Source: an uncultured Bryobacteraceae bacterium
GTDB lineage: Bacteria; Acidobacteriota; Terriglobia; Bryobacterales; Bryobacteraceae
Length of the DNA: 64,000 bases
Assembly: GCA_937924525.1 (NCBI GenBank)
Contig: CALDSU010000005.1
Span: 310,001 to 374,000, forward strand
Direction of reading: 5' to 3'
Positions 1 to 64,000 of the stretch are shown in pieces. How positions within the stretch are numbered: position 1 is the first letter of the stretch; each line of letters opens with the position of its first letter. Under the pieces are notes generated by a model, which saw nothing but the letters and a program-made list of their open reading frames with translations, had not been told where the DNA came from and did no database searches. A program made the position numbers and the translations under genes.

Positions 1-561
1 CTGGGCATGGCCATGCCGGACGACGCGCTGGCCATCAAGCGGCGCATCGGCCTCGTGCCCGACGAGTCCCTGCTGTTCGACCGGCTGACCGGCGCCGAGT
101 ACCTCGAGTTCATCGGGCGGATGTACGGCCTGCCCCGCCGCCAGGCGCGCGAGCGCGGCGCCAGTCTGCTGCGCCTGTTTGAACTCGACGAAAGCAGCCG
201 CAAACTGATCGCGGAGTACTCCAAAGGCATGCGGAAGCGCCTGGCGATGGCGGCGGCCCTGATTCACCGGCCCGATCTGTTCCTGATGGACGAGCCTTTC
301 GAAGGCGTCGACGCCGTCGGCGCGCGGCTGATGAAGGAAATTCTTCTCGACCTGGTCCGCCAGGGCGCCACCATCTTTCTGACCTCGCACGTGCTCGAGG
401 TGGTGGAGCGGCTCTGCGACCGGGTCGCGATCATCCACGAAGGCAAGATCGTGCGCGAAGGACCGATGGAGGAACTTCGCTCGGGATCGGAAACGCTGGA
501 GGATGTGTTCGTCAAGGTGGTGGGCGCCGAGCGCGCCTTCGAACGGCTGGAGTGGCTCTGA
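1..561 (+). CDS. ABC transporter ATP-binding protein (5' end cut by window)
   Basis: This is the C-terminal part of an ABC transporter nucleotide-binding subunit. The reading frame is open to base 1, and the Walker A loop must lie upstream of the window. Visible are a degenerate signature motif (YSKGMRKRLAMA, in place of LSGGQ), the Walker B segment LFLMDEPFEGVD with its catalytic glutamate, and the switch histidine in TSHVLEVVERLCD. The tail IIHEGKIVREG is typical of exporter-type ATPases of the ABC-2 class. The stop is followed immediately by the permease start, so the two form one operon and presumably one exporter. The substrate cannot be told from sequence. Confidence 0.93.
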   Translation: MGMAMPDDALAIKRRIGLVPDESLLFDRLTGAEYLEFIGRMYGLPRRQARERGASLLRLFELDESSRKLIAEYSKGMRKRLAMAAALIHRPDLFLMDEPFEGVDAVGARLMKEILLDLVRQGATIFLTSHVLEVVERLCDRVAIIHEGKIVREGPMEELRSGSETLEDVFVKVVGAERAFERLEWL

Positions 562-2172
562 ATGCTGGCGGCGATTGCGCGCGCGCAGTGGCTGAGCCTG
601 CGCAACCTGCGCGGCGCCAGCGTGCCCGGGCTTGCGGTCACCGCCCTCACCTCGCTGGTCTGGTACGGGCTGTGGGCGTTCCTGGCGGCGGCGGTGTTCG
701 AAGTCATGGCCGAACCCCGCTTCCGGCGGTGGGTGGAGATGGGTCTGCCCCGGGGACTGGCGGTGATGACGATTTACTGGCAGTTCGCTCCGATTCTGGT
801 GGCCAGCCTGGGCGCTTCCCTGGACCTGCGGAAACTGGTGGTCTACCCTATCCCCGAGCGTTCGCTGTTCTGGAGCGAGGTGGCGCTGCGGCTCACGACG
901 GCGGGCGAGATGCTGCTGTTGCTGACTGGCATCGTGGCCGGGCTGCTGGCGAATCCGGAAGGGGGCGGCTGGCGCGCGGCGCCGCGGATTCTGCTGGCGG
1001 CGGGAATGTTCACCGGCGGCAACCTGCTCCTGGCCGCCGGCGTCCGGAACCTGATTGAGCGATTGCTCAGCCGGCGCGGCATCCGCGAGATCGCGATTCT
1101 GACGCTGGTGCTGGCCGCCACCTTGCCGCAACTGGCCCTCGCGTGGGGCGTGCCCGCCGAACGGCTGAAAGCGTGGTTTGCCGAGATGCCGCTGGTCTTC
1201 TGGCCGTGGGCGGCCGCCGCGCGGCTCCTGCTGTCGGGAACGGAATGGACCCCCTGGCTGGCGCTGGGCTGCTGGGTGGCGGCAGCCTACGGCTTCGGCC
1301 GCTGGCAATTCCGGCGCAGCTTGCGGTACGACTTCAGCGCCGCGCAAGCCACCGGGTCCGCGCCGCCGGGAGCGCGTCCCTCGCGCTTTGAGTGGTGGTT
1401 CCGGCTGCCGGGGCTTTTGCCGGACCCGGTGGGCGCGCTGGTGGAAAAAGAGGCTCGCACGCTGGCCCGCAACCCGCGTTTCCGCCTCGTGTTCATCATG
1501 GGATTTACCTTCGGGCTCCTGGTCTGGCTGCCGTTCCTGGTGGGCGAGAACCGTTCGGCGGCCATCGTGGCGAATTTCCTGACCGTGGTCTCCGTGTACG
1601 CGCTCACGCTGTTGGGCCAGGTGTCCTATTGGAACGCTTTCGGGTTCGACCGTTCGGCGGTGCTGGTCTATTACGCGGTTCCGGCGCCGCTGTCGCGAGC
1701 GCTGCTGGCCAAGAATATCGCCATGGCGCTCTACCTGGCGCTGGAAATCCTGCTGGTGACCGCGGCGTGCGTGCTGCTGGGGATGCCGGTCAGCGCCGGC
1801 AAGGCGCTCGAAGCCGTGGCGGTCACCGCGACGCTGGCGCTCTACCTGTTCGCGGCGGGCAATTTGAGCTCGGTCTACGTGCCTCGCGCGATGCACCCGG
1901 AGCGAGTCGGCCAGGGCGGAGGCGGCGGGCGAATGCAGGGTTTGTTGCTGCTGATTTACCCGGTAGCCGGGATTCCGGTGGCGCTCGCGTATCTGGCCCG
2001 CTACGCCTTTGAGACGAACACCGCGTTTTACGCGGTTCTGGGAGTGGTGGCGGCGGCCGGCGCGGGCGTATATTGGGTCGCCATGGACTCGGCGGCTCGG
2101 GCGGCCGAGGAGCGCCGCGAGCAAATCGTGCAGGAACTGGCGCGCTCAGACGGTCCGGTCGCTTCCCATTGA
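562..2172 (+). CDS. ABC transporter permease (ABC-2-like, about 536 aa)
   Basis: Polytopic membrane protein whose ATG follows the stop of the ATPase gene with no gap. Long hydrophobic stretches alternate with Arg-rich loops. Clusters of segments lie at about residues 20-120, 140-250, 315-430 and 465-505, consistent with the membrane subunit of an ABC exporter. Residues 415-440 hold a conserved-looking region (NLSSVYVPRAMHP) also seen in large acidobacterial ABC-2-like permeases. No Walker motifs are present, so it depends on the upstream ATPase. Substrate unknown. Confidence 0.8.
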   Translation: MLAAIARAQWLSLRNLRGASVPGLAVTALTSLVWYGLWAFLAAAVFEVMAEPRFRRWVEMGLPRGLAVMTIYWQFAPILVASLGASLDLRKLVVYPIPERSLFWSEVALRLTTAGEMLLLLTGIVAGLLANPEGGGWRAAPRILLAAGMFTGGNLLLAAGVRNLIERLLSRRGIREIAILTLVLAATLPQLALAWGVPAERLKAWFAEMPLVFWPWAAAARLLLSGTEWTPWLALGCWVAAAYGFGRWQFRRSLRYDFSAAQATGSAPPGARPSRFEWWFRLPGLLPDPVGALVEKEARTLARNPRFRLVFIMGFTFGLLVWLPFLVGENRSAAIVANFLTVVSVYALTLLGQVSYWNAFGFDRSAVLVYYAVPAPLSRALLAKNIAMALYLALEILLVTAACVLLGMPVSAGKALEAVAVTATLALYLFAAGNLSSVYVPRAMHPERVGQGGGGGRMQGLLLLIYPVAGIPVALAYLARYAFETNTAFYAVLGVVAAAGAGVYWVAMDSAARAAEERREQIVQELARSDGPVASH

Positions 2173-2195
2173 CGCAACCGCCGCGGAGAAACGCG

Positions 2196-2974
2196 ATGAT
2201 GAGGACATCCTCGCTCTCGGTCCTGGCAGGGATGCTGTTGGCGCCAGGCCAATCGCCGGCTCCAGACTTCGGTTCTGCGGGTCAGCGAAACCTCGCTGAC
2301 CTTCCGCGCCCCGGCGGGCGGCGACGCAACGCCCGCCCAGGTGGTGCGGGTCACGCCGGCGAATCCCGAGCGGCCAGTCCGGTTTGGCGTCTCGCTGGAA
2401 CCAGCGCCGGATGACCGCCCGCCGGACTGGCTCCAGGTGTTTGGCGTCCCGGGCGACGGAGGAGTGGTGGCGCCGAACACGCCGGGGCGGCTGATTGCGC
2501 GGGCCAACCCGGCCCGCCTCGACCCGGGGGTCTACCAAGCCAGGGTCCGGCTGGCTCCGGTCGACAACCCCACCGCCACCAGCGTGGTGGAGGTGGAGTT
2601 CCAGGTGGTGGCCGCGCCGCCCGAGTTATAAGTTTTTCCCGGTATTTTGCGCTTTGTGGCGCGCCGGGAAGGCGGGCCACGCAGCCAGACGCTGTTGCTG
2701 CGCAACGCGGGGGCAGAGGCGTAACGCCCGTGCGCCCGGAATTCGCCCGCCCGGTGTCCTGGGCCTCGTTCACGGCGGTGGGCGCCTTGGACGGACCCGG
2801 CGATCTGGCCGTGGTTCGCCTCAACGTGGATCCGGTCTCCGTCCCGGCGTCTAGGGCACCCAGCTTCGCTTTGAACCCCCGCCGGGACAAGACCCCGTGG
2901 TGCGGCCGATTTCACTTTTGGTTCTCGATGACGGCGGAGTCTGACAGGTAGATCCCGGCGGCCTCCGCTTCGAG
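2196..2974 (+). pseudogene. Decayed 5' part of a secreted BACON/Ig-like protein gene
   Basis: The stretch reads as the N-terminal half of a gene whose 3' half is the next entry, but broken over all three frames. A signal peptide starts at 2196 (MMRTSSLSVLAG...) in one frame. Near 2240 the homology moves to the frame reading TSVLRVSETSLTF, which meets in-frame stops at 2629 (TAA) and 2722 (TAA). Around 2740-2850 it changes frame again (FTAVGALDGPGDLAVVRLNVD). From 2855 it is in the frame of the next entry, with one more stop, TGA at 2942. Segment by segment it parallels the intact paralogue at 4275-8006; for example SQTLLLRNAGAEA matches AEQTLLLRNDGGAG. Several independent lesions argue for real decay, though consensus errors cannot be excluded. 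Confidence 0.75.
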
Positions 2975-4252
2975 ATGCGCCAGGGTGAGGGTACGATCGT
3001 GACCCGGCGCGTCCAGATTATCGACGCCGGCCCGGCCGGATCCCTGCGGTGGGCGGCGCGGATTCTCCAAGGCGCCGAATGGATGCGGCTGCCGGCGGAA
3101 ATGGAACTCACGGTCAGCCCGGCAAACTTGAAAGCCGGTCATTATTTTGGCGAAATGAACCTGACGCTGTCGAATGACGAGATCCGTTCGGTGAATATCG
3201 CCGCCGTGGTGGTTCCCCGCGGGGCGGCGGCGGCCGGCGCGTCCGCGGATGGCTGCGCGCTGCGGAGGCTGGCCGCGGGAGTCACGTCGCTGGTTTCCAA
3301 TTTCTCGACGCCCGCGGGTTGGCCGGCGCCGATCACCGTCAGGGCGGCGGACGATTGCGGCAATCCCGTAAACCACGCGCAGGCGGTGGTCAGCTTTTCC
3401 AACGGCGATCCGCCCGTGCCGCTGCGGCGGTTCGGCGGGGACGGCGTGTACACGGCCACCTGGGCGCCGGGCCAGACGGGAGGACAGATCAATGTCACCG
3501 TGCGCGTGTCAGCGCAGGGTCTGGAAGCCGCGGCGGCCCGCCTGAACGGAAAGGTGTCGGCCAGCGGGGCGCCGGTGCTGGCTCCGGGCGGCACCGTCAA
3601 CAATTTCAGCTTCGCGGGGGCGGGGGTGATTGCGCCCGGCATGGTGGCTTCGGTTTTCGGCAAGAACCTGGCGGGGAGCGGCGGGCAGGCAGCCACCGCG
3701 GAACTCCCCCGCGAGATCGCCGGGACCCGCGTCCTGGTTTCGGGGCTGCCCGCGCCCCTCTATTTCGCGACGCCCACGCAACTGGGGATTCAAATTCCGC
3801 ACGAGTTGCCGGATGCGGCAGTCCACCAGATCGTGGTTTCGGCGAACGGACAGTTATCCGTGCCGGATACGCTGGAAGCCGCGCCGGGCCTGCTGGCGGC
3901 GGGCGAAGCGCTCGTCGCGCATCGGGCGGATGGCAGTTTTGTCAGCGCGGCCGCGCCCGCCCGCCGCGGCGAGGCGCTGATGCTGTATTTGGTCGGCATG
4001 GGCCGCCCCGACCCCGGCGCGGTGACGGGTTCCCCCGCTCCCGCGCTCCTGGCGAACGTCCGCCAAGCGCCGGTGGTCCCCATCGCAGACTCTGCCGCCC
4101 GAGTGCTGTTTGCGGGCCTAACGCCCGGTTTCGTGGGCTTGTACCAGATCAACTTGCTCGTGCCGGGCGATGTGCCGCGCGGCAACCACCCCGTGGAAGT
4201 TACCCAAAACGGATTTTTTAGGAGCCGCGCCACTCTTCCGGTTGGTCCATAA
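2975..4252 (+). CDS. C-terminal fragment of a secreted Ig-like protein with Solibacter-type (TIGR03437-like) domain
   Basis: Open frame of 425 codons with no signal peptide. The frame continues upstream past the ATG to a TGA at 2942, with coding-like residues QVDPGGLRFE before the ATG, so this is the surviving 3' part of the broken gene at 2196. Order: BACON-like beta domain (about 1-85), an invasin-like strand domain with VVSFSNGDPPV and GVYTATWAP (about 105-190), then the Solibacter-type C-terminal domain (about 205-420) with GVIAPGMVASVFGKNLAG, APLYFATPTQLGIQIP and FVGLYQINLLVP. The same domain ends the intact neighbour. Without its signal peptide it is probably not exported. It may be a non-functional relic. 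Confidence 0.6.
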   Translation: MRQGEGTIVTRRVQIIDAGPAGSLRWAARILQGAEWMRLPAEMELTVSPANLKAGHYFGEMNLTLSNDEIRSVNIAAVVVPRGAAAAGASADGCALRRLAAGVTSLVSNFSTPAGWPAPITVRAADDCGNPVNHAQAVVSFSNGDPPVPLRRFGGDGVYTATWAPGQTGGQINVTVRVSAQGLEAAAARLNGKVSASGAPVLAPGGTVNNFSFAGAGVIAPGMVASVFGKNLAGSGGQAATAELPREIAGTRVLVSGLPAPLYFATPTQLGIQIPHELPDAAVHQIVVSANGQLSVPDTLEAAPGLLAAGEALVAHRADGSFVSAAAPARRGEALMLYLVGMGRPDPGAVTGSPAPALLANVRQAPVVPIADSAARVLFAGLTPGFVGLYQINLLVPGDVPRGNHPVEVTQNGFFRSRATLPVGP

Positions 4253-4274
4253 TCAAGGCTAGGGATGCGTCCGA

Positions 4275-7200
4275 ATGGGTGGGCGGAAAACTTTATTGCG
4301 TAATGCGCTTTGGCTTTGGGTGGCGGTGGGCCTCCAGGCGCAGACGTCGCTGACGATCACCTCGACCTCGCCGCTGCCGCAAGCCACCCGCGGCCAGGTC
4401 TATTCGTTTCAATTCGCCTCCTCCGGGGGTACGGGCACCTCCCGGACATGGTCCGCCGGCGGGTCCTTGCCCGCCGGCCTGACGCTGTCCTCCTCCGGCG
4501 TGCTCAGCGGCACACCCACCGCCGCGGGCACGTCCGAATTCACCATCCGAGTAACGGACAACTTCTTCCAGGCAAGCAAGGTTTTCGTACTGACCGTTGC
4601 CAACCCGCTGGCGATCATCACCCCTTCTCCGTTGCCGGACGGCTTTCTGCAAACCAGCTACAGCTACCAGCTCTCGGCGAGCGGAGGAACCAGCCCGTAT
4701 AGCTGGGTGCTGCTCTCGGGGACGATGCCGCCAGGCCTTGGCTTAAGCCAGACCGGTCTGATCTCGGGCACTCCCACCCAGACAGGCCAGTACAGTTTCA
4801 CTGTCCGAGTGAATGACCAGATCAATCGGCTGGATTCGCGGCAGTTTTCACTGACCGTCCAGAGCACTCAATTGCCGCTGACGATTACCACTTCCGCGCT
4901 GCCGGAGGGCACGGTCGGGCAGACGTATTCCGCAACCCTGGCCGCGACGGGGGGCAATCCGCCGTATTCGTTCGCCGTGGCGCAAGGGAGCGCGTTGCCT
5001 CCAGGCCTCAGCCTGAGCAACGCCGGCGTTATCAGCGGCGTCCCCACCGTGGCCGGGCAGTTCCCGGTGACCTTTCAGGTAATCGACCGGTTTCAGAATG
5101 CAGCCACGCGTTCGCTGACGGTGGTCATCCGGGCGCCGGCGGCGCTGAGCATCACCACCACGTCGCTGCCCGGGGGGACGGTGGGATCATCCTATAACGC
5201 GGCGCTAGCGGCGTCCGGAGGCGCGCCGCCCTACAGTTGGTCATTGGCGAGCGGCGGGTTGCCCCCCGGGCTGACTCTGCACACGGGAGGGCAGATTTCC
5301 GGCACGCCTTCCGTCGCGGGAACGTTTGGGTTCACGGTGCGCGTTCAGGACGCGGCCAATGGCAACGTCACGCGGGGGCTGAGCATCACGGTGGCGGCGG
5401 CGGGTGGACCGCTGCTGGTGTTGACCGACTCCCTGCCTCGCGGGACTCTTGGGCAGCAGTACGCCGAACGCCTGATCGCCAGTGGCGGCGTGACGCCGTA
5501 CGCCTGGGCGGTGGTTTCCGGCGTGCTTCCGCCCGGCCTCACGCTGCAACCGGACGGACTGGTTTCCGGCGTGCCCGAAGCAGTGGGCAGCTTTCCCTTC
5601 ACCGCACGCGTTTCGGACAGTTCGCAGCGGACAGCGGCGCGCGAGTACGCCATCGTCGTGGAAGCGCCCCGCCCGGGATTGCAGTTCTCGGCCCGGCGGC
5701 TGCTGTTTGAAGCGGCGCAAGAGGGCGCGCCTCCGCCCGCGCAGGGGTTGGCGCTGATCGCCGGCGATCAGGCGGTGCCGTACACCTTGCAGGTGGACGG
5801 CGGCTCGGCGGGGACGTCCGCGCCGGCGTGGCTGCGCGTGACGCCGATGCGGGGCACGACCCCGCAGCGGTTCCAGGTGGCCGTGGATCCCACCGGTCTG
5901 CTGGCCGGTCAATACAAAGCGCGCATTGTCACCCTGGACCAGGGTACGCCGCTGGTGGTGCAGGTTGAGTTCGACGTGCTCAGCCGTACGCCGAAACTGA
6001 GCGTGGCGCCCCAGGTGCTGCGCTTCGCCGGAACGGGCGCGGCCTTGCGAAGCGCGGAACAAACCCTGCTGCTCCGCAATGACGGCGGGGCGGGCTCGTT
6101 TCCGTTCCAGGCGATATCAAACATGGCCTGGCTGGAGGTTTCTCCTGCTGCGGGGATTGCACAGCCGGGTCCGGCGGCCGCGCTCGCGGTGCGCGTGAAT
6201 CCGGCGCGGTTGACCCCCGGCGTCTCTACGGGACAGATTCGCATCACGTCGGGCGTGGGAGAGTCACTGGTCACCGTGACGGCGTTGCTGCGGCCGGAGG
6301 GCCCGGTGCTGGGCCTGGACCAGCCCGGAGTGCGGTTCACGACGCGGTCGGGCCAGGGCAGCCCGCTGGCCCAGACCGTCAATGTGTTGAGCCTGGGAGA
6401 GCAGGCTGTGGACTTTCGCGCGGATGTCTTGGAGGGCGCGACCTGGCTCTCGCTGAGTCCAGCCTCCGGGCGGATTGCGCCGGGCAGCGTTTCGGCGCTG
6501 ACGCTGACGCCGAACGCGGCGACCCTGACGCCGGGCGCCTACTACGCGCTTGTCCGCATTGCCGCCGAGGGCGCGCTGAACAGCCCACAGTACCTGACGG
6601 CGGTGCTCGAGGTGCGGGACGCCAACGCCCCGCTCGAAGCGGAGTTGACCCCGGCCGGGCTGGTGTTCGTCGCGCCCCCCGGCACGACGCCGGCCGTCCA
6701 GCGCTTCCGCATCTGGACGGCCAGCCAGCCTTCGGTGGCCTTCCAGACGTCGGTGCTCACGCGAGACGGCGGAGACTGGCTGGCGGTGAGCCCGGGCGCG
6801 GGAAACGTGTCGTCGCAACAGCCGATTTCCCCGGCGGTGTCGGTGAACCCCGCCGGACTTGCCCCCGGGGTGTACCGGGGAGAGATTTCCGTGGCGCTCT
6901 CCGCGCTGCCAGTGCGCACGGTGGCGGTGACGCTGATTGTGCCGCGGGTGACCACCGGGACGGCAGCGCGCAAGAGGGGGAACCAGCTGGCCGGCTGCAC
7001 GCCCACCAAGGTGGAGGCGACCCTGACTTCCCTGAGCGGCGGCTTTTCCTCGCCCGTTTCCTGGCCGGCCTCGCTGGTGGCGCAGGTGAGCGACAACTGC
7101 GGCGACCCGGTTAGCGATGGCAGAGTTACGTACCAGTTTTCCAACGGCGATCCGCCGCTGACGGCCTCCGTGTCGAACCCGGCGCGGGGCATCTACGCGG

Positions 7201-8006
7201 CCACCTGGACGCCGCTCACGGCGCGTTCGCCGGTTTCGATCCGGCTGGAGGCCACCGCACCGGGCCTGGCGCCGGATACCCGGGAGGTCAGCGGCGACGC
7301 GTCGGCGAATGCCACTCCGGCGCCCGTAGCGGCGCGGGACGCAGTGGTCAACCCGTTTTATCGGGTAGCCGGCAGCGCGCTGGCGCCCGGGACGCTGGTG
7401 GAGATCTACGGATCGAATCTCACCAGCACGGCGGTGGAACCGAAGATCCTGCCGCTGCCGCGTGCTTTCAATAACACCACGGTGGTGATGGGGGGCACGA
7501 CAATTCCGCTGTTCTACCTGAGTCCCGGCCAGATCAACGTGCAGCTTCCGTTTGAGTTCGCGCCCGATCGGGAGTACGCTTACGTGGTCACGCACGCCAA
7601 CGCGTTTTCGATGCCCCAGAGCGTGGTGTTCAGCGCGGTGCAGCCCGGTTTGCTGGTGGTCGGGCAGAAGCTGGACGGTTCGCTGGTTTCCGCCGCATCC
7701 CCCGCCCGCCCCGGCGAGTACCTGCAACTCTACCTGCTCGGGATGGGCGTCACGAATCCGGCAGTGGCCAGCGGCGAGGCTTCGCCGGGCGCCGAACCGC
7801 TGGGACGCGTGGCGGCGGAAACCTCGGTCACCATGGGAGGCCGACCCGCGACGTTCGTGTACGCCGGGCTGACGCCGGGATTGGTGGGATTGTTCCAGAT
7901 CAACGTGCAGGTTCCCCCGGATCTGCCCACCGGCGAGCACGACGTCGTGGTGACCGCCGGCGGGCAGAGCAGCAATGCGTTCAAGCTCGCCGTGCGTCGG
8001 GAGTGA
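4275..8006 (+). CDS. Large secreted multi-Ig (He_PIG-like and BACON-like) protein with TIGR03437-like C-terminus
   Basis: Extracellular protein of 1243 aa. A short signal peptide (residues 1-22, ending LQAQ) is followed by five tandem putative-Ig repeats of about 90 aa (about 24-467). Each repeat carries a PPGL...SG.ISG(T/V)P core and ends in F(T)VRV.D. Next come about four BACON-like beta-sandwich repeats (about 475-890), an invasin-like segment with SNGDPPL and GIYAATWTP (about 905-1000), and the Solibacter-type C-terminal domain (about 1020-1240) with PLFYLSPGQINVQLP. It has no catalytic motif, so a surface or adhesive role is inference. It is the intact paralogue of the broken gene just upstream, probably by tandem duplication. 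Confidence 0.85.
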   Translation: MGGRKTLLRNALWLWVAVGLQAQTSLTITSTSPLPQATRGQVYSFQFASSGGTGTSRTWSAGGSLPAGLTLSSSGVLSGTPTAAGTSEFTIRVTDNFFQASKVFVLTVANPLAIITPSPLPDGFLQTSYSYQLSASGGTSPYSWVLLSGTMPPGLGLSQTGLISGTPTQTGQYSFTVRVNDQINRLDSRQFSLTVQSTQLPLTITTSALPEGTVGQTYSATLAATGGNPPYSFAVAQGSALPPGLSLSNAGVISGVPTVAGQFPVTFQVIDRFQNAATRSLTVVIRAPAALSITTTSLPGGTVGSSYNAALAASGGAPPYSWSLASGGLPPGLTLHTGGQISGTPSVAGTFGFTVRVQDAANGNVTRGLSITVAAAGGPLLVLTDSLPRGTLGQQYAERLIASGGVTPYAWAVVSGVLPPGLTLQPDGLVSGVPEAVGSFPFTARVSDSSQRTAAREYAIVVEAPRPGLQFSARRLLFEAAQEGAPPPAQGLALIAGDQAVPYTLQVDGGSAGTSAPAWLRVTPMRGTTPQRFQVAVDPTGLLAGQYKARIVTLDQGTPLVVQVEFDVLSRTPKLSVAPQVLRFAGTGAALRSAEQTLLLRNDGGAGSFPFQAISNMAWLEVSPAAGIAQPGPAAALAVRVNPARLTPGVSTGQIRITSGVGESLVTVTALLRPEGPVLGLDQPGVRFTTRSGQGSPLAQTVNVLSLGEQAVDFRADVLEGATWLSLSPASGRIAPGSVSALTLTPNAATLTPGAYYALVRIAAEGALNSPQYLTAVLEVRDANAPLEAELTPAGLVFVAPPGTTPAVQRFRIWTASQPSVAFQTSVLTRDGGDWLAVSPGAGNVSSQQPISPAVSVNPAGLAPGVYRGEISVALSALPVRTVAVTLIVPRVTTGTAARKRGNQLAGCTPTKVEATLTSLSGGFSSPVSWPASLVAQVSDNCGDPVSDGRVTYQFSNGDPPLTASVSNPARGIYAATWTPLTARSPVSIRLEATAPGLAPDTREVSGDASANATPAPVAARDAVVNPFYRVAGSALAPGTLVEIYGSNLTSTAVEPKILPLPRAFNNTTVVMGGTTIPLFYLSPGQINVQLPFEFAPDREYAYVVTHANAFSMPQSVVFSAVQPGLLVVGQKLDGSLVSAASPARPGEYLQLYLLGMGVTNPAVASGEASPGAEPLGRVAAETSVTMGGRPATFVYAGLTPGLVGLFQINVQVPPDLPTGEHDVVVTAGGQSSNAFKLAVRRE

Positions 8007-8113
8007 AGCCAGAGACCAGAGGCCCACTCCCTTCCCACGTGGCGGCGGGCCCAGCAACGCTGCGGAGTTCGTTCCTGCCTTCTTTTCGGTGTCTCCCTCT
8101 CCGGCTGGGTTCC

Positions 8114-8314
8114 TTATCCTCTGCGCATCTTGTCCGCCCATCGCAAGTAGCGCCACAAGTCGCGCCGACGCTGCCAGACGAACCGCCAGAACGCGCCAAA
8201 TGTAATCGCGCCGGCATGCAGGCCCCAGTAGGTTTCCAGCCGCCAGCGAAGATAGGGACTCGCCCACGGGCGCCACCGATACCCCTGGGTCATTCGCCAC
8301 AGCAGGGCCAGCAT
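8114..8314 (-). CDS. Small tryptophan/arginine-rich protein coupled to VWFA gene
   Basis: A 66-aa basic protein with about ten tryptophans, for example RWRPWASPYLRWRLETYWG. Its ATG overlaps the stop of the upstream VWFA gene by one base (TAATG), an arrangement typical of translational coupling, which is the main reason to accept such a short frame. It has no signal peptide and no convincing membrane span; amphipathic Trp/Arg helices are likely. It could be a membrane-peripheral partner of the secreted VWFA proteins, but no function can be assigned. I have only a vague impression of similar short proteins in other Acidobacteria. Confidence 0.6.
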   Translation of the reverse strand: MLALLWRMTQGYRWRPWASPYLRWRLETYWGLHAGAITFGAFWRFVWQRRRDLWRYLRWADKMRRG

Positions 8315-9261
8315 TAAGAAGACTTGCGGCTTGGGGCGCGCGTGGCTTCCGCGGTGGCGTAATAGCCGGACCGGGTCCGCGCCGTTGGGTTCCCCGGAGC
8401 CTTCACCGTGACCTTGATCTGGCGGTAGCTGCCGTCCAATTCGGGATTGGTGGGACTGTAGGCCAGCACATACTGGCTGCGAATCTCGCGCGCGACCTGT
8501 TCGGCGATGCTATCCACCTCGGAGGCGTCCTTCGGATAGTAGGCTTGGCCTCCGGTCGCCGAGACGATGGCGTCGAGGGCGCGTTTCGCCCTGCGCGCGT
8601 CGCGCTTCTCCTCTTCCGAGAGCAGTCCGATCGCGTAGATAAGCACCTCGCTCTGCTGCGCGGCCCGAACCACGTTCTCCAGCGTCGTCGCGGAGTTGTT
8701 GTCCTCTCCATCGGTCACCACCAGCAGAACCTTCTTATCGCGTTTCGCGCCTTGTTTGAGGTGATCGATCGACATGCGGACGGCATCCCGCATGGCCGTG
8801 CCTCCGCGGGAGTCGATCCGGGCCAGCGCCTGCTCAAGCAAGGAGATCTTGTTGGTGAAATCCTGGTCCAGAAACGCCTCGTCGTTGAAATTCACCACGA
8901 AGACCTCGTCATTGCGTTTGGAGGCCTTCACCAGTTTCACGGCCGCCGATTCCACTTTCCCCCGCTTGTTCCGCATGCTCCCGCTGTTGTCGATGATCAG
9001 CCCCAGCGAAATCGGAATGTCTTCCCGTCGGAAGATTTTGAGCGGCTGTTCTACTCCATTCTCGAAGACCTTGAAGGCGGACTGGCTTAGATCGGTGATC
9101 CGGTTGCCCTTGCGGTCGACCACCGTGGTATGCAAGACCACCAGCCGGGTGTCGCTGCGGAAAACAGGAGTTTCGCCTTCCGCCGTCGACTGCGCCGCCG
9201 AAGGGGCGGTCCCAGCCGCCGCCAGGCACAACACCAACGCCGCGCTACTGAGATGGCGCAT
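8314..9261 (-). CDS. Secreted VWFA-domain protein (Acidobacteria TIGR03436-like)
   Basis: About 315 aa. The frame is open for 38 more codons upstream, but the methionine at 9261 gives a clean Sec signal peptide (MRHLSSAALVLCLAAAG...SAAQ) and overlaps the preceding gene by 17 bases. A short N-terminal beta domain (VVLHTTVVDRKGNRITDL..FKVFENG) precedes a von Willebrand A domain. The MIDAS motif is intact (DNSGSM), with the downstream threonine in GGTAMRDAV and the aspartate in VVTDGED. The C-terminus, RSQYVLAYSPTNPELDG..R.IKV, is the acidobacterial VWFA hallmark. It is likely a metal-dependent adhesive protein in the periplasm or outside. The ligand is unknown. Confidence 0.88.
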   Translation of the reverse strand: MRHLSSAALVLCLAAAGTAPSAAQSTAEGETPVFRSDTRLVVLHTTVVDRKGNRITDLSQSAFKVFENGVEQPLKIFRREDIPISLGLIIDNSGSMRNKRGKVESAAVKLVKASKRNDEVFVVNFNDEAFLDQDFTNKISLLEQALARIDSRGGTAMRDAVRMSIDHLKQGAKRDKKVLLVVTDGEDNNSATTLENVVRAAQQSEVLIYAIGLLSEEEKRDARRAKRALDAIVSATGGQAYYPKDASEVDSIAEQVAREIRSQYVLAYSPTNPELDGSYRQIKVTVKAPGNPTARTRSGYYATAEATRAPSRKSS

Positions 9262-10267
9262 AATAACCGAGCCTCCAGAAAGCCCGCAATGGCGGCAGGC
9301 CCCGGGGCTGAACCAGTTTAACCTGGACCCGGCGGTACTTGCCATCGCGTTCCTGATTGGTCGGTGAGTAGCCAAGAATGTATTGATTCCTTAGTTCGAT
9401 GCCGATCTTCGCGGCGACGTCCGGCAGGTCGTTCAAATTGTCGATCGGGAAATGCCGGCCGCCGGTTTGTTCCGTGATCTCGCTCAGCAAGCCGGGGCCC
9501 GATAACTCCTCCGCCGTCCGCCCCCGCGAGGCGATCGGTTCGAAAATGCCGATCGCATAAATTTGCACGTCCGCCTCTCGAACCAGTTTCTTGATTTCGC
9601 TCTCGGTGTAGCGGCTGGAGTTGTCCCCGCCATCGGAGACGATGATGAGAGCCTTGCGGGAATTTTTCGCCTTGCGCATGGTGTGGAAGGCCAGATAAAC
9701 GGCATCGAGCAGCGCCGTCCGCCCCTTCGCCTGAGTAAAGGTCAGCTTGTTCTGGATCTCCTCGACCGAATGGGTGAAGTTGTGAGCCAACTCCGGGCGG
9801 TCGTTGAACTGAACCAGGAAGAACTCGTCCTCGGGGTTGGCGGTCTTGAAGAATTGAGCCACCGCCTGCCTCGATTTCGCCAGTTTGCTGCCCATGCTGC
9901 CGCTGGTGTCGAACACCAGCCCCACCGAGAGGGGAGCGTCTTCGCTGGCGAAATGGCTCACTTTCTGTTCGGCCTTGTCCTCAAACAGGCGGAAGTGTTC
10001 GCGCTCCAGGCCCGTCACAAACCGGTTGAGGGGATCGGTGACGGTTACGGGGATCAGCACCAGGCTGGTGTCCACCCGGATGTTGCTTCGCGGCGTGAGC
10101 TCAGATGGCCCGCTGGCCTGCTGCCGCGGGCGAGGTTCAATGGTAATCCGTTCTTTCTCTTCAGCTTGGAGGGCGGCGGCCAATCCGCAGAACACCAACA
10201 CGGCGGCAGCTCGCCTCCACCGCGTCAGCGAACAAAGACTCTGGCGATGCCTCGACCGGCTCTTCAT
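9245..10267 (-). CDS. Secreted VWFA-domain protein (TIGR03436-like), paralogue of the next gene
   Basis: About 340 aa. I chose the methionine at 10267 because it precedes a signal peptide with a basic N-region and hydrophobic core (AAAVLVFCGLAAALQA); a methionine at 10279 is also possible. Domain order matches the downstream paralogue: a beta domain (LIPVTVTDPLNRFVTGLEREHFRLFED), then VWFA with intact MIDAS (DTSGSM), GRTALLDAV and VSDGGDNSS, then LRNQYILGYSPTNQERDG. First gene of a three-gene minus-strand unit with the second VWFA gene and the Trp-rich small gene. It diverges from kdsB across a gap of about 100 bp that must hold both promoters. Confidence 0.87.
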   Translation of the reverse strand: MKSRSRHRQSLCSLTRWRRAAAVLVFCGLAAALQAEEKERITIEPRPRQQASGPSELTPRSNIRVDTSLVLIPVTVTDPLNRFVTGLEREHFRLFEDKAEQKVSHFASEDAPLSVGLVFDTSGSMGSKLAKSRQAVAQFFKTANPEDEFFLVQFNDRPELAHNFTHSVEEIQNKLTFTQAKGRTALLDAVYLAFHTMRKAKNSRKALIIVSDGGDNSSRYTESEIKKLVREADVQIYAIGIFEPIASRGRTAEELSGPGLLSEITEQTGGRHFPIDNLNDLPDVAAKIGIELRNQYILGYSPTNQERDGKYRRVQVKLVQPRGLPPLRAFWRLGYYAPSQ

Positions 10268-10374
10268 GTCCGGCTCCATCCATGTTCGACCAAAGTATAG
10301 CATGCTCGTTCCCGTCGACCTTCCGCCTTCTGCTCGGTTAGATTGTCACACCATGGGACGTGTTACCATTTCCT

Positions 10375-13607
<3,233 letters not shown>

Positions 13608-13669
13608 GCGGCGCCTGCGGACGTGGCTCGTTCTGCCCCTTCCCAGGGCTTGGCGTATCGGCAGAGCCG

Positions 13670-13714
13670 TTGACATAGGGGTAGGGGGTATAGGAGAATA
13701 CCCCACGGGGGTAT
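13670..13714 (+). promoter_or_regulatory. copA promoter with CsoR-type operator and stacked half-sites
   Basis: A TTGACA -35 box lies at 13670-13675. Just upstream of the copA ATG (13718) is the near-perfect palindrome ATACCCCACGGGGGTAT at 13698-13714, closely resembling the G/C-tract operators of CsoR-family copper repressors such as the Bacillus copZA site. A further GGGGGTAT at 13684-13691 forms a second palindrome with the same central ATACCCC half (6-bp spacer AGGAGA). One half-site can therefore pair either way. The downstream csoR gene gives a matching repressor. The -10 box is not clear; GAGAAT at 13694 gives an 18-bp spacer and would overlap the operator. Confidence 0.72.
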
Positions 13715-13717
13715 TGG

Positions 13718-16054
13718 ATGCCTTCGACCGAAATCACGACTGAGCACGCCACGATCCGCGTGCGGGGGATGACCTGCGCAGGCTGTCAAGCCGCCGTGCA
13801 GGCGGCTTTGCGGAGGGTTCCGGGGGTTGTGGAAGCCAGTGTGAACCTACTGACGCATCAGGCGGCGGTCGATTTTGATCCGGCGCGAGTGAAGCGGGAG
13901 GCGATTCTGGACGCCGTGCGCGCCAGCGGGTACGGAGCCGAACTGGCCAGTCCGATGGCCTGCAGCGTGGATGAGCAGTTGGACCAGGAGCGGCGGGAAC
14001 AAGCACGGACGCGAAAATTGCGCCGGCAGGCCCTGGCGAGTTTGGCTTGTGGCGCGGTGGCGATGCTGGCCTCGATGCCGCTGATGTCGCCGTACGGCGG
14101 CCATGCGGCGGATCCGCTGATGCGCTGGGCGATGGGCTGGCTGGAACCGGCGTTGCGCATGGCGCTGCCTTGGCTCTATGCCATTCCGCATGCGGCGCTG
14201 CACTACGGGTTGCTCGCCATGACCGCAGCGGTGCTCGCCACAGGAGGCCGGGAGTTTTTTGCCCGCGCCTGGTCGGCGGCGCGGCATGGCAGTTCCGACA
14301 TGAACACGCTGATCGCGCTAGGCGCCGGGTCCGCGTTCCTCTATTCCCTGGCCGCGACGTTCGCGCCCCAGTGGTTCCAGGGGCGCGGCCTGGCGGCGGA
14401 CGTGTACTACGAGGCCGTGATCCTGATCCTGGCATTCATCCTGACCGGGCGCTGGCTGGAAGCGCGGGCCAAGGGTCGCACGGTTTCCGCGCTGCGCAAA
14501 CTGGCGGCCTTGCAACCCAAGACCGCCCGCGTGCAGCGCAACCTGATCGAGCGGGAGATTCCGGTAGCGGAAGTGCGGAAGGGCGACATCGTGGTCGTGC
14601 GACCCGGGGAGCGGATTCCGGTGGACGGGGTGATCGTCGCCGGGACGACGGCCATCGACGAGTCGATGCTGACAGGCGAGCCGCTGCCGGTCGAGCGTCG
14701 CCCGGGCGATCCGGTGATCGGCGGCGCCGTCAACACCACCCGGGCGTTCCGCTACCGGGCCACGGCGGTGGGAGAGCAGGGCGTACTGGCGCGCATCGTC
14801 CAGATCATGCGGGAAGCCCAGGCGGCGCGGGCGCCCATGCAGAATCTGGCGGATCGCGTCAGCGCCGTGTTCGTTCCGGCGGTGGTGACGCTGGCGCTGA
14901 TTACGTTCGGCGTGTGGCTGGCGGTGGACGGAGAGCCGTTCCGGGCGCTGAATCTCGCGGTCGCCGTCCTGATGATCGCCTGCCCCTGCGCTATGGGTCT
15001 GGCGATTCCCGCGGCGGTCATGGTGGCGACCGGCAAGGGGGCGGAATTGGGCGTCCTGATTAAAGGTGGCGCAGCGTTGGAACGCGCCGCCTCCGTCGAT
15101 ACCGTCGTCCTGGACAAGACCGGCACGCTGACCGAGGGGCGGCCGGCGGTCACCGGTATCCGCCTGTCCGCGGAAACCAGCCTGTCGGAAAAGGAGGTGC
15201 TCGCGCTGGCTGCATCCCTCGAAAAGCTGTCCGAGCACCCGTTGGCGGCGGCGATCGTCGAGGCGGCGACGGCCCGCGGGGCGGACTGCGCGCCAGCCGG
15301 GAGCCTGGTGGCCCATCCCGGCCTGGGCGCGGAGGGCCTGGTCGGGACACGCCGCGTGTCGGCAGGCAGCGAGCGTTTTCTTCAGGAGCAGGGCATCGCC
15401 ACCGCCAGAGTGGCGAAGGCGGCCGACGAGATTGCCTCCACGGGGGGAACGCCGGTCCTGGTGGCGGTCGATGGCGAGGCCGTGGCGGTCCTCGCCATCG
15501 CCGACCCGCTGCGGCCTCAGGCCGCCGAGGCGGTCGCCCGGCTGAAAGCAGCGGGGTTGCGAGTGGTGATGCTGACGGGCGATCGCCCCGAGACCGCCCT
15601 GGCGATTGCCGCGCAGTGCGGCATCGACGAAGTCCGCGCCGGCTTGCTGCCGGACGCCAAGGTGGCCGTCGTCCGCGAACTCCGGGCCGCCGGGAGACGC
15701 GTGGCGATGGTGGGCGATGGCATCAACGACGCGCCGGCGCTGGCCGCGGCCGATGTGGGCATCGCCATGGGTTCCGGTTCGGACATCACCGCCGATGCGG
15801 GGGATTTTGTCCTGCTGCGGCCGCATCCCGGCCTGGCGGCCGTGGCGCTGCGCCTGGCGCGCCGCAGCCTGCGCGTCATGAAAGAAAATCTGCTCTGGGC
15901 ATTTGCCTATAACGCTATCAGTCTGCCGGTGGCCGCCGGAGCGTTGTATCCCGCTTTCGGGATCCTGCTCAGCCCCGTGCTGGCCAGCGCCGCCATGGCG
16001 TTCAGTTCGGTGAGTGTGGTTTCCAACAGCCTGCGTTTGAGGAGATTCCGATGA
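13718..16054 (+). CDS. copA: Copper(I)-exporting P1B-type ATPase
   Basis: Membrane pump of 778 aa that exports Cu(I) using ATP. One N-terminal heavy-metal domain carries GMTCAGC (about residues 17-22). Eight membrane segments are expected, with the transport motif CPCAMG at about 422. The phosphorylated aspartate lies in DKTGTLTEG (about 466), the ATP-binding HP motif in SEHPLAAA, and the hinge in [12 protein letters not shown]. Cu(I)-type residues of the last two spans are present (YN in [21 protein letters not shown]), so copper or silver rather than zinc is the substrate. The stop overlaps csoR (ATGA). Start 13718 lies 4 bases after the operator and has no well-placed ribosome-binding site; the GGAG at 13693 is about 20 bases away. 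Confidence 0.95.
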
Positions 16055-16407
16055 GTCCGACGAACGAATTGCCCCGGGCTCCTTCCGCGTGCGCTTGCGC
16101 GGCCAAGGACGGGGGGAGGAAAGCTGTCGCGGTCGACCCCGAGATCAAGGCGGCCAACCTGGTGCGTCTGCGGCGCGTCGAAGGCCAGGTGCGCGGCTTG
16201 CAGAAGATGGTCGAAGAAGACCGCTACTGCCCTGACATCCTGATGCAGATCTCCTCGGTTCACGAAGCCTTGCGGGCCGTGGGGAAAGCGCTGCTGCGGA
16301 ATCATTTGAAACACTGCGCCACCGAGGCGATCAGGGCAGGAGATCCCGAACGCGCCGAAGCCGTTTACGATGAATTAGTCCAGATGATCTACCGGCATTC
16401 CCGTTAA
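16051..16407 (+). CDS. csoR: CsoR-family copper-sensing repressor
   Basis: A 118-aa DUF156 family protein. The diagnostic Cu(I) ligand set is exact in spacing: Cys60, His85 and Cys89 (C-x24-H-x3-C), embedded in [10 protein letters not shown] and [13 protein letters not shown]. The first helix contains [17 protein letters not shown], the DNA-contacting part of the family. Apo-protein should bind the palindrome upstream of copA and be released by Cu(I), so the operon is autoregulated. An N-terminal extension of about 30 residues carries two extra cysteines (SACACA, residues 14 and 16) not needed for the canonical site. It overlaps copA by 4 bases. Confidence 0.93.
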
Positions 16408-16441
16408 AACCGGGAAAAACGCAGCGGCGCTCCTTGCGAAC

Positions 16442-16675
16442 TCAGGACTCCGGGGAGGGGGCTGGTGGCGATTCCGGCGTGGTGGCGGACGTTTCGCCGC
16501 GGCGCTTGGCCCAGTACGAGCGCATTCGTTCCGCCGCCGCGCGCCGGGCTTGGGAATTCCACACGCGGCCCTTCCGGCCGCCCCCGCCGGCGGCAGCCCG
16601 CTCCAGCGCCTCGATGGTCTCGTCCAGACGCCGCTTTTCCTCTCGTAATTCGGCAATTGCTTTGGTCAGGTCCAT
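16442..16675 (-). CDS. Small coiled-coil protein downstream of tatC
   Basis: A 77-aa charged protein. Residues 1-30 (MDLTKAIAELREEKRRLDET) form a heptad-like coiled coil. The second half is basic, with RRAAAERMRSYWAKRRGE, a pattern reminiscent of short DNA-associated or nucleoid-type proteins common in Acidobacteria. The ATG directly abuts the tatC stop (TAG then ATG), so it is probably the third cistron of the tat operon. No signal peptide or membrane span. Function unknown; operon membership need not mean a role in export. Confidence 0.65.
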   Translation of the reverse strand: MDLTKAIAELREEKRRLDETIEALERAAAGGGGRKGRVWNSQARRAAAERMRSYWAKRRGETSATTPESPPAPSPES

Positions 16676-17851
16676 CTATCGAGTCAGAAAAGGCCAACTG
16701 ATGGAGAGGCTGTATCCGTACTTATTCATCGCGAAGTATATCAGACCCGCCGCCAGCAGCGCTACTGCGCCCGAAAAGATGAGCACATTCCGCCAAGGGA
16801 AACGGCGTCCTTCCCGCCCCAGCACCAACAAGTAGCTGGCGAAGATGCCCACATAGAACAGCACGCACATGGGCGTCGCGAACAACATCAGGTTAAAGAT
16901 GTCCGGCGTGGGAGTGATGATGGCGGCGACCACTACAATCGCCAGAATGGCGTAGCGGCTGTTCCGCAGCAGAAAGCCCGGCGTAACGATTCGCAGCAGG
17001 GTAAGAAAGAAAATCACGATGGGCAACTCGAACAGGATCGAAACGCCGAGCATGACGTTCACGAACAGGTCGAAATAGGAGACCATCGAGACCATCGGCG
17101 ACACGTTCACATCCCGGCCGATGCCCAACAGGAACGCCAGCCCGTAACGGAATGCGATGAAATACGCAAACAACCCGCCGGTGAGGAAAAGACCGGCCGA
17201 GCAGATCACAAAGGGGGCCGCCCAGCGGCGTTCGTGTTTATAAAGCCCGGGCGCGATGAACGCCCAGGCCTGATACAGCACCCACGGAGACGCCAGGAAG
17301 ATCGCCGAGAGAATCGGCAGCTTCACCCAGATGATGGAGAACTGGTCCATCGGATCGATCGCCACCAGGCGGGGCGGATCGATCCCGATCGTGCGCAACG
17401 CCTCCTCCGCCGGCCGTTGCACAAACAGCCACAGGCGTTCGCTAAAGAACAGCGATGCGACAAATGCAACGCCGAAGCCGTAGAGCGACTTGATGATCCG
17501 GTCCCGGAGTTCCTCCAGGTGCTCGAGGAACGACATGCGGAGCATGCCGTCGTCTTCGTCTTCCTCGTCCGGTTCCGGCGGCTTGGGCTCCGGCGGCGGG
17601 GGAGGCGCCGGCGCCGCATCCGCTGCGGGAACGGGAGCGGTTTCCTCCGTCTGGGGCGGCGTCGCGTACGGATCGTCGTACGCATACGTGCCGTAATCCG
17701 TGGCCGCCGCCGCTTCGCTGGATGGCGGAGCCGGTTCCGGCGTGGATGCCCCGCCCCCCACCCCCGCGGGAGCCGACTCGTCGGGCCCTCCGCCTGACGG
17801 CGCAAGCTGTTCAGAGGAAACCGAGGTTTCCTTCGGATCTTCCGATGCCAT
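16676..17851 (-). CDS. tatC: Sec-independent protein translocase TatC with long N-terminal extension
   Basis: Inner-membrane core of the twin-arginine translocase, which recognises RR signal peptides. The canonical domain begins near residue 103 with the family's SFLEHLEELRDR segment, followed by six predicted spans and the conserved periplasmic region P.DQFSII..P. The total of 391 aa is about 120 longer than usual. The surplus is an N-terminal low-complexity tail rich in Pro, Ala, Ser and acidic residues (PEPDEEDEDD before the core). It includes a tyrosine-rich patch, DYGTYAYDDPY (about 52-62), that resembles one in the TatA encoded upstream. Operon order is tatA-tatC-small gene. The start is followed by acidic codons throughout, with no shorter obvious ATG until the core. 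Confidence 0.92.
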   Translation of the reverse strand: MASEDPKETSVSSEQLAPSGGGPDESAPAGVGGGASTPEPAPPSSEAAAATDYGTYAYDDPYATPPQTEETAPVPAADAAPAPPPPPEPKPPEPDEEDEDDGMLRMSFLEHLEELRDRIIKSLYGFGVAFVASLFFSERLWLFVQRPAEEALRTIGIDPPRLVAIDPMDQFSIIWVKLPILSAIFLASPWVLYQAWAFIAPGLYKHERRWAAPFVICSAGLFLTGGLFAYFIAFRYGLAFLLGIGRDVNVSPMVSMVSYFDLFVNVMLGVSILFELPIVIFFLTLLRIVTPGFLLRNSRYAILAIVVVAAIITPTPDIFNLMLFATPMCVLFYVGIFASYLLVLGREGRRFPWRNVLIFSGAVALLAAGLIYFAMNKYGYSLSISWPFLTR

Positions 17852-17865
17852 CCTGATCTGTTCTG

Positions 17866-18354
17866 TTAAATGCCGACAGTCTTGTTCGCTTCCGGGTCCG
17901 GCTCAGGTTCCGCGCGCACGGCCCCCGGAGGATGGTTGTTGGCGATCGTGCCTTCCGGCGCGGCCGCTTCTGTCGTCAATTCAGCGCCCTGAGTTGCGGA
18001 AGCGCTTGAGGTGGACGTATCGGTTGCGGTGGACTCGCCCTGACCCGCCGCCGTCCCCTGGGGAGAACTGGAATAAGTCCCGTTCTCCGTGGAATAGGCG
18101 TCGTACGGATAAGAGGAATCGTAGTTATACGTGTCGTACGCGATCTTGTTGGTTTCCTCGCGTATCGGCTCGGTTTCCCGCTCCAGGTTTCTCATCTCCC
18201 GGTCGAACGTGGATTTCAGTTCGCTGGAGGCGCGGCGGAACTCGGTCATCGCCTTCCCGATCGTCTTGCCAAGCTCCGGCAGTTTCTTCGGCCCGAAGAT
18301 CAGCAAAGCGAGCAGGAAGATGAAGATCGTCTCCTGCCAGCCTAGGGGACCCAT
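17866..18354 (-). CDS. tatA: TatA/TatB-type translocase subunit with Tyr-rich tail
   Basis: Single-span pore or adaptor subunit of the Tat system. It has a short periplasmic N-terminus (MGPLGWQE), one membrane helix (about 8-21), the family hinge FGPKKLPELGK and an amphipathic helix. The extension of that helix (EFRRASSELKSTFDREMRNLERE) is TatB-like. Since no second TatA/B gene is visible nearby, it may serve both roles, which is inference. The tail (about 73-162) is disordered and has seven tyrosines between 73 and 94, echoing the patch in the TatC extension. First gene of the minus-strand tat operon. Confidence 0.9.
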   Translation of the reverse strand: MGPLGWQETIFIFLLALLIFGPKKLPELGKTIGKAMTEFRRASSELKSTFDREMRNLERETEPIREETNKIAYDTYNYDSSYPYDAYSTENGTYSSSPQGTAAGQGESTATDTSTSSASATQGAELTTEAAAPEGTIANNHPPGAVRAEPEPDPEANKTVGI

Positions 18355-18556
18355 CTTGTGCTCCTTCCCTCTTGCGGATTACCACCTTGATGATAGCGAT
18401 GCCCTTCCGGGGGCGTCAACCGCGCGCCGGTCCCGAAAAACCCGTCTGGTTCGGACCGCGCGGGCAGAACGCGGGAAACGGCCGGGAGCCGTCAGGCGCA
18501 CGCGGACAAAGACAAAATCGTGTACCGCATTGGCGGCGCCGCGCGTCACCCCCTTC

Positions 18557-19276
18557 GTGCGCCGCCTGGTCTGGCTGATCCCGCTTTGGTTCATTCTGTC
18601 GTCTGGTCCGGCGCTTCCGCAGCAATGGAGCGACCTTTCCACCCCGCAGCCGGTGGCTCCCGGCGACACGCTGGTGCTTGGGTTTTTGGGCGGGTTCGAG
18701 AAATGGGACGATGAGCACCGCAGCGTTCGGAGAACAGTCCTGCAACTGCGTCAGATGGCCCTGCCGGGAGTATGGACGGAATCGTTGGCTAACCGGCGTG
18801 TGAAGCTGGGCGTCGAATTGGTTCGGCGCGCGTTCGACTTCGATGCGAACGGGCGGCTGGATCCGGACGAGGCGAGCCGAGCCCGCGTGATCCTGTTCGG
18901 CCAGAGCCTGGGTGGCGCGGCCGCCATCCGGTGCGCCCGGGAGCTCAAGAAAACCGCGACGCCCGTGCTACTTACGATTCAGGTGGATAGCGTCGGAACC
19001 GGTGACGGCGTGATTCCGGCGAACGTGAGGGCCGCCGCCAACTTGTATCAGCGCGAGCCGCTGACCGTCTGGGGCTGCTCGTCCATTCGCGCCGCCGACC
19101 CGTCGCGCACCTCCATCCTCCGCAACCAGCGCTTTCACTATCCCTGGTTCCTCCCCGCTTTTCCGCCGGAGAGTTGGATGCGGCGGAACTTGGGCGGCGG
19201 TCATGCCCGGATGGAAGCGGACCCCCTCGTCTGGGCCGAAGTCCTGGGTCTGATCCGCAACGCAATTGACGAATAG
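18557..19276 (+). CDS. Exported alpha/beta-hydrolase-fold protein with EF-hand-like loop
   Basis: About 239 aa. The open frame runs upstream into tatA on the other strand, but the GTG at 18557 gives a good signal peptide (MRRLVWLIPLWFILSSG...). A nucleophile elbow GQSLGG (Ser about 117) follows a hydrophobic strand (ARVILF), as in serine hydrolases and lipases. Immediately before it is DFDANGRLDPDE (about 94-106), which fits the 12-residue EF-hand calcium loop. A candidate catalytic His lies in GGGHARM near the C-terminus, and the acid in VDSVG. The substrate is unknown; a lipid or ester is possible. Start confidence is moderate. Confidence 0.65.
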   Translation: MRRLVWLIPLWFILSSGPALPQQWSDLSTPQPVAPGDTLVLGFLGGFEKWDDEHRSVRRTVLQLRQMALPGVWTESLANRRVKLGVELVRRAFDFDANGRLDPDEASRARVILFGQSLGGAAAIRCARELKKTATPVLLTIQVDSVGTGDGVIPANVRAAANLYQREPLTVWGCSSIRAADPSRTSILRNQRFHYPWFLPAFPPESWMRRNLGGGHARMEADPLVWAEVLGLIRNAIDE

Positions 19277-19329
19277 GAACCGCTGGCCCGCGAGCCTGGC
19301 CAGGGCTATGATCGAGGAGGGTTCCTTCC

Positions 19330-19938
19330 ATGCACCTGCTGCCCACCAAAGAAGAGATTGTTCGCATTCTCCTGGAAACCGGGGCGCTCCGGTACGGTCA
19401 TTTTCAATATCCTTCGGGCCTGCGTTCGAACCAGTATCTCCAGTTGCCACTGGCCATGCGGTACTACCAATACGCGAAGCTGTTCGCTGTCGGCATCAGC
19501 CGGTTGTTGCGCGCCGACCCCGAGATTCGCGCCTTGATCCCAGAGTTGTCCCTGGTAACGCCGACGGTGGCGGGACTTCCGGTTGCGTATTCGTTATGTG
19601 AAGCTCTCCGCGCCCACCAGGTGTATTGGGCTGAGTCTGACGAAAGCGGCTTGCCGATCCACTTCCGGCAGTACGTGGAGCCCAAACGCGGCGAAGCGGT
19701 GCTGATGGTGGACGACATCCTCCGCTCGGGCCGGAAGTTCCTCGATCTGAGAAACCTGCTGATCAGCCAGGGAGCTTCGGTAGTGGGGGTCGCCGTAGTG
19801 ATCTATGAACCGTCGCCCGAAACGGCGGATCTCGGGGAACTGCCTCTGTTTTACCTGGCCAAACTCGAAGCGAAGTACTACGGCGAACATGAACCCGCCG
19901 AAGCGGAAACCATACCCCCCGAAGAGGTGTGGATCTAG
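19330..19938 (+). CDS. Orotate phosphoribosyltransferase-like PRTase
   Basis: A 202-aa type I phosphoribosyltransferase. The N-terminal segment (KEEIVRILLETGALRYGHFQYPSG) matches the hood region of orotate PRTases. The PRPP loop is VLMVDDILRSGRKF (about 133-146), with the two acidic residues and the S/T-G step expected. A C-terminal extension (YYGEHEPAEAETIPPEEVWI) is not typical of PyrE. The central substrate loop is reshaped (WAESDESGLPIHFRQYVEPKRGE), so the natural substrate may not be orotate, and I withhold the symbol. A strong GAGGAGG lies about 10 bases before the ATG. Confidence 0.75.
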   Translation: MHLLPTKEEIVRILLETGALRYGHFQYPSGLRSNQYLQLPLAMRYYQYAKLFAVGISRLLRADPEIRALIPELSLVTPTVAGLPVAYSLCEALRAHQVYWAESDESGLPIHFRQYVEPKRGEAVLMVDDILRSGRKFLDLRNLLISQGASVVGVAVVIYEPSPETADLGELPLFYLAKLEAKYYGEHEPAEAETIPPEEVWI

Positions 19939-20584
19939 GCGCTTGTAGCCCATAACACCATAAGTAAACAACTACTTAGCGCCCATACGGCAAACTGCTG
20001 AAGTCGGGTGCACTTTGTTACAACGTGGTGGCGATGAACGGTTTTCGCCTAGTACCCCCGTAGAATTCCACAGCCTTTTCCACAGAGTAAGTTGAAATCC
20101 TCCCGCCAGGGCTTTCGCCGAGGCAGACGAAGTCCCTGCGCCACGGAAAAAACTCGGGAGGTTGCCAGCGGGGGAAAGGCGCGGTGCGATCGGCTACCAG
20201 CAGAGGCGCCGGTCAGATCCAAAACAGGTCAGGCCCGAAGAACGTGATGCGGCAGTTCCGCCAGAAGGTCAGCGATGCCTTGGAGTCGCGCTCCAATACC
20301 GCAGCCACGTCGCTCCCCTCACCCCTCAGCAGCAGGCGTACCCGCACCCACCAGAACCGGAGCAGGACGGCGCTGACCAGGATCACCACCAATGACATTA
20401 CGGCGTGCAATCTGAGTGAGCATATCCCATCCGGTACAGTACGTCCATCCGGCAAAGGGACTACAAAGGGCTAGAGACCGACATCGCCATGCGGAACGGT
20501 CGCCATCCCATAGCCGGGCCGCGCGCGGGTCTCTCCCCCTTCCGGCACGAGTTACCGGGCGCGGGCGTCCCACCTCAGCTCCAG
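19939..20584. other. 646-bp mostly non-coding region with a strong paired element at 20099-20161
   Basis: No convincing protein homology is seen here. At 20099-20161 there is an outer stem (CCTCCCG with CGGGAGG) enclosing an 11-bp stem with one mismatch (20107-20117 with 20128-20138, CAGGGCTTTCG with CGAAGTCCCTG). The preceding 150 bases look less like the surrounding coding DNA and include two TTCCACA repeats at about 20066-20083, one of which (TTTTCCACA) fits a relaxed DnaA-box pattern. This could be a small structured RNA, a mobile-element end or a remnant. I could not match it to a riboswitch, tmRNA, SRP RNA or 6S RNA by eye. The right part overlaps the doubtful small ORF at 20213-20398. 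Confidence 0.4.
20213..20398 (-). CDS. Doubtful small membrane protein
   Basis: A 61-aa frame starting MSLVVILVSAVLLRFWWVRVRLLL, that is one hydrophobic span followed by basic residues, and then a soluble tail rich in aromatic residues (ITFFGPDLFWI). Third-position GC is high and similar to neighbouring genes. It lies upstream of nothing on the same strand and has no coupling partner. The frame stays open 19 codons further upstream. It could be a genuine small membrane protein, a fragment of a decayed gene or chance. Confidence 0.3.
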   Translation of the reverse strand: MSLVVILVSAVLLRFWWVRVRLLLRGEGSDVAAVLERDSKASLTFWRNCRITFFGPDLFWI

Positions 20585-21646
20585 TCAAAGGCGAACCGGA
20601 AGACCCTGCTCGGCGGACTCCCGCGCCGCCAGCACGATCTCGGAAACCCGGAAAACATCCTCGGCCGAAAGGGCAGGCGTCTTCCCCTTGTAGACCGACT
20701 CCAGAAAGTCCACGAACACGCTCCGCTTCGGAGGCAGATCGGTGATGACTTCCGGCTTGCGGCTCTCGGTGACCAGCGTGACCCCGGTGGCGGCAAGGTA
20801 CTCCGCCACGCCCCGGGTTCCGGCCAGCCGCAACCGGTCGTCACCGTGGGTAGGTGCAGCGTCCGGGCGCAGAAAATCCATGTGCAGCGCCGCGACGCCC
20901 CCATTGTCCAGGCGGAACAGAGAGCCCGTGGTGTTCTCCATTTCCCCGATGTCGGGGAAGCGGCCCACCTGCCCCTGCCAAGTAAAAACCTCCTTGAGTT
21001 CGCGGCCGCTGGTGAACCGCATCAAGTCGACCATGTGGCTGCCGATCCAGGGGAGCGTGCCGCCATACGAGGAGTGGCGCCGTTTCCACTCGGGCTGGTT
21101 GCGAAACTTGTAGGACTTCTGCGCGCTGATGTTGGCCACCTCGCCGATCGCGCCGGAATCCACAATCTGCTTGAGGGCCAGATAAGGCGAATCGAAACGC
21201 ATCGGCAGCAGCATGCTGAAGCGGATTTTGGGGTTCGCCGAGAGCGCCTGGCGGATGCTGGCCAGCTCCGCCCGCTGGTTCGCCAAAGGCTTTTCCGCGA
21301 TCCAGTGGCGGCCCCGGCGGATGCATTCCAGAATGGCCGGCGTCCGCTCGTCGGCGGCGTTGCAGACGCCCACCACGTCGGCGTTCTCGCGTTCGAGCAT
21401 CTGGCGGAAATCCGGGTACGCGCGCGCCCGCGCCGCGCGGGGGCTGCTCTTCCGGGCTCTCTCGATCCCGGCGGCGTCGCGGTCCGCGATCGCCACCAGT
21501 TCCACGTCCGGCAAATCCGCCAGCGGCCCGATCACCTCCCCGGGGTGCCCTTGAAGTCCGATCACCGCCACGCGAATCGGGGCGGGAAAACGCACCGCGG
21601 CGGCGAACGCGCTCGCCCACCATTGACGCCTGGTAAGGTCAGCCAT
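20585..21646 (-). CDS. Gfo/Idh/MocA-family oxidoreductase
   Basis: NAD(P)-dependent sugar or polyol dehydrogenase-like protein of about 353 aa. The Rossmann domain begins at IRVAVIGLQGHPGE. The hallmark EKP motif, in which the lysine is catalytic, is in HWIAEKPLANQ. The C-terminal alpha/beta domain follows, with GGTLPWIGSHMVDLMRF carrying the His/Asp usual in this family. The start at 21646 puts a twin-arginine-like sequence (LTRRQWWASAFAAAV) at the N-terminus, so it may be exported, as is common for this family in Acidobacteria; the hydrophobic stretch is weak. It diverges from the acyl-CoA synthetase gene. Substrate unknown. Confidence 0.85.
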   Translation of the reverse strand: MADLTRRQWWASAFAAAVRFPAPIRVAVIGLQGHPGEVIGPLADLPDVELVAIADRDAAGIERARKSSPRAARARAYPDFRQMLERENADVVGVCNAADERTPAILECIRRGRHWIAEKPLANQRAELASIRQALSANPKIRFSMLLPMRFDSPYLALKQIVDSGAIGEVANISAQKSYKFRNQPEWKRRHSSYGGTLPWIGSHMVDLMRFTSGRELKEVFTWQGQVGRFPDIGEMENTTGSLFRLDNGGVAALHMDFLRPDAAPTHGDDRLRLAGTRGVAEYLAATGVTLVTESRKPEVITDLPPKRSVFVDFLESVYKGKTPALSAEDVFRVSEIVLAARESAEQGLPVRL

Positions 21647-21763
21647 GACCGGATTATTCCACACTCCCCGCCGCGCGTCCTTCCCCCCGCGACGCGACGT
21701 GAACGTGACGCCCTTGGTGGCTGGCGCCGCCGCCTCCGGCGGGGATAGGCTGAATGCTTAGCC

Positions 21764-23401
21764 ATGTCTTCCTTCGACCTCCCCGCGCTGACGCTCGAAC
21801 TGTATGAACGGTCCTTCGCTGCCCGCCACCGCCTCCCCGATGTCGTCGACTGGTGGGCGGAGCGCAAGCCCGGCGCGCCGGCCCTGATCCACCACACCCG
21901 CCACGAGACGGTGACCTGGGCCGATTTCGCCGCCGCCACGCGCCAACTGGCCGCCCGCCTGGCCGCTCGCGGTTTCCGGCGCGGCGACTGCTTCGCCACG
22001 CTCCTCCCGTTCTCCATCGAACACGTCCTGCTTGAGTACGCCTGCTTCCGCCTCGGCGTCCGCCATCTGCCGCTCGACCTGCGCCTGCCGCCCGCCGAAA
22101 TCCTCCGCTGCCTGCGGCTGGTCCAGCCGCGCGGGTTCGCGCACCTGGGCGCCCCGCCGGAAGGACTCGCGGAAGCTTGCCCGTTTCTCGAACACCTCGT
22201 TTCCCTGCTGCCGGGCGCGGGGTTGGGGGTGTTTGCCGATTGGCCCTCGGCGCCGGAGTCCGAAACGGCCGCTCTCCTTCGCCAGGTCGGCGAGGACGAC
22301 GGAGCCCAGGTCATCTTCACCACAGGGTCCACCGGCAGCCCTAAACCTGCGCTGCTGACCCATCGCAACATCACGGCGCAGAACCTCTGCCTGGGAGCCG
22401 CCTTCGAGTTTCGGGAGGACAGCCGCGTGCTGATCAACCTGCCTCCCTCGCACGTCGGCGGCCAGGCGGAACTCCTGATGTCGGCGCTGTTCTGGGGCGG
22501 CGCGGCGGTGCTGCTGGACGTCTTCGACCCGGCCAAATCGCTGGCGGCGATCGAGCAGCGCCAGGTGACGCTGCTCGGACAGATCCCCGCGATGTTTCAG
22601 TTCGAATGGCGTCTGCCCGATTACGCGCAGCGCGACCTCTCCAGCCTACGCACGGTCGTCTACGGCGGCCAGCAGGTCTCCCGGGAGTTTCTGGAGAAGA
22701 TGGCCGCCATGGCGCCCCGCATGGCGACGGGCCTGGGCCTCACCGAGAGCGCCGGCTTCTGCACCTACACGCCGCTCGTCTCTCATCCCGACGACCTGGA
22801 AGGCACGCTCGGCTGCGCCGCGCCGCTCTACCCGCTGACGATCCGCGAACCCATGCGCGCCGACGGGTCCGCGGGCGCCGAACTGCCCGCCGGCCAGATC
22901 GGTCACGTCTGTTTCCGCGGCCCGCAGACCTTCGCCGGCTATCTCAGTGATCCGCAAGCGACGGCCAACACCATTTCGACCGATGGGTATCTCTATACCG
23001 GCGACTTGGGTTCGCTCGCCGGCCGGGGACTCCGCCTTTCCGGCCGCGCCAAATGGGTGATCAAGCCGGCCGGGTACCAAGTTTTCCCGGGCGACGTGGA
23101 GGCGCACTTCCTCACGCACCAGAAAGTCGCCGCGTGCAGTGTAGTCGGCGCGGAGCACCGCACGCTGTCGGAAGCCATCGTGGCCTTCGTCGAGCCCAGG
23201 CCCGGCAGCGATCTCACCGTGGCCGAACTGCGGCGGCATGCGCGGCCCCTGGCCTCGTACATGCGCCCCCTGCACTACGTGCTGGTCGCCGCTGGACAAC
23301 TCCCGCTGAACCGCACGGCCAAGGTGGACACCGTACGCCTGCAACAACTCGCGCGCGACGAAATCCAGGCCCTGCGCGCCCGCGGCCGCTGGGATACGTA
23401 G
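21764..23401 (+). CDS. AMP-binding acyl-CoA synthetase/ligase (ANL family)
   Basis: A 545-aa adenylate-forming enzyme that activates a carboxylic acid as acyl-AMP and then usually transfers it to CoA. The P-loop-like A3 motif is TTGSTGSPKPALLTH (about 187-201), with A5 as GLGLTESAGFC, A7 as YTGDLGS and A8 as GRAKWVIKPAGYQVFP. The C-terminal lysine motif is LNRTAKVD. The A8 region has WVIKPAGYQVFPGDVE, close to salicylate/dihydroxybenzoate-AMP ligase and medium-chain ligase versions, but the substrate cannot be fixed. It stands alone, with no PKS, NRPS or beta-oxidation neighbours. Confidence 0.87.
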   Translation: MSSFDLPALTLELYERSFAARHRLPDVVDWWAERKPGAPALIHHTRHETVTWADFAAATRQLAARLAARGFRRGDCFATLLPFSIEHVLLEYACFRLGVRHLPLDLRLPPAEILRCLRLVQPRGFAHLGAPPEGLAEACPFLEHLVSLLPGAGLGVFADWPSAPESETAALLRQVGEDDGAQVIFTTGSTGSPKPALLTHRNITAQNLCLGAAFEFREDSRVLINLPPSHVGGQAELLMSALFWGGAAVLLDVFDPAKSLAAIEQRQVTLLGQIPAMFQFEWRLPDYAQRDLSSLRTVVYGGQQVSREFLEKMAAMAPRMATGLGLTESAGFCTYTPLVSHPDDLEGTLGCAAPLYPLTIREPMRADGSAGAELPAGQIGHVCFRGPQTFAGYLSDPQATANTISTDGYLYTGDLGSLAGRGLRLSGRAKWVIKPAGYQVFPGDVEAHFLTHQKVAACSVVGAEHRTLSEAIVAFVEPRPGSDLTVAELRRHARPLASYMRPLHYVLVAAGQLPLNRTAKVDTVRLQQLARDEIQALRARGRWDT

Positions 23402-23593
23402 TCGTCCCCGCCCCGCACCGCACCGGCGCTGGCCGAAGCCGGTGCTGAGGCTCGCGAATCGCTGTTTCCCTTGCGTGCGCCTGCCTGCATGGTCCGTGTT
23501 TGACGCATTTGCGCGCCCGCCCCGCCCGCGAAAGAAACCTGGGAAACGTTCCGTCGGTCCCCAGTTTTCCTCGTACACTCACAGAGGACCACC

Positions 23594-24403
23594 ATGATCG
23601 AAGTGCTCGACGATGAAATGCGCTCCGCGGCCGATCCCCTGGCGGCAGTCGAGAAGCTGGCCACCGGATTCCACTTCACCGAAGGCCCGGTCTGGAGCAG
23701 GCGCGGGTATGTGCTGTTCAGCGACATCCCGGTGTTCAGGATCCACAAGTGGGAGAACGGCAAGACCACGGTGTATCGCGACGACCTGCGCAACCCGAAC
23801 GGGCTCACCTTTGACCACCAGGGACGCCTGCTGGCCTGCCGGCAAGGCGGCGTGGTGCGCATCGAGAAAAACGGCGAGGTCACCGTCCTGGCCAGCGAGG
23901 GAGTCGTCGCGCCCAACGACCTGGTGTACTCGATCACGGGTGACATTTACTTCACCGATTTACGAGTCCCCGGCCAGGGCCGATCCTTGGTTTACCAGAT
24001 CACGGCGCGGGGCGCTTTGCGCGTGGCGGCGGACGATTGCCAGGGGCCCAACGGCGTCGCTCTGGCGCCCAACCAGCAGCGCTTGTTCGTCGCCGACAGC
24101 CGCGCCAAGGTGGTTCGGGTGTATGACATCGCCGGCGATGGCGCGTTGCGAAACAGTCGCGTCTGGTGCGAAATCCCGGACGGGGTCGATGGGCTGAAAA
24201 CGGATGAAGCCGGCCGCGTGTGGGCCGCCGGCGGCGAGCGCATCCACGTCTTCAACGCCGCTGGCAAGCGCATTGGCGCCATTCCGGTACCCGAGCGGCC
24301 CTCCAACTGCGCCTGGGGTGACGGCTTCGGCACGCTCTACATCACCGCCCGGTCCTCTCTCTACCGGGTGCGGACCAAATCGCATGGAACGCGGACCTAT
24401 TAG
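23594..24403 (+). CDS. SMP-30/gluconolactonase-like beta-propeller hydrolase
   Basis: A 269-aa six-bladed propeller of the SMP-30/LRE family, which hydrolyses sugar lactones or phosphoesters using a single divalent metal. The metal-site glutamate is in FTEGPVWS near residue 29. The asparagine in NPNGLTFD and the Asn/Asp pair in APNDLVYS and GPNGVALAP...FVADS match the family pattern. There is no signal peptide, so it is cytoplasmic. Monocistronic between the AMP-ligase and a membrane-anchored hypothetical gene. Substrate unknown; aldonolactones are the usual ones. Confidence 0.85.
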   Translation: MIEVLDDEMRSAADPLAAVEKLATGFHFTEGPVWSRRGYVLFSDIPVFRIHKWENGKTTVYRDDLRNPNGLTFDHQGRLLACRQGGVVRIEKNGEVTVLASEGVVAPNDLVYSITGDIYFTDLRVPGQGRSLVYQITARGALRVAADDCQGPNGVALAPNQQRLFVADSRAKVVRVYDIAGDGALRNSRVWCEIPDGVDGLKTDEAGRVWAAGGERIHVFNAAGKRIGAIPVPERPSNCAWGDGFGTLYITARSSLYRVRTKSHGTRTY

Positions 24404-24518
24404 AGGGGCTTGGTTCTCGCGCCTTCGTCACCGGCAAATCCCCTAGTACTCTTAGATTTCGCCCTTAGGCGGGCGGCCAACCGGTTGAGTTGCCGGCCGT
24501 TTCCGATATGATGACAAC

Positions 24519-25004
24519 GTGGAAGCTCTTCTCTGGATCGTCCTGCCGGTTCTGGTGGCGGCCGGGTCGGCGCTGCTGTCGTTCTACATCATGCAGGCGC
24601 GCATGGAGGTAGCCATCGCCAAGGAGCGGGAAGCGCTCTCGGAAGCGCGGGTGTTGCTCGAGTCGCAGAAGAAGACGATGGAGGAAACCATTCGTGCGAC
24701 CGAGGAGCAAACCAAACGCCAGGCGCTGGACGGGTTCCTGGCGGATGTGCGCGTAGAGGAGCGCCATTACCTGCGGGAGAGCAAGGCGCTGTTCATGAAC
24801 AAGAAGAGCCTGGTTCTCCAGGAACGGATCTTTTTCCGGAATATTCCGCTGTCGAATTGGGTGGAACACGAAATGCCGGTGGAAGAGGGCGCCGACATCG
24901 ACCAACTGGCCAAGACGCTCTCGGTATTTGCCGGCGACCTGCCCTTGCTGCCCAGCGCCAACGGCCGGGGAGCGCCCGCGCCGGTGCGCAAGATGCTCCG
25001 CTGA
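24519..25004 (+). CDS. Membrane-anchored coiled-coil hypothetical protein
   Basis: A 161-aa protein starting at GTG. Residues 4-25 form one membrane span (LLWIVLPVLVAAGSALLSFYI). A long charged coiled coil follows (about 28-75, EVAIAKEREALSEARVLLESQ). The globular part (about 76-150) contains VEERHYLRESKALFMNKKSLVLQERIFF, a region that looks well conserved although I cannot name the family. Topology: short outside N-terminus, cytoplasmic body. It ends 3 bases before the convergent radical SAM gene. No function can be assigned; a scaffold or divisome-type role would be a guess. Confidence 0.65.
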   Translation: MEALLWIVLPVLVAAGSALLSFYIMQARMEVAIAKEREALSEARVLLESQKKTMEETIRATEEQTKRQALDGFLADVRVEERHYLRESKALFMNKKSLVLQERIFFRNIPLSNWVEHEMPVEEGADIDQLAKTLSVFAGDLPLLPSANGRGAPAPVRKMLR

Positions 25005-25007
25005 CGT

Positions 25008-26153
25008 CTACCGCCCGGTGCGCGCATCGGGCGCCGCGCGCAGCACGCGTAGCGCCACTTTCCCAAAAAATTCCCGCCTGCCGGGATGGAGGAACATCCA
25101 CGCCAGCGCGTTCACCAGCGGTGGAGGTTGGAAGCCGGGATCGCGCTGCATGCGCCGGGCGATGATCTCGTCGAGCGTTTCGCGCGGTCGCGTCCGGAAC
25201 TCGTCGAGCATCGCCGTCTGGTTGACGCACGAGATGGTGCAAAACGGCGCGCACTCTTTCGGCCGCGCGCCCTCGGCGCGCAAGTGCGCGGGCGTATAGT
25301 CAGCCAGCGGGATGGCTGGGGTCCCGCGCTGCTGCGAGCAGTAGTGCACCAGGCCGTCTTCGCAAATATACAGGAAGCGGCCTCCGGCGCCGCAATGCCA
25401 CTGGTTCGGGAGACCGCGCGCCAGGTTGTTCTGAAACCGGTCGAAGTGGGCAAAGGAAAAGAGCGAGTTCTCGACTTTGAGGATCTCCGCGAGGATGGCT
25501 TGATGGCGGGGGCCCAGCGGCTTCAACTGCCCGTGCTGATCGTGCAGGACGCCTACCGTGCTGGCGAAGCCCAGGGCGCGGGCGCGGCGTGAAACGGTCA
25601 GGGCGTCCTCGGGGTTGGCAAGATCCGCGCCCAGCACGGAATTGATGGTGACCCCGAACTCGGCGTGCGCGGCCAGCCACTCGAGTTTGCGGTCGAGGAC
25701 CCGCAGGCTCTTTTTCGAAACGTCGTCCGGCTGAACATTGTCGATGCTGATTTGCAGGTAGTCGAGGCCGGCGCGGTTCAAGCGCCGGATGCGGTCGGGC
25801 GTCAGGAAATAGCCGTTGGTGATCAGCGTGGCGATAGCGCCGCGCTGGCGGATGCGTTCAATCAGCCGGTCGAGGTCCGGATGCAGCATCGGCTCGCCGC
25901 CGCTGAGGGTGATGATGGTGGTCCCGAGGCGGTGCAGGTGATCGATCCGCTGGAGCATTTCCGCCGTGGGCACCGGCGGCGAGACCCGGTCGAACTCGTT
26001 GCAGTAGGTGCAGGAAAGATTGCACCGTCGGACGGGCACGATCTGCGCGAGGATCGGATGATGGGGAGACGTCATCGCGCGGGCGAACATGCGCGCCTCG
26101 CGCACCCGGCGCGGGACGGCGCGGACGAAGCGGCGCAAACGGATCACGCTCAT
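25008..26153 (-). CDS. Radical SAM protein with SPASM-like cysteine-rich C-terminus
   Basis: A 381-aa radical SAM enzyme. The 4Fe-4S/SAM motif CNLSCTYC (Cys44, 48, 51) is followed by LSGGEPMLHPD, which binds the SAM amino group. The C-terminal third has additional cysteines (CGAGGRFLYICEDGLVHYC, and ECAPFCTISC), suggesting a SPASM/twitch-type auxiliary cluster as found in peptide- or small-molecule-modifying enzymes. The ATG overlaps the stop of the PAP2 gene (ATGA), so the two are co-translated with PAP2 first. No short precursor peptide gene is visible next to it. It may act on a lipid or lipid precursor, but that rests only on the neighbour. Confidence 0.85.
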   Translation of the reverse strand: MSVIRLRRFVRAVPRRVREARMFARAMTSPHHPILAQIVPVRRCNLSCTYCNEFDRVSPPVPTAEMLQRIDHLHRLGTTIITLSGGEPMLHPDLDRLIERIRQRGAIATLITNGYFLTPDRIRRLNRAGLDYLQISIDNVQPDDVSKKSLRVLDRKLEWLAAHAEFGVTINSVLGADLANPEDALTVSRRARALGFASTVGVLHDQHGQLKPLGPRHQAILAEILKVENSLFSFAHFDRFQNNLARGLPNQWHCGAGGRFLYICEDGLVHYCSQQRGTPAIPLADYTPAHLRAEGARPKECAPFCTISCVNQTAMLDEFRTRPRETLDEIIARRMQRDPGFQPPPLVNALAWMFLHPGRREFFGKVALRVLRAAPDARTGR

Positions 26154-27004
26154 CTATTCAGCGTACTCAAACGCCGCCGGAGCCACCAATCCGCGAGCAA
26201 GGCCAGCGCCAGTCCCGCCAAGGCGTCCACCACGAAGTGGTAGCGGCCGTACACGGTCGCCGTGGCGATGGAAACCGCCAGCGCCAGCAGCATGCGGCCG
26301 ATCCAAGGCCGGTCCGGCAGCAGGCGCCGCGCGGCAAACGCGCCGGCGAACGCGCCCGAAACGTGCGCGCTGGGAAAGACGCTGGTGTGGATCCCGTAGC
26401 CTCCCAGCAGCCACAGGTTGAACTGGCGAAAGATGGTCAGGTGCGCGGGCAGGTCCTGGCCGGCGAAGACCGTCCGGGGCGGCTCCGAAGGGAAGTAGGG
26501 AAACAGCGCATAAGCGGACAGGATTCCGATCAGGAAGGCAGCGTGCGCCGTGTCGACGAGGCTGCGCCGCCCGGTCAGATAGAGCGCCGCGGTGTAGAAC
26601 GCCGCAATCGTGTAGACGAGCGAATACGAAACTTCCAGCAGGGAGGGCAGCACCGGCCCGAGGCTTTCCATCGCCCGCTTCAGCCCCAGGTCGTAGAGCA
26701 CCAGGTGGTCGTACCGCAGCCAGGCGCGCTCCAGCGCGAAGTCGGCATGCGGCAGCGCGAACCAGCCCATTTCCTGGTACGCCAGCAGCATCTGCGGGAG
26801 GATGTACCAGTCGCGGAAGTAGGAAACCCAGCGAAGGCCGCGCGCTTCCGCGCGCGCCAGCGCGAAATAGCTGGCGATCAGGGCGGCGTTCAGCAGCGCC
26901 ACGCCCCATTGAATGCGGGCGTCGAGGGGGAGCCAAAAGGCCACGGCCGCGGCGTAGGCGAAATAGACGGCCAACAGTTTTTCCGCGATGCGCCACCGTG
27001 CCAC
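26150..27004 (-). CDS. PAP2-superfamily membrane phosphatase/inositol-phosphorylceramide-synthase-like
   Basis: A 284-aa polytopic membrane protein of the PAP2 acid-phosphatase superfamily. The second and third catalytic motifs are recognisable: SVFPSAHVSGA, with the first His, and GRYHFVVDALAG, with the nucleophile His and its Asp. Six spans are expected, with the active site on the outer face. The arrangement with a long interhelical region before SVFPSAH is like the IPC synthase/AUR1-type subfamily that transfers phosphoinositol or other headgroups. The start is GTG at 27004. Co-translated with the radical SAM gene downstream, suggesting a joint lipid-related pathway. Confidence 0.82.
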   Translation of the reverse strand: MARWRIAEKLLAVYFAYAAAVAFWLPLDARIQWGVALLNAALIASYFALARAEARGLRWVSYFRDWYILPQMLLAYQEMGWFALPHADFALERAWLRYDHLVLYDLGLKRAMESLGPVLPSLLEVSYSLVYTIAAFYTAALYLTGRRSLVDTAHAAFLIGILSAYALFPYFPSEPPRTVFAGQDLPAHLTIFRQFNLWLLGGYGIHTSVFPSAHVSGAFAGAFAARRLLPDRPWIGRMLLALAVSIATATVYGRYHFVVDALAGLALALLADWWLRRRLSTLNR

Positions 27005-27106
27005 TCAAAGTGTATGGATGGTTCACCGCGTCCGGGCGTTTCACGGGGGCTTGAGCCGCGCGCGGGTCCGGGCCACCATAGAGGGTTCTGGAGGTGACCA
27101 AAAAAG

Positions 27107-28336
27107 ATGCCGATTTCATCCCGCCGCAGGAGTTTTCTTTCCCGGCTGTTCGCCGGCGCGGGCGCAGCCGCCGCAGCCAGTGCGACCGCCCAGGCGCAGC
27201 CCCGCGGAGGCCCCGCCGGCCTGCCGGGAGGTCTGGACCAGTTGTTCCTGGCCCGCCCCGGCAGGCGCCGGCGCGAGTCCAGTTGGGACCGCACGGGCAG
27301 GAACGCCGACCGCTACGTGGTGGAGCCCGGGCAGACCCACACCCTGGCCGAGATCCAGGGGCCCGGTTGCGTTCGCCACATCTGGATCACGATCAGCGAC
27401 CAGGAGCCCCATTACCTGCGCCGCCTGGTGTTGCGCGCGTATTGGGACGGCGAAACCTCGCCGTCGGTCGAATGTCCCGTCGGCGATTTCTTCGGCGTCG
27501 GCCACGCCCGCGTCTCCAACTTTTGGTCCATGCCGCTGACTATGGTGACGGGCGGCGGCGCGCTGCGCAATCAGCGCGCGGCGATGAACTGTTTCTTCCC
27601 GATGCCCTTCGCGAGGAGCGCCCGCATCACCATCGAGAACCAGGGGGCGCAACCCGCCGGCGCGCTCTATTATTACGTCGACTGGGAGTCCCTGCCCGCA
27701 CTGCCCGAAGGCTCGCTGCTGTTCCATGCCCAGTGGCGGCGGGAGAACCCCACGCGTTCCGTGCTCGAGCAGGCGCGGAACACCGGCTTTCCCCGTTCCA
27801 ACGAAATCGTCAACCTCGACGGCAAGGACAACTACACGCTGCTGGAGGCGACCGGGCGGGGGCACTACGTGGGCTGCGTGCTTTCCATTGACCACCTGGA
27901 TCCCATTCCCGGGTTCCCGTGGTTCGGCGAGGGCGACGACATGATCTTCATCGACGGCGAACCGACGCCGTCGTTGATCGGGACCGGCACCGAGGACTAC
28001 TTCTGCGCGGCCTGGGGCTACCCGGGCGGTTTCAATCCCATGCCGTACCACGGCATCTCGCTGGCCGGCCCGACCGAAGGCCCGGGCGCGTACTCAGGGA
28101 AATGGAGCATGTACCGGTTCCACATCGAGGACCCGGTGATGTTCACGAAGTCTATCCGGGTGACCATCGAGCATGGCCACGGCAACGTGCACGCCAGCGA
28201 CTTTTCGTCGGTGGCGTACTGGTATCAAACCGCGCCGCACGCCCCGTTCCCGCCCCTGCCGCCGGTAGAAGCCAGGCTGCCGGCGCCCGACGACGAGAGC
28301 CTGCGGAGTTACATGCGGAACCTTGCGCGGCAGTAG
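27107..28336 (+). CDS. Exported DUF2961/GH172-family glycoside hydrolase-like protein
   Basis: A 409-aa protein with a twin-arginine signal (SSRRRSFLSRLFAGAG...TAQA). The body matches DUF2961, now glycoside hydrolase family 172, whose characterised members act on fructofuranose or D-arabinofuranose linkages as trimers of jelly-roll domains. Family landmarks are GPGCVRHIWIT, PVGDFFG, FPMPFARSARI and GTGTEDYF. Two glutamates (about 275 in FGEGDD and 296 in GTEDYF) are 21 residues apart, the spacing I recall for the catalytic pair of the founding enzyme. It probably acts in the periplasm on furanose glycans. It converges on the Tat-exported aldo/keto reductase. Confidence 0.85.
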   Translation: MPISSRRRSFLSRLFAGAGAAAAASATAQAQPRGGPAGLPGGLDQLFLARPGRRRRESSWDRTGRNADRYVVEPGQTHTLAEIQGPGCVRHIWITISDQEPHYLRRLVLRAYWDGETSPSVECPVGDFFGVGHARVSNFWSMPLTMVTGGGALRNQRAAMNCFFPMPFARSARITIENQGAQPAGALYYYVDWESLPALPEGSLLFHAQWRRENPTRSVLEQARNTGFPRSNEIVNLDGKDNYTLLEATGRGHYVGCVLSIDHLDPIPGFPWFGEGDDMIFIDGEPTPSLIGTGTEDYFCAAWGYPGGFNPMPYHGISLAGPTEGPGAYSGKWSMYRFHIEDPVMFTKSIRVTIEHGHGNVHASDFSSVAYWYQTAPHAPFPPLPPVEARLPAPDDESLRSYMRNLARQ

Positions 28337-28384
28337 GGGGGAGCCAGCATCCACCCCTCCACGAACGCAAGTTCGCGGGCCACG

Positions 28385-29353
28385 TCAGGCGTCCACGTGA
28401 CCGGTGAAGTGGCGGTCCACCGCCGCCTTCATCGTGCTCGCCAGTTCGCCGGACAGGCGCTTCCGCTCATCCGCCGGCAGGGGCCGGAAGTCGCGCGCCA
28501 CCTGAACATTGCGCTCGATGTGTTCGAGTTGCGGCATGCCTAGCACGCAGGTTGCCACCGGCAGCGACAGCGAATACTGCAACAGCTTCTCCACCGGCGC
28601 TTTGCCCAGCAGTTTCTCCTGTGCGAACACCTTCATGGCGATGACGCCCAGCCCCTTCCGGTTCGCCACCGGCAGGGCCAGCGTTTCAAAACTCGGCACG
28701 AATCCCGGCGCATACCGGCCCTGAGGCGTGAACGCCGCCGCTCCCATCAGGGCGGCGTTCAACGCCATCTGCGTGCAGTTGAAATCGTGCCGCTCGAGCG
28801 CTTTGGCCAGCACCTCGGGGTTCTCGTGACTGGTGACGCCCATGAACCGGATGGCTTTCTCGTCCCGAAGCTTGCGGAGCACATCCAGCAAACCGCCCTT
28901 GGCTTCGATGCGCGCAAGGTCCTCTTCCTGCGCCAGTCCGTGGACGTGAATGACGTCGATGCGGTCCGTTTGTAGCCGGCGGAAGCTACCTTCGATGATG
29001 CGCCGGGCCTTGTCGGGATCCCGCTCGTTGATCTTGGTGACCAGAAACACCTCGCGCCGCCGGGCGGGCATGATTTTGCCGATGCGCTCTTCGCTCAGTC
29101 CGTTCCCGTACGCGTACGCGGTGTCGATGTAGGTGATTCCCAGGTCGATGGCGCGGTTCAGAGCTTCCAGGGCGCGGTCTTCCTCCTTGTACATCAAAAA
29201 CCGGCTGCCGGAGCCGAAGGCCAGAATCGGCACCCGGACCCCGGTCTTGCCGAACGGGCGCTGAGGCAGTTTGCCCGGCGCGGCTTCCAAAGCAGCGGCG
29301 GTCAGCGTGGTCGCGGTGGCGGATTCAAGAAAGCGGCGTCGCGTCAAAAACAT
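28385..29353 (-). CDS. Tat-exported aldo/keto reductase
   Basis: A 322-aa TIM-barrel NAD(P)H-dependent oxidoreductase. The N-terminus is a textbook twin-arginine signal (LTRRRFLESATATTLTAAALEA). The catalytic tetrad is visible: Asp and Tyr in YIDTAYAYGNG, Lys in VFLVTKINE and His in DVIHVHGL. The segment FMGVTSHENP is typical of the subfamily often called "predicted aldo/keto reductase" in Planctomycetes and Acidobacteria. A periplasmic location is unusual for a nicotinamide enzyme, as the cofactor must be folded in before export, which the Tat route permits. Substrate unknown. Confidence 0.87.
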   Translation of the reverse strand: MFLTRRRFLESATATTLTAAALEAAPGKLPQRPFGKTGVRVPILAFGSGSRFLMYKEEDRALEALNRAIDLGITYIDTAYAYGNGLSEERIGKIMPARRREVFLVTKINERDPDKARRIIEGSFRRLQTDRIDVIHVHGLAQEEDLARIEAKGGLLDVLRKLRDEKAIRFMGVTSHENPEVLAKALERHDFNCTQMALNAALMGAAAFTPQGRYAPGFVPSFETLALPVANRKGLGVIAMKVFAQEKLLGKAPVEKLLQYSLSLPVATCVLGMPQLEHIERNVQVARDFRPLPADERKRLSGELASTMKAAVDRHFTGHVDA

Positions 29354-29426
29354 GGTTAGAACCTCCTGGGCTCGCCTCGTTCAGGGTATCGGCGGGGCGG
29401 GCCGTCCGTCAACTCGCGCAGGCGGC

Positions 29427-31136
29427 TTAACGCGAACAGCGGGCGGCTTCAAACGCGCGCTGGAACTGGTTCCGGCGCTCGGGGTCGGCCACGGCGAGCG
29501 ACCGTTGCAAGTATTCGCAGGCTTCCGCGCGCCGCGGGGCGGGCGGATTCTGCGCCAGCAGAGTTTCGGCCAGCCAATACAGCGCCTCATGGTCCTCCGG
29601 TTGCGACTGCGCCAGGGCGCGAAAGTGCGTTTCCGCCTGTGCGTACTGCTTGCGGTCCAGGTGGATCGCGCCGAGGTTAAAGAGTGCCTTGGCGTTCCTC
29701 TCGTCGTAGGCAAGCGCCTGCTGGTACGCCGCCACAGCGCCGGCGGTATCCGCCTTGTCCTCCGCCGCCACTCCTTGATCGGCGAACAGGGCCGCGATGC
29801 GGGAGCGCAGCGCCTGCCGTTGTTCGGCAGGCAGGTCGCCGGCGCTTTTTTCGAGCGCCAGCAACGTATTCAGGTCGGTGGCCTGCTGAAAACGGCAGCC
29901 AAACACGCGCACGCGCGCTTCCTCGCGCGGAAACGCCTCCGACGCCGCGCGCTGGGCCGTTTCCAACACGCCGGCGGCAAGACAGTCTCCCGCGGCGACG
30001 CCCGCCAGAACCCGCCACGCGGTCAGATCGGCGCGCGACACCTCGGACAGCGGGCTGCCGAGCGCATGCACGAATTCGTCGCGCGCCTCGGCATACTTTT
30101 GCTCGCGGTACCGCAGCAGTCCTCGCCGGAAAAAGGCATCGCCAACGGCCCAGGTCGTATCGTTGGATTGCTGCGCCAGGCGGACGGCCTGGCCGTAGTC
30201 CTCAAAGGCCGCGGGACCAAGGTCCAGTTTTTCCCGCTCCCGGGCGCGCAGATACAGCGCCCGCGACAGATCCGGCTTGGCCTCGAGAGCCGCCGTGAAG
30301 TGATCGATGGCCAGGGCGGGCTGGCCCGCTTCCGCCAGCACTCTGCCGGTTTGGAAATGCATGTCGGCGAAAGCCGGGCGGGGACCAAGCAATGCGACGA
30401 TGTCGGGATAGTCGGCCGCGGTGTGTTCGGCCAGGGCGCGCACCGCCAGCGGCAGCAGCCGCGCGGCTTCCGCGAGGTTCCGTTCCTGGAGCAGGCGCTG
30501 CCCTTCCGCCCAGTCTCGCCAGGCTTGCGCCGTTCGGGACAGGGGAGTCGCCGGCGCCAGCGCAAACGCTTGGGCGGCGTCCGCCCAGGCCTCCCGCTGC
30601 CCGGCCAGCCAGGACACCCACGCCCGCGCGGTGTCCACCAGCGCCACACAAAACGAGGCTACCATCACCGGCGAATCGGCGCAGGCCGCGCCGCGGGCGA
30701 GGCTGGCCAGCTGCTCCTGCGAATCCGGATAAGACCCCGCCGTCCGGCCCCGCTCCATACGCGCGACAAGCGGCAGGATGCGCAGTCCCGGCGGCGCGGA
30801 TTCGCGTTTCCCGTGCGGCCAGAGCGCGATCGCCTGGGTGAAGTCCCGGGCAGCCTTTTGATACCGCTGCGCATCGCCGCTGGCCAGCGCGGCGAACAGT
30901 TCGCAATAGCCGGCGCGGTAGTGCACCAGATACAACTGGTCGGAGCGAACCAGCCCGATCAACGATGCGTGCGCCTGGGCGCAGCGTTGGGCTTCCGCGA
31001 AACCCGGCCGGGGACTGGTATCCACCGCGTCGAACGCCTGCCTTGCCGCAACAGCCGGATTCGAGGGCTGCGCCAGCGCGGCGGGGACCGCCACGGCCAA
31101 CCCCAGCCATCGCGCGAGGATCGCGGTACGGAGCAT
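29427..31136 (-). CDS. Secreted TPR-repeat protein
   Basis: A 569-aa protein with a Sec signal peptide (LARWLGLAVAVPAALAQ). It contains helical TPR-like repeats, clearest at about 265-330 (FQTGRVLAEAGQPALAIDHFTAALEAKPDLSRA and the following unit) and 455-560 (ADTAGAVAAYQQALAYDERNAKALFNLGAIHLD and two more units). The middle is Ala-rich helix without catalytic motifs. It lies 11 bases after the FecR-like gene on the same strand, so the two form an operon and may form a periplasmic complex. A scaffold or protein-binding role is inferred from the fold only. Confidence 0.75.
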   Translation of the reverse strand: MLRTAILARWLGLAVAVPAALAQPSNPAVAARQAFDAVDTSPRPGFAEAQRCAQAHASLIGLVRSDQLYLVHYRAGYCELFAALASGDAQRYQKAARDFTQAIALWPHGKRESAPPGLRILPLVARMERGRTAGSYPDSQEQLASLARGAACADSPVMVASFCVALVDTARAWVSWLAGQREAWADAAQAFALAPATPLSRTAQAWRDWAEGQRLLQERNLAEAARLLPLAVRALAEHTAADYPDIVALLGPRPAFADMHFQTGRVLAEAGQPALAIDHFTAALEAKPDLSRALYLRAREREKLDLGPAAFEDYGQAVRLAQQSNDTTWAVGDAFFRRGLLRYREQKYAEARDEFVHALGSPLSEVSRADLTAWRVLAGVAAGDCLAAGVLETAQRAASEAFPREEARVRVFGCRFQQATDLNTLLALEKSAGDLPAEQRQALRSRIAALFADQGVAAEDKADTAGAVAAYQQALAYDERNAKALFNLGAIHLDRKQYAQAETHFRALAQSQPEDHEALYWLAETLLAQNPPAPRRAEACEYLQRSLAVADPERRNQFQRAFEAARCSR

Positions 31137-31147
31137 GGCGGATCCAG

Positions 31148-31819
31148 CTAATCGCTTCGCGCCAAGCCGGGCGCGTTTGCGGAGCCGGCCGGAAGGACGA
31201 TGTACTCTGTTTCCGGCGCTGCTCCGGACGCCGCGCCGGCGGCAGGTTCCGCAGGCAATGCCGGCGCCTGGCCGCCGCTGCGCCGGTCCAGGATCTCCGG
31301 CGCCTGCCCGCCGCTACGGCCGTGCGCGGGAGCCGCCGAGCTTCGCTTCTGCGCTGCCAATCCGAACTGCAACGTCTGCCCCGCCGTGATCGAAGCCAGC
31401 GCGGGGCCCCGCGGGTCGAGGATCACCGCCGCACCTTGCTGGACCTCGATCCGCACCGGGCCGTGCTCCCCGGCCGTCGCGGCCAGCACCGTTTCGGGCG
31501 CCAGCTGTACTTTGAGGCGGGCCAGGCCGACCGTGAGTCTCCGACCGCGGCAGGAGAATTCGGCAGCACCGCTGGCCAGTACGGGACCCGCCGGCTCCAG
31601 CCGGAGCTCCGAACTGTTCAGGAGAACAACCTCCAGGGAGCGCAATTGCAGGCGGGCAGTCGCTTGAGCTTCCGTTCGGATCGTCTGCCCGGTCCGCACC
31701 GGGCCCCCTTCGATGCGCGCTCCATCCGCCCAGACCGGACCGCGCACCGCGATCGAACCCAGCGATTCGGCCGCCGGCAGCCGCGCGGCGCAAGCCAGCA
31801 GCGCGGCCAGAAGCAGCAT
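31148..31819 (-). CDS. Secreted FecR-like domain protein
   Basis: About 223 aa, starting at 31819 where a signal peptide is evident (MLLLAALLACAARLPAAES); the much longer open frame upstream has no coding character. The domain (about 20-150) has the FecR-like beta repeat pattern: GPVWADGARIEGGPVRTGQTIRTEAQATARLQL, then strands with LRLEPAGPV and EVQQGAAVIL. The C-terminal tail holds a duplicated RSGGQAPEILD/RSGGQAPALPA unit. Unlike true FecR it has no inner-membrane anti-sigma part, so it is probably a periplasmic sensor or structural protein working with the TPR protein downstream. Confidence 0.65.
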   Translation of the reverse strand: MLLLAALLACAARLPAAESLGSIAVRGPVWADGARIEGGPVRTGQTIRTEAQATARLQLRSLEVVLLNSSELRLEPAGPVLASGAAEFSCRGRRLTVGLARLKVQLAPETVLAATAGEHGPVRIEVQQGAAVILDPRGPALASITAGQTLQFGLAAQKRSSAAPAHGRSGGQAPEILDRRSGGQAPALPAEPAAGAASGAAPETEYIVLPAGSANAPGLARSD

Positions 31820-31912
31820 GCGCACGTCTTCCTTTATAGCGTCCGCGGCCGAACCCTGCAACCAGCCCGGCTGCCTGCGCCCGCTTGCGACGCCGATGCT
31901 ACGCTGACCACG

Positions 31913-32452
31913 ATGCTTGGCACACTGGTGGCGCTCTCGTTCCGCGTCGTTACATTCACCTTCGGCGGCGGCGAGCCGACGATGGCGGTGTTCTACCAGG
32001 AACTCGTGGAGCGCCGCAAGTGGCTCTCGCCGGAGACCTACGCGCTGATCTTCGGCCTGGCGCGGGTTACGCCCGGCACCAACCTGCTCGCGTTCTGCGT
32101 GGGCTGCGGCTGGCATCTGCGTGGTTGGCCGGGCGCGCTGGCGGTGGGGCTGGTCACCTCCCTGCCAGGCTCGGCGGCGGCGGTGTGGCTTTCTTCCATG
32201 TACGGCGCACTTGGCCGCAATCCGGGCGCGGCGGCGGTAGTAGGCGGCATGCTGGCGGCCGCTGTCGGACTGATGGCCGGCGGCGCCTGCCAACTGGTCC
32301 GCCGTTACCTCCGTCCCGGACAGACCCTGCGGGCGCTGGTCCTTACCGTGGGGGCGCTCGGGCTTTCGCTCAGCCTGGGCTGGTCCCCCATCTGGATCCT
32401 GGCCGCGGCGTCCCTGGCCGGCGCGTGCTGGCGCGGAAAGGCGCTGGTATGA
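31913..32452 (+). CDS. Chromate transporter, first half (ChrA-like, split form)
   Basis: A 179-aa inner-membrane protein of the chromate ion transporter family. The conserved FTFGGGEPTMAVFYQELVERRKWL (a GG.P..F...V....W version) and VTPGTNLLAFCVGC mark it as a single CHR domain with about five or six spans. Short-chain ChrA systems use two such half-proteins encoded by adjacent genes, and the second half follows with an ATGA overlap. Chromate efflux is the named function of the family, but sulfate or other anions are possible for these short forms. Confidence 0.82.
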   Translation: MLGTLVALSFRVVTFTFGGGEPTMAVFYQELVERRKWLSPETYALIFGLARVTPGTNLLAFCVGCGWHLRGWPGALAVGLVTSLPGSAAAVWLSSMYGALGRNPGAAAVVGGMLAAAVGLMAGGACQLVRRYLRPGQTLRALVLTVGALGLSLSLGWSPIWILAAASLAGACWRGKALV

Positions 32453-32976
32453 ACCTCGTCCTTTTGTATCTCCTGCTCCTGAAAGCCACGCTGTTGAGCT
32501 TCAGCGGACTGGCCTCGCTGCCCATGGTGCACCGCGACCTCGTCGTGGACCGGAAGGCGCTCACCGACCGCGAATTCAACTCCGCCCTGGCCGCGGGCCA
32601 AGCCGTGCCGGGTCCGAACGGTCTGTACATCGTAGGGGTCGGTTACTTTGCCGCGGGAGTTCCCGGCGCGGTGGTGGCGTGGCTGGCCATGACCACCCCG
32701 GCGTTTCTGATGATTCCGCTGCTGCGCTACCTGGGTCGCCGGGCGGATCAGCCCCTCGTCCGAGGAGCGATTGAAGGAGCCGTCTTCGCCGCCGCCGGCC
32801 TGATTCTGGCGGCCACGGCAGCGCTGGCCCGTGACGCCGCCGCCACCCCGGCGCTGGCGCTGATCGCACTGGTCTCGGCTGCCTTCGTCATTCTCACCCG
32901 CCGGGATACGCTGTGGGTCTTCGCCTTTTCCGGCCTGGCGGGCTGGCTGGCTTCCAGGATGGGCTCGGGAGTCTAG
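32449..32976 (+). CDS. Chromate transporter, second half
   Basis: A 175-aa membrane protein, the partner of the preceding half, with its ATG inside the stop of that gene. It has the family pattern FSGLASLPMVHRDLVVDRKALTDREF, then the QAVPGPNGLYIVGVGYFAAGVPG core and further spans. The two halves presumably form an antiparallel heterodimer, as proposed for short-chain CHR pairs. It ends the plus-strand run; no regulator gene (chrB or other) is adjacent, so induction cannot be inferred. Confidence 0.82.
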   Translation: MNLVLLYLLLLKATLLSFSGLASLPMVHRDLVVDRKALTDREFNSALAAGQAVPGPNGLYIVGVGYFAAGVPGAVVAWLAMTTPAFLMIPLLRYLGRRADQPLVRGAIEGAVFAAAGLILAATAALARDAAATPALALIALVSAAFVILTRRDTLWVFAFSGLAGWLASRMGSGV

Positions 32977-33283
32977 AGTCAGGACGAGACTAGACCCGTG
33001 GGGCAGTCCTCCCCGCGGGAGAGCGCGTGGTTCCGCCTTCCGGCGCCGGGAACAAGAGTGCGGACGGCGGCGTCCGAGATAGGGTACGCCCCTGACAGAC
33101 GCCGGGGGCGCCGGCCGGTGAATCATCGAAAAATCGGATGGTCTGGTGATGATGGTGACGATTTATCTCATTGACCAGTTCGCCTCCTGCGTGATAAGCA
33201 CTCGTCCACATTAGGAACCGGAGCGGGACCTCCCGCGAGTCTCAAGGGGATCGGCGGTTCCTGAGAGAGAAAGTGGGGTAGCG
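32977..33283. other. Intergenic region upstream of the TonB-dependent receptor
   Basis: No coding region that I can support. Candidate promoter elements are TTGACC at 33171-33176 and GATAAG at 33193-33198 (16-bp spacer), which would give a leader of about 80 bases. The match is modest and I give it low weight. The minus-strand frame here (32990-33211) has no coding character apart from a His run and is rejected. Confidence 0.3.
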
Positions 33284-36200
33284 ATGCGGACGTGCGCGAT
33301 ACTCTTTCTCGCCGTGTCGAGCACGGCGCTTGTCTTCGGACAGGGACGAGCCACCATTCTGGGAGCCATCACCGATGAGTCTGGCGGCATCGTGCCCAAG
33401 GCGACGATCACCATCATCAACACCGGGACGCAGCAGCGCCGGATGACGGAAGCGGACGAGCGCGGCCAGTTCGAGGCGCCGTCGCTCGATATCGGCTTTT
33501 ACGATGTCATGGCGGAGGCGGCGGGCTTTCAGCGCGCCGTGGTCAGGAGAGTGCGGCTCGAAGTCGACCAGCGCGCCCGCGTGGATTTGCAGCTTAAAGT
33601 GGGCGAGGTCACCCAGTCGATCGAGGTCCAGGCGGCTTCGGCGATGCTCCAAACCGACGACGCGACGGTCAGTACGGTCATCGACGCCCAGAAGATCCGC
33701 GAGCTTCCGCTGCCGGGCAATCGCAACCTGTTCCGGCTGGCCCTGCTGGCGCCGGGCATGAGCCGCGGGCCGGCCTCCAGCGTGACAACCAGCGGCTTTG
33801 GCCCCGGGTTCGGCATCGCCGCGATGGGCCAGAAGGTGCATAACAACGCGATCCTGCTAGATGGCGCGCCCCTGAGGACCGCGATTCATGGCGCGGTCCG
33901 GATGCGACCTTCGGTGGAGGCCATCGAAGAATTTCGCGTCGAGGCCGGCTGGTATTCGGCCGAGTACGGAACGCAGTCCGGCGCGCAGATCATCGCCACC
34001 ATCCGGCCGGGCACCAACTCCTTCCACGGGGTCGCGTTTCACTTCCTGCGCAATGACGTGCTGGACGCCCGGAACTTTTTTGAACAGCCCGGCTCGAAGA
34101 AACGTCCCCTGCGGCGCAACACGTTCGGCGGCGTGGTGAGCGGCCCCATCATCCGCAACCGCACCTTTTTCACGGCCAACGGCGAGTTCTTCCGCGAGCG
34201 CCGCAGCACGCAGGGCTTTGCGATCTATCCTTCCCAGCGGATGCGGGACGGCGATCTGACCGAACCGTACTTCCAGCGCGCGAACGGCTCCTTGATTCCC
34301 GTCCTCGATCTGGCCACGGGCGCGCCCTTCCCGAACAATCGCATTCCCGCGTCGCGGATTGCGCCGCAGGCCAGGGCGCTGATGCAGTTCTACCCGCAAC
34401 CCAACCTCGCCGGCCGCGAGTTCGACGGCACCAACAACTTCAGCGGCGTCACCCGCAACGCCGATGACGACGACCAGGTGTTCGTGCGGATCGACCACAG
34501 TTTCAGCGATCGCGACAAGCTGTTCGGACGGTACGGCATCCAGGACGTCAGCCTGCCGATCTTCCCGATCAACCCCCACCCGTTCTTCGTCACCCGGCGT
34601 CCGCGCCGGCAGCAGAATGCGACTCTGAACTACACGCGGATCCTGACGCCCGCCCTGCTGAATCAACTGCGCGTCTCCTACAATCGCGACATCTTCAAGA
34701 CGGTGGATGACGTCAGCGGCACCAGCTTCAACATTGCAAAGGACCTGGGGATTCCCGGCCAGACGAACAACCCGTTGGATACCGGCCTGCCGTCCATTTC
34801 GATCACCGGCGTGGCCGGCCTCGGCAACTCAGACATCAACACGATTTGGGACGAGTCGCGGCAGCTTGCCAATCAACTGGCCTGGACCCGCGGCAGCCAC
34901 ACGGTGAAGATCGGCAGCGAGTTCACGCTCCTTCGCCTGGATCGCCGCACGGTCTCCTTTGTCAAGGGGGCATTCAATTTCACTGGCATCCACGCCGGCA
35001 ACAGCGCGGGGGTTACCGCCCAGGAACGCGGGCGCCTGGCCTGGGCGGACTTCCTGCTGGACCAGCCGCAGCAGGTTCGGCTGGGCTTCACCGACCGGTT
35101 GCCGCCCGGCGTCGACCCGGGAACCTTCCCACAGACTCGCTTCTGGCGCTCGCACAGCTATGTCACCGACGACTGGCGGATCACGCCGAAGCTCACCATG
35201 AACCTCGGGGTCCGGTACGAATACAACTCGGCGATTGAAGACAAATACGGGCAGACGCGGAATTTCGATTTCACCCGTTTGGATCTGTATCCCGCCGTTG
35301 GCCGGCGCGGTCCGCTCAACGACCCCAGCAAGACCCTGTTTGCCCCGCGCATCGGTTTCGCCTGGCGTCCACTGGGCGGCAATTCATTTGTACTCCGCAC
35401 CGGCTACGGGATCTTCTACAACGTCAACATGATGAACATGTTCGTGCCCGCGCTGGCCGCGAACCCGCCCAACAACCTGAATATTAACGAACTGAACACC
35501 GCCGGCAACGTGCGCATCCGGATGGCCACCGCCGACCAGGCCACCGCCCTGTCCATCAACCCCGAAATCAACTCCGCCGACACCCAGCGCGGCGTAGGAG
35601 ACGTGCATCAGTGGAACTTCAATATCCAGAAGCTGCTGCCGAAGGGCTTCACGATGGAGGTTGGCTACGCCGGCTCCAAGTCCTCGCATTTCGACTCGCC
35701 GCGCACCGTCAATCCGTACGTCCCGGGCACCACGCGAAGGATCTATCCCGCCTGGGGTCCCATTGAGAATATTTCTCTCGATGCCGCCGGAAACTACCAC
35801 GGGCTGCTCACCAAACTCGAGAAGCGCTTTGGGCGCGGTTTCACGCTGCTCCAAACTTACACTTGGTCGAAAACCATGTTTGACTCCTTCGCGTGCTGCG
35901 GAGCCCAGCGACACAACAACCCGTACAATTGGCGACTCGAGAAGGGCTTGGCGGAAACTGATCAACGGCACCGCGCCACTACGGCGTTCCTCTACGAGTT
36001 CCCCTTCTACCGAAGCCGGCGCGACCTTCGTGGGCAGTTGCTCGGCGGATGGCAAGTCAACGGGAATCTGACGCTGGAGACCGGTCTGCCCATGCATCCC
36101 ATCCAGGCGCTCAAGCCCATCGACGACGGCTGCCCGCGCTGCAACCACCGCCCCGACCGGATCGCCGATGGGCGATTGAGCGAACATCAGCGGAGCCTGG

Positions 36201-36487
36201 CGCGCTGGTTCGACACGGCCGCCTTTGTCACGGCCCGGGGACATTACGGCAACAGTGGCCGCAATATTCTCACCGCCCCCGGATTGACCAACCTGGATTT
36301 CGCCGTTTTCAAGAACTTCCCGATCACCGAAACCAAGGCGATCCAGTTCCGTTGGGAGAATTACAATTTCACCAATACGCCGCCGTTCGATCCGCCGACC
36401 CTAGAAATCAGTTCAGGTAACTTCGGGCGGATCACCAGCGCGGGATTGGGCCGCGAGATGCAGTTCGCCCTGCGCTTCCAATTCTGA
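33284..36487 (+). CDS. Oar-like TonB-dependent outer-membrane receptor with carboxypeptidase-regulatory domain
   Basis: Outer-membrane protein of 1067 aa. Signal peptide 1-20 (ending LVFGQ); an N-terminal carboxypeptidase-D regulatory-like beta domain (about 22-105, ATILGAITDESGGIVPKATITI). A plug-like region follows (about 115-240, with IRELPLPGNRNLFRLALLAPG and VEAIEEFRVEAGWYSAEYG), then a large beta-barrel to the C-terminal phenylalanine (MQFALRFQF), the usual outer-membrane insertion signal. This architecture is strongly expanded in Acidobacteria and resembles myxobacterial Oar; substrates are mostly unknown, with polysaccharides or peptides suspected. No classical TonB box is obvious. 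Monocistronic. Confidence 0.88.
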   Translation: MRTCAILFLAVSSTALVFGQGRATILGAITDESGGIVPKATITIINTGTQQRRMTEADERGQFEAPSLDIGFYDVMAEAAGFQRAVVRRVRLEVDQRARVDLQLKVGEVTQSIEVQAASAMLQTDDATVSTVIDAQKIRELPLPGNRNLFRLALLAPGMSRGPASSVTTSGFGPGFGIAAMGQKVHNNAILLDGAPLRTAIHGAVRMRPSVEAIEEFRVEAGWYSAEYGTQSGAQIIATIRPGTNSFHGVAFHFLRNDVLDARNFFEQPGSKKRPLRRNTFGGVVSGPIIRNRTFFTANGEFFRERRSTQGFAIYPSQRMRDGDLTEPYFQRANGSLIPVLDLATGAPFPNNRIPASRIAPQARALMQFYPQPNLAGREFDGTNNFSGVTRNADDDDQVFVRIDHSFSDRDKLFGRYGIQDVSLPIFPINPHPFFVTRRPRRQQNATLNYTRILTPALLNQLRVSYNRDIFKTVDDVSGTSFNIAKDLGIPGQTNNPLDTGLPSISITGVAGLGNSDINTIWDESRQLANQLAWTRGSHTVKIGSEFTLLRLDRRTVSFVKGAFNFTGIHAGNSAGVTAQERGRLAWADFLLDQPQQVRLGFTDRLPPGVDPGTFPQTRFWRSHSYVTDDWRITPKLTMNLGVRYEYNSAIEDKYGQTRNFDFTRLDLYPAVGRRGPLNDPSKTLFAPRIGFAWRPLGGNSFVLRTGYGIFYNVNMMNMFVPALAANPPNNLNINELNTAGNVRIRMATADQATALSINPEINSADTQRGVGDVHQWNFNIQKLLPKGFTMEVGYAGSKSSHFDSPRTVNPYVPGTTRRIYPAWGPIENISLDAAGNYHGLLTKLEKRFGRGFTLLQTYTWSKTMFDSFACCGAQRHNNPYNWRLEKGLAETDQRHRATTAFLYEFPFYRSRRDLRGQLLGGWQVNGNLTLETGLPMHPIQALKPIDDGCPRCNHRPDRIADGRLSEHQRSLARWFDTAAFVTARGHYGNSGRNILTAPGLTNLDFAVFKNFPITETKAIQFRWENYNFTNTPPFDPPTLEISSGNFGRITSAGLGREMQFALRFQF

Positions 36488-36514
36488 GCGGGCGTGAAGC
36501 ACCCGGCCGGCCCG

Positions 36515-37032
36515 CACGCGACGAACTGCTTCCTAGAAGGTTCCACAGCCGCAGCGCGTTTTCGCCGAGGATGCGCTCGCGCAGCTTGGGGTCCATACGC
36601 GCCCTTCGCAGCAGGTTCAGGCGGTACTCGATCTGGTCCGCCAGGCCACACCCGAAATCGGAACCCCATACCAGGCGGTCGCGCGGGCCGCGCTCGACGA
36701 AGATTCCCCGTGCGCGCTGGTGCGGGCCGCACAAAGCCAGCCAGACGTTGGGCAGGCGCGCTGCGTGCAACGCGCTCCGCCAGTTCCACGATGGCGTTCA
36801 CGCCCTGTTGTTTCAGCCGCAGGATCGATTCCTCGGTCTGCGCCTGTTCCCAGCGGGAGGCAGAGTCGGCCGCCTGTCCGCCTCGCCTCCGGACGAACGG
36901 GAGAGCCTCCATGTTGGACGCCAGCACCAGTCCCTGCTTGATCCAGTGCGGGCTTGGGGGAGGTTGGGCGTGCACCGCCTTACCTCCGGCCATCACGACA
37001 GCCGCGAGGAGGAAAAAGAAGTGGAAGACCAT
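36515..37032 (-). pseudogene. Amidohydrolase-family pseudogene with internal deletion and frameshift
   Basis: From 37032 a signal peptide (MVFHFFFLLAAVVMAGG...VHAQ) and the start of a metal-dependent hydrolase-like protein can be read down to about 36790 (EESILRLKQQGVNAIVE). The frame then changes. From 36770 the typical C-terminal end of the amidohydrolase-2 family appears: NVWLALCGP, DRLVWGSDF, then RILGENALRLWNLL near 36530. The middle 100-200 residues, including the metal-binding histidines, are missing, so no active enzyme can be made. It lies between the TonB-receptor gene (convergent) and the response regulator. Confidence 0.65.
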
Positions 37033-37115
37033 GAGTCCGGCGGCGCGCCCGACGCCGATTTTTCGTATCTCAGCCGGCCGCCAGGCACGACGCTCCCCGG
37101 CGCGCCGCGTGTGAC

Positions 37116-37802
37116 TCAACCTGAAAACCGGTAGCCCACCCCGCGGACGGTGTGGATGAAACGCGGGCTTTGCGCGTTGTCCTCGAGCTTCTGCCGCAGC
37201 CAGGCCACGTGCACGTCCACGGTCCGGGAGGTGACGCCATGGTGGTACTCCCACACGTTTTCCAGCAACTCATCCCGGGAGACCACCCGGCCGCGCCGGT
37301 CCACCAGAAAGCGCAGCAGTTGCAGTTCTTTGCCCGCCAGCGCCACCGTCTGGCCGCCTTTGCGCACTTGTCCGGTTTCGAAATCCACAGCGACATCGCC
37401 GAACTGGTAGCGCGCCACCGGCAGGGGATTCTCCCGGCGGACACGCCGCAGCAGCGCTTCCACGCGCGCCAGCAACTCGGCAGGTTCGAACGGCTTCGTC
37501 AGATAGTCGTCGGCGCCCAGCTTCAGCCCGACCACACGATCCACCACTTGCGTTTTGGCGGTCAGCATCAGGATGGCGGCGTCCTTCCCGCTCTGCCTCA
37601 GCTCGCGGCACACGTCAAAGCCATTCTTTCCAGGCAGCATGACGTCCAGAATGATGAGGTCGAACCGTTCGGCGAGCCCCCGCGCCAGGCCGGAGGGACC
37701 ATCCGTGGCCGTCTCAACCGCATATCCTTCGGCCGCCAGCAGGTCGGTCAGCGTCAGCACCAGCCCGGGCTCATCCTCAACCAGCAGAATGCGCGAACTC
37801 AT
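37116..37802 (-). CDS. OmpR-family two-component response regulator
   Basis: A 228-aa regulator starting at 37802, where family members begin (SSRILLVEDE). The receiver domain has the acidic pair in LVEDE, the phosphoacceptor Asp53 in LIILDVMLPGKNG, the Thr in MLTAKT and the Lys in YLTKPF. The C-terminal winged helix ends HTVRGVGYRFSG, diagnostic for OmpR/PhoB DNA-binding domains. It overlaps the upstream kinase gene by 26 bases and is co-translated with it. Target genes are not known; the kinase's periplasmic sensor domain is the only hint. Confidence 0.93.
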   Translation of the reverse strand: MSSRILLVEDEPGLVLTLTDLLAAEGYAVETATDGPSGLARGLAERFDLIILDVMLPGKNGFDVCRELRQSGKDAAILMLTAKTQVVDRVVGLKLGADDYLTKPFEPAELLARVEALLRRVRRENPLPVARYQFGDVAVDFETGQVRKGGQTVALAGKELQLLRFLVDRRGRVVSRDELLENVWEYHHGVTSRTVDVHVAWLRQKLEDNAQSPRFIHTVRGVGYRFSG

Positions 37803-39528
37803 CCTGATGCTCCGAAGGCGCGGCCGGCAGGCGCACCGTAAACTCGGCGCCCCGGCCCGGCTCACTTACCACCGTAATGGTACCGCTGTGCGCCTCCACG
37901 ATGCTCTTCACCAGGGTCAGGCCGAGACCGGTGCCATGGACTTGGTCTTGCAGCGCCCGGCGGCCCCGATAGAACGGATCAAAGATGTTTTGTCGTTCGT
38001 CGTCGGGAATGCCCGGCCCGCGGTCGGCGACCCGCAACTCCACCCACAGCCGCCCGTTGCTGGCCGCGGACAACGCCGAGACGCCGATCCAGTTGCCGCT
38101 CCCGGCCCCATATTTGATCGCGTTGCTCACCAGGTTCAGCAGGACCTGTTTCAACGCGACCCGGTCTCCGAGGACAGGGGGCAACGCAGGGTCGACGTGG
38201 ACCTCAATCTCGCAATTCGCTCCGCCGAGGATGGCGCGAGCCGCCTCGACCGTTTCGGCGATTACGGGAGCCAGCGCGACGGGTTCGCGTTCCCGGACCA
38301 CCGTGCCGCTCCTGGCGCGCGCAAACTGAAGCACCTGCTCCACCAGGCTGGTCAGCCGCTCGCTCTCCTGCTGAATGAGCGCGCCATAGCGCTCTACGCG
38401 CTCCGGGTTCCCGGCCAGCGGGCCGCGCAGGTTGTACGCGGCGGTGCGGATCACAGTCAGCGGCGTGCGCAGTTCGTGCGAAACGCCAGCCACAAAATCG
38501 ATTTGCAGTTGGGCCAGGCGGTGCGTCTGACGGGTGAACCGCACGAGGGCGCCGGCCGCGGCGACCATCAGCAACAGGATGGCGCCGGTAACGGCCAGGT
38601 TGCGCCGCCGGGCGCGCTCGACCACCGCGTCCAGCGAGCCCTCCCGGTGCTGCACCGCCAAACGCCACCGTCCCCAGCCGCCGCCGGGTGGCCGGCCGCG
38701 ATTTCCGTCCCCGCGGCGCGGGCCCGGGGGCCCGCCCCGCCGCATCAGCCGTTCGAACTCGATGTCAAACAGGTTGACCGCGGCGTCGGGACGGGTCAGG
38801 GCAGGTCCTGACCGGAAGACGACCGAAGGAGGTTGGGCGTTGGTCACTACTTCAAACTCATACTCGGAGGCGCCCTGCGCGCCCAGATGCTGCTCGAGCA
38901 ACTCGGGGAGCAGGGTCTCGCGCACGTACGCCAAGTCGGGTTCGATCAGCAGCCAGGCGGTTTCCCGCGGGCCGAACGGCGGCATTGCCGGCCGCGCGGG
39001 GGGAGGGGGGAAGCGCGGCAATTCGATCAGGATTCCGTCGTCGCCGCCGCCGGGGCCGCGCGGCCGCCAGATGGGCTGGCCTGCCAGACGGGCCTCGATC
39101 CGGCGCCGGGTAGGCTGCCATTCCGGCGGCCACTCGGCGGCCGCGAACTCCCCGCGTTCCGGATCCAGGATGCGCAGGGCCGGCGCGCCTTTTTCCGGCC
39201 ACGCCACGGCTACCCGCGCGAGCAGACCCGCCTGGCGGCCGGCTTGCTTCCACTGCAAATAGCGGCCAGCGTACTCCTGTTCCAGGCGTTCATCCGGCCC
39301 GGGAGGCGGGACCAGGGCGATGCACACCGCGGTGAGCTCTTCATTGAAAGCGCGGCTGACACGCTCCAGACTGGCTTGCAAGCTGGCCCGCATCCGGTCC
39401 CGCTCGGCGACGCTGACTTCCCCGATCCAACCGTATTGCAGATACCCAAGCAAGGCGCACAGCGCCAGCAACGCGCCCACGGTCACCCAGGACAGCAGAC
39501 CTGCCCGATCCGTCGTCAGCCGCGGCAT
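37777..39528 (-). CDS. Sensor histidine kinase
   Basis: About 583 aa, start at 39528 (MPRLTTDRAG) rather than the longer frame. Topology: membrane span at about 10-32, a large periplasmic sensor region (about 33-325, proline/glycine-rich, e.g. PRFPPPPARPAMPPFG), second span near 328-348 (LAVTGAILLLMVAAAGALV). The HisKA motif has its phosphorylated His in VSHELRTPLT (about 351). The ATPase domain has N (LLNLVSNAIKYG), G1 (VADRGPGIPDD), F (NIFDPFYRG) and G2 (HGTGLGLTLVK) boxes. No HAMP domain is obvious. Pairs with the OmpR-type regulator. The stimulus is unknown. Confidence 0.92.
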   Translation of the reverse strand: MPRLTTDRAGLLSWVTVGALLALCALLGYLQYGWIGEVSVAERDRMRASLQASLERVSRAFNEELTAVCIALVPPPGPDERLEQEYAGRYLQWKQAGRQAGLLARVAVAWPEKGAPALRILDPERGEFAAAEWPPEWQPTRRRIEARLAGQPIWRPRGPGGGDDGILIELPRFPPPPARPAMPPFGPRETAWLLIEPDLAYVRETLLPELLEQHLGAQGASEYEFEVVTNAQPPSVVFRSGPALTRPDAAVNLFDIEFERLMRRGGPPGPRRGDGNRGRPPGGGWGRWRLAVQHREGSLDAVVERARRRNLAVTGAILLLMVAAAGALVRFTRQTHRLAQLQIDFVAGVSHELRTPLTVIRTAAYNLRGPLAGNPERVERYGALIQQESERLTSLVEQVLQFARARSGTVVREREPVALAPVIAETVEAARAILGGANCEIEVHVDPALPPVLGDRVALKQVLLNLVSNAIKYGAGSGNWIGVSALSAASNGRLWVELRVADRGPGIPDDERQNIFDPFYRGRRALQDQVHGTGLGLTLVKSIVEAHSGTITVVSEPGRGAEFTVRLPAAPSEHQDEFAHSAG

Positions 39529-39633
39529 GCTCGATATCCCTTTTACCTTACGCCCGGGGCGGGAGCGCCGCAGGGTCCCCGATCGTACAGACTGCGTCAA
39601 GAACGTAAAGCCCGCGGCGGGCGGGCCGCTGAC

Positions 39634-40494
39634 TCAATACAGGGGCTTGGTTTTAGGGTCCAACCCGCTCTTGCCCAGCGACTGGAGAAGCGGGCGGCTG
39701 CCGCCGTTCATCAGCGACAGATCCGACGGGCCCTGGAAAAACAGAAAGCCTTCCTTGCGGTACTGCGCGATCAACTCCGGCGTGCCGGCGGGACGGCCAA
39801 CGGGGACGCCGTGGCGGCGGCCGGCCTCGACCACCTTGCGGATGGCCGCCTGCACCTCGGACGGATCCTGCCGGCCCCGATGTCCGAGCGAGAACGACAG
39901 GTCGTTGGTGCCGATGAACAGCACGTCGATCCCGGGGACGGCGGCGATCTCGTCGATGCGCTCGACCGCCCGGGCCTCCTCGACGATGACGATCACCATC
40001 GCGTTGCGGTCGGCGAAGTCGGCATAACCCTCCGGCGCGGGCCAGCGGAACATCGCCAACCCCGGTCCCGCGCCTCTTCGTCCCACCGGCGGGTACTTGC
40101 AGGCGGCCACCGCCTGCCGCGCGAGCTCCGGCGTGCTGGTGAAGGGGAAGATCACACCCAGCGCCCCGGCATCCAGCGCCCGCTTGGCCGTCCACCGTTC
40201 GTTCACCGGCACGCGGATAAAGGGCATCGCCTTGAGCCCACGCGTCGCCAGGATCATGTTCCGCGCCGTCTCCAGCGTGATGGGGCTGTGCTCCATCTCG
40301 ATCCAGAGAAAATCGTAGCCATGGTTGGCCAGCTGAGCCGCCACCTCCGCGCTCGGGACCGTCACCGTGGCGCCGATCACCGGCTGGCCCTGCCGCAGCA
40401 GGACTTTCACAGGGTTCTCCCAGGTCCCGGCGGTCTGCGCCAGCAGTCCGCCGCCCGCCAACCCCGCCGCTACCAACATCCAGGCTTTCACCAT
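39634..40494 (-). CDS. HpcH/HpaI-family aldolase with signal peptide
   Basis: A 286-aa class II pyruvate aldolase-like TIM barrel. Family landmarks are FLWIEMEHSP (the acid), FIRVPVNERW (substrate Arg), GVIFPFTSTPE, VIVIVEEARAVERIDEIAAVPGIDVLFIGTNDLSFSLG (metal-binding Glu and Asp). The start at 40494 is fixed by a perfect GGAGGG seven bases upstream, and it begins with a signal peptide (MVKAWMLVAAGLAGGGLLAQ). Such aldolases are normally cytoplasmic, so export is unusual. Natural substrate unknown (2-keto-3-deoxy acids in characterised relatives). Divergent from the tRNA gene. Confidence 0.85.
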   Translation of the reverse strand: MVKAWMLVAAGLAGGGLLAQTAGTWENPVKVLLRQGQPVIGATVTVPSAEVAAQLANHGYDFLWIEMEHSPITLETARNMILATRGLKAMPFIRVPVNERWTAKRALDAGALGVIFPFTSTPELARQAVAACKYPPVGRRGAGPGLAMFRWPAPEGYADFADRNAMVIVIVEEARAVERIDEIAAVPGIDVLFIGTNDLSFSLGHRGRQDPSEVQAAIRKVVEAGRRHGVPVGRPAGTPELIAQYRKEGFLFFQGPSDLSLMNGGSRPLLQSLGKSGLDPKTKPLY

Positions 40495-40533
40495 CCGGTT
40501 TCCCTCCTTCACGGGAACCGGAACTGTATCACA

Positions 40534-40563
40534 TTGGCAGGGCCAATGTTCCTCTGCTAGAAT
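40534..40563 (+). promoter_or_regulatory. Promoter of the tRNA-Phe gene
   Basis: TTGGCA (40534-40539) and TAGAAT (40558-40563) are separated by 18 bp. The -10 box ends 10 bases before the mature tRNA 5' end, so transcription would start at or just before the tRNA. The good match to sigma-70 consensus and the tight spacing to a stable-RNA gene make this one of the better promoter calls in the window. Confidence 0.6.
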
Positions 40564-40573
40564 CAGGAAAACC

Positions 40574-40649
40574 GGCCAGGTAGCTCAGTTGGTAGAGCGC
40601 AGCCCTGAAAAGGCTGGCGTCGGCGGTTCGATTCCGTCCCTGGCCACCA
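40574..40649 (+). tRNA. tRNA-Phe (GAA)
   Basis: A 76-nt cloverleaf with genome-encoded CCA. Acceptor stem GGCCAGG pairs with CCTGGCC, discriminator A73, then CCA at 40647-40649. The D arm is GCTCAGTTGGTAGAGC. Anticodon stem CAGCC/GGCTG encloses the loop CTGAAAA, giving anticodon GAA (Phe). T arm GGCGG-TTCGATT-CCGTC. All stems fold with at most a G-T pair. It is a single tRNA gene with its own promoter. Confidence 0.97.
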
Positions 40650-41037
40650 GGCTTTCCCGCAGGCTTCCTCCGCGGGCGTTCCGCGCGTTGACGCTCCGCG
40701 GGCCGGAATGATAAATTCGAAAGTGAACCTACCGCCTTCCTCGGTCGAACGGAAAAGCTGCGGGCAGCTTGCTCGGTTTGAGAAAGGGATGGCGCTCACC
40801 TGGTTCCAACGGTGAGCCGCGGGCGGCAGTTTCCCTCACTCTCTTCTCGCAGTCCCGTTCGGCGGATTTGGCGGAGCGGATGTGTCCGCGACGGCGCGCC
40901 CGTCCTGGTTACGGTGGGGCGCGGGCGGCCCGCAGGCGGTTCGCTGTGTCTTCAGTCCCCGCGGCGACGGGAACGCTCACGCCGTCGAACAAAGCGCAAG
41001 GTACGCTGCACGCATTTACGCTGGGAGGATTCATGGC
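40650..41037. other. Intergenic region between tRNA-Phe and the GT4 gene
   Basis: No supportable coding sequence. A candidate promoter is TTGACG (40688-40693) with GATAAA (40710-40715), 16-bp spacer, which would give the glycosyltransferase operon a leader of roughly 320 bases. The GC-rich repeat CTCCGCGGGC occurs on both sides of the -35 box (about 40668 and 40694) and could form a weak hairpin after the tRNA. The ribosome-binding site GGGAGGA at 41023-41029 sets the downstream start. Confidence 0.35.
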
Positions 41038-43335
41038 ATGATCGAGTTGTCTGAGGCCGCCGGCGTCCGGCCGGAAGCGTCGCGCGGCAAACGCGTCTCG
41101 CTCCGGCGGGTGGCGGTCATAGGCAATTACGCTCCCCGGCGCTGCGGCATCGCCACGTTCACCACCGATCTGTGCGAATCGCTGGCGCGACAGTTTCCCG
41201 AGACCACCTGTCTGGCGCTGCCGGTCAACGACACGGCGGACGGCTACGCCTATCCTCCGCGGGTCCGCTTCGAACTAAGCCAAAACGACCTCGGCTCCTA
41301 CACCACGGCGGCGGATTTCCTGAACGTCAACAATATCGACCTGGTGTGCGTGCAGCACGAGTACGGAATTTACGGCGGACCGGCGGGCAGTCATCTGCTG
41401 GCGCTCCTGCGCGAGTTGCGCATGCCCGTGGTGACCACCCTGCACACGGTGCTGGATGCCCCGGACGCCAACCAGCGCCGGGTGCTGGAGGAATTGGGCC
41501 AGCTTTCCGACCGGCTGGTCGTCATGAGCGGGCGGGGCGTGCGGTTCCTTGAGGAAATTCACGGAATCCCCCGCGACAAGGTGGATCTGATTCCGCACGG
41601 CATCCCGGACGTTCCTTTCGTCGATCCGAACTTCCACAAGGACCAGTTCGGTTTGGAAGGGAAGATCGTCATTCTGACGTTCGGCCTGCTCTCTCCGAAC
41701 AAAGGCATTGAATATGTGGTGCGGGCATTGCCGCCGGTGTTGCGCCGCTTCCCGAATGTCGTCTACGCGGTGGTCGGCGCCACGCACCCGCACATCCAGC
41801 GCCGCGAGGGGGAAACGTATCGCCTCTCGCTGGAACGGCTGGCGCGCAGCCTGGGCATCGACCGCCATGTGATCTTTTACAACCGGTTTGTCAGCCTGGA
41901 GGAACTCCTCAAGTTTATCGGGGCGGCGGACCTGTACATCACCCCGTACTTGAACCGCGCCCAGATTGTCTCCGGCACGCTGGCCTACACCGTGGGCGCG
42001 GGAAAAGCCGTGATCTCCACACCCTACTGGTACGCGGAAGAACTGCTGGCGGAGGACCGGGGAGTGCTGGCGCCGTTTGCGGATGCCGAGGCGATGGCCG
42101 CGCAAATTCTCCGCCTGCTCGAAAACGACGCGGAACGACACGCCATGCGCAAGCGAGCCTATCTGCTGGGACGCCAGATGATTTGGCCGAACGTCGCCCG
42201 CCTCTACATGGCGAGCTTCGAGCGGGCCTGTGAGGAACGCGCCCGCCATCCCCGGCGCGCGTTCCAGGCCAGCACGCTCCAGGACCGCGCCGCCGACTTG
42301 CCCCTGCTCCAACTTCGTCACCTGGGCAATCTCACCGACGGAACCGGCGTCGTGCAGCACGCCATTTTCACCGATCCCCATTACGCCGAGGGCTACACGA
42401 CCGACGACAACGCGCGAGCGCTGGCGCTGGCGGCGCTGCTCGAGGCCGGCGAGGAAGAGGCGCCGCTGCCCAGCCATCGCTATCAGGCTTTCCTCTGGTA
42501 TGCCTTCGACCCCGCAAAAGGCCGTTTTCGCAATTTCCTGGCGTATGACCGGCGCTGGCTCGAGGAGACCGGATCGGAAGATTGCCAGGGCCGGGCATTG
42601 TGGGCTCTGGGTTTGGTGCTGGGGCGCTCGCGGGATGCCGGGCTGCGCGGCTCTGCCGGCCGCCTGTTCGATCTGGCGCTGCCGGCGGCGGAGCGCTTCA
42701 CCAGTCCCCGAGCCTGGGCTTACACCCTGCTGGGCATTCACGAGTACCTCAAGCGCTTTCCGGGCGACCGCGCGGCGCAGACCCTGCGCGAGGCCTTGGT
42801 CCAGAAACTGCTCGATTTGTACCGGCACGCGCACGACGCCGACTGGCTGTGGTTTGAGGACATCCTGAGCTACGATAACGCGCGATTGCCCCATGCGTTG
42901 TTGGTTTCCGGGCGCGACCTGGCGCGGCAGGACGTCGAGGAAACAGGCCTGGCGACGCTCCGGTGGCTGTCCGGAATCCAACGGTGCGGCGAGAACCACT
43001 TTGTGCCGATTGGCAGCAACGGGTTTTTCCGCCGTGGCCAGCAGCGGGCGCGATTCGACCAGCAGCCGATCGAGGCGCAGGCTACGGTTTCGGCTTGCCT
43101 GGAGGCGTGGCGGGTCACCGGCGATGCGCATTGGCGTCAGGAAGCTCAATGCGCTTTCGAGTGGTTCCTCGGGCGTAACGATCTGGGCTTGCCGCTGTAC
43201 GATTCGGCCACGGGCGGATGCCGCGACGGGCTGCACGCCGACCGGGTCAACCAGAACGAGGGCGCCGAGTCCACCCTCAGCTTTCTGCTCGCCCTGGAGG
43301 AAATGCGGCAAGCCAGCCACGTCATCTCGTCCTGA
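41038..43335 (+). CDS. GT4 glycosyltransferase fused to an (alpha/alpha)6-toroid-like domain
   Basis: About 765 aa; the start at 41038 is fixed by GGGAGGA eight bases upstream. The N-terminal part (about 20-390) is a GT-B fold glycosyltransferase of family 4: VAVIGNYAPRRCGIATFTTDL, FGLLSPNKGIEYVVRALP, and the donor-binding end ...YTVGAGKAVISTPYWYAEELL. The C-terminal part (about 410-765) is helical with Trp/Asp-rich motifs (EGYTTDDNARAL, WLWFEDILSYDNARLPHALL, DGLHADRVNQNEGAEST), like a glycosidase toroid. No signal peptide: cytoplasmic. Ten bases later comes a GH130 phosphorylase, suggesting paired synthesis and recycling of a mannose-type glycoside; this is inference. Confidence 0.87.
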   Translation: MIELSEAAGVRPEASRGKRVSLRRVAVIGNYAPRRCGIATFTTDLCESLARQFPETTCLALPVNDTADGYAYPPRVRFELSQNDLGSYTTAADFLNVNNIDLVCVQHEYGIYGGPAGSHLLALLRELRMPVVTTLHTVLDAPDANQRRVLEELGQLSDRLVVMSGRGVRFLEEIHGIPRDKVDLIPHGIPDVPFVDPNFHKDQFGLEGKIVILTFGLLSPNKGIEYVVRALPPVLRRFPNVVYAVVGATHPHIQRREGETYRLSLERLARSLGIDRHVIFYNRFVSLEELLKFIGAADLYITPYLNRAQIVSGTLAYTVGAGKAVISTPYWYAEELLAEDRGVLAPFADAEAMAAQILRLLENDAERHAMRKRAYLLGRQMIWPNVARLYMASFERACEERARHPRRAFQASTLQDRAADLPLLQLRHLGNLTDGTGVVQHAIFTDPHYAEGYTTDDNARALALAALLEAGEEEAPLPSHRYQAFLWYAFDPAKGRFRNFLAYDRRWLEETGSEDCQGRALWALGLVLGRSRDAGLRGSAGRLFDLALPAAERFTSPRAWAYTLLGIHEYLKRFPGDRAAQTLREALVQKLLDLYRHAHDADWLWFEDILSYDNARLPHALLVSGRDLARQDVEETGLATLRWLSGIQRCGENHFVPIGSNGFFRRGQQRARFDQQPIEAQATVSACLEAWRVTGDAHWRQEAQCAFEWFLGRNDLGLPLYDSATGGCRDGLHADRVNQNEGAESTLSFLLALEEMRQASHVISS

Positions 43336-43345
43336 GGAACTGTCT

Positions 43346-44317
43346 GTGCCTGGAAATCAGCATGAAGAACTGATCGTTCGCCACGGGGGCAACCCCATCC
43401 TGACCGCGGCGCAGTGGCCCTATCCGGTGAACACCGTGTTCAACGCCGGGGCGACCCGGTTGCCGGACGGCACGACGCTGCTGCTGTGCCGGGTCGAGGA
43501 GCGAAGCGGGATTTCGCACCTGTGCGCGGCGCGTTCGGCGGACGGCGTCTCCGGATGGGTGATCGACCCGCAGCCGACCCTGGCTCCGGATCCGGAGCGG
43601 TATCCGGAAGAACTGTGGGGCATCGAGGACCCCCGCATCACCTGGGCGCCCGAACTGAACCATTACGTGGTCGCCTATACCTCGTATTCGCGCGGCGGGC
43701 CGGGCGTCTCGCTGGCCCTGACCCAGGACTTCCGCACCTTTGAGCGATATGGCGTCGTGATGCCGCCAGAGGACAAGGACGCCGCGCTGCTTCCGCGGCG
43801 CATTGGCGGGCACTGGGCGTTGGTCCACCGTCCGGTCACGACCTGGCGGGGCGCCCATATCTGGATTTCCTATTCCCCGGACCTGCGGCATTGGGGCAGC
43901 CATCATCTTATCCTGGCCGCGCGGGAAGGCGCCTGGTGGGACGCCAACAAGATTGGCCTCTCGCCGCCGCCCATCGAGACGCCGGAGGGATGGCTGCTCC
44001 TCTATCACGGCGTGCGCCAGACCGCGGCGGGGTGCCTGTACCGGCTGGGTCTGGCCCTGTTTGACCTCGAAGTTCCGGAACGCTGTCTGCTGCGCGGGGA
44101 CGGCTGGATCTTTGCGCCCGAGGAATCTTACGAACGCCACGGCGATGTCGCGAATGTGGTGTTCCCGTGCGGGTACACCGTGGGACCGGACGGCGACCGG
44201 CTTCACTTGTATTACGGCTGCGCGGACACTTGCATCGGACTGGCTACCGCCAGTATTGGCCACTTGCTCGACTGGCTGCGCCGGAACGGCAAGCCGGATT
44301 GCGCCAGCCGGAGATAG
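43346..44317 (+). CDS. GH130-family beta-1,4-mannoside phosphorylase-like protein
   Basis: About 323 aa from a GTG start at 43346, with GAGGA seven bases upstream. It is a five-bladed propeller of glycoside hydrolase family 130. The catalytic acid is expected to be the Asp in GIEDPRITW. Phosphate- and sugar-binding positions are in VFNAGATRLPDG, RHPVTT-like VHRPVTTWRG, WWDANKIGLSPPPI and LYHGVR. Members phosphorolyse beta-1,4- or 1,2-mannosides to mannose-1-phosphate, conserving energy; some are hydrolases. It follows the GT4-toroid gene by 10 bases and very likely shares its transcript and pathway. Confidence 0.88.
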   Translation: MPGNQHEELIVRHGGNPILTAAQWPYPVNTVFNAGATRLPDGTTLLLCRVEERSGISHLCAARSADGVSGWVIDPQPTLAPDPERYPEELWGIEDPRITWAPELNHYVVAYTSYSRGGPGVSLALTQDFRTFERYGVVMPPEDKDAALLPRRIGGHWALVHRPVTTWRGAHIWISYSPDLRHWGSHHLILAAREGAWWDANKIGLSPPPIETPEGWLLLYHGVRQTAAGCLYRLGLALFDLEVPERCLLRGDGWIFAPEESYERHGDVANVVFPCGYTVGPDGDRLHLYYGCADTCIGLATASIGHLLDWLRRNGKPDCASRR

Positions 44318-44390
44318 AACGGGAGGACGATGGCCGGCGGCTCGCGCCGGAAGGGAGTTATGTTAGCATTGCCAGGGAATAGGTAGAGCG

Positions 44391-45875
44391 ATGCGAATCT
44401 CGGCTGCCGGAACGTCCTTAGGGGCGTCGGGCCGGCGGGCAGGCGCGTTGCTGGGAGTCGTCTTGCTGGTCGTTCCCACGCACGCCCAGCGCTCCCGCGT
44501 TCCGCTGCCCCCCGAAGTGCGGGCCCCCCTGAAAGAGGCTTTGCAGAAGCCTTACCACGAACTGTTCGAAGAGGCTTCCCGCCTGGAATTCAACGCCGCG
44601 CAGATCGCCGCCATGCGCCGGGTGCTGGAAGAGACCCAGAAGAGCTGCACGGCGCAGTACAAACGCCGCACCGAGGATTTGGAAAAGCAACTCCGCGCGG
44701 AGCAGGCGTCGCTGAAGACCCAAAGCGCGCGCCTGGACGACGCCGAGCGGAAGCAGAAGCATTGCGTCATCCAGAATCTTCGCGCCCTCGGGGCGCAGGC
44801 CCGCGTGCTCGCCGAGCACGCCATTCCGGTGGCGTATGAGAACCGCAAGGCCAAGCTGGAACTCATCGAGAAGTGGCCGGAAGAATGGAGGCGCATCCAG
44901 GCGGAGATCGCGTCCGGCGCCCACCACCAGCGCAAGTGGGGGGACGTGAAGGACATCGGTTTCCGCGACCTGGTTCCCGGGCAGGAGCGGGATATCAAGG
45001 ACGGGCAGGAAGCCGTGCGGCAGATGAAGCTGGCGGGTCTGATGCCCCCGGAGATCGAAAACGAGACCGTAAAGAGCTATGTGACGTCGCTCGCCCAGAA
45101 GGTGGCTCGCCACTCCGATCTTCGGGTGCCGCTGAACGTGACCGTGCTGAATTCCAAAGAGATCAACGCCTTTGCCTTGCCGGGCGGTTTCATTTTCGTG
45201 CAACGCGGCCTGCTGGAGGCGGTGGAGAACGAGTCGCAACTGGCCGGCGTGCTGGCCCACGAACTGGCGCATGTCACCGGACGCCATGGCAACAAGCTCA
45301 TGCGCAAAGCCACGGTCGCTTCCATCATTTATCAGGCGGCCCAGATCGCCGCGGTGATTCTGACCGGCGGCGCCGCGAGCATCGGGATGTATTACGCCTT
45401 GCAGTATGGCTTTTACGGACTGGGTCTGGTGCTCAGTCTCGATATGCTGGGCGTCAGCCGCGAATTCGAGCTGGAGGCCGATCAGTTGGGCGTGCAGTAC
45501 GCCTGGAACGCCGGATTCGATCCGAACGGCTTCATCAAGTTCTTCGACAAGATGGCCACCAAAGAGGGCTATGTCAACGGCCTGAGCTGGTTCCGGACGC
45601 ATCCGCCGTTCTACCAGCGGATGGTGCACAGCAAGCGGGAGATCATGTTTCTGCCGGCCAAGGACGGTTTGGTGGAGAACAGCCCGGAGTTCGCGCGGAT
45701 GAAGGAGGAACTCCAGAAAGTGACCGCGAAAGCCGAGCAGGAGGATAAGGAAAGGCCAAGCCTGCTGGCTCCCGTGCAGGGCTGTCCCGCGCCGGAAAAG
45801 ATCGAATACAAGTCCGGGGACCCGATTGAGACCTTATGTCCCGAGCCAGGAGACGGCAAATCCGCTGGGCGCTGA
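44391..45875 (+). CDS. Secreted M48-family metalloprotease with N-terminal coiled coil
   Basis: A 494-aa zinc metalloprotease. A signal peptide (ending VPTHAQ) is followed by a charged coiled-coil region (about 35-180, with SCTAQYKRRTEDLEKQLRAEQAS). The M48 domain (about 215-420) has the zinc motif HELAH (about 290-294), preceded by INAFALPGGFIFVQRGLL, with the third ligand in REFELEADQLGVQYA. BepA-like members degrade or chaperone outer-membrane proteins, and this one may act in periplasmic quality control. The hydrophobic stretch AAVILTGGAASIGMYYALQYGFYGLG after the active site may associate with membrane. The stop lies 40 bases inside the next gene. Confidence 0.87.
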   Translation: MRISAAGTSLGASGRRAGALLGVVLLVVPTHAQRSRVPLPPEVRAPLKEALQKPYHELFEEASRLEFNAAQIAAMRRVLEETQKSCTAQYKRRTEDLEKQLRAEQASLKTQSARLDDAERKQKHCVIQNLRALGAQARVLAEHAIPVAYENRKAKLELIEKWPEEWRRIQAEIASGAHHQRKWGDVKDIGFRDLVPGQERDIKDGQEAVRQMKLAGLMPPEIENETVKSYVTSLAQKVARHSDLRVPLNVTVLNSKEINAFALPGGFIFVQRGLLEAVENESQLAGVLAHELAHVTGRHGNKLMRKATVASIIYQAAQIAAVILTGGAASIGMYYALQYGFYGLGLVLSLDMLGVSREFELEADQLGVQYAWNAGFDPNGFIKFFDKMATKEGYVNGLSWFRTHPPFYQRMVHSKREIMFLPAKDGLVENSPEFARMKEELQKVTAKAEQEDKERPSLLAPVQGCPAPEKIEYKSGDPIETLCPEPGDGKSAGR

Positions 45876-46756
45876 CGGTCGCGCTGCTGGGCGCTGCTCT
45901 GAGTTGGCCGCAAACGCTGGGCGAGCGCTCCCTCTATTTCACGGTTGAGGAGGGCGACAAGCTGATCGGCGGCCTCGGCGAGCAGAACTTCCGGCTGTAT
46001 GAGGACGGGCTACCGGTTCGTTTTCGGCTGGCGGAACCGGAATCGCCGATCCTGGTGACGCTGCTGGTCGAATACAGCCAGGCTTCCGGACTGTACTTGA
46101 GCGATATGGACGCGGCGCTGCGGCAGTTCATGGAGGCGGCTCCCGAGGGGCACTGGTATTCGCTAGCGACGTTCTCACAAGAATTGCAGATCCATGTCGA
46201 TTTCACCAAACAAAAGGGCGAGATCCTGTCCGCCTACAGCGGGCTGGGCCAGCCGTTCTGGGGCGAGGTGAATACCTACGACGCGGTCTTTGAGGCGTTG
46301 GACAAGCTTGCTCTCCTGCCAGGGAGAAAAGTTCTCGTGTTCATCGGATCGGGGCTGACCACGCTCAGTTCCCGTTCCCTGACCGAGGTGCAGCAGAAAA
46401 TGGAGGCGACGAACGCGACCGTTTTCGTCCTCGGCGCCGGCACGCTGCTGCGCGGCCAGTACGAGCCGTATCTGGGCGCCGCCGCGAGGCTCGATCTGGT
46501 CCAGGCGGAGGCGTTTCTCAACATGTTGGCGAAGAAGAGCGGGGGCCAGGCGTTCTTTCCCCGCTTCCCGGCCGCCTATCGGAATCTCGCGCAGGGAGTG
46601 CTGGCGATGCTCCAGTTGCAGTACCGAATGCTGTACCAGTCCGCCGTCCGTCCGGATCGGAAGTTTCACCGGCTGAGGCTCGAAGCGTTTCAAATCGTCA
46701 ACGATCGCCGGAAGGATTACACGGTGCGGGTCCGGGAGGGATGGCGCTGGTATTGA
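45836..46756 (+). CDS. Secreted VWFA-like protein with altered MIDAS, overlapping the M48 gene
   Basis: A 306-aa protein whose ATG lies 40 bases inside the M48 protease gene, so the two are translationally linked. Signal sequence RWALTVALLGAALSWPQ. The N-terminal beta segment (SLYFTVEEGDKLIGGLGEQNFRLYEDG) and the C-terminus (LQYRMLYQSAVRPDRKFHRLRLE) match the acidobacterial VWFA family. The MIDAS aspartate is replaced: the motif reads VEYSQASG instead of D-x-S-x-S. Metal binding is therefore doubtful. It may act as a substrate adaptor for the protease; this rests on the gene overlap only. Confidence 0.78.
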   Translation: MSRARRRQIRWALTVALLGAALSWPQTLGERSLYFTVEEGDKLIGGLGEQNFRLYEDGLPVRFRLAEPESPILVTLLVEYSQASGLYLSDMDAALRQFMEAAPEGHWYSLATFSQELQIHVDFTKQKGEILSAYSGLGQPFWGEVNTYDAVFEALDKLALLPGRKVLVFIGSGLTTLSSRSLTEVQQKMEATNATVFVLGAGTLLRGQYEPYLGAAARLDLVQAEAFLNMLAKKSGGQAFFPRFPAAYRNLAQGVLAMLQLQYRMLYQSAVRPDRKFHRLRLEAFQIVNDRRKDYTVRVREGWRWY

Positions 46757-46882
46757 GAGCCGGCCCCAAGCCGGCCGGTGCAGTCCGTGTCGAAACTTGA
46801 TGCGGAAAGAGGGTGGCGCGGATGGACAGCCGGGATACGGCTGGGAAACAGGGGGCTGTGAGCCAGGAGAAGGAGAAAACCA

Positions 46883-48412
46883 ATGGAGAAGTCTGTGCGC
46901 GCAGAAGGCAAGGGAGGCCGGTGGGTCCGGCTCCGGGTCCGGACAGCGATCCTGGCGATGCTGATGGCGCTGGGGCTGGGCGGAACGGTCGGATCGTGGC
47001 TCACCGGACGCCGCCCGCAAGGGGTCAGCATCATGATGGCGGCCGCGAACGCGCAGGTCAGCCAGCAAGTTTCCTTCGAGGCGGGTTTGACGCCGGTGGT
47101 CGAGCGCGTGGTCCCCGCCGTGGTGAATATCTCTTCAGAAAAGATTGTACGGTCCCCGGATACGGGACCGGCCGCGCCGTTCTTTTTCGACCCGTTTTTC
47201 CGGGAATTCTTCGGCGACGAATCCCCCTGGCGCTATCACCAGCCCCGGGAGCGCCGCGAACAAAGCCTTGGCTCGGGTGTGATTCTCACGGCGGACGGCT
47301 ACCTGCTGACGAACAACCATGTGGTTGAGGCGGCTTCCGAAATCCGGGTTTCGCTGGCGGACAAGCGGGAGCTGAAGGCAAAAGTGGTGGGCGCCGATCC
47401 GAGAACGGACATCGCGGTGTTGAAGGTGGAGGAGAAGAACCTGCCGGTGCTGCCCATCGCCGACTCGTCGCAGGTGAAGGCCGGGCAGTTCGTCCTGGCC
47501 GTCGGGAACCCCTTCGGCCTGAACCAGACCGTGACCATGGGGATCGTCAGCGCGATCGGCCGCGGCAATCTCAGTATCGTCGACTATGAAGACTTCATTC
47601 AAACCGACGCGCCGATCAATCCCGGCAATTCGGGAGGCGCGCTGGTGGATATCCGGGGAGCGCTGATCGGCATCAATACCGCCATCCTTTCCCGCAGCGG
47701 CGGCAATCAGGGAATTGGCTTCGCCGTGCCCATCAACATGGCGCGGGACGTGATGGAGCGGCTGATCAAGGACGGCAAGGTAATCAGGGGGTGGCTGGGA
47801 GTATTCATCCAGCCGGTGACGCCGGCGATCGCGCGCGCGATGGGGCTGGAGAAGCCGAGGGGCGCGCTGGTCGGCGATGTGTCTCCCGGAAGCCCGGCGG
47901 AAAAGGCCGGTCTCCGGCGGGGCGATATCGTGCTGAGCTTCAACGGGCAAGCCATCGAGGAAACGCGGGAACTGAGTCTGAAGGTGGCGATGCAGGCGCC
48001 GGGGAGCAGCGCGCGGCTGGGCGTGCATCGGGATGGCCGGGAGATCGAGGTGACTGTGGTGCTGGGAGAGCAACCCTCCGAGGGCCGCGCTTCCCTGCCG
48101 GGCAGGGAGGCGGAAGCGGAACCGGTGCTGGAGGGAGTGGCGGTGACGGACCTGACGGGGCAGTTGCGCCGCCAGTTGGGTCTGCCCCCCGGAGTGGCCG
48201 GCGTGGCGGTAAGCGCCGTGCGCCCGGGAACGCCGGCGGCGGAGGCGGGCTTGCGGCGGGGCGACGTGATCCAGGAAGTGAACCGGCGGGCGGTAACCAG
48301 CGTAGCGGAGTACGAGCGAGCCATCCGCCAGGCAGGTCGAGAGCCCGTGCTGCTGCTGATCCATCGCGAGGGCAACACGATGTTCCTGGTGGTGGAGCCC
48401 CGCGCGCGGTGA
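46883..48412 (+). CDS. Do/HtrA-family periplasmic serine protease (DegP-like)
   Basis: A 509-aa protease-chaperone. N-terminal membrane anchor or signal (about 18-40). Trypsin-like domain with the catalytic triad visible: His in [10 protein letters not shown], Asp in RTDIAVLKV and Ser in [11 protein letters not shown]. Two PDZ domains follow: about 300-385 ([25 protein letters not shown]) and 415-505 ([24 protein letters not shown]). It degrades or refolds damaged envelope proteins. An insertion between the N-terminus and protease domain ([13 protein letters not shown]) is the regulatory loop typical of Do proteases. It lies directly upstream of clpB. Confidence 0.93.
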
Positions 48413-48419
48413 ACCATGC

Positions 48420-48443
48420 CGCTCCCCGCATGGCCGGGGAGCG
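48420..48443 (+). promoter_or_regulatory. Nine-bp perfect hairpin between htrA-like gene and clpB
   Basis: CGCTCCCCG (48420-48428) pairs perfectly with CGGGGAGCG (48435-48443) around the loop CATGGC. It starts 8 bases after the htrA-like stop. No run of T follows, so it is not a standard intrinsic terminator; it could still weaken read-through, or shape the 5' leader of clpB (67 bases before the ATG). No CIRCE element is visible. Confidence 0.4.
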
Positions 48444-48509
48444 CGCTTTCGGCGAGATGCGGAAAGCCAGCCTGCGTGTCCGCCGGCGCGAGGGAGAAGA
48501 GACGAAACT

Positions 48510-51119
48510 ATGGACATCAATCGATTTACGGAGAAGGTGCAGGAGGCGGTGCGCGCCGCGCAAACCAAAGCCATCCGGCACAGTCATCAGCAATTGGATG
48601 TCGAACACCTGCTGGCCGCGCTGCTCGAGCAGGAAGGCGGCCTCGCGTCGGTCCTGCTGGCCAAAGCGGGCGTGGCGGCCGACCTGCTGCGGCAGCGGCT
48701 GGAGGAGGAGTTGGACCGGATGCCGAAGGTGGCCGGCCCCACAGGCGCGCCGCCGGATCAGGTGTACGTCACCGGCAGGCTCAATCGCTTGCTGGTCCAG
48801 GCGGAGGACGAGGCCAAGAAGTTGCGGGACGAATATGTTTCGGTCGAGCACATTCTTCTCGCGGCAACCGAAGACAAAGGGCCCGCCGGGCGGCTGCTGT
48901 CCCAAACGGGCGTCACCCGCGAGCGCCTGATGCACGCCCTCCGCGAGGTGCGCGGCAGCCAGCGCGTCACCACGCCCACGCCCGAGGCCACCTATCAGTC
49001 GCTGGAACGCTACGGGCGCGACCTCACGGAACTGGCCCGGCAAGGCAAGCTCGATCCCGTCATCGGCCGCGACGAGGAGATCCGGCGGGTAATCCAGGTG
49101 CTGTCGCGGCGCACCAAAAACAATCCGGTGCTGATCGGTGAGCCGGGCGTGGGCAAGACCGCGATTGTGGAAGGCCTGGCGCAAAGGATCGTGCGCGGCG
49201 ACGTGCCCGAGGGGCTGAAGGAAAAACGCATCGTCGCGCTCGACATGGGGGCGCTGATCGCCGGAGCCAAGTACCGCGGCGAGTTCGAGGAGCGCCTGAA
49301 GGCGGTGCTCAAGGAGGTCCAGGAGTCCGAAGGCGGAGTGATCCTGTTCATCGACGAATTGCACACCGTGGTGGGGGCAGGCAAGGCCGAGGGCGCCATG
49401 GATGCGGGCAACCTGCTCAAGCCGATGCTGGCCCGGGGCGAACTGCACTGCATCGGGGCCACCACGCTCGACGAGTACCGCCAGCACATTGAGAAAGACG
49501 CGGCGTTGGAGCGGCGCTTCCAGCCCGTCCTGGTCGACCAGCCGTCGGTCGAGGACACCATCTCCATCCTGCGCGGGCTCAAGGAGCGCTACGAGGTCCA
49601 TCATGGCGTCCGGATCAAGGATTCCGCGCTGGTGGCCGCCGCCACGCTTTCGCACCGCTACATCTCTGACCGGTTTCTGCCCGATAAGGCGATTGACCTG
49701 GTCGACGAAGCGGCGGCCAAGCTTCGCACGGAAATCGACTCGATGCCCGCCGAACTCGACGAGATTCTCCGCCGCGTGATGCAGCTGGAAATTGAGCGGG
49801 AAGCACTGAAGAAAGAGACCGACGAAGCCTCCCGGGAACGGCTGGCGAAGCTCGAAAAAGAGCTGGCCGGCCTGCGGGCGGAAGCGGACGCGATGAAAGC
49901 CAAGTGGCAGGCTGAAAAGCGCGCAGTGCAGCGGCTGCGCGCGCTGCGCGAGCAGATCGAGCAAGTGAAGATCGACATCGAAAAAGCCGAACGGGAGTAC
50001 GATCTGAACAAGGCCGCGGAGCTGAAGTACGGCACGCTAACGCAATTGGAGCACCAGCTCACGCAGGAATCCGAGCAGTTTGCGCGCAAGCAGGCGGGGG
50101 CGGCGCTCATCAAAGAAGAAGTGGACGAAGAGGATATCGCCGAGGTGGTCAGCCGCTGGACCGGCGTCCCGGTGGCCAAGCTGCTGGAAGGCGAGGTCCA
50201 AAAGCTGCTGCATCTGGCCGAGGTCCTGCACAAGCGGGTGATCGGGCAGGATGAGGCGGTGGACGCGGTCGCCGAGGCGGTAGTGCGCGCCCGGTCCGGC
50301 CTGAAGGATCCCAACCGGCCCGTCGGCAGCTTCATCTTTCTCGGGCCCACCGGCGTCGGCAAGACCGAGCTGGCCCGGGCGCTGGCGGAATTTCTGTTCG
50401 ACGACGAGCGCGCCATGATCCGGATCGATATGTCCGAGTACCAGGAAAAGCACACCGTCGCCCGCCTGATCGGCGCGCCGCCCGGCTACGTCGGCTTCGA
50501 GGAGGGCGGCCAGCTCACCGAAGCGGTGCGCCGCCGGCCGTATTGCGTGGTCCTGTTTGACGAGATCGAAAAAGCGCACCACGACGTGTTCAACGTGATG
50601 TTGCAGATCCTCGACGACGGGCGGCTGACCGACGGGCACGGCCGTACGGTGGATTTCAAAAATACCATCCTCTTGATGACCTCCAACATTGGCAGCCAGC
50701 GCATTCTGGACTACCGCGGAGCGTTTGGCGGACGCGACTACGAGCGGATGAAGGAAGCGGTCCTCGAAGAAGTCCGGCGCTTCTTCCGGCCGGAGTTTCT
50801 CAACCGGGTGGACGAAATCATTGTGTTCCACGCCTTATCCGAGGAGCACCTGATGCGCATCGTGGACATTCAGCTCGAGCGCCTGCGCGCGCGCCTGGCC
50901 GAGCGCCACATCACCCTGGAGTTGACGCCGGAAGCCGGCCGTCACCTGGTGCGCATCGGCTATGATCCGTCATACGGGGCGCGTCCCCTGAAAAGGGCGA
51001 TTCAAAAGAATCTGGAAACGCGGCTGGGACGGATGCTGCTCGAGGGCGCGGTGCGGGATGGCCAGCACGTCCGCGTGGAGTACGACGGCGGCGAGGACAA
51101 GCTGAGTTTCCGGACGTGA
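48510..51119 (+). CDS. clpB: ATP-dependent disaggregase ClpB
   Basis: An 869-aa Hsp104/ClpB chaperone that, with DnaK, pulls polypeptides out of aggregates. Clp-N domain (about 1-145), first AAA+ module with Walker A GEPGVGKT (about 211) and Walker B VILFIDE. A middle coiled-coil domain (about 410-525, [20 protein letters not shown]... to [11 protein letters not shown]) sets it apart from ClpA/ClpC. Second AAA+ module with GPTGVGKT (about 612) and arginine-finger regions. The MD motif region is complete, so a functional disaggregase is expected. A weak purine-rich GAAGAGA stretch precedes the ATG by 7 bases. Confidence 0.98.
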
Positions 51120-51198
51120 GAAACCGCCGTGCGCAGCGCGCGGCAAGAAGAGCCTTCCGCCGGCGTCCGCGGCGGAATGGATCAGGGAGGGAATTTTC

Positions 51199-53070
51199 AT
51201 GGACCGTCTGCGCAGGCGGCAAGTGCAATTCTCGGCGATCTATCTGGTGGCCGGATTTGCGGTGATGTATCTGTTTCAGGCTTTGCTCGCGGTGCCCCAG
51301 CCGCGGCGGCTCTCCTATAGCGAGTTCCTTGCCGAGGTCCGGGCGGGACGGCTGGCGGAAGTCAACATCACGGCCACCGAACTGATCGGCCTGCTCAAAG
51401 AGGAGGCCCGCAAGCAGCGCGGCGCAAAACTGATTACCGCCACCCGGCTGCCGGGGATTGACGAGACGCCCCTGGTGAAGGAACTCGAAGGGCAGAACGT
51501 AAAGCTCACCGGGACCATTCAGGTGCGGTCCTGGTGGACGGAGCTGATTCTCTCCTGGCTCTTTCCGCTGGCGCTGCTCTTTCTTTTTTACGGCTACGGG
51601 ATGTGGCGGGTGGGCCAGGGTCCGGGTTCCCCTCTGAGTCTGGGAAGATCCCGGGCCAAGATCCGCGACGAATCCGCCGCCAACGATGTGAAGTTCGCCG
51701 ACGTGGCAGGCGTGGACGAAGCCAAGGCGGAGTTGATCGAGATCGTCGATTTCCTGAAGAACCCGCAGAAATATCAGCGGCTCGGCGGACGCATTCCGAA
51801 GGGCGTGCTGCTGGTGGGACCACCCGGAACCGGCAAGACGCTGCTGGCTCGGGCAGTGGCGGGAGAGGCCAATGTCCCGTTCTTCTCCATTTCCGGCAGC
51901 GAGTTTGTGGAACTGTTCGTCGGGATGGGCGCCGCGCGGGTGCGCGACCTCTTTGAACAGGCCAAGCAGAAAGCGCCCTGCATCGTGTTTATCGACGAGA
52001 TCGACGCCATTGGCAAAGCCCGGTCGGCCGGCCGGGGCATGGTGTTCGGGCACGACGAGCGCGAGCAGACTTTGAATCAGCTGCTGGTGGAAATGGACGG
52101 CTTCGACGCTGCCCACGGCGTCGTGATCATGGCCGCCACCAACACGCCCGAGGTGTTGGATCCGGCCCTGCTGCGCGCCGGCCGTTTCGACCGCCAGGTG
52201 GTGGTCGACCGGCCCGATGTAAAGGGCCGCGAGGAGATTCTGCGCGTGCACGCGGCGAAGGCCAAGCTGGCCCCTACTGCCGACCTGCGCACGATCGCCG
52301 CCCGGACTCCCGGAATGGTGGGCGCGGACTTGGCGAACATCATCAACGAGGCCGCGCTGCTGGCCGCCCGGCGGGGCGCGGCGCAAGTGGAACAACGCGA
52401 TCTTGAGGAGGCCATCGACCGCGTGATGCTGGGGCTCGAAAAGAAGAGCCGCTGCATGAACGCGGACGAAAAACGACGCGTGGCTTACCACGAAGCGGGC
52501 CATGCGCTGGTGGCTTTGTCCGTAGAGCACGCCGACCCGGTCCACCGGGTCTCGATTATCCCCCGTTCGATCGGCGCGCTTGGGCACATGCTGCAACTGC
52601 CCACACAGGAAAAGTATCTGCTGACCAAGCCGGAGCTGGAGGATCGGATCGCCGTCATGCTGGGCGGCCGCGGCGCGGAGGATACGGTGTACAGCGGCGT
52701 GGTTTCCACGGGGGCGTCGGACGACTTGCAACGTGCCTCGGAACTGGCCCGGCAGATGGTCACGCAATACGGCATGAGCGAGGAACTGGGCAACCTCACC
52801 TACGGCGCCCCCATGCGGCAAAGCTTCCTGGCCGGCCTTTATGCGGACGCGGGCCGGAATTACAGCGAACGGACGGCCCAGCAGATCGACGATGAGGTGC
52901 GGCGCCTGATCGACGCGGCCTACACGCGGGTGAAGCGCATCCTGGCGGAGCGGCGGGATGATTTAGAACGGATGGTGGCCGAGCTGGTCCGGAAGGAAAC
53001 GCTGGACCGCGCGGACCTACAAGCGGTGCTGGGAGCGCCGGGGTCTGCGGCAGCCGGCGGTCAGCCGTAA
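51199..53070 (+). CDS. ftsH: ATP-dependent zinc metalloprotease FtsH
   Basis: A 623-aa membrane-bound AAA+ protease that degrades unassembled membrane proteins and regulatory substrates. Two N-terminal spans (about 11-32 and 112-135) flank a periplasmic FtsH-extracellular domain with [20 protein letters not shown]+ core: Walker A GPPGTGKT (about 208), Walker [17 protein letters not shown] region [20 protein letters not shown]. Zinc site HEAGH (about 431-435) and the third ligand in [14 protein letters not shown] at 51186 provides the ribosome-binding site. Often ftsH has further paralogues in Acidobacteria; this copy sits right after clpB. Confidence 0.97.
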
Positions 53071-53145
53071 CGCTCGGTGTTTTGCGACCCACGGCGGGCG
53101 CGCCTTGTTGACCGTACCTCGGGGGCGCGGTGCCATACTGAAGAG

Positions 53146-53475
53146 GTGATCGACGAACAGGAGTTCCGGTTGAAGGCCGACGAGGCGCTGGCCCGGCTGA
53201 ACCGCGCCTTGATCGACGCCAGCGATGATTTCGGGTTTGAGGTGGACTTCAACGCCGGGGCGTTGACCATCGAGTTCGACGACCCGCCCGCCAAGTTCGT
53301 CGTCAGTCCGAACGCTCCGGTGCGCCAGATATGGGTATCCGCACTGGCCAAGAGCTATAAACTCGATTGGGATCACGTCGAGGCGGATTTTGTGCATGCC
53401 GACAGCGGCGACACGCTGACGCAGGTGATCCAGAAGGCCATCAGCCGGCAGGTGGGCGAGGAAGTGGAACTGTAA
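53146..53475 (+). CDS. cyaY: Frataxin/CyaY-like iron-binding protein
   Basis: A 109-aa protein from the GTG at 53146. It follows the frataxin fold: an acidic first helix (DEQEFRLKADEALARLNRAL), strands FGFEVDFNAGALTIEF and KFVVSPNAPVRQIWVSA, and a C-terminal helix ending QVGEE, aligning end to end with E. coli CyaY (shared AD..L, G.LTI.F, P..Q.W, SG.T, Q.GE). In other bacteria frataxin tunes Fe-S cluster assembly by binding IscS. No isc or suf genes are in the window. The family is best known from Proteobacteria and mitochondria, so its presence here is noteworthy. Confidence 0.8.
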   Translation: MIDEQEFRLKADEALARLNRALIDASDDFGFEVDFNAGALTIEFDDPPAKFVVSPNAPVRQIWVSALAKSYKLDWDHVEADFVHADSGDTLTQVIQKAISRQVGEEVEL

Positions 53476-53497
53476 GGCTTTTCCGGCGCCCGCCGTC

Positions 53498-54583
53498 TTA
53501 TCCGTTGGCCTTCAGCAAGGCCAGCCCCAGCACCACCAGCAAGGCCGCCAGTACGGCGAAGACAATCTTCCAGACACTATACGGGCGCTCTCCCTGCACC
53601 TCCCCGGTGGTGGCGTTCACCGTCAACTGGTATACCTGGTCCCGGTACCGGAACGCTCCCACCCAGACCGGCAGCAGCAGGTGTTTGAAGGTGACGCCGG
53701 CGTAGCGCGTCGACGTGCGCGTGATCCGCTGTTCATCGCCGCCGATGTCCCGCCGGACCGACGCCGCGATCGCGAACGCCATCCGTTGCTTGGCCTGCGC
53801 CAGGCCGCCGGCCAGATCGATCTGGTAGCGTTGCGCCTTGAACCCGGCCAGGTAGGCAGGCTCGTAAGGCTTCACGTCGCCGAGCGGCCAGGGCTCCAGG
53901 GCCAGCAAGCGGGGAGCGGGGATCGCCGTGGTGGCGGGAACCAGCACATCGTCGAACGTGTTGCTGACCCGGCCGGAGGCCGCGGTCCACCGTGTCCGGC
54001 GGACCTGCCGCGTCCGGGTGACCGGACGCCCGCGCTCATGCGCGGTGTAGGTTTCGCTCACATAGTAATGATCGCCGCGGGCGCCCTCGTAGAACGTGGT
54101 GGTCCGGGCGTCGAAAGTCCAGAAAGGCAAGTAAACCCCGTCCAGCCCATCGGGTTGCGCCATGCGCTGGAGATCATTTGGCGCAAACCAGCGGGACGCC
54201 AGCCATTGCCGGACGGCGCCCGCCGCTTGCGTTTTCGGCCAGGCGAAGGGCAGGACTCCCTGGGGGCTGATCAGGGGGTCCGCCGCTTTCGGCTGCGCCA
54301 CGATCTTCGCCGCGCAGAACGAACACGCCCCGGCCACCAGCGGAGGTTCGAACTGCACCGTCGCGCCGCAACTGGGGCAGCTTACTTCCAACGCCCGCGC
54401 GGAGAGATACCCGGTCTGCGCCGCGGCGGCGAGCGCCTCTTCGATCGGGATCTCCTCGGGGCCGTCAGCTTCCGGATCGGCCGCCACGGCTTCCACCCGC
54501 CCGCAGTACGGGCACTGAAGCAAGCCGTGCTCAGGATCAAAAACCAGGCTGGCGGCGCAACCGGGGCAGATCTGCACGTTCAC
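53498..54583 (-). CDS. Zinc-ribbon protein with C-terminal membrane anchor
   Basis: A 361-aa protein. Two zinc ribbons: CPGCAASLVF...CPYCG (residues 6-29) and CPSCGATV...CSFCAAK (about 69-94). The body (about 110-330) is a beta-rich domain of unknown type (LDGVYLPFWTFDARTTTFYEGARGDHYY; LLLPVWVGAFRYRDQVYQLTVNATTGEVQGERP). The last 25 residues form a membrane span (VWKIVFAVLAALLVVLGLALL), so the protein is tail-anchored with its bulk in the cytoplasm. Similar proteins are often misnamed as a helicase-related primosomal protein because of the ribbons. Function unknown. Convergent with cyaY. Confidence 0.8.
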   Translation of the reverse strand: MNVQICPGCAASLVFDPEHGLLQCPYCGRVEAVAADPEADGPEEIPIEEALAAAAQTGYLSARALEVSCPSCGATVQFEPPLVAGACSFCAAKIVAQPKAADPLISPQGVLPFAWPKTQAAGAVRQWLASRWFAPNDLQRMAQPDGLDGVYLPFWTFDARTTTFYEGARGDHYYVSETYTAHERGRPVTRTRQVRRTRWTAASGRVSNTFDDVLVPATTAIPAPRLLALEPWPLGDVKPYEPAYLAGFKAQRYQIDLAGGLAQAKQRMAFAIAASVRRDIGGDEQRITRTSTRYAGVTFKHLLLPVWVGAFRYRDQVYQLTVNATTGEVQGERPYSVWKIVFAVLAALLVVLGLALLKANG

Positions 54584-54639
54584 GGGAGACCTTCACTGTA
54601 CCAGTTGCCGCGACCACGGCCGAACGAAGCCGGGCGCCG

Positions 54640-54905
54640 CTAGTCTTGGCGCGAGGGACGTGGAATCGGCACCGAGAGCTTTCGGACCGCCGGGCCCAGT
54701 TGGCGCGTTCCGCCGCTCTCGCTGACGATGCGCGGCGCCCGCTCCGGATCAATGACCGCCACGCCGGAAAGTAAGGTAACCGGACACTTCGCAAACAAAT
54801 CCGGGAGCATGGGCGTGGACGGACCGAGGATGGCGACCTCGCGCGCCCGCAGCGGCCCGACCAGGGGCCCGAAATAACCCACCATGCCCACGGTGTCCTC
54901 GGCCC
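54640..54905 (-). pseudogene. Remnant of a DUF364-like (heavy-metal-chelation-domain) gene
   Basis: Readable on the minus strand from about 54905: DTVGMVGYFGPLVGPLRA, then REVAILGPSTPMLPDLF and LLSGVAVIDPERAPRIVSESGG. In intact DUF364 proteins the first block (start of a Rossmann-like domain) and the second block (its last third) are separated by about 60-80 residues, including the TGTT region. Here they are joined directly in frame, an internal deletion. The N-terminal domain is not recognisable upstream, where the frame continues as low-complexity sequence to 55065. Hence a broken copy rather than a small functional gene. Confidence 0.5.
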
Positions 54906-55171
54906 GCGGATCCGTACCATCATGCGCTGGTGCAGGATAACCGGGCCGTCGCGTTTCTGCGTCTGCCGCTTGTGCTGGAAACACCGCGTCCGCCTGCGTT
55001 TGTATGCGCGACGCCTGCGCCGCCGCGACGGCATGTGGGCGCCTGGAGCTAGTCGGACTCGTCAAAGCCCAGGCCCGCCGGTGGCGCCTTTCCTGCGCGC
55101 AGCCGCCGGAAACCGCGCCGCGTTTCCCAGCAAGTTCGTTCGTGGGAAAATAAAGGGGAGTCTGACATACC

Positions 55172-55627
55172 GTGTCCTATCTGCTCTTGCTCTTCGGCTT
55201 GGCCGCAGCGGGGACCGCCAGCGGCCAGGAACCGCTCCGCTATACTTGCTACCGTGGCTCCGCGGCCCCCGTGGTCGACGGACGCCTGGATGACGCCGCC
55301 TGGCGTCTGGCCCCGTGGACCAGTTACTTGGTCGACATCGAGGGGGACCGCAAGCCGGCGCCGCCTCGAGACGGCGACTCCTGGCGGGTCAATTTCTCAC
55401 GGGAGGTGAAGGCGCGGCCGGATCCTACTGCGGCGGCCCGCCGGGCGCTGTGGGGGACCTACTACGCGCAGGCGGCCTTCGGCGCAAGAACAAGCGTTGG
55501 GCGACGCGGGACGAACTGCTGGCGCGGGGAAAGGGCCGTCCGCGGACCGGGCGGAACGGATCTTCGCGTGGCGATCGGCCAGGACTCAAGGATCGAGGGC
55601 CTAGGGGCGAAGTCGGGGGAGATTTGA
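55172..55627 (+). pseudogene. Remnant of a secreted CBM9-like (carbohydrate-binding) protein gene
   Basis: Starts with a signal peptide (SYLLLLFGLAAAGTASGQ) and the head of a CBM9/DOMON-type domain: VDGRLDDAAWRLAPWTSYLVDIEGDRKPAPP. It then jumps to RDGDSWRVNFSR, which in intact relatives lies some 120-150 residues further on, so the binding core is deleted. After about residue 105 the frame loses homology; the relict tail (KNKRWATRDELLA) continues in a different frame at about 55480-55540. The 3' end overlaps the next gene (TGATG), so ribosomes may still couple into it even though the product is defective. Confidence 0.6.
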
Positions 55628-56931
55628 TGACGCGGCGGGGCTTCCTGGGAGGCGTGGCGGGGGCGTTGCCCGCCGCCCAAGTCACCAGCCCGCGGGCGAC
55701 TTCCGGCGATCCCGTCGAACCGGACTGGCAGGAGCGCATGACGGTCACGGTCGGCCCGGCGCAGGCTGACATCGCTGGCGTCAGCGAGCGGGCGATCCAG
55801 GCGGCCGTCGACATGGTGGCGCGCTGGGGCGGCGGCACGGTGCGCCTCCTCCCCGGCGTCTACAAACTGCGCAACGCCGTCTACCTCCAAAGCAACGTGC
55901 GCCTGGCGGGCAGTGGTCCGGACACCGTGCTCTTCAAGGAACCCTCCGTCAGCGCCCGGCTGACCGCCGATTCGGACTGGTACGACCAGGAGATCACCCT
56001 GGCGGACGCGCGGGGTTTCCAGGTGGGCGACGGCGTGTGTCTGCGCGTGAAGGACCCGCACCATGGCGGCAGTACTGTGCTCAAGCGCACGCTGGTGGCG
56101 CGCAGCGGGAACCGCTTTAAGCTCGACCGCCCGCTGCGCGAAAACTTCTGGGTCAGCGGGAACCCTACCGCAGCCACCTTGTTCCCGCTCCTGTCCGGGG
56201 AGCACATCGTCGGCGTGACGATTGAGAACCTGACCCTGGACGGCAACCGCGCCAACAACGAGAACCTCGACGGCAACCACGGCGGATGCATCTTTCTTCA
56301 AGACTGCAATCGGATCGCGATTCGGAAGGTGGTGGCGCGCCATTACAACGGCGACGGGATCAGTTGGCAGATCTGCCACGACGTGGTCGTGGAAGATTGC
56401 CACAGCCACGACCATGCCGAACTCGGTCTGCATCCCGGATCGGGATCGCAGCGCTCGGTGATACGGCGCAACCGCCTGGAGCGCAACGATCAAGGGCTCT
56501 TCTTCTGCTGGGGCGTCAAACATGGTGTCGCCGAACAGAACGTAATCGCCGGCAACCGGCGGTACGGCGTGTCCATCGGTCATCGCGACACGGACAACGT
56601 GGTCCGGAACAATGAAATCCTCGATTCGGGCGAAGCGGCCGTCCTGTTCCGCAAGGAGCGCGGCTACCACTATCAGCCGCACCGCAACCGCGTGGAGGGC
56701 AACCGCATCATCAACCTCACGCGGGACACCGGCATCGGGATTGACATTCAGGGGCCGACGGAAGGGCTGGTGATCACCGGCAACACGATCCGCCACACCG
56801 CCGAGCCCGGGAAACGGATCGGCATCCGCATTGGGGCGGAGGTGAAATCCGTCACGCTGGCGAACAATCGTATCGCGGGGTTCGCCCAGGCAATCGCGGA
56901 CCAGCGCGCGCCACGGCAGACGGGAGGGTAG
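55627..56931 (+). CDS. Tat-exported right-handed parallel beta-helix protein
   Basis: A 434-aa protein. The twin-arginine signal MTRRGFLGGVAGALPAAQ is followed by a pectate-lyase-like beta-helix (about 50-425). Early segments are AIQAAVDMVARWGGGTVRLLPGVYKLRNAVYLQSNVRLAGSG; coils repeat with patterns such as NRIAIRKVVARHYNGDGISW, NVIAGNRRYGVSIG, NEILDSGEAAVLF and NTIRHTAEPG. A His/Asp cluster (EDCHSHDHAELGLHPGSGSQ) may be catalytic. Polysaccharide lyase, hydrolase or epimerase activity is possible; the family cannot be fixed by eye. Its ATG overlaps the stop of the CBM9-like remnant, so they were probably one operon. Confidence 0.8.
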   Translation: MTRRGFLGGVAGALPAAQVTSPRATSGDPVEPDWQERMTVTVGPAQADIAGVSERAIQAAVDMVARWGGGTVRLLPGVYKLRNAVYLQSNVRLAGSGPDTVLFKEPSVSARLTADSDWYDQEITLADARGFQVGDGVCLRVKDPHHGGSTVLKRTLVARSGNRFKLDRPLRENFWVSGNPTAATLFPLLSGEHIVGVTIENLTLDGNRANNENLDGNHGGCIFLQDCNRIAIRKVVARHYNGDGISWQICHDVVVEDCHSHDHAELGLHPGSGSQRSVIRRNRLERNDQGLFFCWGVKHGVAEQNVIAGNRRYGVSIGHRDTDNVVRNNEILDSGEAAVLFRKERGYHYQPHRNRVEGNRIINLTRDTGIGIDIQGPTEGLVITGNTIRHTAEPGKRIGIRIGAEVKSVTLANNRIAGFAQAIADQRAPRQTGG

Positions 56932-56961
56932 CGGTCCGCAGTGTGTTGGGGGCGGGTGGCT

Positions 56962-57543
56962 TCACGGTTCTGAAGTGGCCCTTCGTGCCCGTCCGTCCTG
57001 CGGCACACCCCGCCGGGCGGCCATCTCTTTTCCCATCGCGTCACGCTGCGCTTGGCCGATCGCCGCCGCCGCGGGGAAAACTTCCCGTTCCTCGATCGCG
57101 ATGTGGGCTTGATAGAGTTCCGTCAACTCGGCCAAAAGCTGGCTGAATCGAGCGGCATCTGTTTCGGAGAGCGTTCCGTTCGCCAGCCACGACTGTCCCA
57201 GTCGCTCCACTTCCGCATGGGCTTTCTCTGCCCTGGCGTGATCTCCCTGCAACGCTTTCACCCGTTCCAGCACGCCGTCCAGACCCGGAGGGCCGATTGC
57301 CCGGAGACGGGGGAAAAGCGAGTCCTCCTCGTCGGCGGTGTGCTTTGGCGCCGCCTCACGGAAGTAGCGGAGTGCGCTTTCCAGGGACGACCGTTGCTCG
57401 TCGGTAAGAAGGCCGCCTTGCGCCTGGACGCCCACCCTCACCAGAACCGACAAAAACCTCTCCACCCTCCGGTGGCAGTCGATCAACAGTCCGATAGGGT
57501 CCTGAAAGCCGCGTTCCGGCTTGGCTCCGATCACGACGGGCAT
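56962..57543 (-). CDS. Hemerythrin HHE-domain protein
   Basis: About 193 aa from the ATG at 57543 (MPVVIGAKPERGF); the longer frame begins in non-coding-like sequence. A four-helix bundle binding a di-iron centre is indicated by the spaced ligands: His in IDCHRRVERFL, His and Glu in KHTADEEDSLFPRL, His in GDHARAEKAH, and His and Glu in YQAHIAIEEREVFP. Such cytoplasmic proteins act in oxygen or nitric-oxide sensing and iron handling. It lies downstream of rpoD with a terminator between, so it probably has its own promoter in the 57544-57623 gap. Confidence 0.85.
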   Translation of the reverse strand: MPVVIGAKPERGFQDPIGLLIDCHRRVERFLSVLVRVGVQAQGGLLTDEQRSSLESALRYFREAAPKHTADEEDSLFPRLRAIGPPGLDGVLERVKALQGDHARAEKAHAEVERLGQSWLANGTLSETDAARFSQLLAELTELYQAHIAIEEREVFPAAAAIGQAQRDAMGKEMAARRGVPQDGRARRATSEP

Positions 57544-57623
57544 GAAGCGACACCCCCGCCTTCCATTTTGCCCCGGCGCGCATGGTTTGCTGGTGACGCC
57601 GGTCACCACGCGCGGGCCGTTGT

Positions 57624-57652
57624 AAAAAAAAGAGACGCTCCTTCGGCGTCCC
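57624..57652 (-). terminator. Rho-independent terminator after rpoD
   Basis: Read on the minus strand: a GC-rich hairpin (GGGACGC, loop CGAAGGA, GCGTCTC) followed by eight T residues (A run at 57624-57631 on the plus strand). It begins 29 bases after the rpoD stop codon and separates rpoD from the hemerythrin gene. Confidence 0.75.
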
Positions 57653-57681
57653 TTTTCTTCTGTAATCCTACGAATGGGGGA

Positions 57682-59256
57682 CTAGCGGGCCGCCAACAGC
57701 GCCCGCAGACGGCGGGCCCGCTCGGGCGCCCGCAACTGGCGGAGGGCCTTCGCTTCAATCTGGCGAATGCGCTCGCGCGTGACGTCGAACTCCTGGCCGA
57801 TTTCTTCCAGGGTGTGCTCCCGCTCGCAACCGATGCCGAACCGCATTCGGATGACTTTCTCCTCCTTTGGAGAAAGGGTCTTCAGGATACCGGCGGTTTC
57901 GTCCCGTACGTTCGTGTCGATCACCGCATCGACCGGGGAGCCCACCCAGCGATCTTCAATCAGGTCTCCCAGCGCGGATTCGCCGTCCCGGCCAACCGGG
58001 GTTTCCAGCGACACCGGATCCCGGGAGATCGTCTTGAGCTTCTGCACCTTTTCCACAGGGATGTCCATGCGGCGGCTGATTTCTTCATTTGTAGGATTTC
58101 GCCCGAGCTCCTTCTCAAGCTCCCGGGAGGCCCGGAGGAACTTGTTCATCGACTCGTTCATGTGGACGGGAATCCGAATCGTCCGCGACTGGTCCGCGAT
58201 GGCGCGCGTGATCGCCTGACGAATCCACCACGTGGCGTAAGTCGAGAACTTGTAGCCCCGGCGATATTCGAACTTGTCGGCTGCACGCATCAGCCCGATG
58301 TTGCCTTCCTGGATCAAGTCCAGCAGGTGCAGGCCACGATTCACATACTTCTTGGCGACGGAGACGACCAGGCGAAGGTTTGCTTCCACCAGGTCCTTCT
58401 TGGCGCGCTCCGCTTCCTGCTCCCCATGCCGAATCACGGTCAGAGAATGGCGCAGTTCGGCGAGGCTGGCGCCGGCGGCCTGCTCCCGTTTCTTAATCTC
58501 GCGCTTGAGTTCGCGCACCCGCGCCTGAACGGGCGGTCCGCTGCGCTCTTCCAGGCGCTTCAACTCCCGCTCCAGGTGGCTCAGTTCCTCCACCGCGCGT
58601 TCGATCTCTTTGACAAATTGACGCCACTTGGACAGAACAAAGGGAATCTTACGGATGCAGAGGGAGGTTTCCACTTTGGCCCTCGCCAGCCGGTAGGCGA
58701 GCCGCTTGCGCGGCTTCTTGGAGGCGGGAGACATCTGTTCAAGCTTCTCCGCCAGTTGCGTCTGCTTCTTGTGGAGCGCCGTCAGATCGGCAAACATCTG
58801 GCGGATCTCCGCGCGGCGCTTGGAGTCCGCCGCGGTGCCCTCCTCGACGTCTCCGAGATCGACGACATTCTCAAGCTCTTCCAAGCCCCGCTTGATCTGG
58901 TCCGCAATCTCGAGGACGGCAAGCTGAACCAGCGCCGAGCGGCTGATCGCCCGCAACATGCGGAGCTTGCCACGTTCCATGCGCCGGGCAAGATCCACTT
59001 CACCTTCCCGCGTCAGCAGGGGAACCGCGCCCATCTCCCGGAGGTACACCCGGACAGGGTCGTCGGTATAGATCGACTCTTCCACCACCTGGGCGGGATG
59101 CAGGAAGTCCGCCTCGGCCGCGGCGTCGGCGTCGAAAAAGCGGCTATCTTCCTCAAAAGAAATTCCTAGCGGCTCAGCCGCTTCAGCGAGATAATGATCG
59201 TCAAAGTGGTCCACGTCCAGACTCACCCCTCCCTTTTTGTAACTGCGAATTCCCAC
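57682..59256 (-). CDS. rpoD: RNA polymerase primary sigma factor (sigma-70)
   Basis: About 524 aa. Region 1.2 ([11 protein letters not shown]), region 2 ([61 protein letters not shown]), region 3 and region 4 with the helix-turn-helix ([29 protein letters not shown]) are complete; residues for -10 and -35 consensus recognition are present. A typical RpoD 1.1 domain is lacking, and the non-conserved region between 1.2 and 2 is a charged helical insert of about 180 aa. The start is uncertain: GTG at 59256, or GTGs at 59226 and 59214; a GGGAGGG at about 59227-59233 favours 59214. Monocistronic. Confidence 0.96.
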
Positions 59257-59341
59257 AGGCGTTCGTTACACAGTGAGGAAACCAAACACAGCAGGCGAAA
59301 AACTGGATCGCCCGCCGGGGCCGCCAGATGCAAACGCACAC

Positions 59342-59373
59342 AAAAAAACGGGAAACCCCTCGAGGATTCCCGG
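59342..59373 (-). terminator. Rho-independent terminator after nrdR
   Basis: On the minus strand CGGGAA and TTCCCG (59349-59354 with 59367-59372) form a stem around an inner CCTCGAGG palindrome, followed by seven T residues (A run at 59342-59348 on the plus strand). It lies about 170 bases after the nrdR stop and about 90 before the rpoD start, so it insulates rpoD from the nrdR transcript. Confidence 0.75.
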
Positions 59374-59540
59374 TTCAACTGAGTGTAACACCAAACCCGT
59401 CAAAAGTTAAGCCTATTGTCGTGGATGCGCCCGTCAGGAAATGGTTTCAGCAAAAGTTCCTGCGGACCCGCCTCGCGCGACCCTCCCTCCGGAATTAAGA
59501 CAACTGCTTGATTTGTAGATGGTTAAGTATGACTCGGGGC

Positions 59541-60002
59541 CTAGCTCCCCTTGTGTCTCATAAGGTTCTTCAACTCTTCGAAGAAGGCCTCCTCATCCTG
59601 GAAGTCCCGGTACACCGACGCGAATCGCACATAGGACACCTTGTCGAGGTTTTTGAGGCGCTCCATGAGGAGTTCTCCAACTACTGTAGTAGAAATTTCG
59701 CGATCCGGATTCTCCGTCACCAGGGACTCGACCTCATCCACCAGAGCCGAAAGAGAGGACATGCTGACGGCGCGCTTCTCACAAGCTTTCAACAGACCAG
59801 CCAGGACTTTCTGCCGGTCGAACTTCTCCCGGCGTCCGTCCTTCTTCACCACCATATAGGGCACTTCGTCGATCCGTTCGTACGACGTGAATCGTTTTTC
59901 GCATCGCAGACACTGTCTGCGCCGCCGAATGGAATCGCCTTCCTTGCTCTCGCGAGAATCGATGACGCGATCTTCCAGGTGACCGCAAAAGGGGCATTTC
60001 AT
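59541..60002 (-). CDS. nrdR: Transcriptional repressor of ribonucleotide reductase genes
   Basis: A 153-aa regulator. The zinc ribbon has Cys3, Cys6, Cys31 and Cys34 (MKCPFCG...QCLRC). The ATP-cone domain follows (VVKKDGRREKFDRQKVLAGLLKACEKR...), whose dATP/ATP loading controls DNA binding to NrdR boxes. The end VRFASVYRDFQDEEAFFEEL is family-typical. Start at 60002, overlapping the stop of the flippase-like gene by four bases, so it is translated from the same transcript. No ribonucleotide reductase gene or clear NrdR box pair is in the window. Confidence 0.96.
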   Translation of the reverse strand: MKCPFCGHLEDRVIDSRESKEGDSIRRRRQCLRCEKRFTSYERIDEVPYMVVKKDGRREKFDRQKVLAGLLKACEKRAVSMSSLSALVDEVESLVTENPDREISTTVVGELLMERLKNLDKVSYVRFASVYRDFQDEEAFFEELKNLMRHKGS

Positions 60003-61036
60003 GGGGCACTCTGCCTGCCAAGATCCCGCATGCGGGACCAACTGATGCCTTCCAGCAGAGCCAGTGGCACTCCGACCGGTACCACTACCAAGAATGTCAT
60101 GGCCCAGAGAGCAAGCGCAACACCCGTGGCAGCTTCCAGCGGAACCTTGAACAGCTCCCGGAGAATCACCAGAGTGACGACTTGGGGTCCGCCGCCCACA
60201 CCCGGGAGTTGCACTAGCGACCCGAACGTCACAAAGCCCATGAGAATCAGCACGTCCAGCCATCCGAACGGGCGCAGTCCCGGAAACGCCCGCAAGACAC
60301 AGAGAAAACAGCCCGCGATCAGCAGCCACTCGAGCGCCGTATACGCCAGCACCCATCCGATGCTGGAGGCGCTCCGCGTGGAGGCGGCGCCTTCCAGAAA
60401 ACTGTTCAGCGCCGCCTCGACGCGCGCCAGGTGATGCTCGCGAAGGAATCCGAGCGCCGCCATCAACCGGTCGCGGGCCCAGTTTCCGTAGCTGCGGATC
60501 ACCAGGAACGCGGCCAGGCAGCCTGCGCCGAGGAGGACAATCGCCCATCCCCCGGTCTGAAACACCCACTTCAAGGCCGGGCCCACCTGCGCGGTGGACC
60601 GGTCCACCTGGCTGAGGGCGAATCCGAACAACAGCAGCGCGGCGAGCAGATCATAAATGCGTTCGATCGTCCAGGCGGCAAGCTGCGACGCCAGCGGCAA
60701 CTTCTCTTTCTGGGCAATCAGATAGGGCCGGACGAATTCTCCGGGCCGGCCGAACAGGACCAGCGCGGTGAAGCCCAGCACGGTGGCCGACAGCAAGTTC
60801 CGATAAGAAGGGCGCGGCCGCAGGGGCCGGATCAGCACCGCCCACCGGAGGGCGCGACCGACGTACGTGGCCAAGGCGCAGGCGCAGCACGCCGCAGCCC
60901 ACCTTGGGTCGAGTGTCGCGAGATTCCGGGCGAACTCGCGCCAGCCGAAGCCCCCTTCTTCGGCGCGGAACCACAGGTAGACAGCCGCCCCCGCGACCAG
61001 GACCACCACCAGCCATCCGACGGTTCGTTTCGCCAT
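59999..61036 (-). CDS. Flippase-like membrane protein (lysylphosphatidylglycerol synthase TM/UPF0104 family)
   Basis: A 345-aa polytopic protein with about eight membrane spans. The conserved segment ALRWAVLIRPLRPRPSYRNLLSATVLGFTALVLFGRPGEFVRPYLIAQKE and, further on, FVTFGSLVQLPGVGGGPQ are typical of the family PF03706, the flippase half of MprF and related glycolipid or undecaprenyl flippases. No synthetase domain is attached. It is probably a lipid-linked substrate transporter in the inner membrane. Co-translated with nrdR. A GGAGA lies 6 bases before the ATG. Divergent from the ECF sigma operon. Confidence 0.85.
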   Translation of the reverse strand: MAKRTVGWLVVVLVAGAAVYLWFRAEEGGFGWREFARNLATLDPRWAAACCACALATYVGRALRWAVLIRPLRPRPSYRNLLSATVLGFTALVLFGRPGEFVRPYLIAQKEKLPLASQLAAWTIERIYDLLAALLLFGFALSQVDRSTAQVGPALKWVFQTGGWAIVLLGAGCLAAFLVIRSYGNWARDRLMAALGFLREHHLARVEAALNSFLEGAASTRSASSIGWVLAYTALEWLLIAGCFLCVLRAFPGLRPFGWLDVLILMGFVTFGSLVQLPGVGGGPQVVTLVILRELFKVPLEAATGVALALWAMTFLVVVPVGVPLALLEGISWSRMRDLGRQSAP

Positions 61037-61161
61037 AACGAGCGTCTCCTATCTTCAAGGATGGGGGCGCCCGGTGGCAAACGGCTAGCTGCCCGGGAAG
61101 AAAGGGTCGTACAATACGGCTGGACCAGCCGTTCGCTGATGCGTCCCCGCCGGCAAAGATT

Positions 61162-61187
61162 GAACTTTCCCGCCAGCGCCGCCGTTC
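61162..61187 (+). promoter_or_regulatory. Candidate ECF-type promoter upstream of the ECF sigma operon
   Basis: GAACTT (61162-61167) followed after 15 bases by CGTTC (61183-61187) resembles ECF sigma promoters, which carry an AAC core at -35 and a CGT core at -10. It lies about 75 bases upstream of the sigma-factor start, where an autoregulatory promoter would be expected. The pattern is short and could be chance. Confidence 0.3.
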
Positions 61188-61262
61188 ATGTAACTGAAAG
61201 GCAAAACCGGGTTAGAGGCGCGGACCATTTCGCCGCTGGCCCCGGGCAGTGGAAGAAAGGTC

Positions 61263-61928
61263 ATGGCGGGCGCGGCGGTATTGGCGGGGTCGGCTCACGA
61301 GGCTGGGGCGCGCTGTCCCGGATGGAGCGGCCCGGCCGTCTGGAAAGCGATAGATAGCTGCTTGGATGCCGATGCCAGCTTGGTGGAACAGTGCCTTCGC
61401 GGGGATGAGACCGCCTGGGAGGCCCTCGTCCGGACGCACATGCGCCGCGTCTACGGGCTCTGCTATCGGTTTACTGGCCGGGAGTCGGAAGCTCAGGACT
61501 TGACCCAGGACGTATTCGTCCGAGTGTTCCGCACGCTCGGCAGCTACCGCCACACCGAGGGCGCCTTCGTCACCTGGTTGTCGCGCCTGACGCGCAATCT
61601 CCTGATTGACAACTATCGGCGAACCAAGCATTTGCGGGCAACAGAATCCATTGAAGACCAGTTGCCGGCCATTGAGGAGAGCCGCTCGGTTTCGTCGCGC
61701 ACCGATGGTATGCTGGCCGGCCGCGAGGCGAGCGAACTGTTGCAGGCGGCGCTGGCCAAACTGTCGCCGGAATTGCGGGAGGCGGTGATCCTGCGTGATT
61801 TGCAGGAAATGGATTACAAAGAGATCGCCCAAGTGCTGGGGGTGCCGGACGGCACGGTGAAGTCCCGAATCAACCGGGGCCGCACTGAGCTCGGCCGCCT
61901 CCTGAGAAAGCAGAGAGTCGCGCCATGA
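61263..61928 (+). CDS. ECF-family RNA polymerase sigma factor (RpoE-like)
   Basis: About 221 aa. Region 2 is clear (DETAWEALVRTHMRRVYGLCYRFTGRESEAQDLTQDVFVRVFRTLGSY, with LSRLTRNLLIDNYRR), and region 4 has the helix-turn-helix (LSPELREAVILRDLQEMDYKEIAQVLGVPDGTVKSRINRGRTEL). The first 30 residues are not family-like, and the true start may be downstream near ALVEQC-equivalent DASLVEQCLRGD (about 61370). It overlaps the anti-sigma gene (ATGA). This is the first gene of a five-gene envelope operon. It should direct RNA polymerase to an envelope-stress regulon, including itself. Confidence 0.9.
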   Translation: MAGAAVLAGSAHEAGARCPGWSGPAVWKAIDSCLDADASLVEQCLRGDETAWEALVRTHMRRVYGLCYRFTGRESEAQDLTQDVFVRVFRTLGSYRHTEGAFVTWLSRLTRNLLIDNYRRTKHLRATESIEDQLPAIEESRSVSSRTDGMLAGREASELLQAALAKLSPELREAVILRDLQEMDYKEIAQVLGVPDGTVKSRINRGRTELGRLLRKQRVAP

Positions 61929-62551
61929 ACTGCCACCAGGTCGAACTCCTGCTGTGCGATTATCTCGACGGGACGCTCGGCTCCGCCGACTCGGCCGCGG
62001 TGGAAACGCACTTGGCCGGCTGCCCGGCTTGCGCGGAAGCGGTTCGCGACGCGCGCTTCGCTCTGGCGGTGGTCGAGCGAGCTTCCGAGGTGGAACCGCC
62101 CCCGCAATTGACCGCCCTGGTTCTGGCGGAGACGCTGTCGGGCCGTCATGGGCATTTACAGGATTGCCGCCCGGCCCGCAAATGGTTTTCCAGCCTGCTT
62201 GCGCCGGTCCTCCAGCCCCGACTGGTGATGGGGATGGCGCTGACCGTCCTTTCGTTTTCCATGATGGCGCGTTGCGCGGGAGTGCCGGTGCGGCAATTGC
62301 AAGCTTCCGATCTGGACCCCGCGCGCGTGTGGGCCACGATCGACGATTCGGCCCACCGAGTGTGGACCCGTTCGGTAAAGTTTTATGACAGCCTGCGCTT
62401 CGTGTACGAGGTGCAGACCCGGCTGCTCGACTGGACCGAGCAGCAGGATCAGGAGGCGCGGAAGGCCGCCCGGCAGCGTCCGCTGGAAGCGCATCGCTTG
62501 CCGCCCGCCGGCGAGCCCGCGCCTCCCGCGGAACAATCTAGTCCGCGTTGA
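61925..62551 (+). CDS. Zinc-finger (ZAS-like) anti-sigma factor
   Basis: A 208-aa membrane protein co-translated with the ECF sigma gene. The N-terminal anti-sigma zinc finger has HxxxCxxC (THLAGCPACAEAV, about 34-46), which binds the sigma factor or responds to redox or metal. One membrane span (about 95-115, RLVMGMALTVLSFSMMARC) separates the cytoplasmic finger from a periplasmic Pro-rich C-terminus. It probably holds the sigma factor inactive until an envelope signal arrives. No protease site can be seen. Confidence 0.85.
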   Translation: MNCHQVELLLCDYLDGTLGSADSAAVETHLAGCPACAEAVRDARFALAVVERASEVEPPPQLTALVLAETLSGRHGHLQDCRPARKWFSSLLAPVLQPRLVMGMALTVLSFSMMARCAGVPVRQLQASDLDPARVWATIDDSAHRVWTRSVKFYDSLRFVYEVQTRLLDWTEQQDQEARKAARQRPLEAHRLPPAGEPAPPAEQSSPR

Positions 62552-62584
62552 CGTTAAAGCAGACAGGAAGCAGGAGAGCATGCC

Positions 62585-63253
62585 ATGACGACGGATACAT
62601 TCCCTCCCGAACCCGTGGTCGGCTATTGCCGGACGTGCGGCGCGGCTTTGACCGAGCGCACGCGGCGCAGCGCCGGCGGGGTGTTGTACTGCGCGGAACA
62701 TGTGCCCGTCACGGTTCATCGGCCCGCCCCGCCGCCGGTTACGCCGCCCGCCGACCCGGGCGGGGCCCGCCCCGGCGTGGCGTTTACGCTGGGCCTGATT
62801 CCCGGCGTCGGCGCCATTTACAACGGCCAATACGCGAAAGGTCTGATCCACGCCGTGTTGTTCGGACTGCTGCTGAGCATCGCCAGCAGCGACGCCATGG
62901 ACGTTCTGGGACCGCTGATGGGCATTCTGATCGCCGCGTTCTGGCTGTACATGGCGTTCGAAGCGCGCCATACCGCCTTGCGCCGGCGGCGGGGAGAGGT
63001 GGTGGATGAGTTCTCCAGCCTGCTCGACCCGCAATCGCGGCAGTCCTACAGCGGCGCGTTGTTGCTCATCTTTCTGGGTATTGTATTTCTGCTCAACACG
63101 CTGGAGATCGTCCGCATCCGGCAGTTGGTGAAGTTCTGGCCGGTGCTGTTGATCGCCGCGGGGATCAGCATGTTGTATTCGAGGATTCGTAGCGAAACGG
63201 CGCCTCCTCCCCCGCCGGATCCGGGTGCGAGTCAGGAGGTTCGTCATGAATAA
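62585..63253 (+). CDS. B-box-type zinc finger and LiaI/LiaF-like membrane protein
   Basis: A 222-aa protein. A cytoplasmic zinc finger starts it (YCRTCGAALTERTRRSAGGVLYCAEHVP). A hydrophobic TM2-like segment follows (VAFTLGLIPGVGAIYNGQYAKGLIHAVLFGLLL) with two spans, then two more (LLIFLGIVFLLNTL and VKFWPVLLIAAGISMLYSRI) of the LiaI/LiaF (DUF5668) type, in which a WPvLlI core is typical. Downstream of the ECF and anti-sigma genes, it is probably part of the envelope-stress response. It overlaps the next gene by 8 bases. Confidence 0.72.
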   Translation: MTTDTFPPEPVVGYCRTCGAALTERTRRSAGGVLYCAEHVPVTVHRPAPPPVTPPADPGGARPGVAFTLGLIPGVGAIYNGQYAKGLIHAVLFGLLLSIASSDAMDVLGPLMGILIAAFWLYMAFEARHTALRRRRGEVVDEFSSLLDPQSRQSYSGALLLIFLGIVFLLNTLEIVRIRQLVKFWPVLLIAAGISMLYSRIRSETAPPPPPDPGASQEVRHE

Positions 63254-63542
63254 CAATCTGGTGACGGCGATCCGCGGCCCGATTCTGCTTATGCTGGTGG
63301 GCGCGCTGTTCGCGTTCGACCACTTCACTGCGTATTCCATCGGGCGCACGTGGCCGGTGCTCCTGATCGCGGCGGGCATCCTGGCGTTGTGGAGCCGGTT
63401 CACGGCCGCGGCGAATGCCCCGGGCGAGCCGTTCAGCCGGCCGCCGTACCATGCCGCTTCTTCGTTTCCCCCTTCCGCCAGCGTGACCCCGCCGGCGGAA
63501 ACTGCCGGCCGCCCGCCGGTTTCTCCCGGAGGCGCCCAATGA
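63246..63542 (+). CDS. LiaI-like (DUF5668) small membrane protein
   Basis: A 98-aa protein; the start at 63246 is fixed by GGAGG six bases upstream. Two membrane segments (GPILLMLVGALFAFDHF and WPVLLIAAGILALWSRF) with the conserved R.WPVLLI of the LiaI/F family, followed by a Pro-rich, Ser-rich tail (about 60-98) of unknown role. Its stop overlaps the start of the next LiaF-like gene. Very short form of the domain shared by the gene before and after, indicating local duplication. Confidence 0.72.
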   Translation: MNNNLVTAIRGPILLMLVGALFAFDHFTAYSIGRTWPVLLIAAGILALWSRFTAAANAPGEPFSRPPYHAASSFPPSASVTPPAETAGRPPVSPGGAQ

Positions 63543-64000
63543 GCCGCAAGTCGCTGGTGGGCCCGCTGATTCTGATCCTGCTAGGCATCCTGTTTCTCGT
63601 CAACAACCTGTATCCGGATCTCAAGATCTTCACGCAGTTGATCCTGTACTGGCCGTTTCTGCTGATCGCCTGGGGCCTGCTCCGGCTGATCGAAATCCTG
63701 GCCCTGGCGGCGCGCGGCGGACCGCTTCCGGCGCGCGGCCTGTCGGGCGGCGAGATCGCCCTGGTGGTGCTGATCTGCGTGTTGGGAACCGTCACCTACA
63801 CCGCCAAGCGGCACCTGCCGAATATCTCGTTTGGCCGTCTGGGCGTGGAAGCTTTCGGCGAAGCCTTCGAGTACCCGGTCGAGTTGCGCCTGGACGCCGG
63901 ACCCAAACCCCGGGTTGTCCTGGACATTCCGCGCGGCAATGCCCGCGTCACCGGAGACGCCACGGGCGAGGTCCGGGTGGGCGGGAACAAGTCCGTCCGG
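63539..64000 (+). CDS. LiaF-like membrane protein with DUF4097-like domain (3' end cut by window)
   Basis: Starts at 63539, ATG overlapping the preceding stop, and is still open at the window end (at least 154 codons). N-terminal membrane block with WPFLLIAWGLLRLIEI (about 37-52), then another span at about 75-90 (ALVVLICVLGTV). It continues into a beta-rich region beginning VELRLDAGPKPRVVLDIPRGNARV, which looks like the start of a DUF4097/adhesin-like beta-helix repeat domain found in LiaF-family proteins. The last cistron visible of the ECF operon. Confidence 0.75.
   Translation, partial: MSRKSLVGPLILILLGILFLVNNLYPDLKIFTQLILYWPFLLIAWGLLRLIEILALAARGGPLPARGLSGGEIALVVLICVLGTVTYTAKRHLPNISFGRLGVEAFGEAFEYPVELRLDAGPKPRVVLDIPRGNARVTGDATGEVRVGGNKSVR

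Follow-up and report, generated by a model that had tools for sequence, protein, structure and literature searches.

A GT4-toroid fusion and its GH130 partner: a possible cytoplasmic route for mannoside synthesis and phosphorolytic recycling

Leishmania keeps an intracellular mannose store, mannogen, that involves mannose-1-phosphate enzymes of family GT108 (as described in the accessible part of PMC8950772). In Thermoanaerobacter, the portion of the literature available to us describes a cluster (Teth514_1786-1789) of a GT4 glycosyltransferase, a guanylyltransferase and two beta-1,2-mannoside phosphorylases. The locus described here resembles both. In a 64,000-nucleotide stretch of DNA (the window) from an uncultured Bryobacteraceae bacterium, a GT4 domain fused to an (alpha/alpha)6 toroid is followed by a GH130 gene. 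Its Glu and Lys marks are those of the Thermoanaerobacter GH130s, which are encoded close to a GT4 and to a gene for GDP-mannose. Our best explanation, to which we give a probability of about 0.42, is that the pair would serve cytoplasmic mannoside synthesis and phosphorolytic recycling, fed by GDP-mannose, much as mannogen does in Leishmania.

Open frames, Pfam matches and predicted fold confirm the original prediction that a GT4 domain is joined to a toroid-like domain and that GH130 is the next gene. All features below lie on the + strand. The fusion gene (41038-43335, 765 aa) is delimited by an ATG start, an open frame, a ribosome site, Pfam matches and four relatives that are 56-71% identical. 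Direct reading places a ribosome-binding-like gggagga at 41023-41029. The frame stays open upstream as far as GTG 40882, which is not favored as the start because a separate ribosome site precedes ATG 41038. Upstream of the pair, a search for promoters gave 1 match versus 0.6 expected. The protein consists of a GT-B glycosyltransferase domain (approximately residues 24-401, 41107-42240; Pfam and Foldseek), a flexible linker (residues 404-418, 42247-42291; pLDDT <50 at 408-418) and the toroid (residues 411-765, 42268-43332; predicted model and fold matches); the model of the whole protein has a pTM of 0.54. The GH130 mannoside phosphorylase-like gene (43346-44317, 323 aa; PF04041, TM1225) begins with GTG 10 bases past the stop of the fusion gene, and gaggaa, read directly at 43334-43339, resembles a ribosome-binding site. 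A hydrophobic-segment scan found no such segment in either protein, in support of the earlier view that the parts are cytoplasmic.

Both a Pfam match and a GT-B fold place the first domain in GT4. Pfam finds Glyco_transf_4 at residues 37-189 (E 2e-13) and Glycos_transf_1 at residues 201-375 (E 2.9e-17), and Foldseek matches MshA, PimB' and PimA, with ManT also among the matches listed. The donor site is atypical in two regions. At residues 217-222 (41686-41703), the donor-site Arg of PimA and MshA is replaced by Leu217 while Lys222 is retained, both in 111/111 sequences with the GT domain, so that the typical GT4 Arg and Lys pair is incomplete. Residues 309-317 (41962-41988), which align with the EX7E region of PimA, lack the Glu pair; instead of this typical donor motif, Gln309, Ser312 and Gly313 are invariant in the same 111 sequences. 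The roles of the Arg and Lys in PimA and MshA are those given in the accessible part of PMC9883506, according to which ManT also lacks the donor-site Arg yet is an active enzyme, and the ribose-binding Glu of its EX7E pair is essential. As read from the alignments, the missing EX7E motif and Arg would count against GT4 transfer in our best explanation. The genome encodes a further GT4-like protein (L003) that also appears, by reading, to be without the second EX7E Glu, and the absence may therefore not be special to this GT4 family.

The toroid is modeled as a helical barrel (pLDDT 86, pTM 0.90), and the best among the solved (alpha/alpha)6 matches listed is 7tem (Z 33.8; others ≤28.5). Pfam returned no family over residues 400-765 at E up to 10 and none when the toroid domain was searched separately at E up to 1. 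Its acidic residues are conserved: Asp456 and Asp457 in GYTTDDNARA (42403-42408), a candidate catalytic acid region, are each present in 111/112 sequences, Asp515 (42580-42582) in 110/112, and Asp730 and Glu744 of the candidate catalytic base region, DGLHADRVNQNEGAEST (residues 730-746, 43225-43275), in 112/112 each. These counts come from tblastn alignments of 80 named loci, 12 distant regions and 20 plasmid regions. In one distant copy (L163), positions 456, 457 and 515 are occupied by Ala, Leu and Glu; with the acids kept in 110-112 of 112 sequences and L163 as the exception, we reject a generally dead toroid, and the loss in orthologues that the original prediction had named as a possible objection is not the general pattern.

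Cellobiose 2-epimerases, which have the (alpha/alpha)6 fold in common with the toroid, are among its fold matches (Z 26.5-27.9). N-acylglucosamine and cellobiose 2-epimerases use a catalytic histidine pair. In an alignment that took 82 of 117 toroid matches, the last helix has no His in the 90%-conserved columns, and in a separate set of 85 sequences His619 occurs in 43, both as counted in sequence columns; an ordinary sugar 2-epimerase is tentatively not favored. No GH144, GH162 or GH189 toroid appears by name among the matches listed, an absence that excludes nothing.

The GH130 protein matches PF04041 with E 8.8e-52 (176.5 bits versus a gathering score of 26). Its residues point to a phosphorylase. 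Asp95 occupies the column of the invariant GH130 active-site Asp (UhgbMP Asp104) and is present in 51/51 window-type sequences. At UhgbMP columns 168, 212 and 231, window-type GH130s have Arg, Lys or Arg, and His, and the window's protein itself carries Arg, Lys and His; which of these columns bind phosphate is partly our own assumption. It has Gly at BT3780 columns 227 and 268, without the hydrolase Glu pair. With phosphorylase-type basic residues at key columns, a hydrolase is not favored; the rule that sets basic phosphate-site columns against the Glu pair is taken from the accessible part of PMC4599007, as are the beta-1,2-mannoside determinants, Lys199 and Glu141 of BT3780. Both determinants are present by alignment, as Lys144 (43775-43777) and as Glu94, which precedes Asp95 (43625-43630); among window-type GH130s, the window's own included, Glu is found in 51/51 and Lys in 50/51. 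Thus, the protein would most likely act as a phosphorylase on beta-mannosides of the beta-1,2 linkage. Speaking against the beta-1,2 type, to judge by sequence comparison, would be the best PDB match, TM1225 (E 1.4e-55), listed as a beta-1,4 enzyme; the missed cut-offs of the NCBIfam beta-1,2 equivalogs NF050092 (208.8 versus 550 bits) and NF052550 (186.3 versus 450 bits); and a tree in which the window's GH130 forms a separate clade that neighbors the beta-1,4 enzymes (91/83) and does not include the beta-1,2 references. Partial chains served as tree references, and those of the beta-1,2 type, four in number, are split over two places.

To see how the pair is distributed, as the original prediction had proposed, we turned to other genomes. 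A same-strand GH130 lies within 2.8 kb downstream of the fusion in 67 of the 74 usable named loci, with a median of 66 b separating the two matches, and none lies within that distance in the other 7; the 74 are the 80 named loci minus 6 with <1,000 bases downstream, 2 of which have a partial GH130. Among acidobacterial genomes, PF04041 was matched in 51/53 with the toroid versus 8/80 without it (80 toroid-free controls searched out of 244), and GH130 is within 1.5 kb on the same strand in 46/52 genomes whose toroid match is ≥700 bases, one of the 53 (G307) being left out for a shorter match. The pairing exceeds chance, and both genes stay together over at least 10 labeled phyla. Restriction of the pair to this lineage is rejected, as it is found across many bacteria. 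Cultured carriers include Acidobacteriaceae bacterium KBS 96 and Anaerolinea thermolimosa IMO-1. The original prediction holds in part: the fusion, its partner, the kept acids and the lack of a hydrophobic segment stand; synthesis, trimming and phosphorolysis of one glycoside by the two proteins are putative. Our literature searches on the fusion or the pair yielded no paper that we recognized.

Genes for mannose-1-phosphate and GDP-mannose metabolism adjoin the pair on plasmids, where the copies form a sister version with a different, longer GH130. We sampled 20 of 29 plasmid toroid places; one region (L192) has a toroid without GT4 and was dropped, leaving 19. Of these regions with the fusion, 11/19 contain one or more genes for mannose phosphates or GDP-mannose, and 7/19 contain GroEL or DnaK. 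The order on Sphingobium yanoikuyae pSES220 is groES-groEL-GMP-manA-GT4tor-GH130-PMM, with a GMP that exceeds its NCBIfam cut-off, and S. bisphenolicum has the identical order. These neighbors make mannose-1-phosphate recycling, as originally proposed, a natural reading. One relative (G005) has a GMP-like gene ∼5 kb from a GH130 78% identical to the window's. Counting against the preferred reading, GMP, ManA and PMM had matches in 0/80 named loci. GroEL occurs in 6/80 named loci, one of them (L056) a fragment. Downstream of the pair, the window encodes an HtrA-like protease and ClpB, which had no match in five stretches from relatives. The chaperone association rests on few lineages.

In the proposed route, the GT4 domain would add a sugar, most likely mannose from GDP-mannose, onto a growing or primed mannoside. 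The tethered toroid would trim, release or rearrange the chain as a glycosidase or transglycosylase, through the regions of Asp456/Asp457 and Glu744. GH130 would use phosphate to split off beta-mannose, the linkage most likely being beta-1,2, and so yield alpha-mannose-1-phosphate, which a mannose-1-phosphate guanylyltransferase could return to GDP-mannose; in reverse, GH130 may lay beta-mannose down. GT4 is a retaining, alpha-forming family and GH130 acts on beta-mannosides; therefore, the two enzymes are hardly likely to work on the same bond. This conflict between an alpha-making GT4 and a beta-cutting GH130, together with a GT4 without EX7E, is the main difficulty.

The conflict would be resolved if the product were no polymer but a mannosylated glycoside, disaccharide or trisaccharide that acts as a small protectant, for which GT4 makes an alpha core from a nucleotide sugar, GH130 adds one beta-mannose from mannose-1-phosphate or takes it off, and the toroid clears the core. 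GH130 phosphorolysis is reversible, according to the part of PMC4264767 available; Uhgb_MS, a GH130 among the matches, carries the title mannoside synthase; and the GroEL and DnaK neighbors are stress genes. However, toroids of such a kind probably often bind oligosaccharides, and four-gene versions of the locus, in which GT4 and GH130 are each encoded twice, may suggest longer products. We consider the small protectant unlikely. Doubtful to a slightly greater degree is salvage, in which GH130 would phosphorolyze imported beta-mannosides, saving ATP, while the fusion spends GDP-mannose on an unrelated glycan. Salvage was proposed for the Thermoanaerobacter cluster, with its two GH130s, guanylyltransferase and GT4 (accessible part of PMC4264767), but here the two genes stay together across the phyla noted above, and no sugar importer was recognized among the representatives of 14 neighbor clusters, each present in at least 5/80 loci (4 without a Pfam family and one, in 7 loci, of the ABC ATPase type). 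A role in making the cell envelope or an exopolysaccharide, in which the toroid and GH130 would provide quality control, is very improbable: envelope glycans are a common job of GT4 enzymes, but the same 14 representatives include no flippase or polymerase, and neither protein has a hydrophobic segment.

If our preferred reading of cytoplasmic synthesis and recycling is true, many soil and sediment bacteria would have a glycogen-like mannose reserve or protectant, in a system annotated under names such as glycosyltransferase family 4 protein or glycoside hydrolase family 130 protein. A large family of toroids that has no Pfam name would gain a function, and GH130 genes outside mannan-degrading loci would gain a role and be tied to chaperone-carrying plasmids. 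An extended form, which we regard as improbable, is that at least 10 phyla share a stress-linked intracellular beta-1,2-mannan, a counterpart of glycogen that would be built by the fusion, recycled by GH130 as mannose-1-phosphate and partly spread on plasmids beside chaperone genes; equally improbable are its corollaries, that a GT-B transferase without EX7E would mark a different donor chemistry and that conjugative plasmids would be the carriers.

Known systems share parts of this arrangement. The closest solved toroid among the matches listed, YPO2471 (7tem; 21% identity), has the VNxNxGAEST tail in common with the window's toroid but is titled a putative exported protein, and its chain lacks a GT domain; a literature search on YPO2471 found no function. 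The GT84 glucose system, as far as the available account goes, also unites a transferase, an (alpha/alpha)6 toroid and a phosphorylase in one unit, but it acts on glucose with GT84, a membrane protein, and another phosphorylase family, whereas the window's proteins match GT4 and GH130 in Pfam and lack a hydrophobic segment. In the mycobacterial methylmannose polysaccharide system, the accessible sources describe a GT-B mannosyltransferase, ManT, and a toroid hydrolase, MmpH (Z 22.9 among our fold matches), whose products are re-elongated; there, the proteins are separate, the cluster has methyltransferases, the chain is alpha-1,4 and ManT retains both motif Glu residues. The Thermoanaerobacter cluster has ABC transporter genes and, in the part of the source available, no mention of a toroid, and the window's GH130 belongs to a separate clade. 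In Leishmania, GT108 does both transfer and phosphorolysis (accessible part of PMC8950772), whereas here the two activities would be divided between a GT4-toroid fusion and GH130.

The GT4-toroid fusion gene (41038-43335; 765 aa) encodes an N-terminal GT-B glycosyltransferase domain followed by a toroid, and the GH130 gene (43346-44317; 323 aa) starts 10 bases past its stop codon; the original observation of a fusion with an adjacent GH130 is sound. The model of the whole fusion protein has two good domains whose mutual placement is not fixed (pTM 0.54; linker pLDDT <50). The parts are members of known families, and the pair deserves its own name; our literature search, which had most subscription papers outside its reach, recognized no paper on it. 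The source genome is 5.52 Mb, and in G008, a compared genome of the same family, the cluster genes are a 100% match to those of Acidobacteriaceae bacterium KBS 96.

The pair is also found elsewhere, beyond what chance would give. An alignment of five fusion proteins (A1), scanned against named genomes, gave at least 592 matching stretches, at least 575 of which are relatives; the best 80 form our set of named loci. Among the 74 loci with at least 1,000 bases downstream, a same-strand GH130 match begins within 2.8 kb in 67, and the gap between matches has a median of 66 bases; the other seven are L038, L047, L062, L072, L086, L095, and L096, and L047, L062, and L095 have a more distant GH130. 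A toroid match was found in 53 of 297 acidobacterial genomes; PF04041 is present in 51 of these 53, whereas only 8 of 80 toroid-free genomes (80 searched of 244) have it. In acidobacterial genomes with a long toroid match, GH130 is no more than 1.5 kb away in 46 of 52; of 47 adjacent toroid copies, 39 are followed by it on the same strand. The commonest version, GT4-toroid with window-type GH130 alone, occurs in 46/74 named loci; other versions include a longer GH130 or a second GT4, or carry the full set of four genes (KBS 96, for example). An Ilyobacter plasmid typed as conjugative carries the four-gene set, and a Deinococcus plasmid carries GT4-toroid, second GT4, and window-type GH130. The labels of sampled tree rows and plasmids span at least 10 phyla, although many are metagenome bins and single labels may be wrong.

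On pathway context, the plasmid records are more telling than the named loci, where mannose-1-phosphate guanylyltransferase (GMP), mannose-6-phosphate isomerase (ManA), and phosphomannomutase (PMM) matches were found in 0 of 80. One representative of each of the 14 neighbor clusters present in at least 5 of the 80 loci was scanned with Pfam, revealing OmpA, Crp-type and response regulators, a histidine kinase, Ysc84, a chaperonin, an ABC ATPase type (7 loci), a zinc phospholipase C domain, and a WXXGXW repeat; four clusters had no Pfam family, and no sugar importer, flippase, or polymerase was among these representatives. We examined 20 of 29 plasmid toroid places; 19 have GT4-toroid (one broken), each with GH130 in the same region, and 11 of the 19 have at least one mannose-phosphate/GDP-mannose gene (L171, L172, L175, L179, L180, L181, L182, L187, L188, L189, and L191). 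On pSES220 of Sphingobium yanoikuyae and pBAR3 of S. bisphenolicum, the order on one strand is groES, groEL, GMP, ManA, GT4-toroid, GH130, PMM. The pSES220 guanylyltransferase scores above its family cutoff, three isomerases match manA with scores under the cutoff, and the mutase matches PGM/PMM domains that do not settle the sugar. Because the plasmid regions belong to a few alphaproteobacterial lineages and carry the long GH130, this link reaches the window pair by homology. In a relative (G005), the GH130 orthologue, at which the contig ends, has a GMP-like gene ∼5 kb away; in the window genome, a GMP-like gene on another contig scores below the bifunctional-family cutoff (324.2 versus 372.95 bits). 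The broken GT4-toroid gene, on a Sphingomonas paeninsulae plasmid (L191, 7147-9358), is spread over several reading frames, whereas GH130 and a mannose isomerase gene remain. Two Rhizobium plasmids have an AGE-type sugar epimerase gene after the pair (L176, 12658-13791; L183, 10658-11788).

GroEL or DnaK is found near the pair in 7/19 plasmid regions (L175, L179, L180, L181, L182, L187, and L189), two of which also have Hsp20 genes. In the first five, all sphingomonad plasmids, GroES/GroEL or GrpE/DnaK genes adjoin the module; four of these plasmids are typed as conjugative, and three may resemble transmissible heat-resistance islands. GroEL matches occur in 6/80 named loci (in L056 it is a fragment attached to a response-regulator domain), versus none, and one DnaK, in 20 background stretches. 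This difference is suggestive only, because 0.40 Mb of acidobacterial background is set against 1.16 Mb of mixed origin in the named loci. In the window, the pair is followed on the same strand (44391-51119) by a run of protein quality-control genes: an M48 peptidase, a VWA-domain protein, an HtrA-like protease, and ClpB. The peptidase, protease, and ClpB had no match in the stretches of five relatives (L017 to L021).

Nine GH130 columns were compared against BT3780 and segments of the chains of seven solved enzymes; at these columns the window enzyme shows Asn, Arg, Glu94, Asp95, Lys144, Arg, Lys, His, and Asp. Cuskin and colleagues (PMC4599007) describe the Lys as probably determining beta-1,2 specificity, the Glu as setting their group apart from GH130_1 and GH130_2, and GH130 hydrolases as having carboxylates in place of basic phosphate residues. 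The Glu is present in 51/51 and the Lys in 50/51 window-type sequences, the window's included. These marks make a beta-1,2-type phosphorylase probable but not proven, because the greatest overall similarity is to TM1225, a listed beta-1,4 enzyme, the tree places the window GH130 in a separate clade next to beta-1,4 enzymes (91/83), and it falls below NCBIfam cutoffs for beta-1,2 enzymes.

The simplest account, to which we give a probability of about 0.42, is a cytoplasmic mannoside cycle: GDP-mannose would feed GT4-toroid, and GH130 would give back mannose-1-phosphate. That the product is a polymer seems unlikely. Both estimates are held down by a conflict of chemistry, since GT4 enzymes are retaining, so that an alpha bond is expected, and GH130 requires a beta bond. 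The GT4 might build a primer or core, with GH130 handling the beta part; alternatively, this GT4 may depart from its own family. A Thermoanaerobacter gene set, with no toroid mentioned in the available text, was interpreted as a salvage route (PMC4264767).

The toroid (residues 411 to 765) has no Pfam family and is confidently predicted as an (alpha/alpha)6 fold (pLDDT 86, pTM 0.90). Among the matches listed, YPO2471 (7tem; Z 33.8) is the closest solved structure, followed at Z ∼28 by a Vibrio endoglucanase-related protein and the exo-glucosidase/glucosaminidase VC0615, then by the GH76 mannanase BT2949 (28.1), cellobiose 2-epimerases (26.5 to 27.9), and the GH9 enzyme PBPRA0520 (23.6). Invariant in 82 aligned toroids are Asp46, Asp47, Asp105, Glu197, Asp264, Asp320, and Glu334 (protein residues 456, 457, 515, 607, 674, 730, and 744). 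The original prediction depended on orthologues keeping such acids, and they largely do: in tblastn alignments of 112 regions (80 named, 12 distant, 20 plasmid), Asp730 and Glu744 are each kept in 112, Asp456 and Asp457 in 111, Asp515 in 110, Glu607 in 108, and Asp674 in 107. Positions 456, 457, and 515 read Ala, Leu, and Glu in the exception, the better-matching of two GT4-toroid copies in the L163 genome. On a Croceicoccus marinus plasmid, a gene (L192, 6977-8020) encodes a toroid protein that has neither a GT4 domain nor a GH130 neighbor.

The glycosyltransferase domain is GT4/GT1 by Pfam, with MshA, PimB', and PimA as Foldseek matches. In the PimA alignment, Leu217 replaces the pyrophosphate-holding Arg of PimA/MshA and the EX7E region reads Gln309...Ser312-Gly313; these residues and Lys222 are each kept in 111/111 regions with the domain, and such conservation argues for a donor site that is working but unusual, not dead. 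In the window genome, the second Glu of EX7E seems also to be missing from a GT4-like domain that is joined to what by eye appears to be a methyltransferase domain (L003, 649-2631); the change could thus be typical of a wider branch.

The donor-site residue roles are taken from PMC9883506, on the mycobacterial methylmannose polysaccharide enzymes ManT and MmpH. In MmpH, a toroid enzyme that hydrolyses mannan, the acid is Asp47 or Asp50, in the loop preceding helix 2; by position, Asp456/Asp457 suggest a parallel to this acid, whereas the base of MmpH has no clear correspondence to Glu744. ManT, whose Glu321Ala and Lys240Ala variants are inactive, likewise lacks the PimA/MshA-type Arg (PMC9883506).
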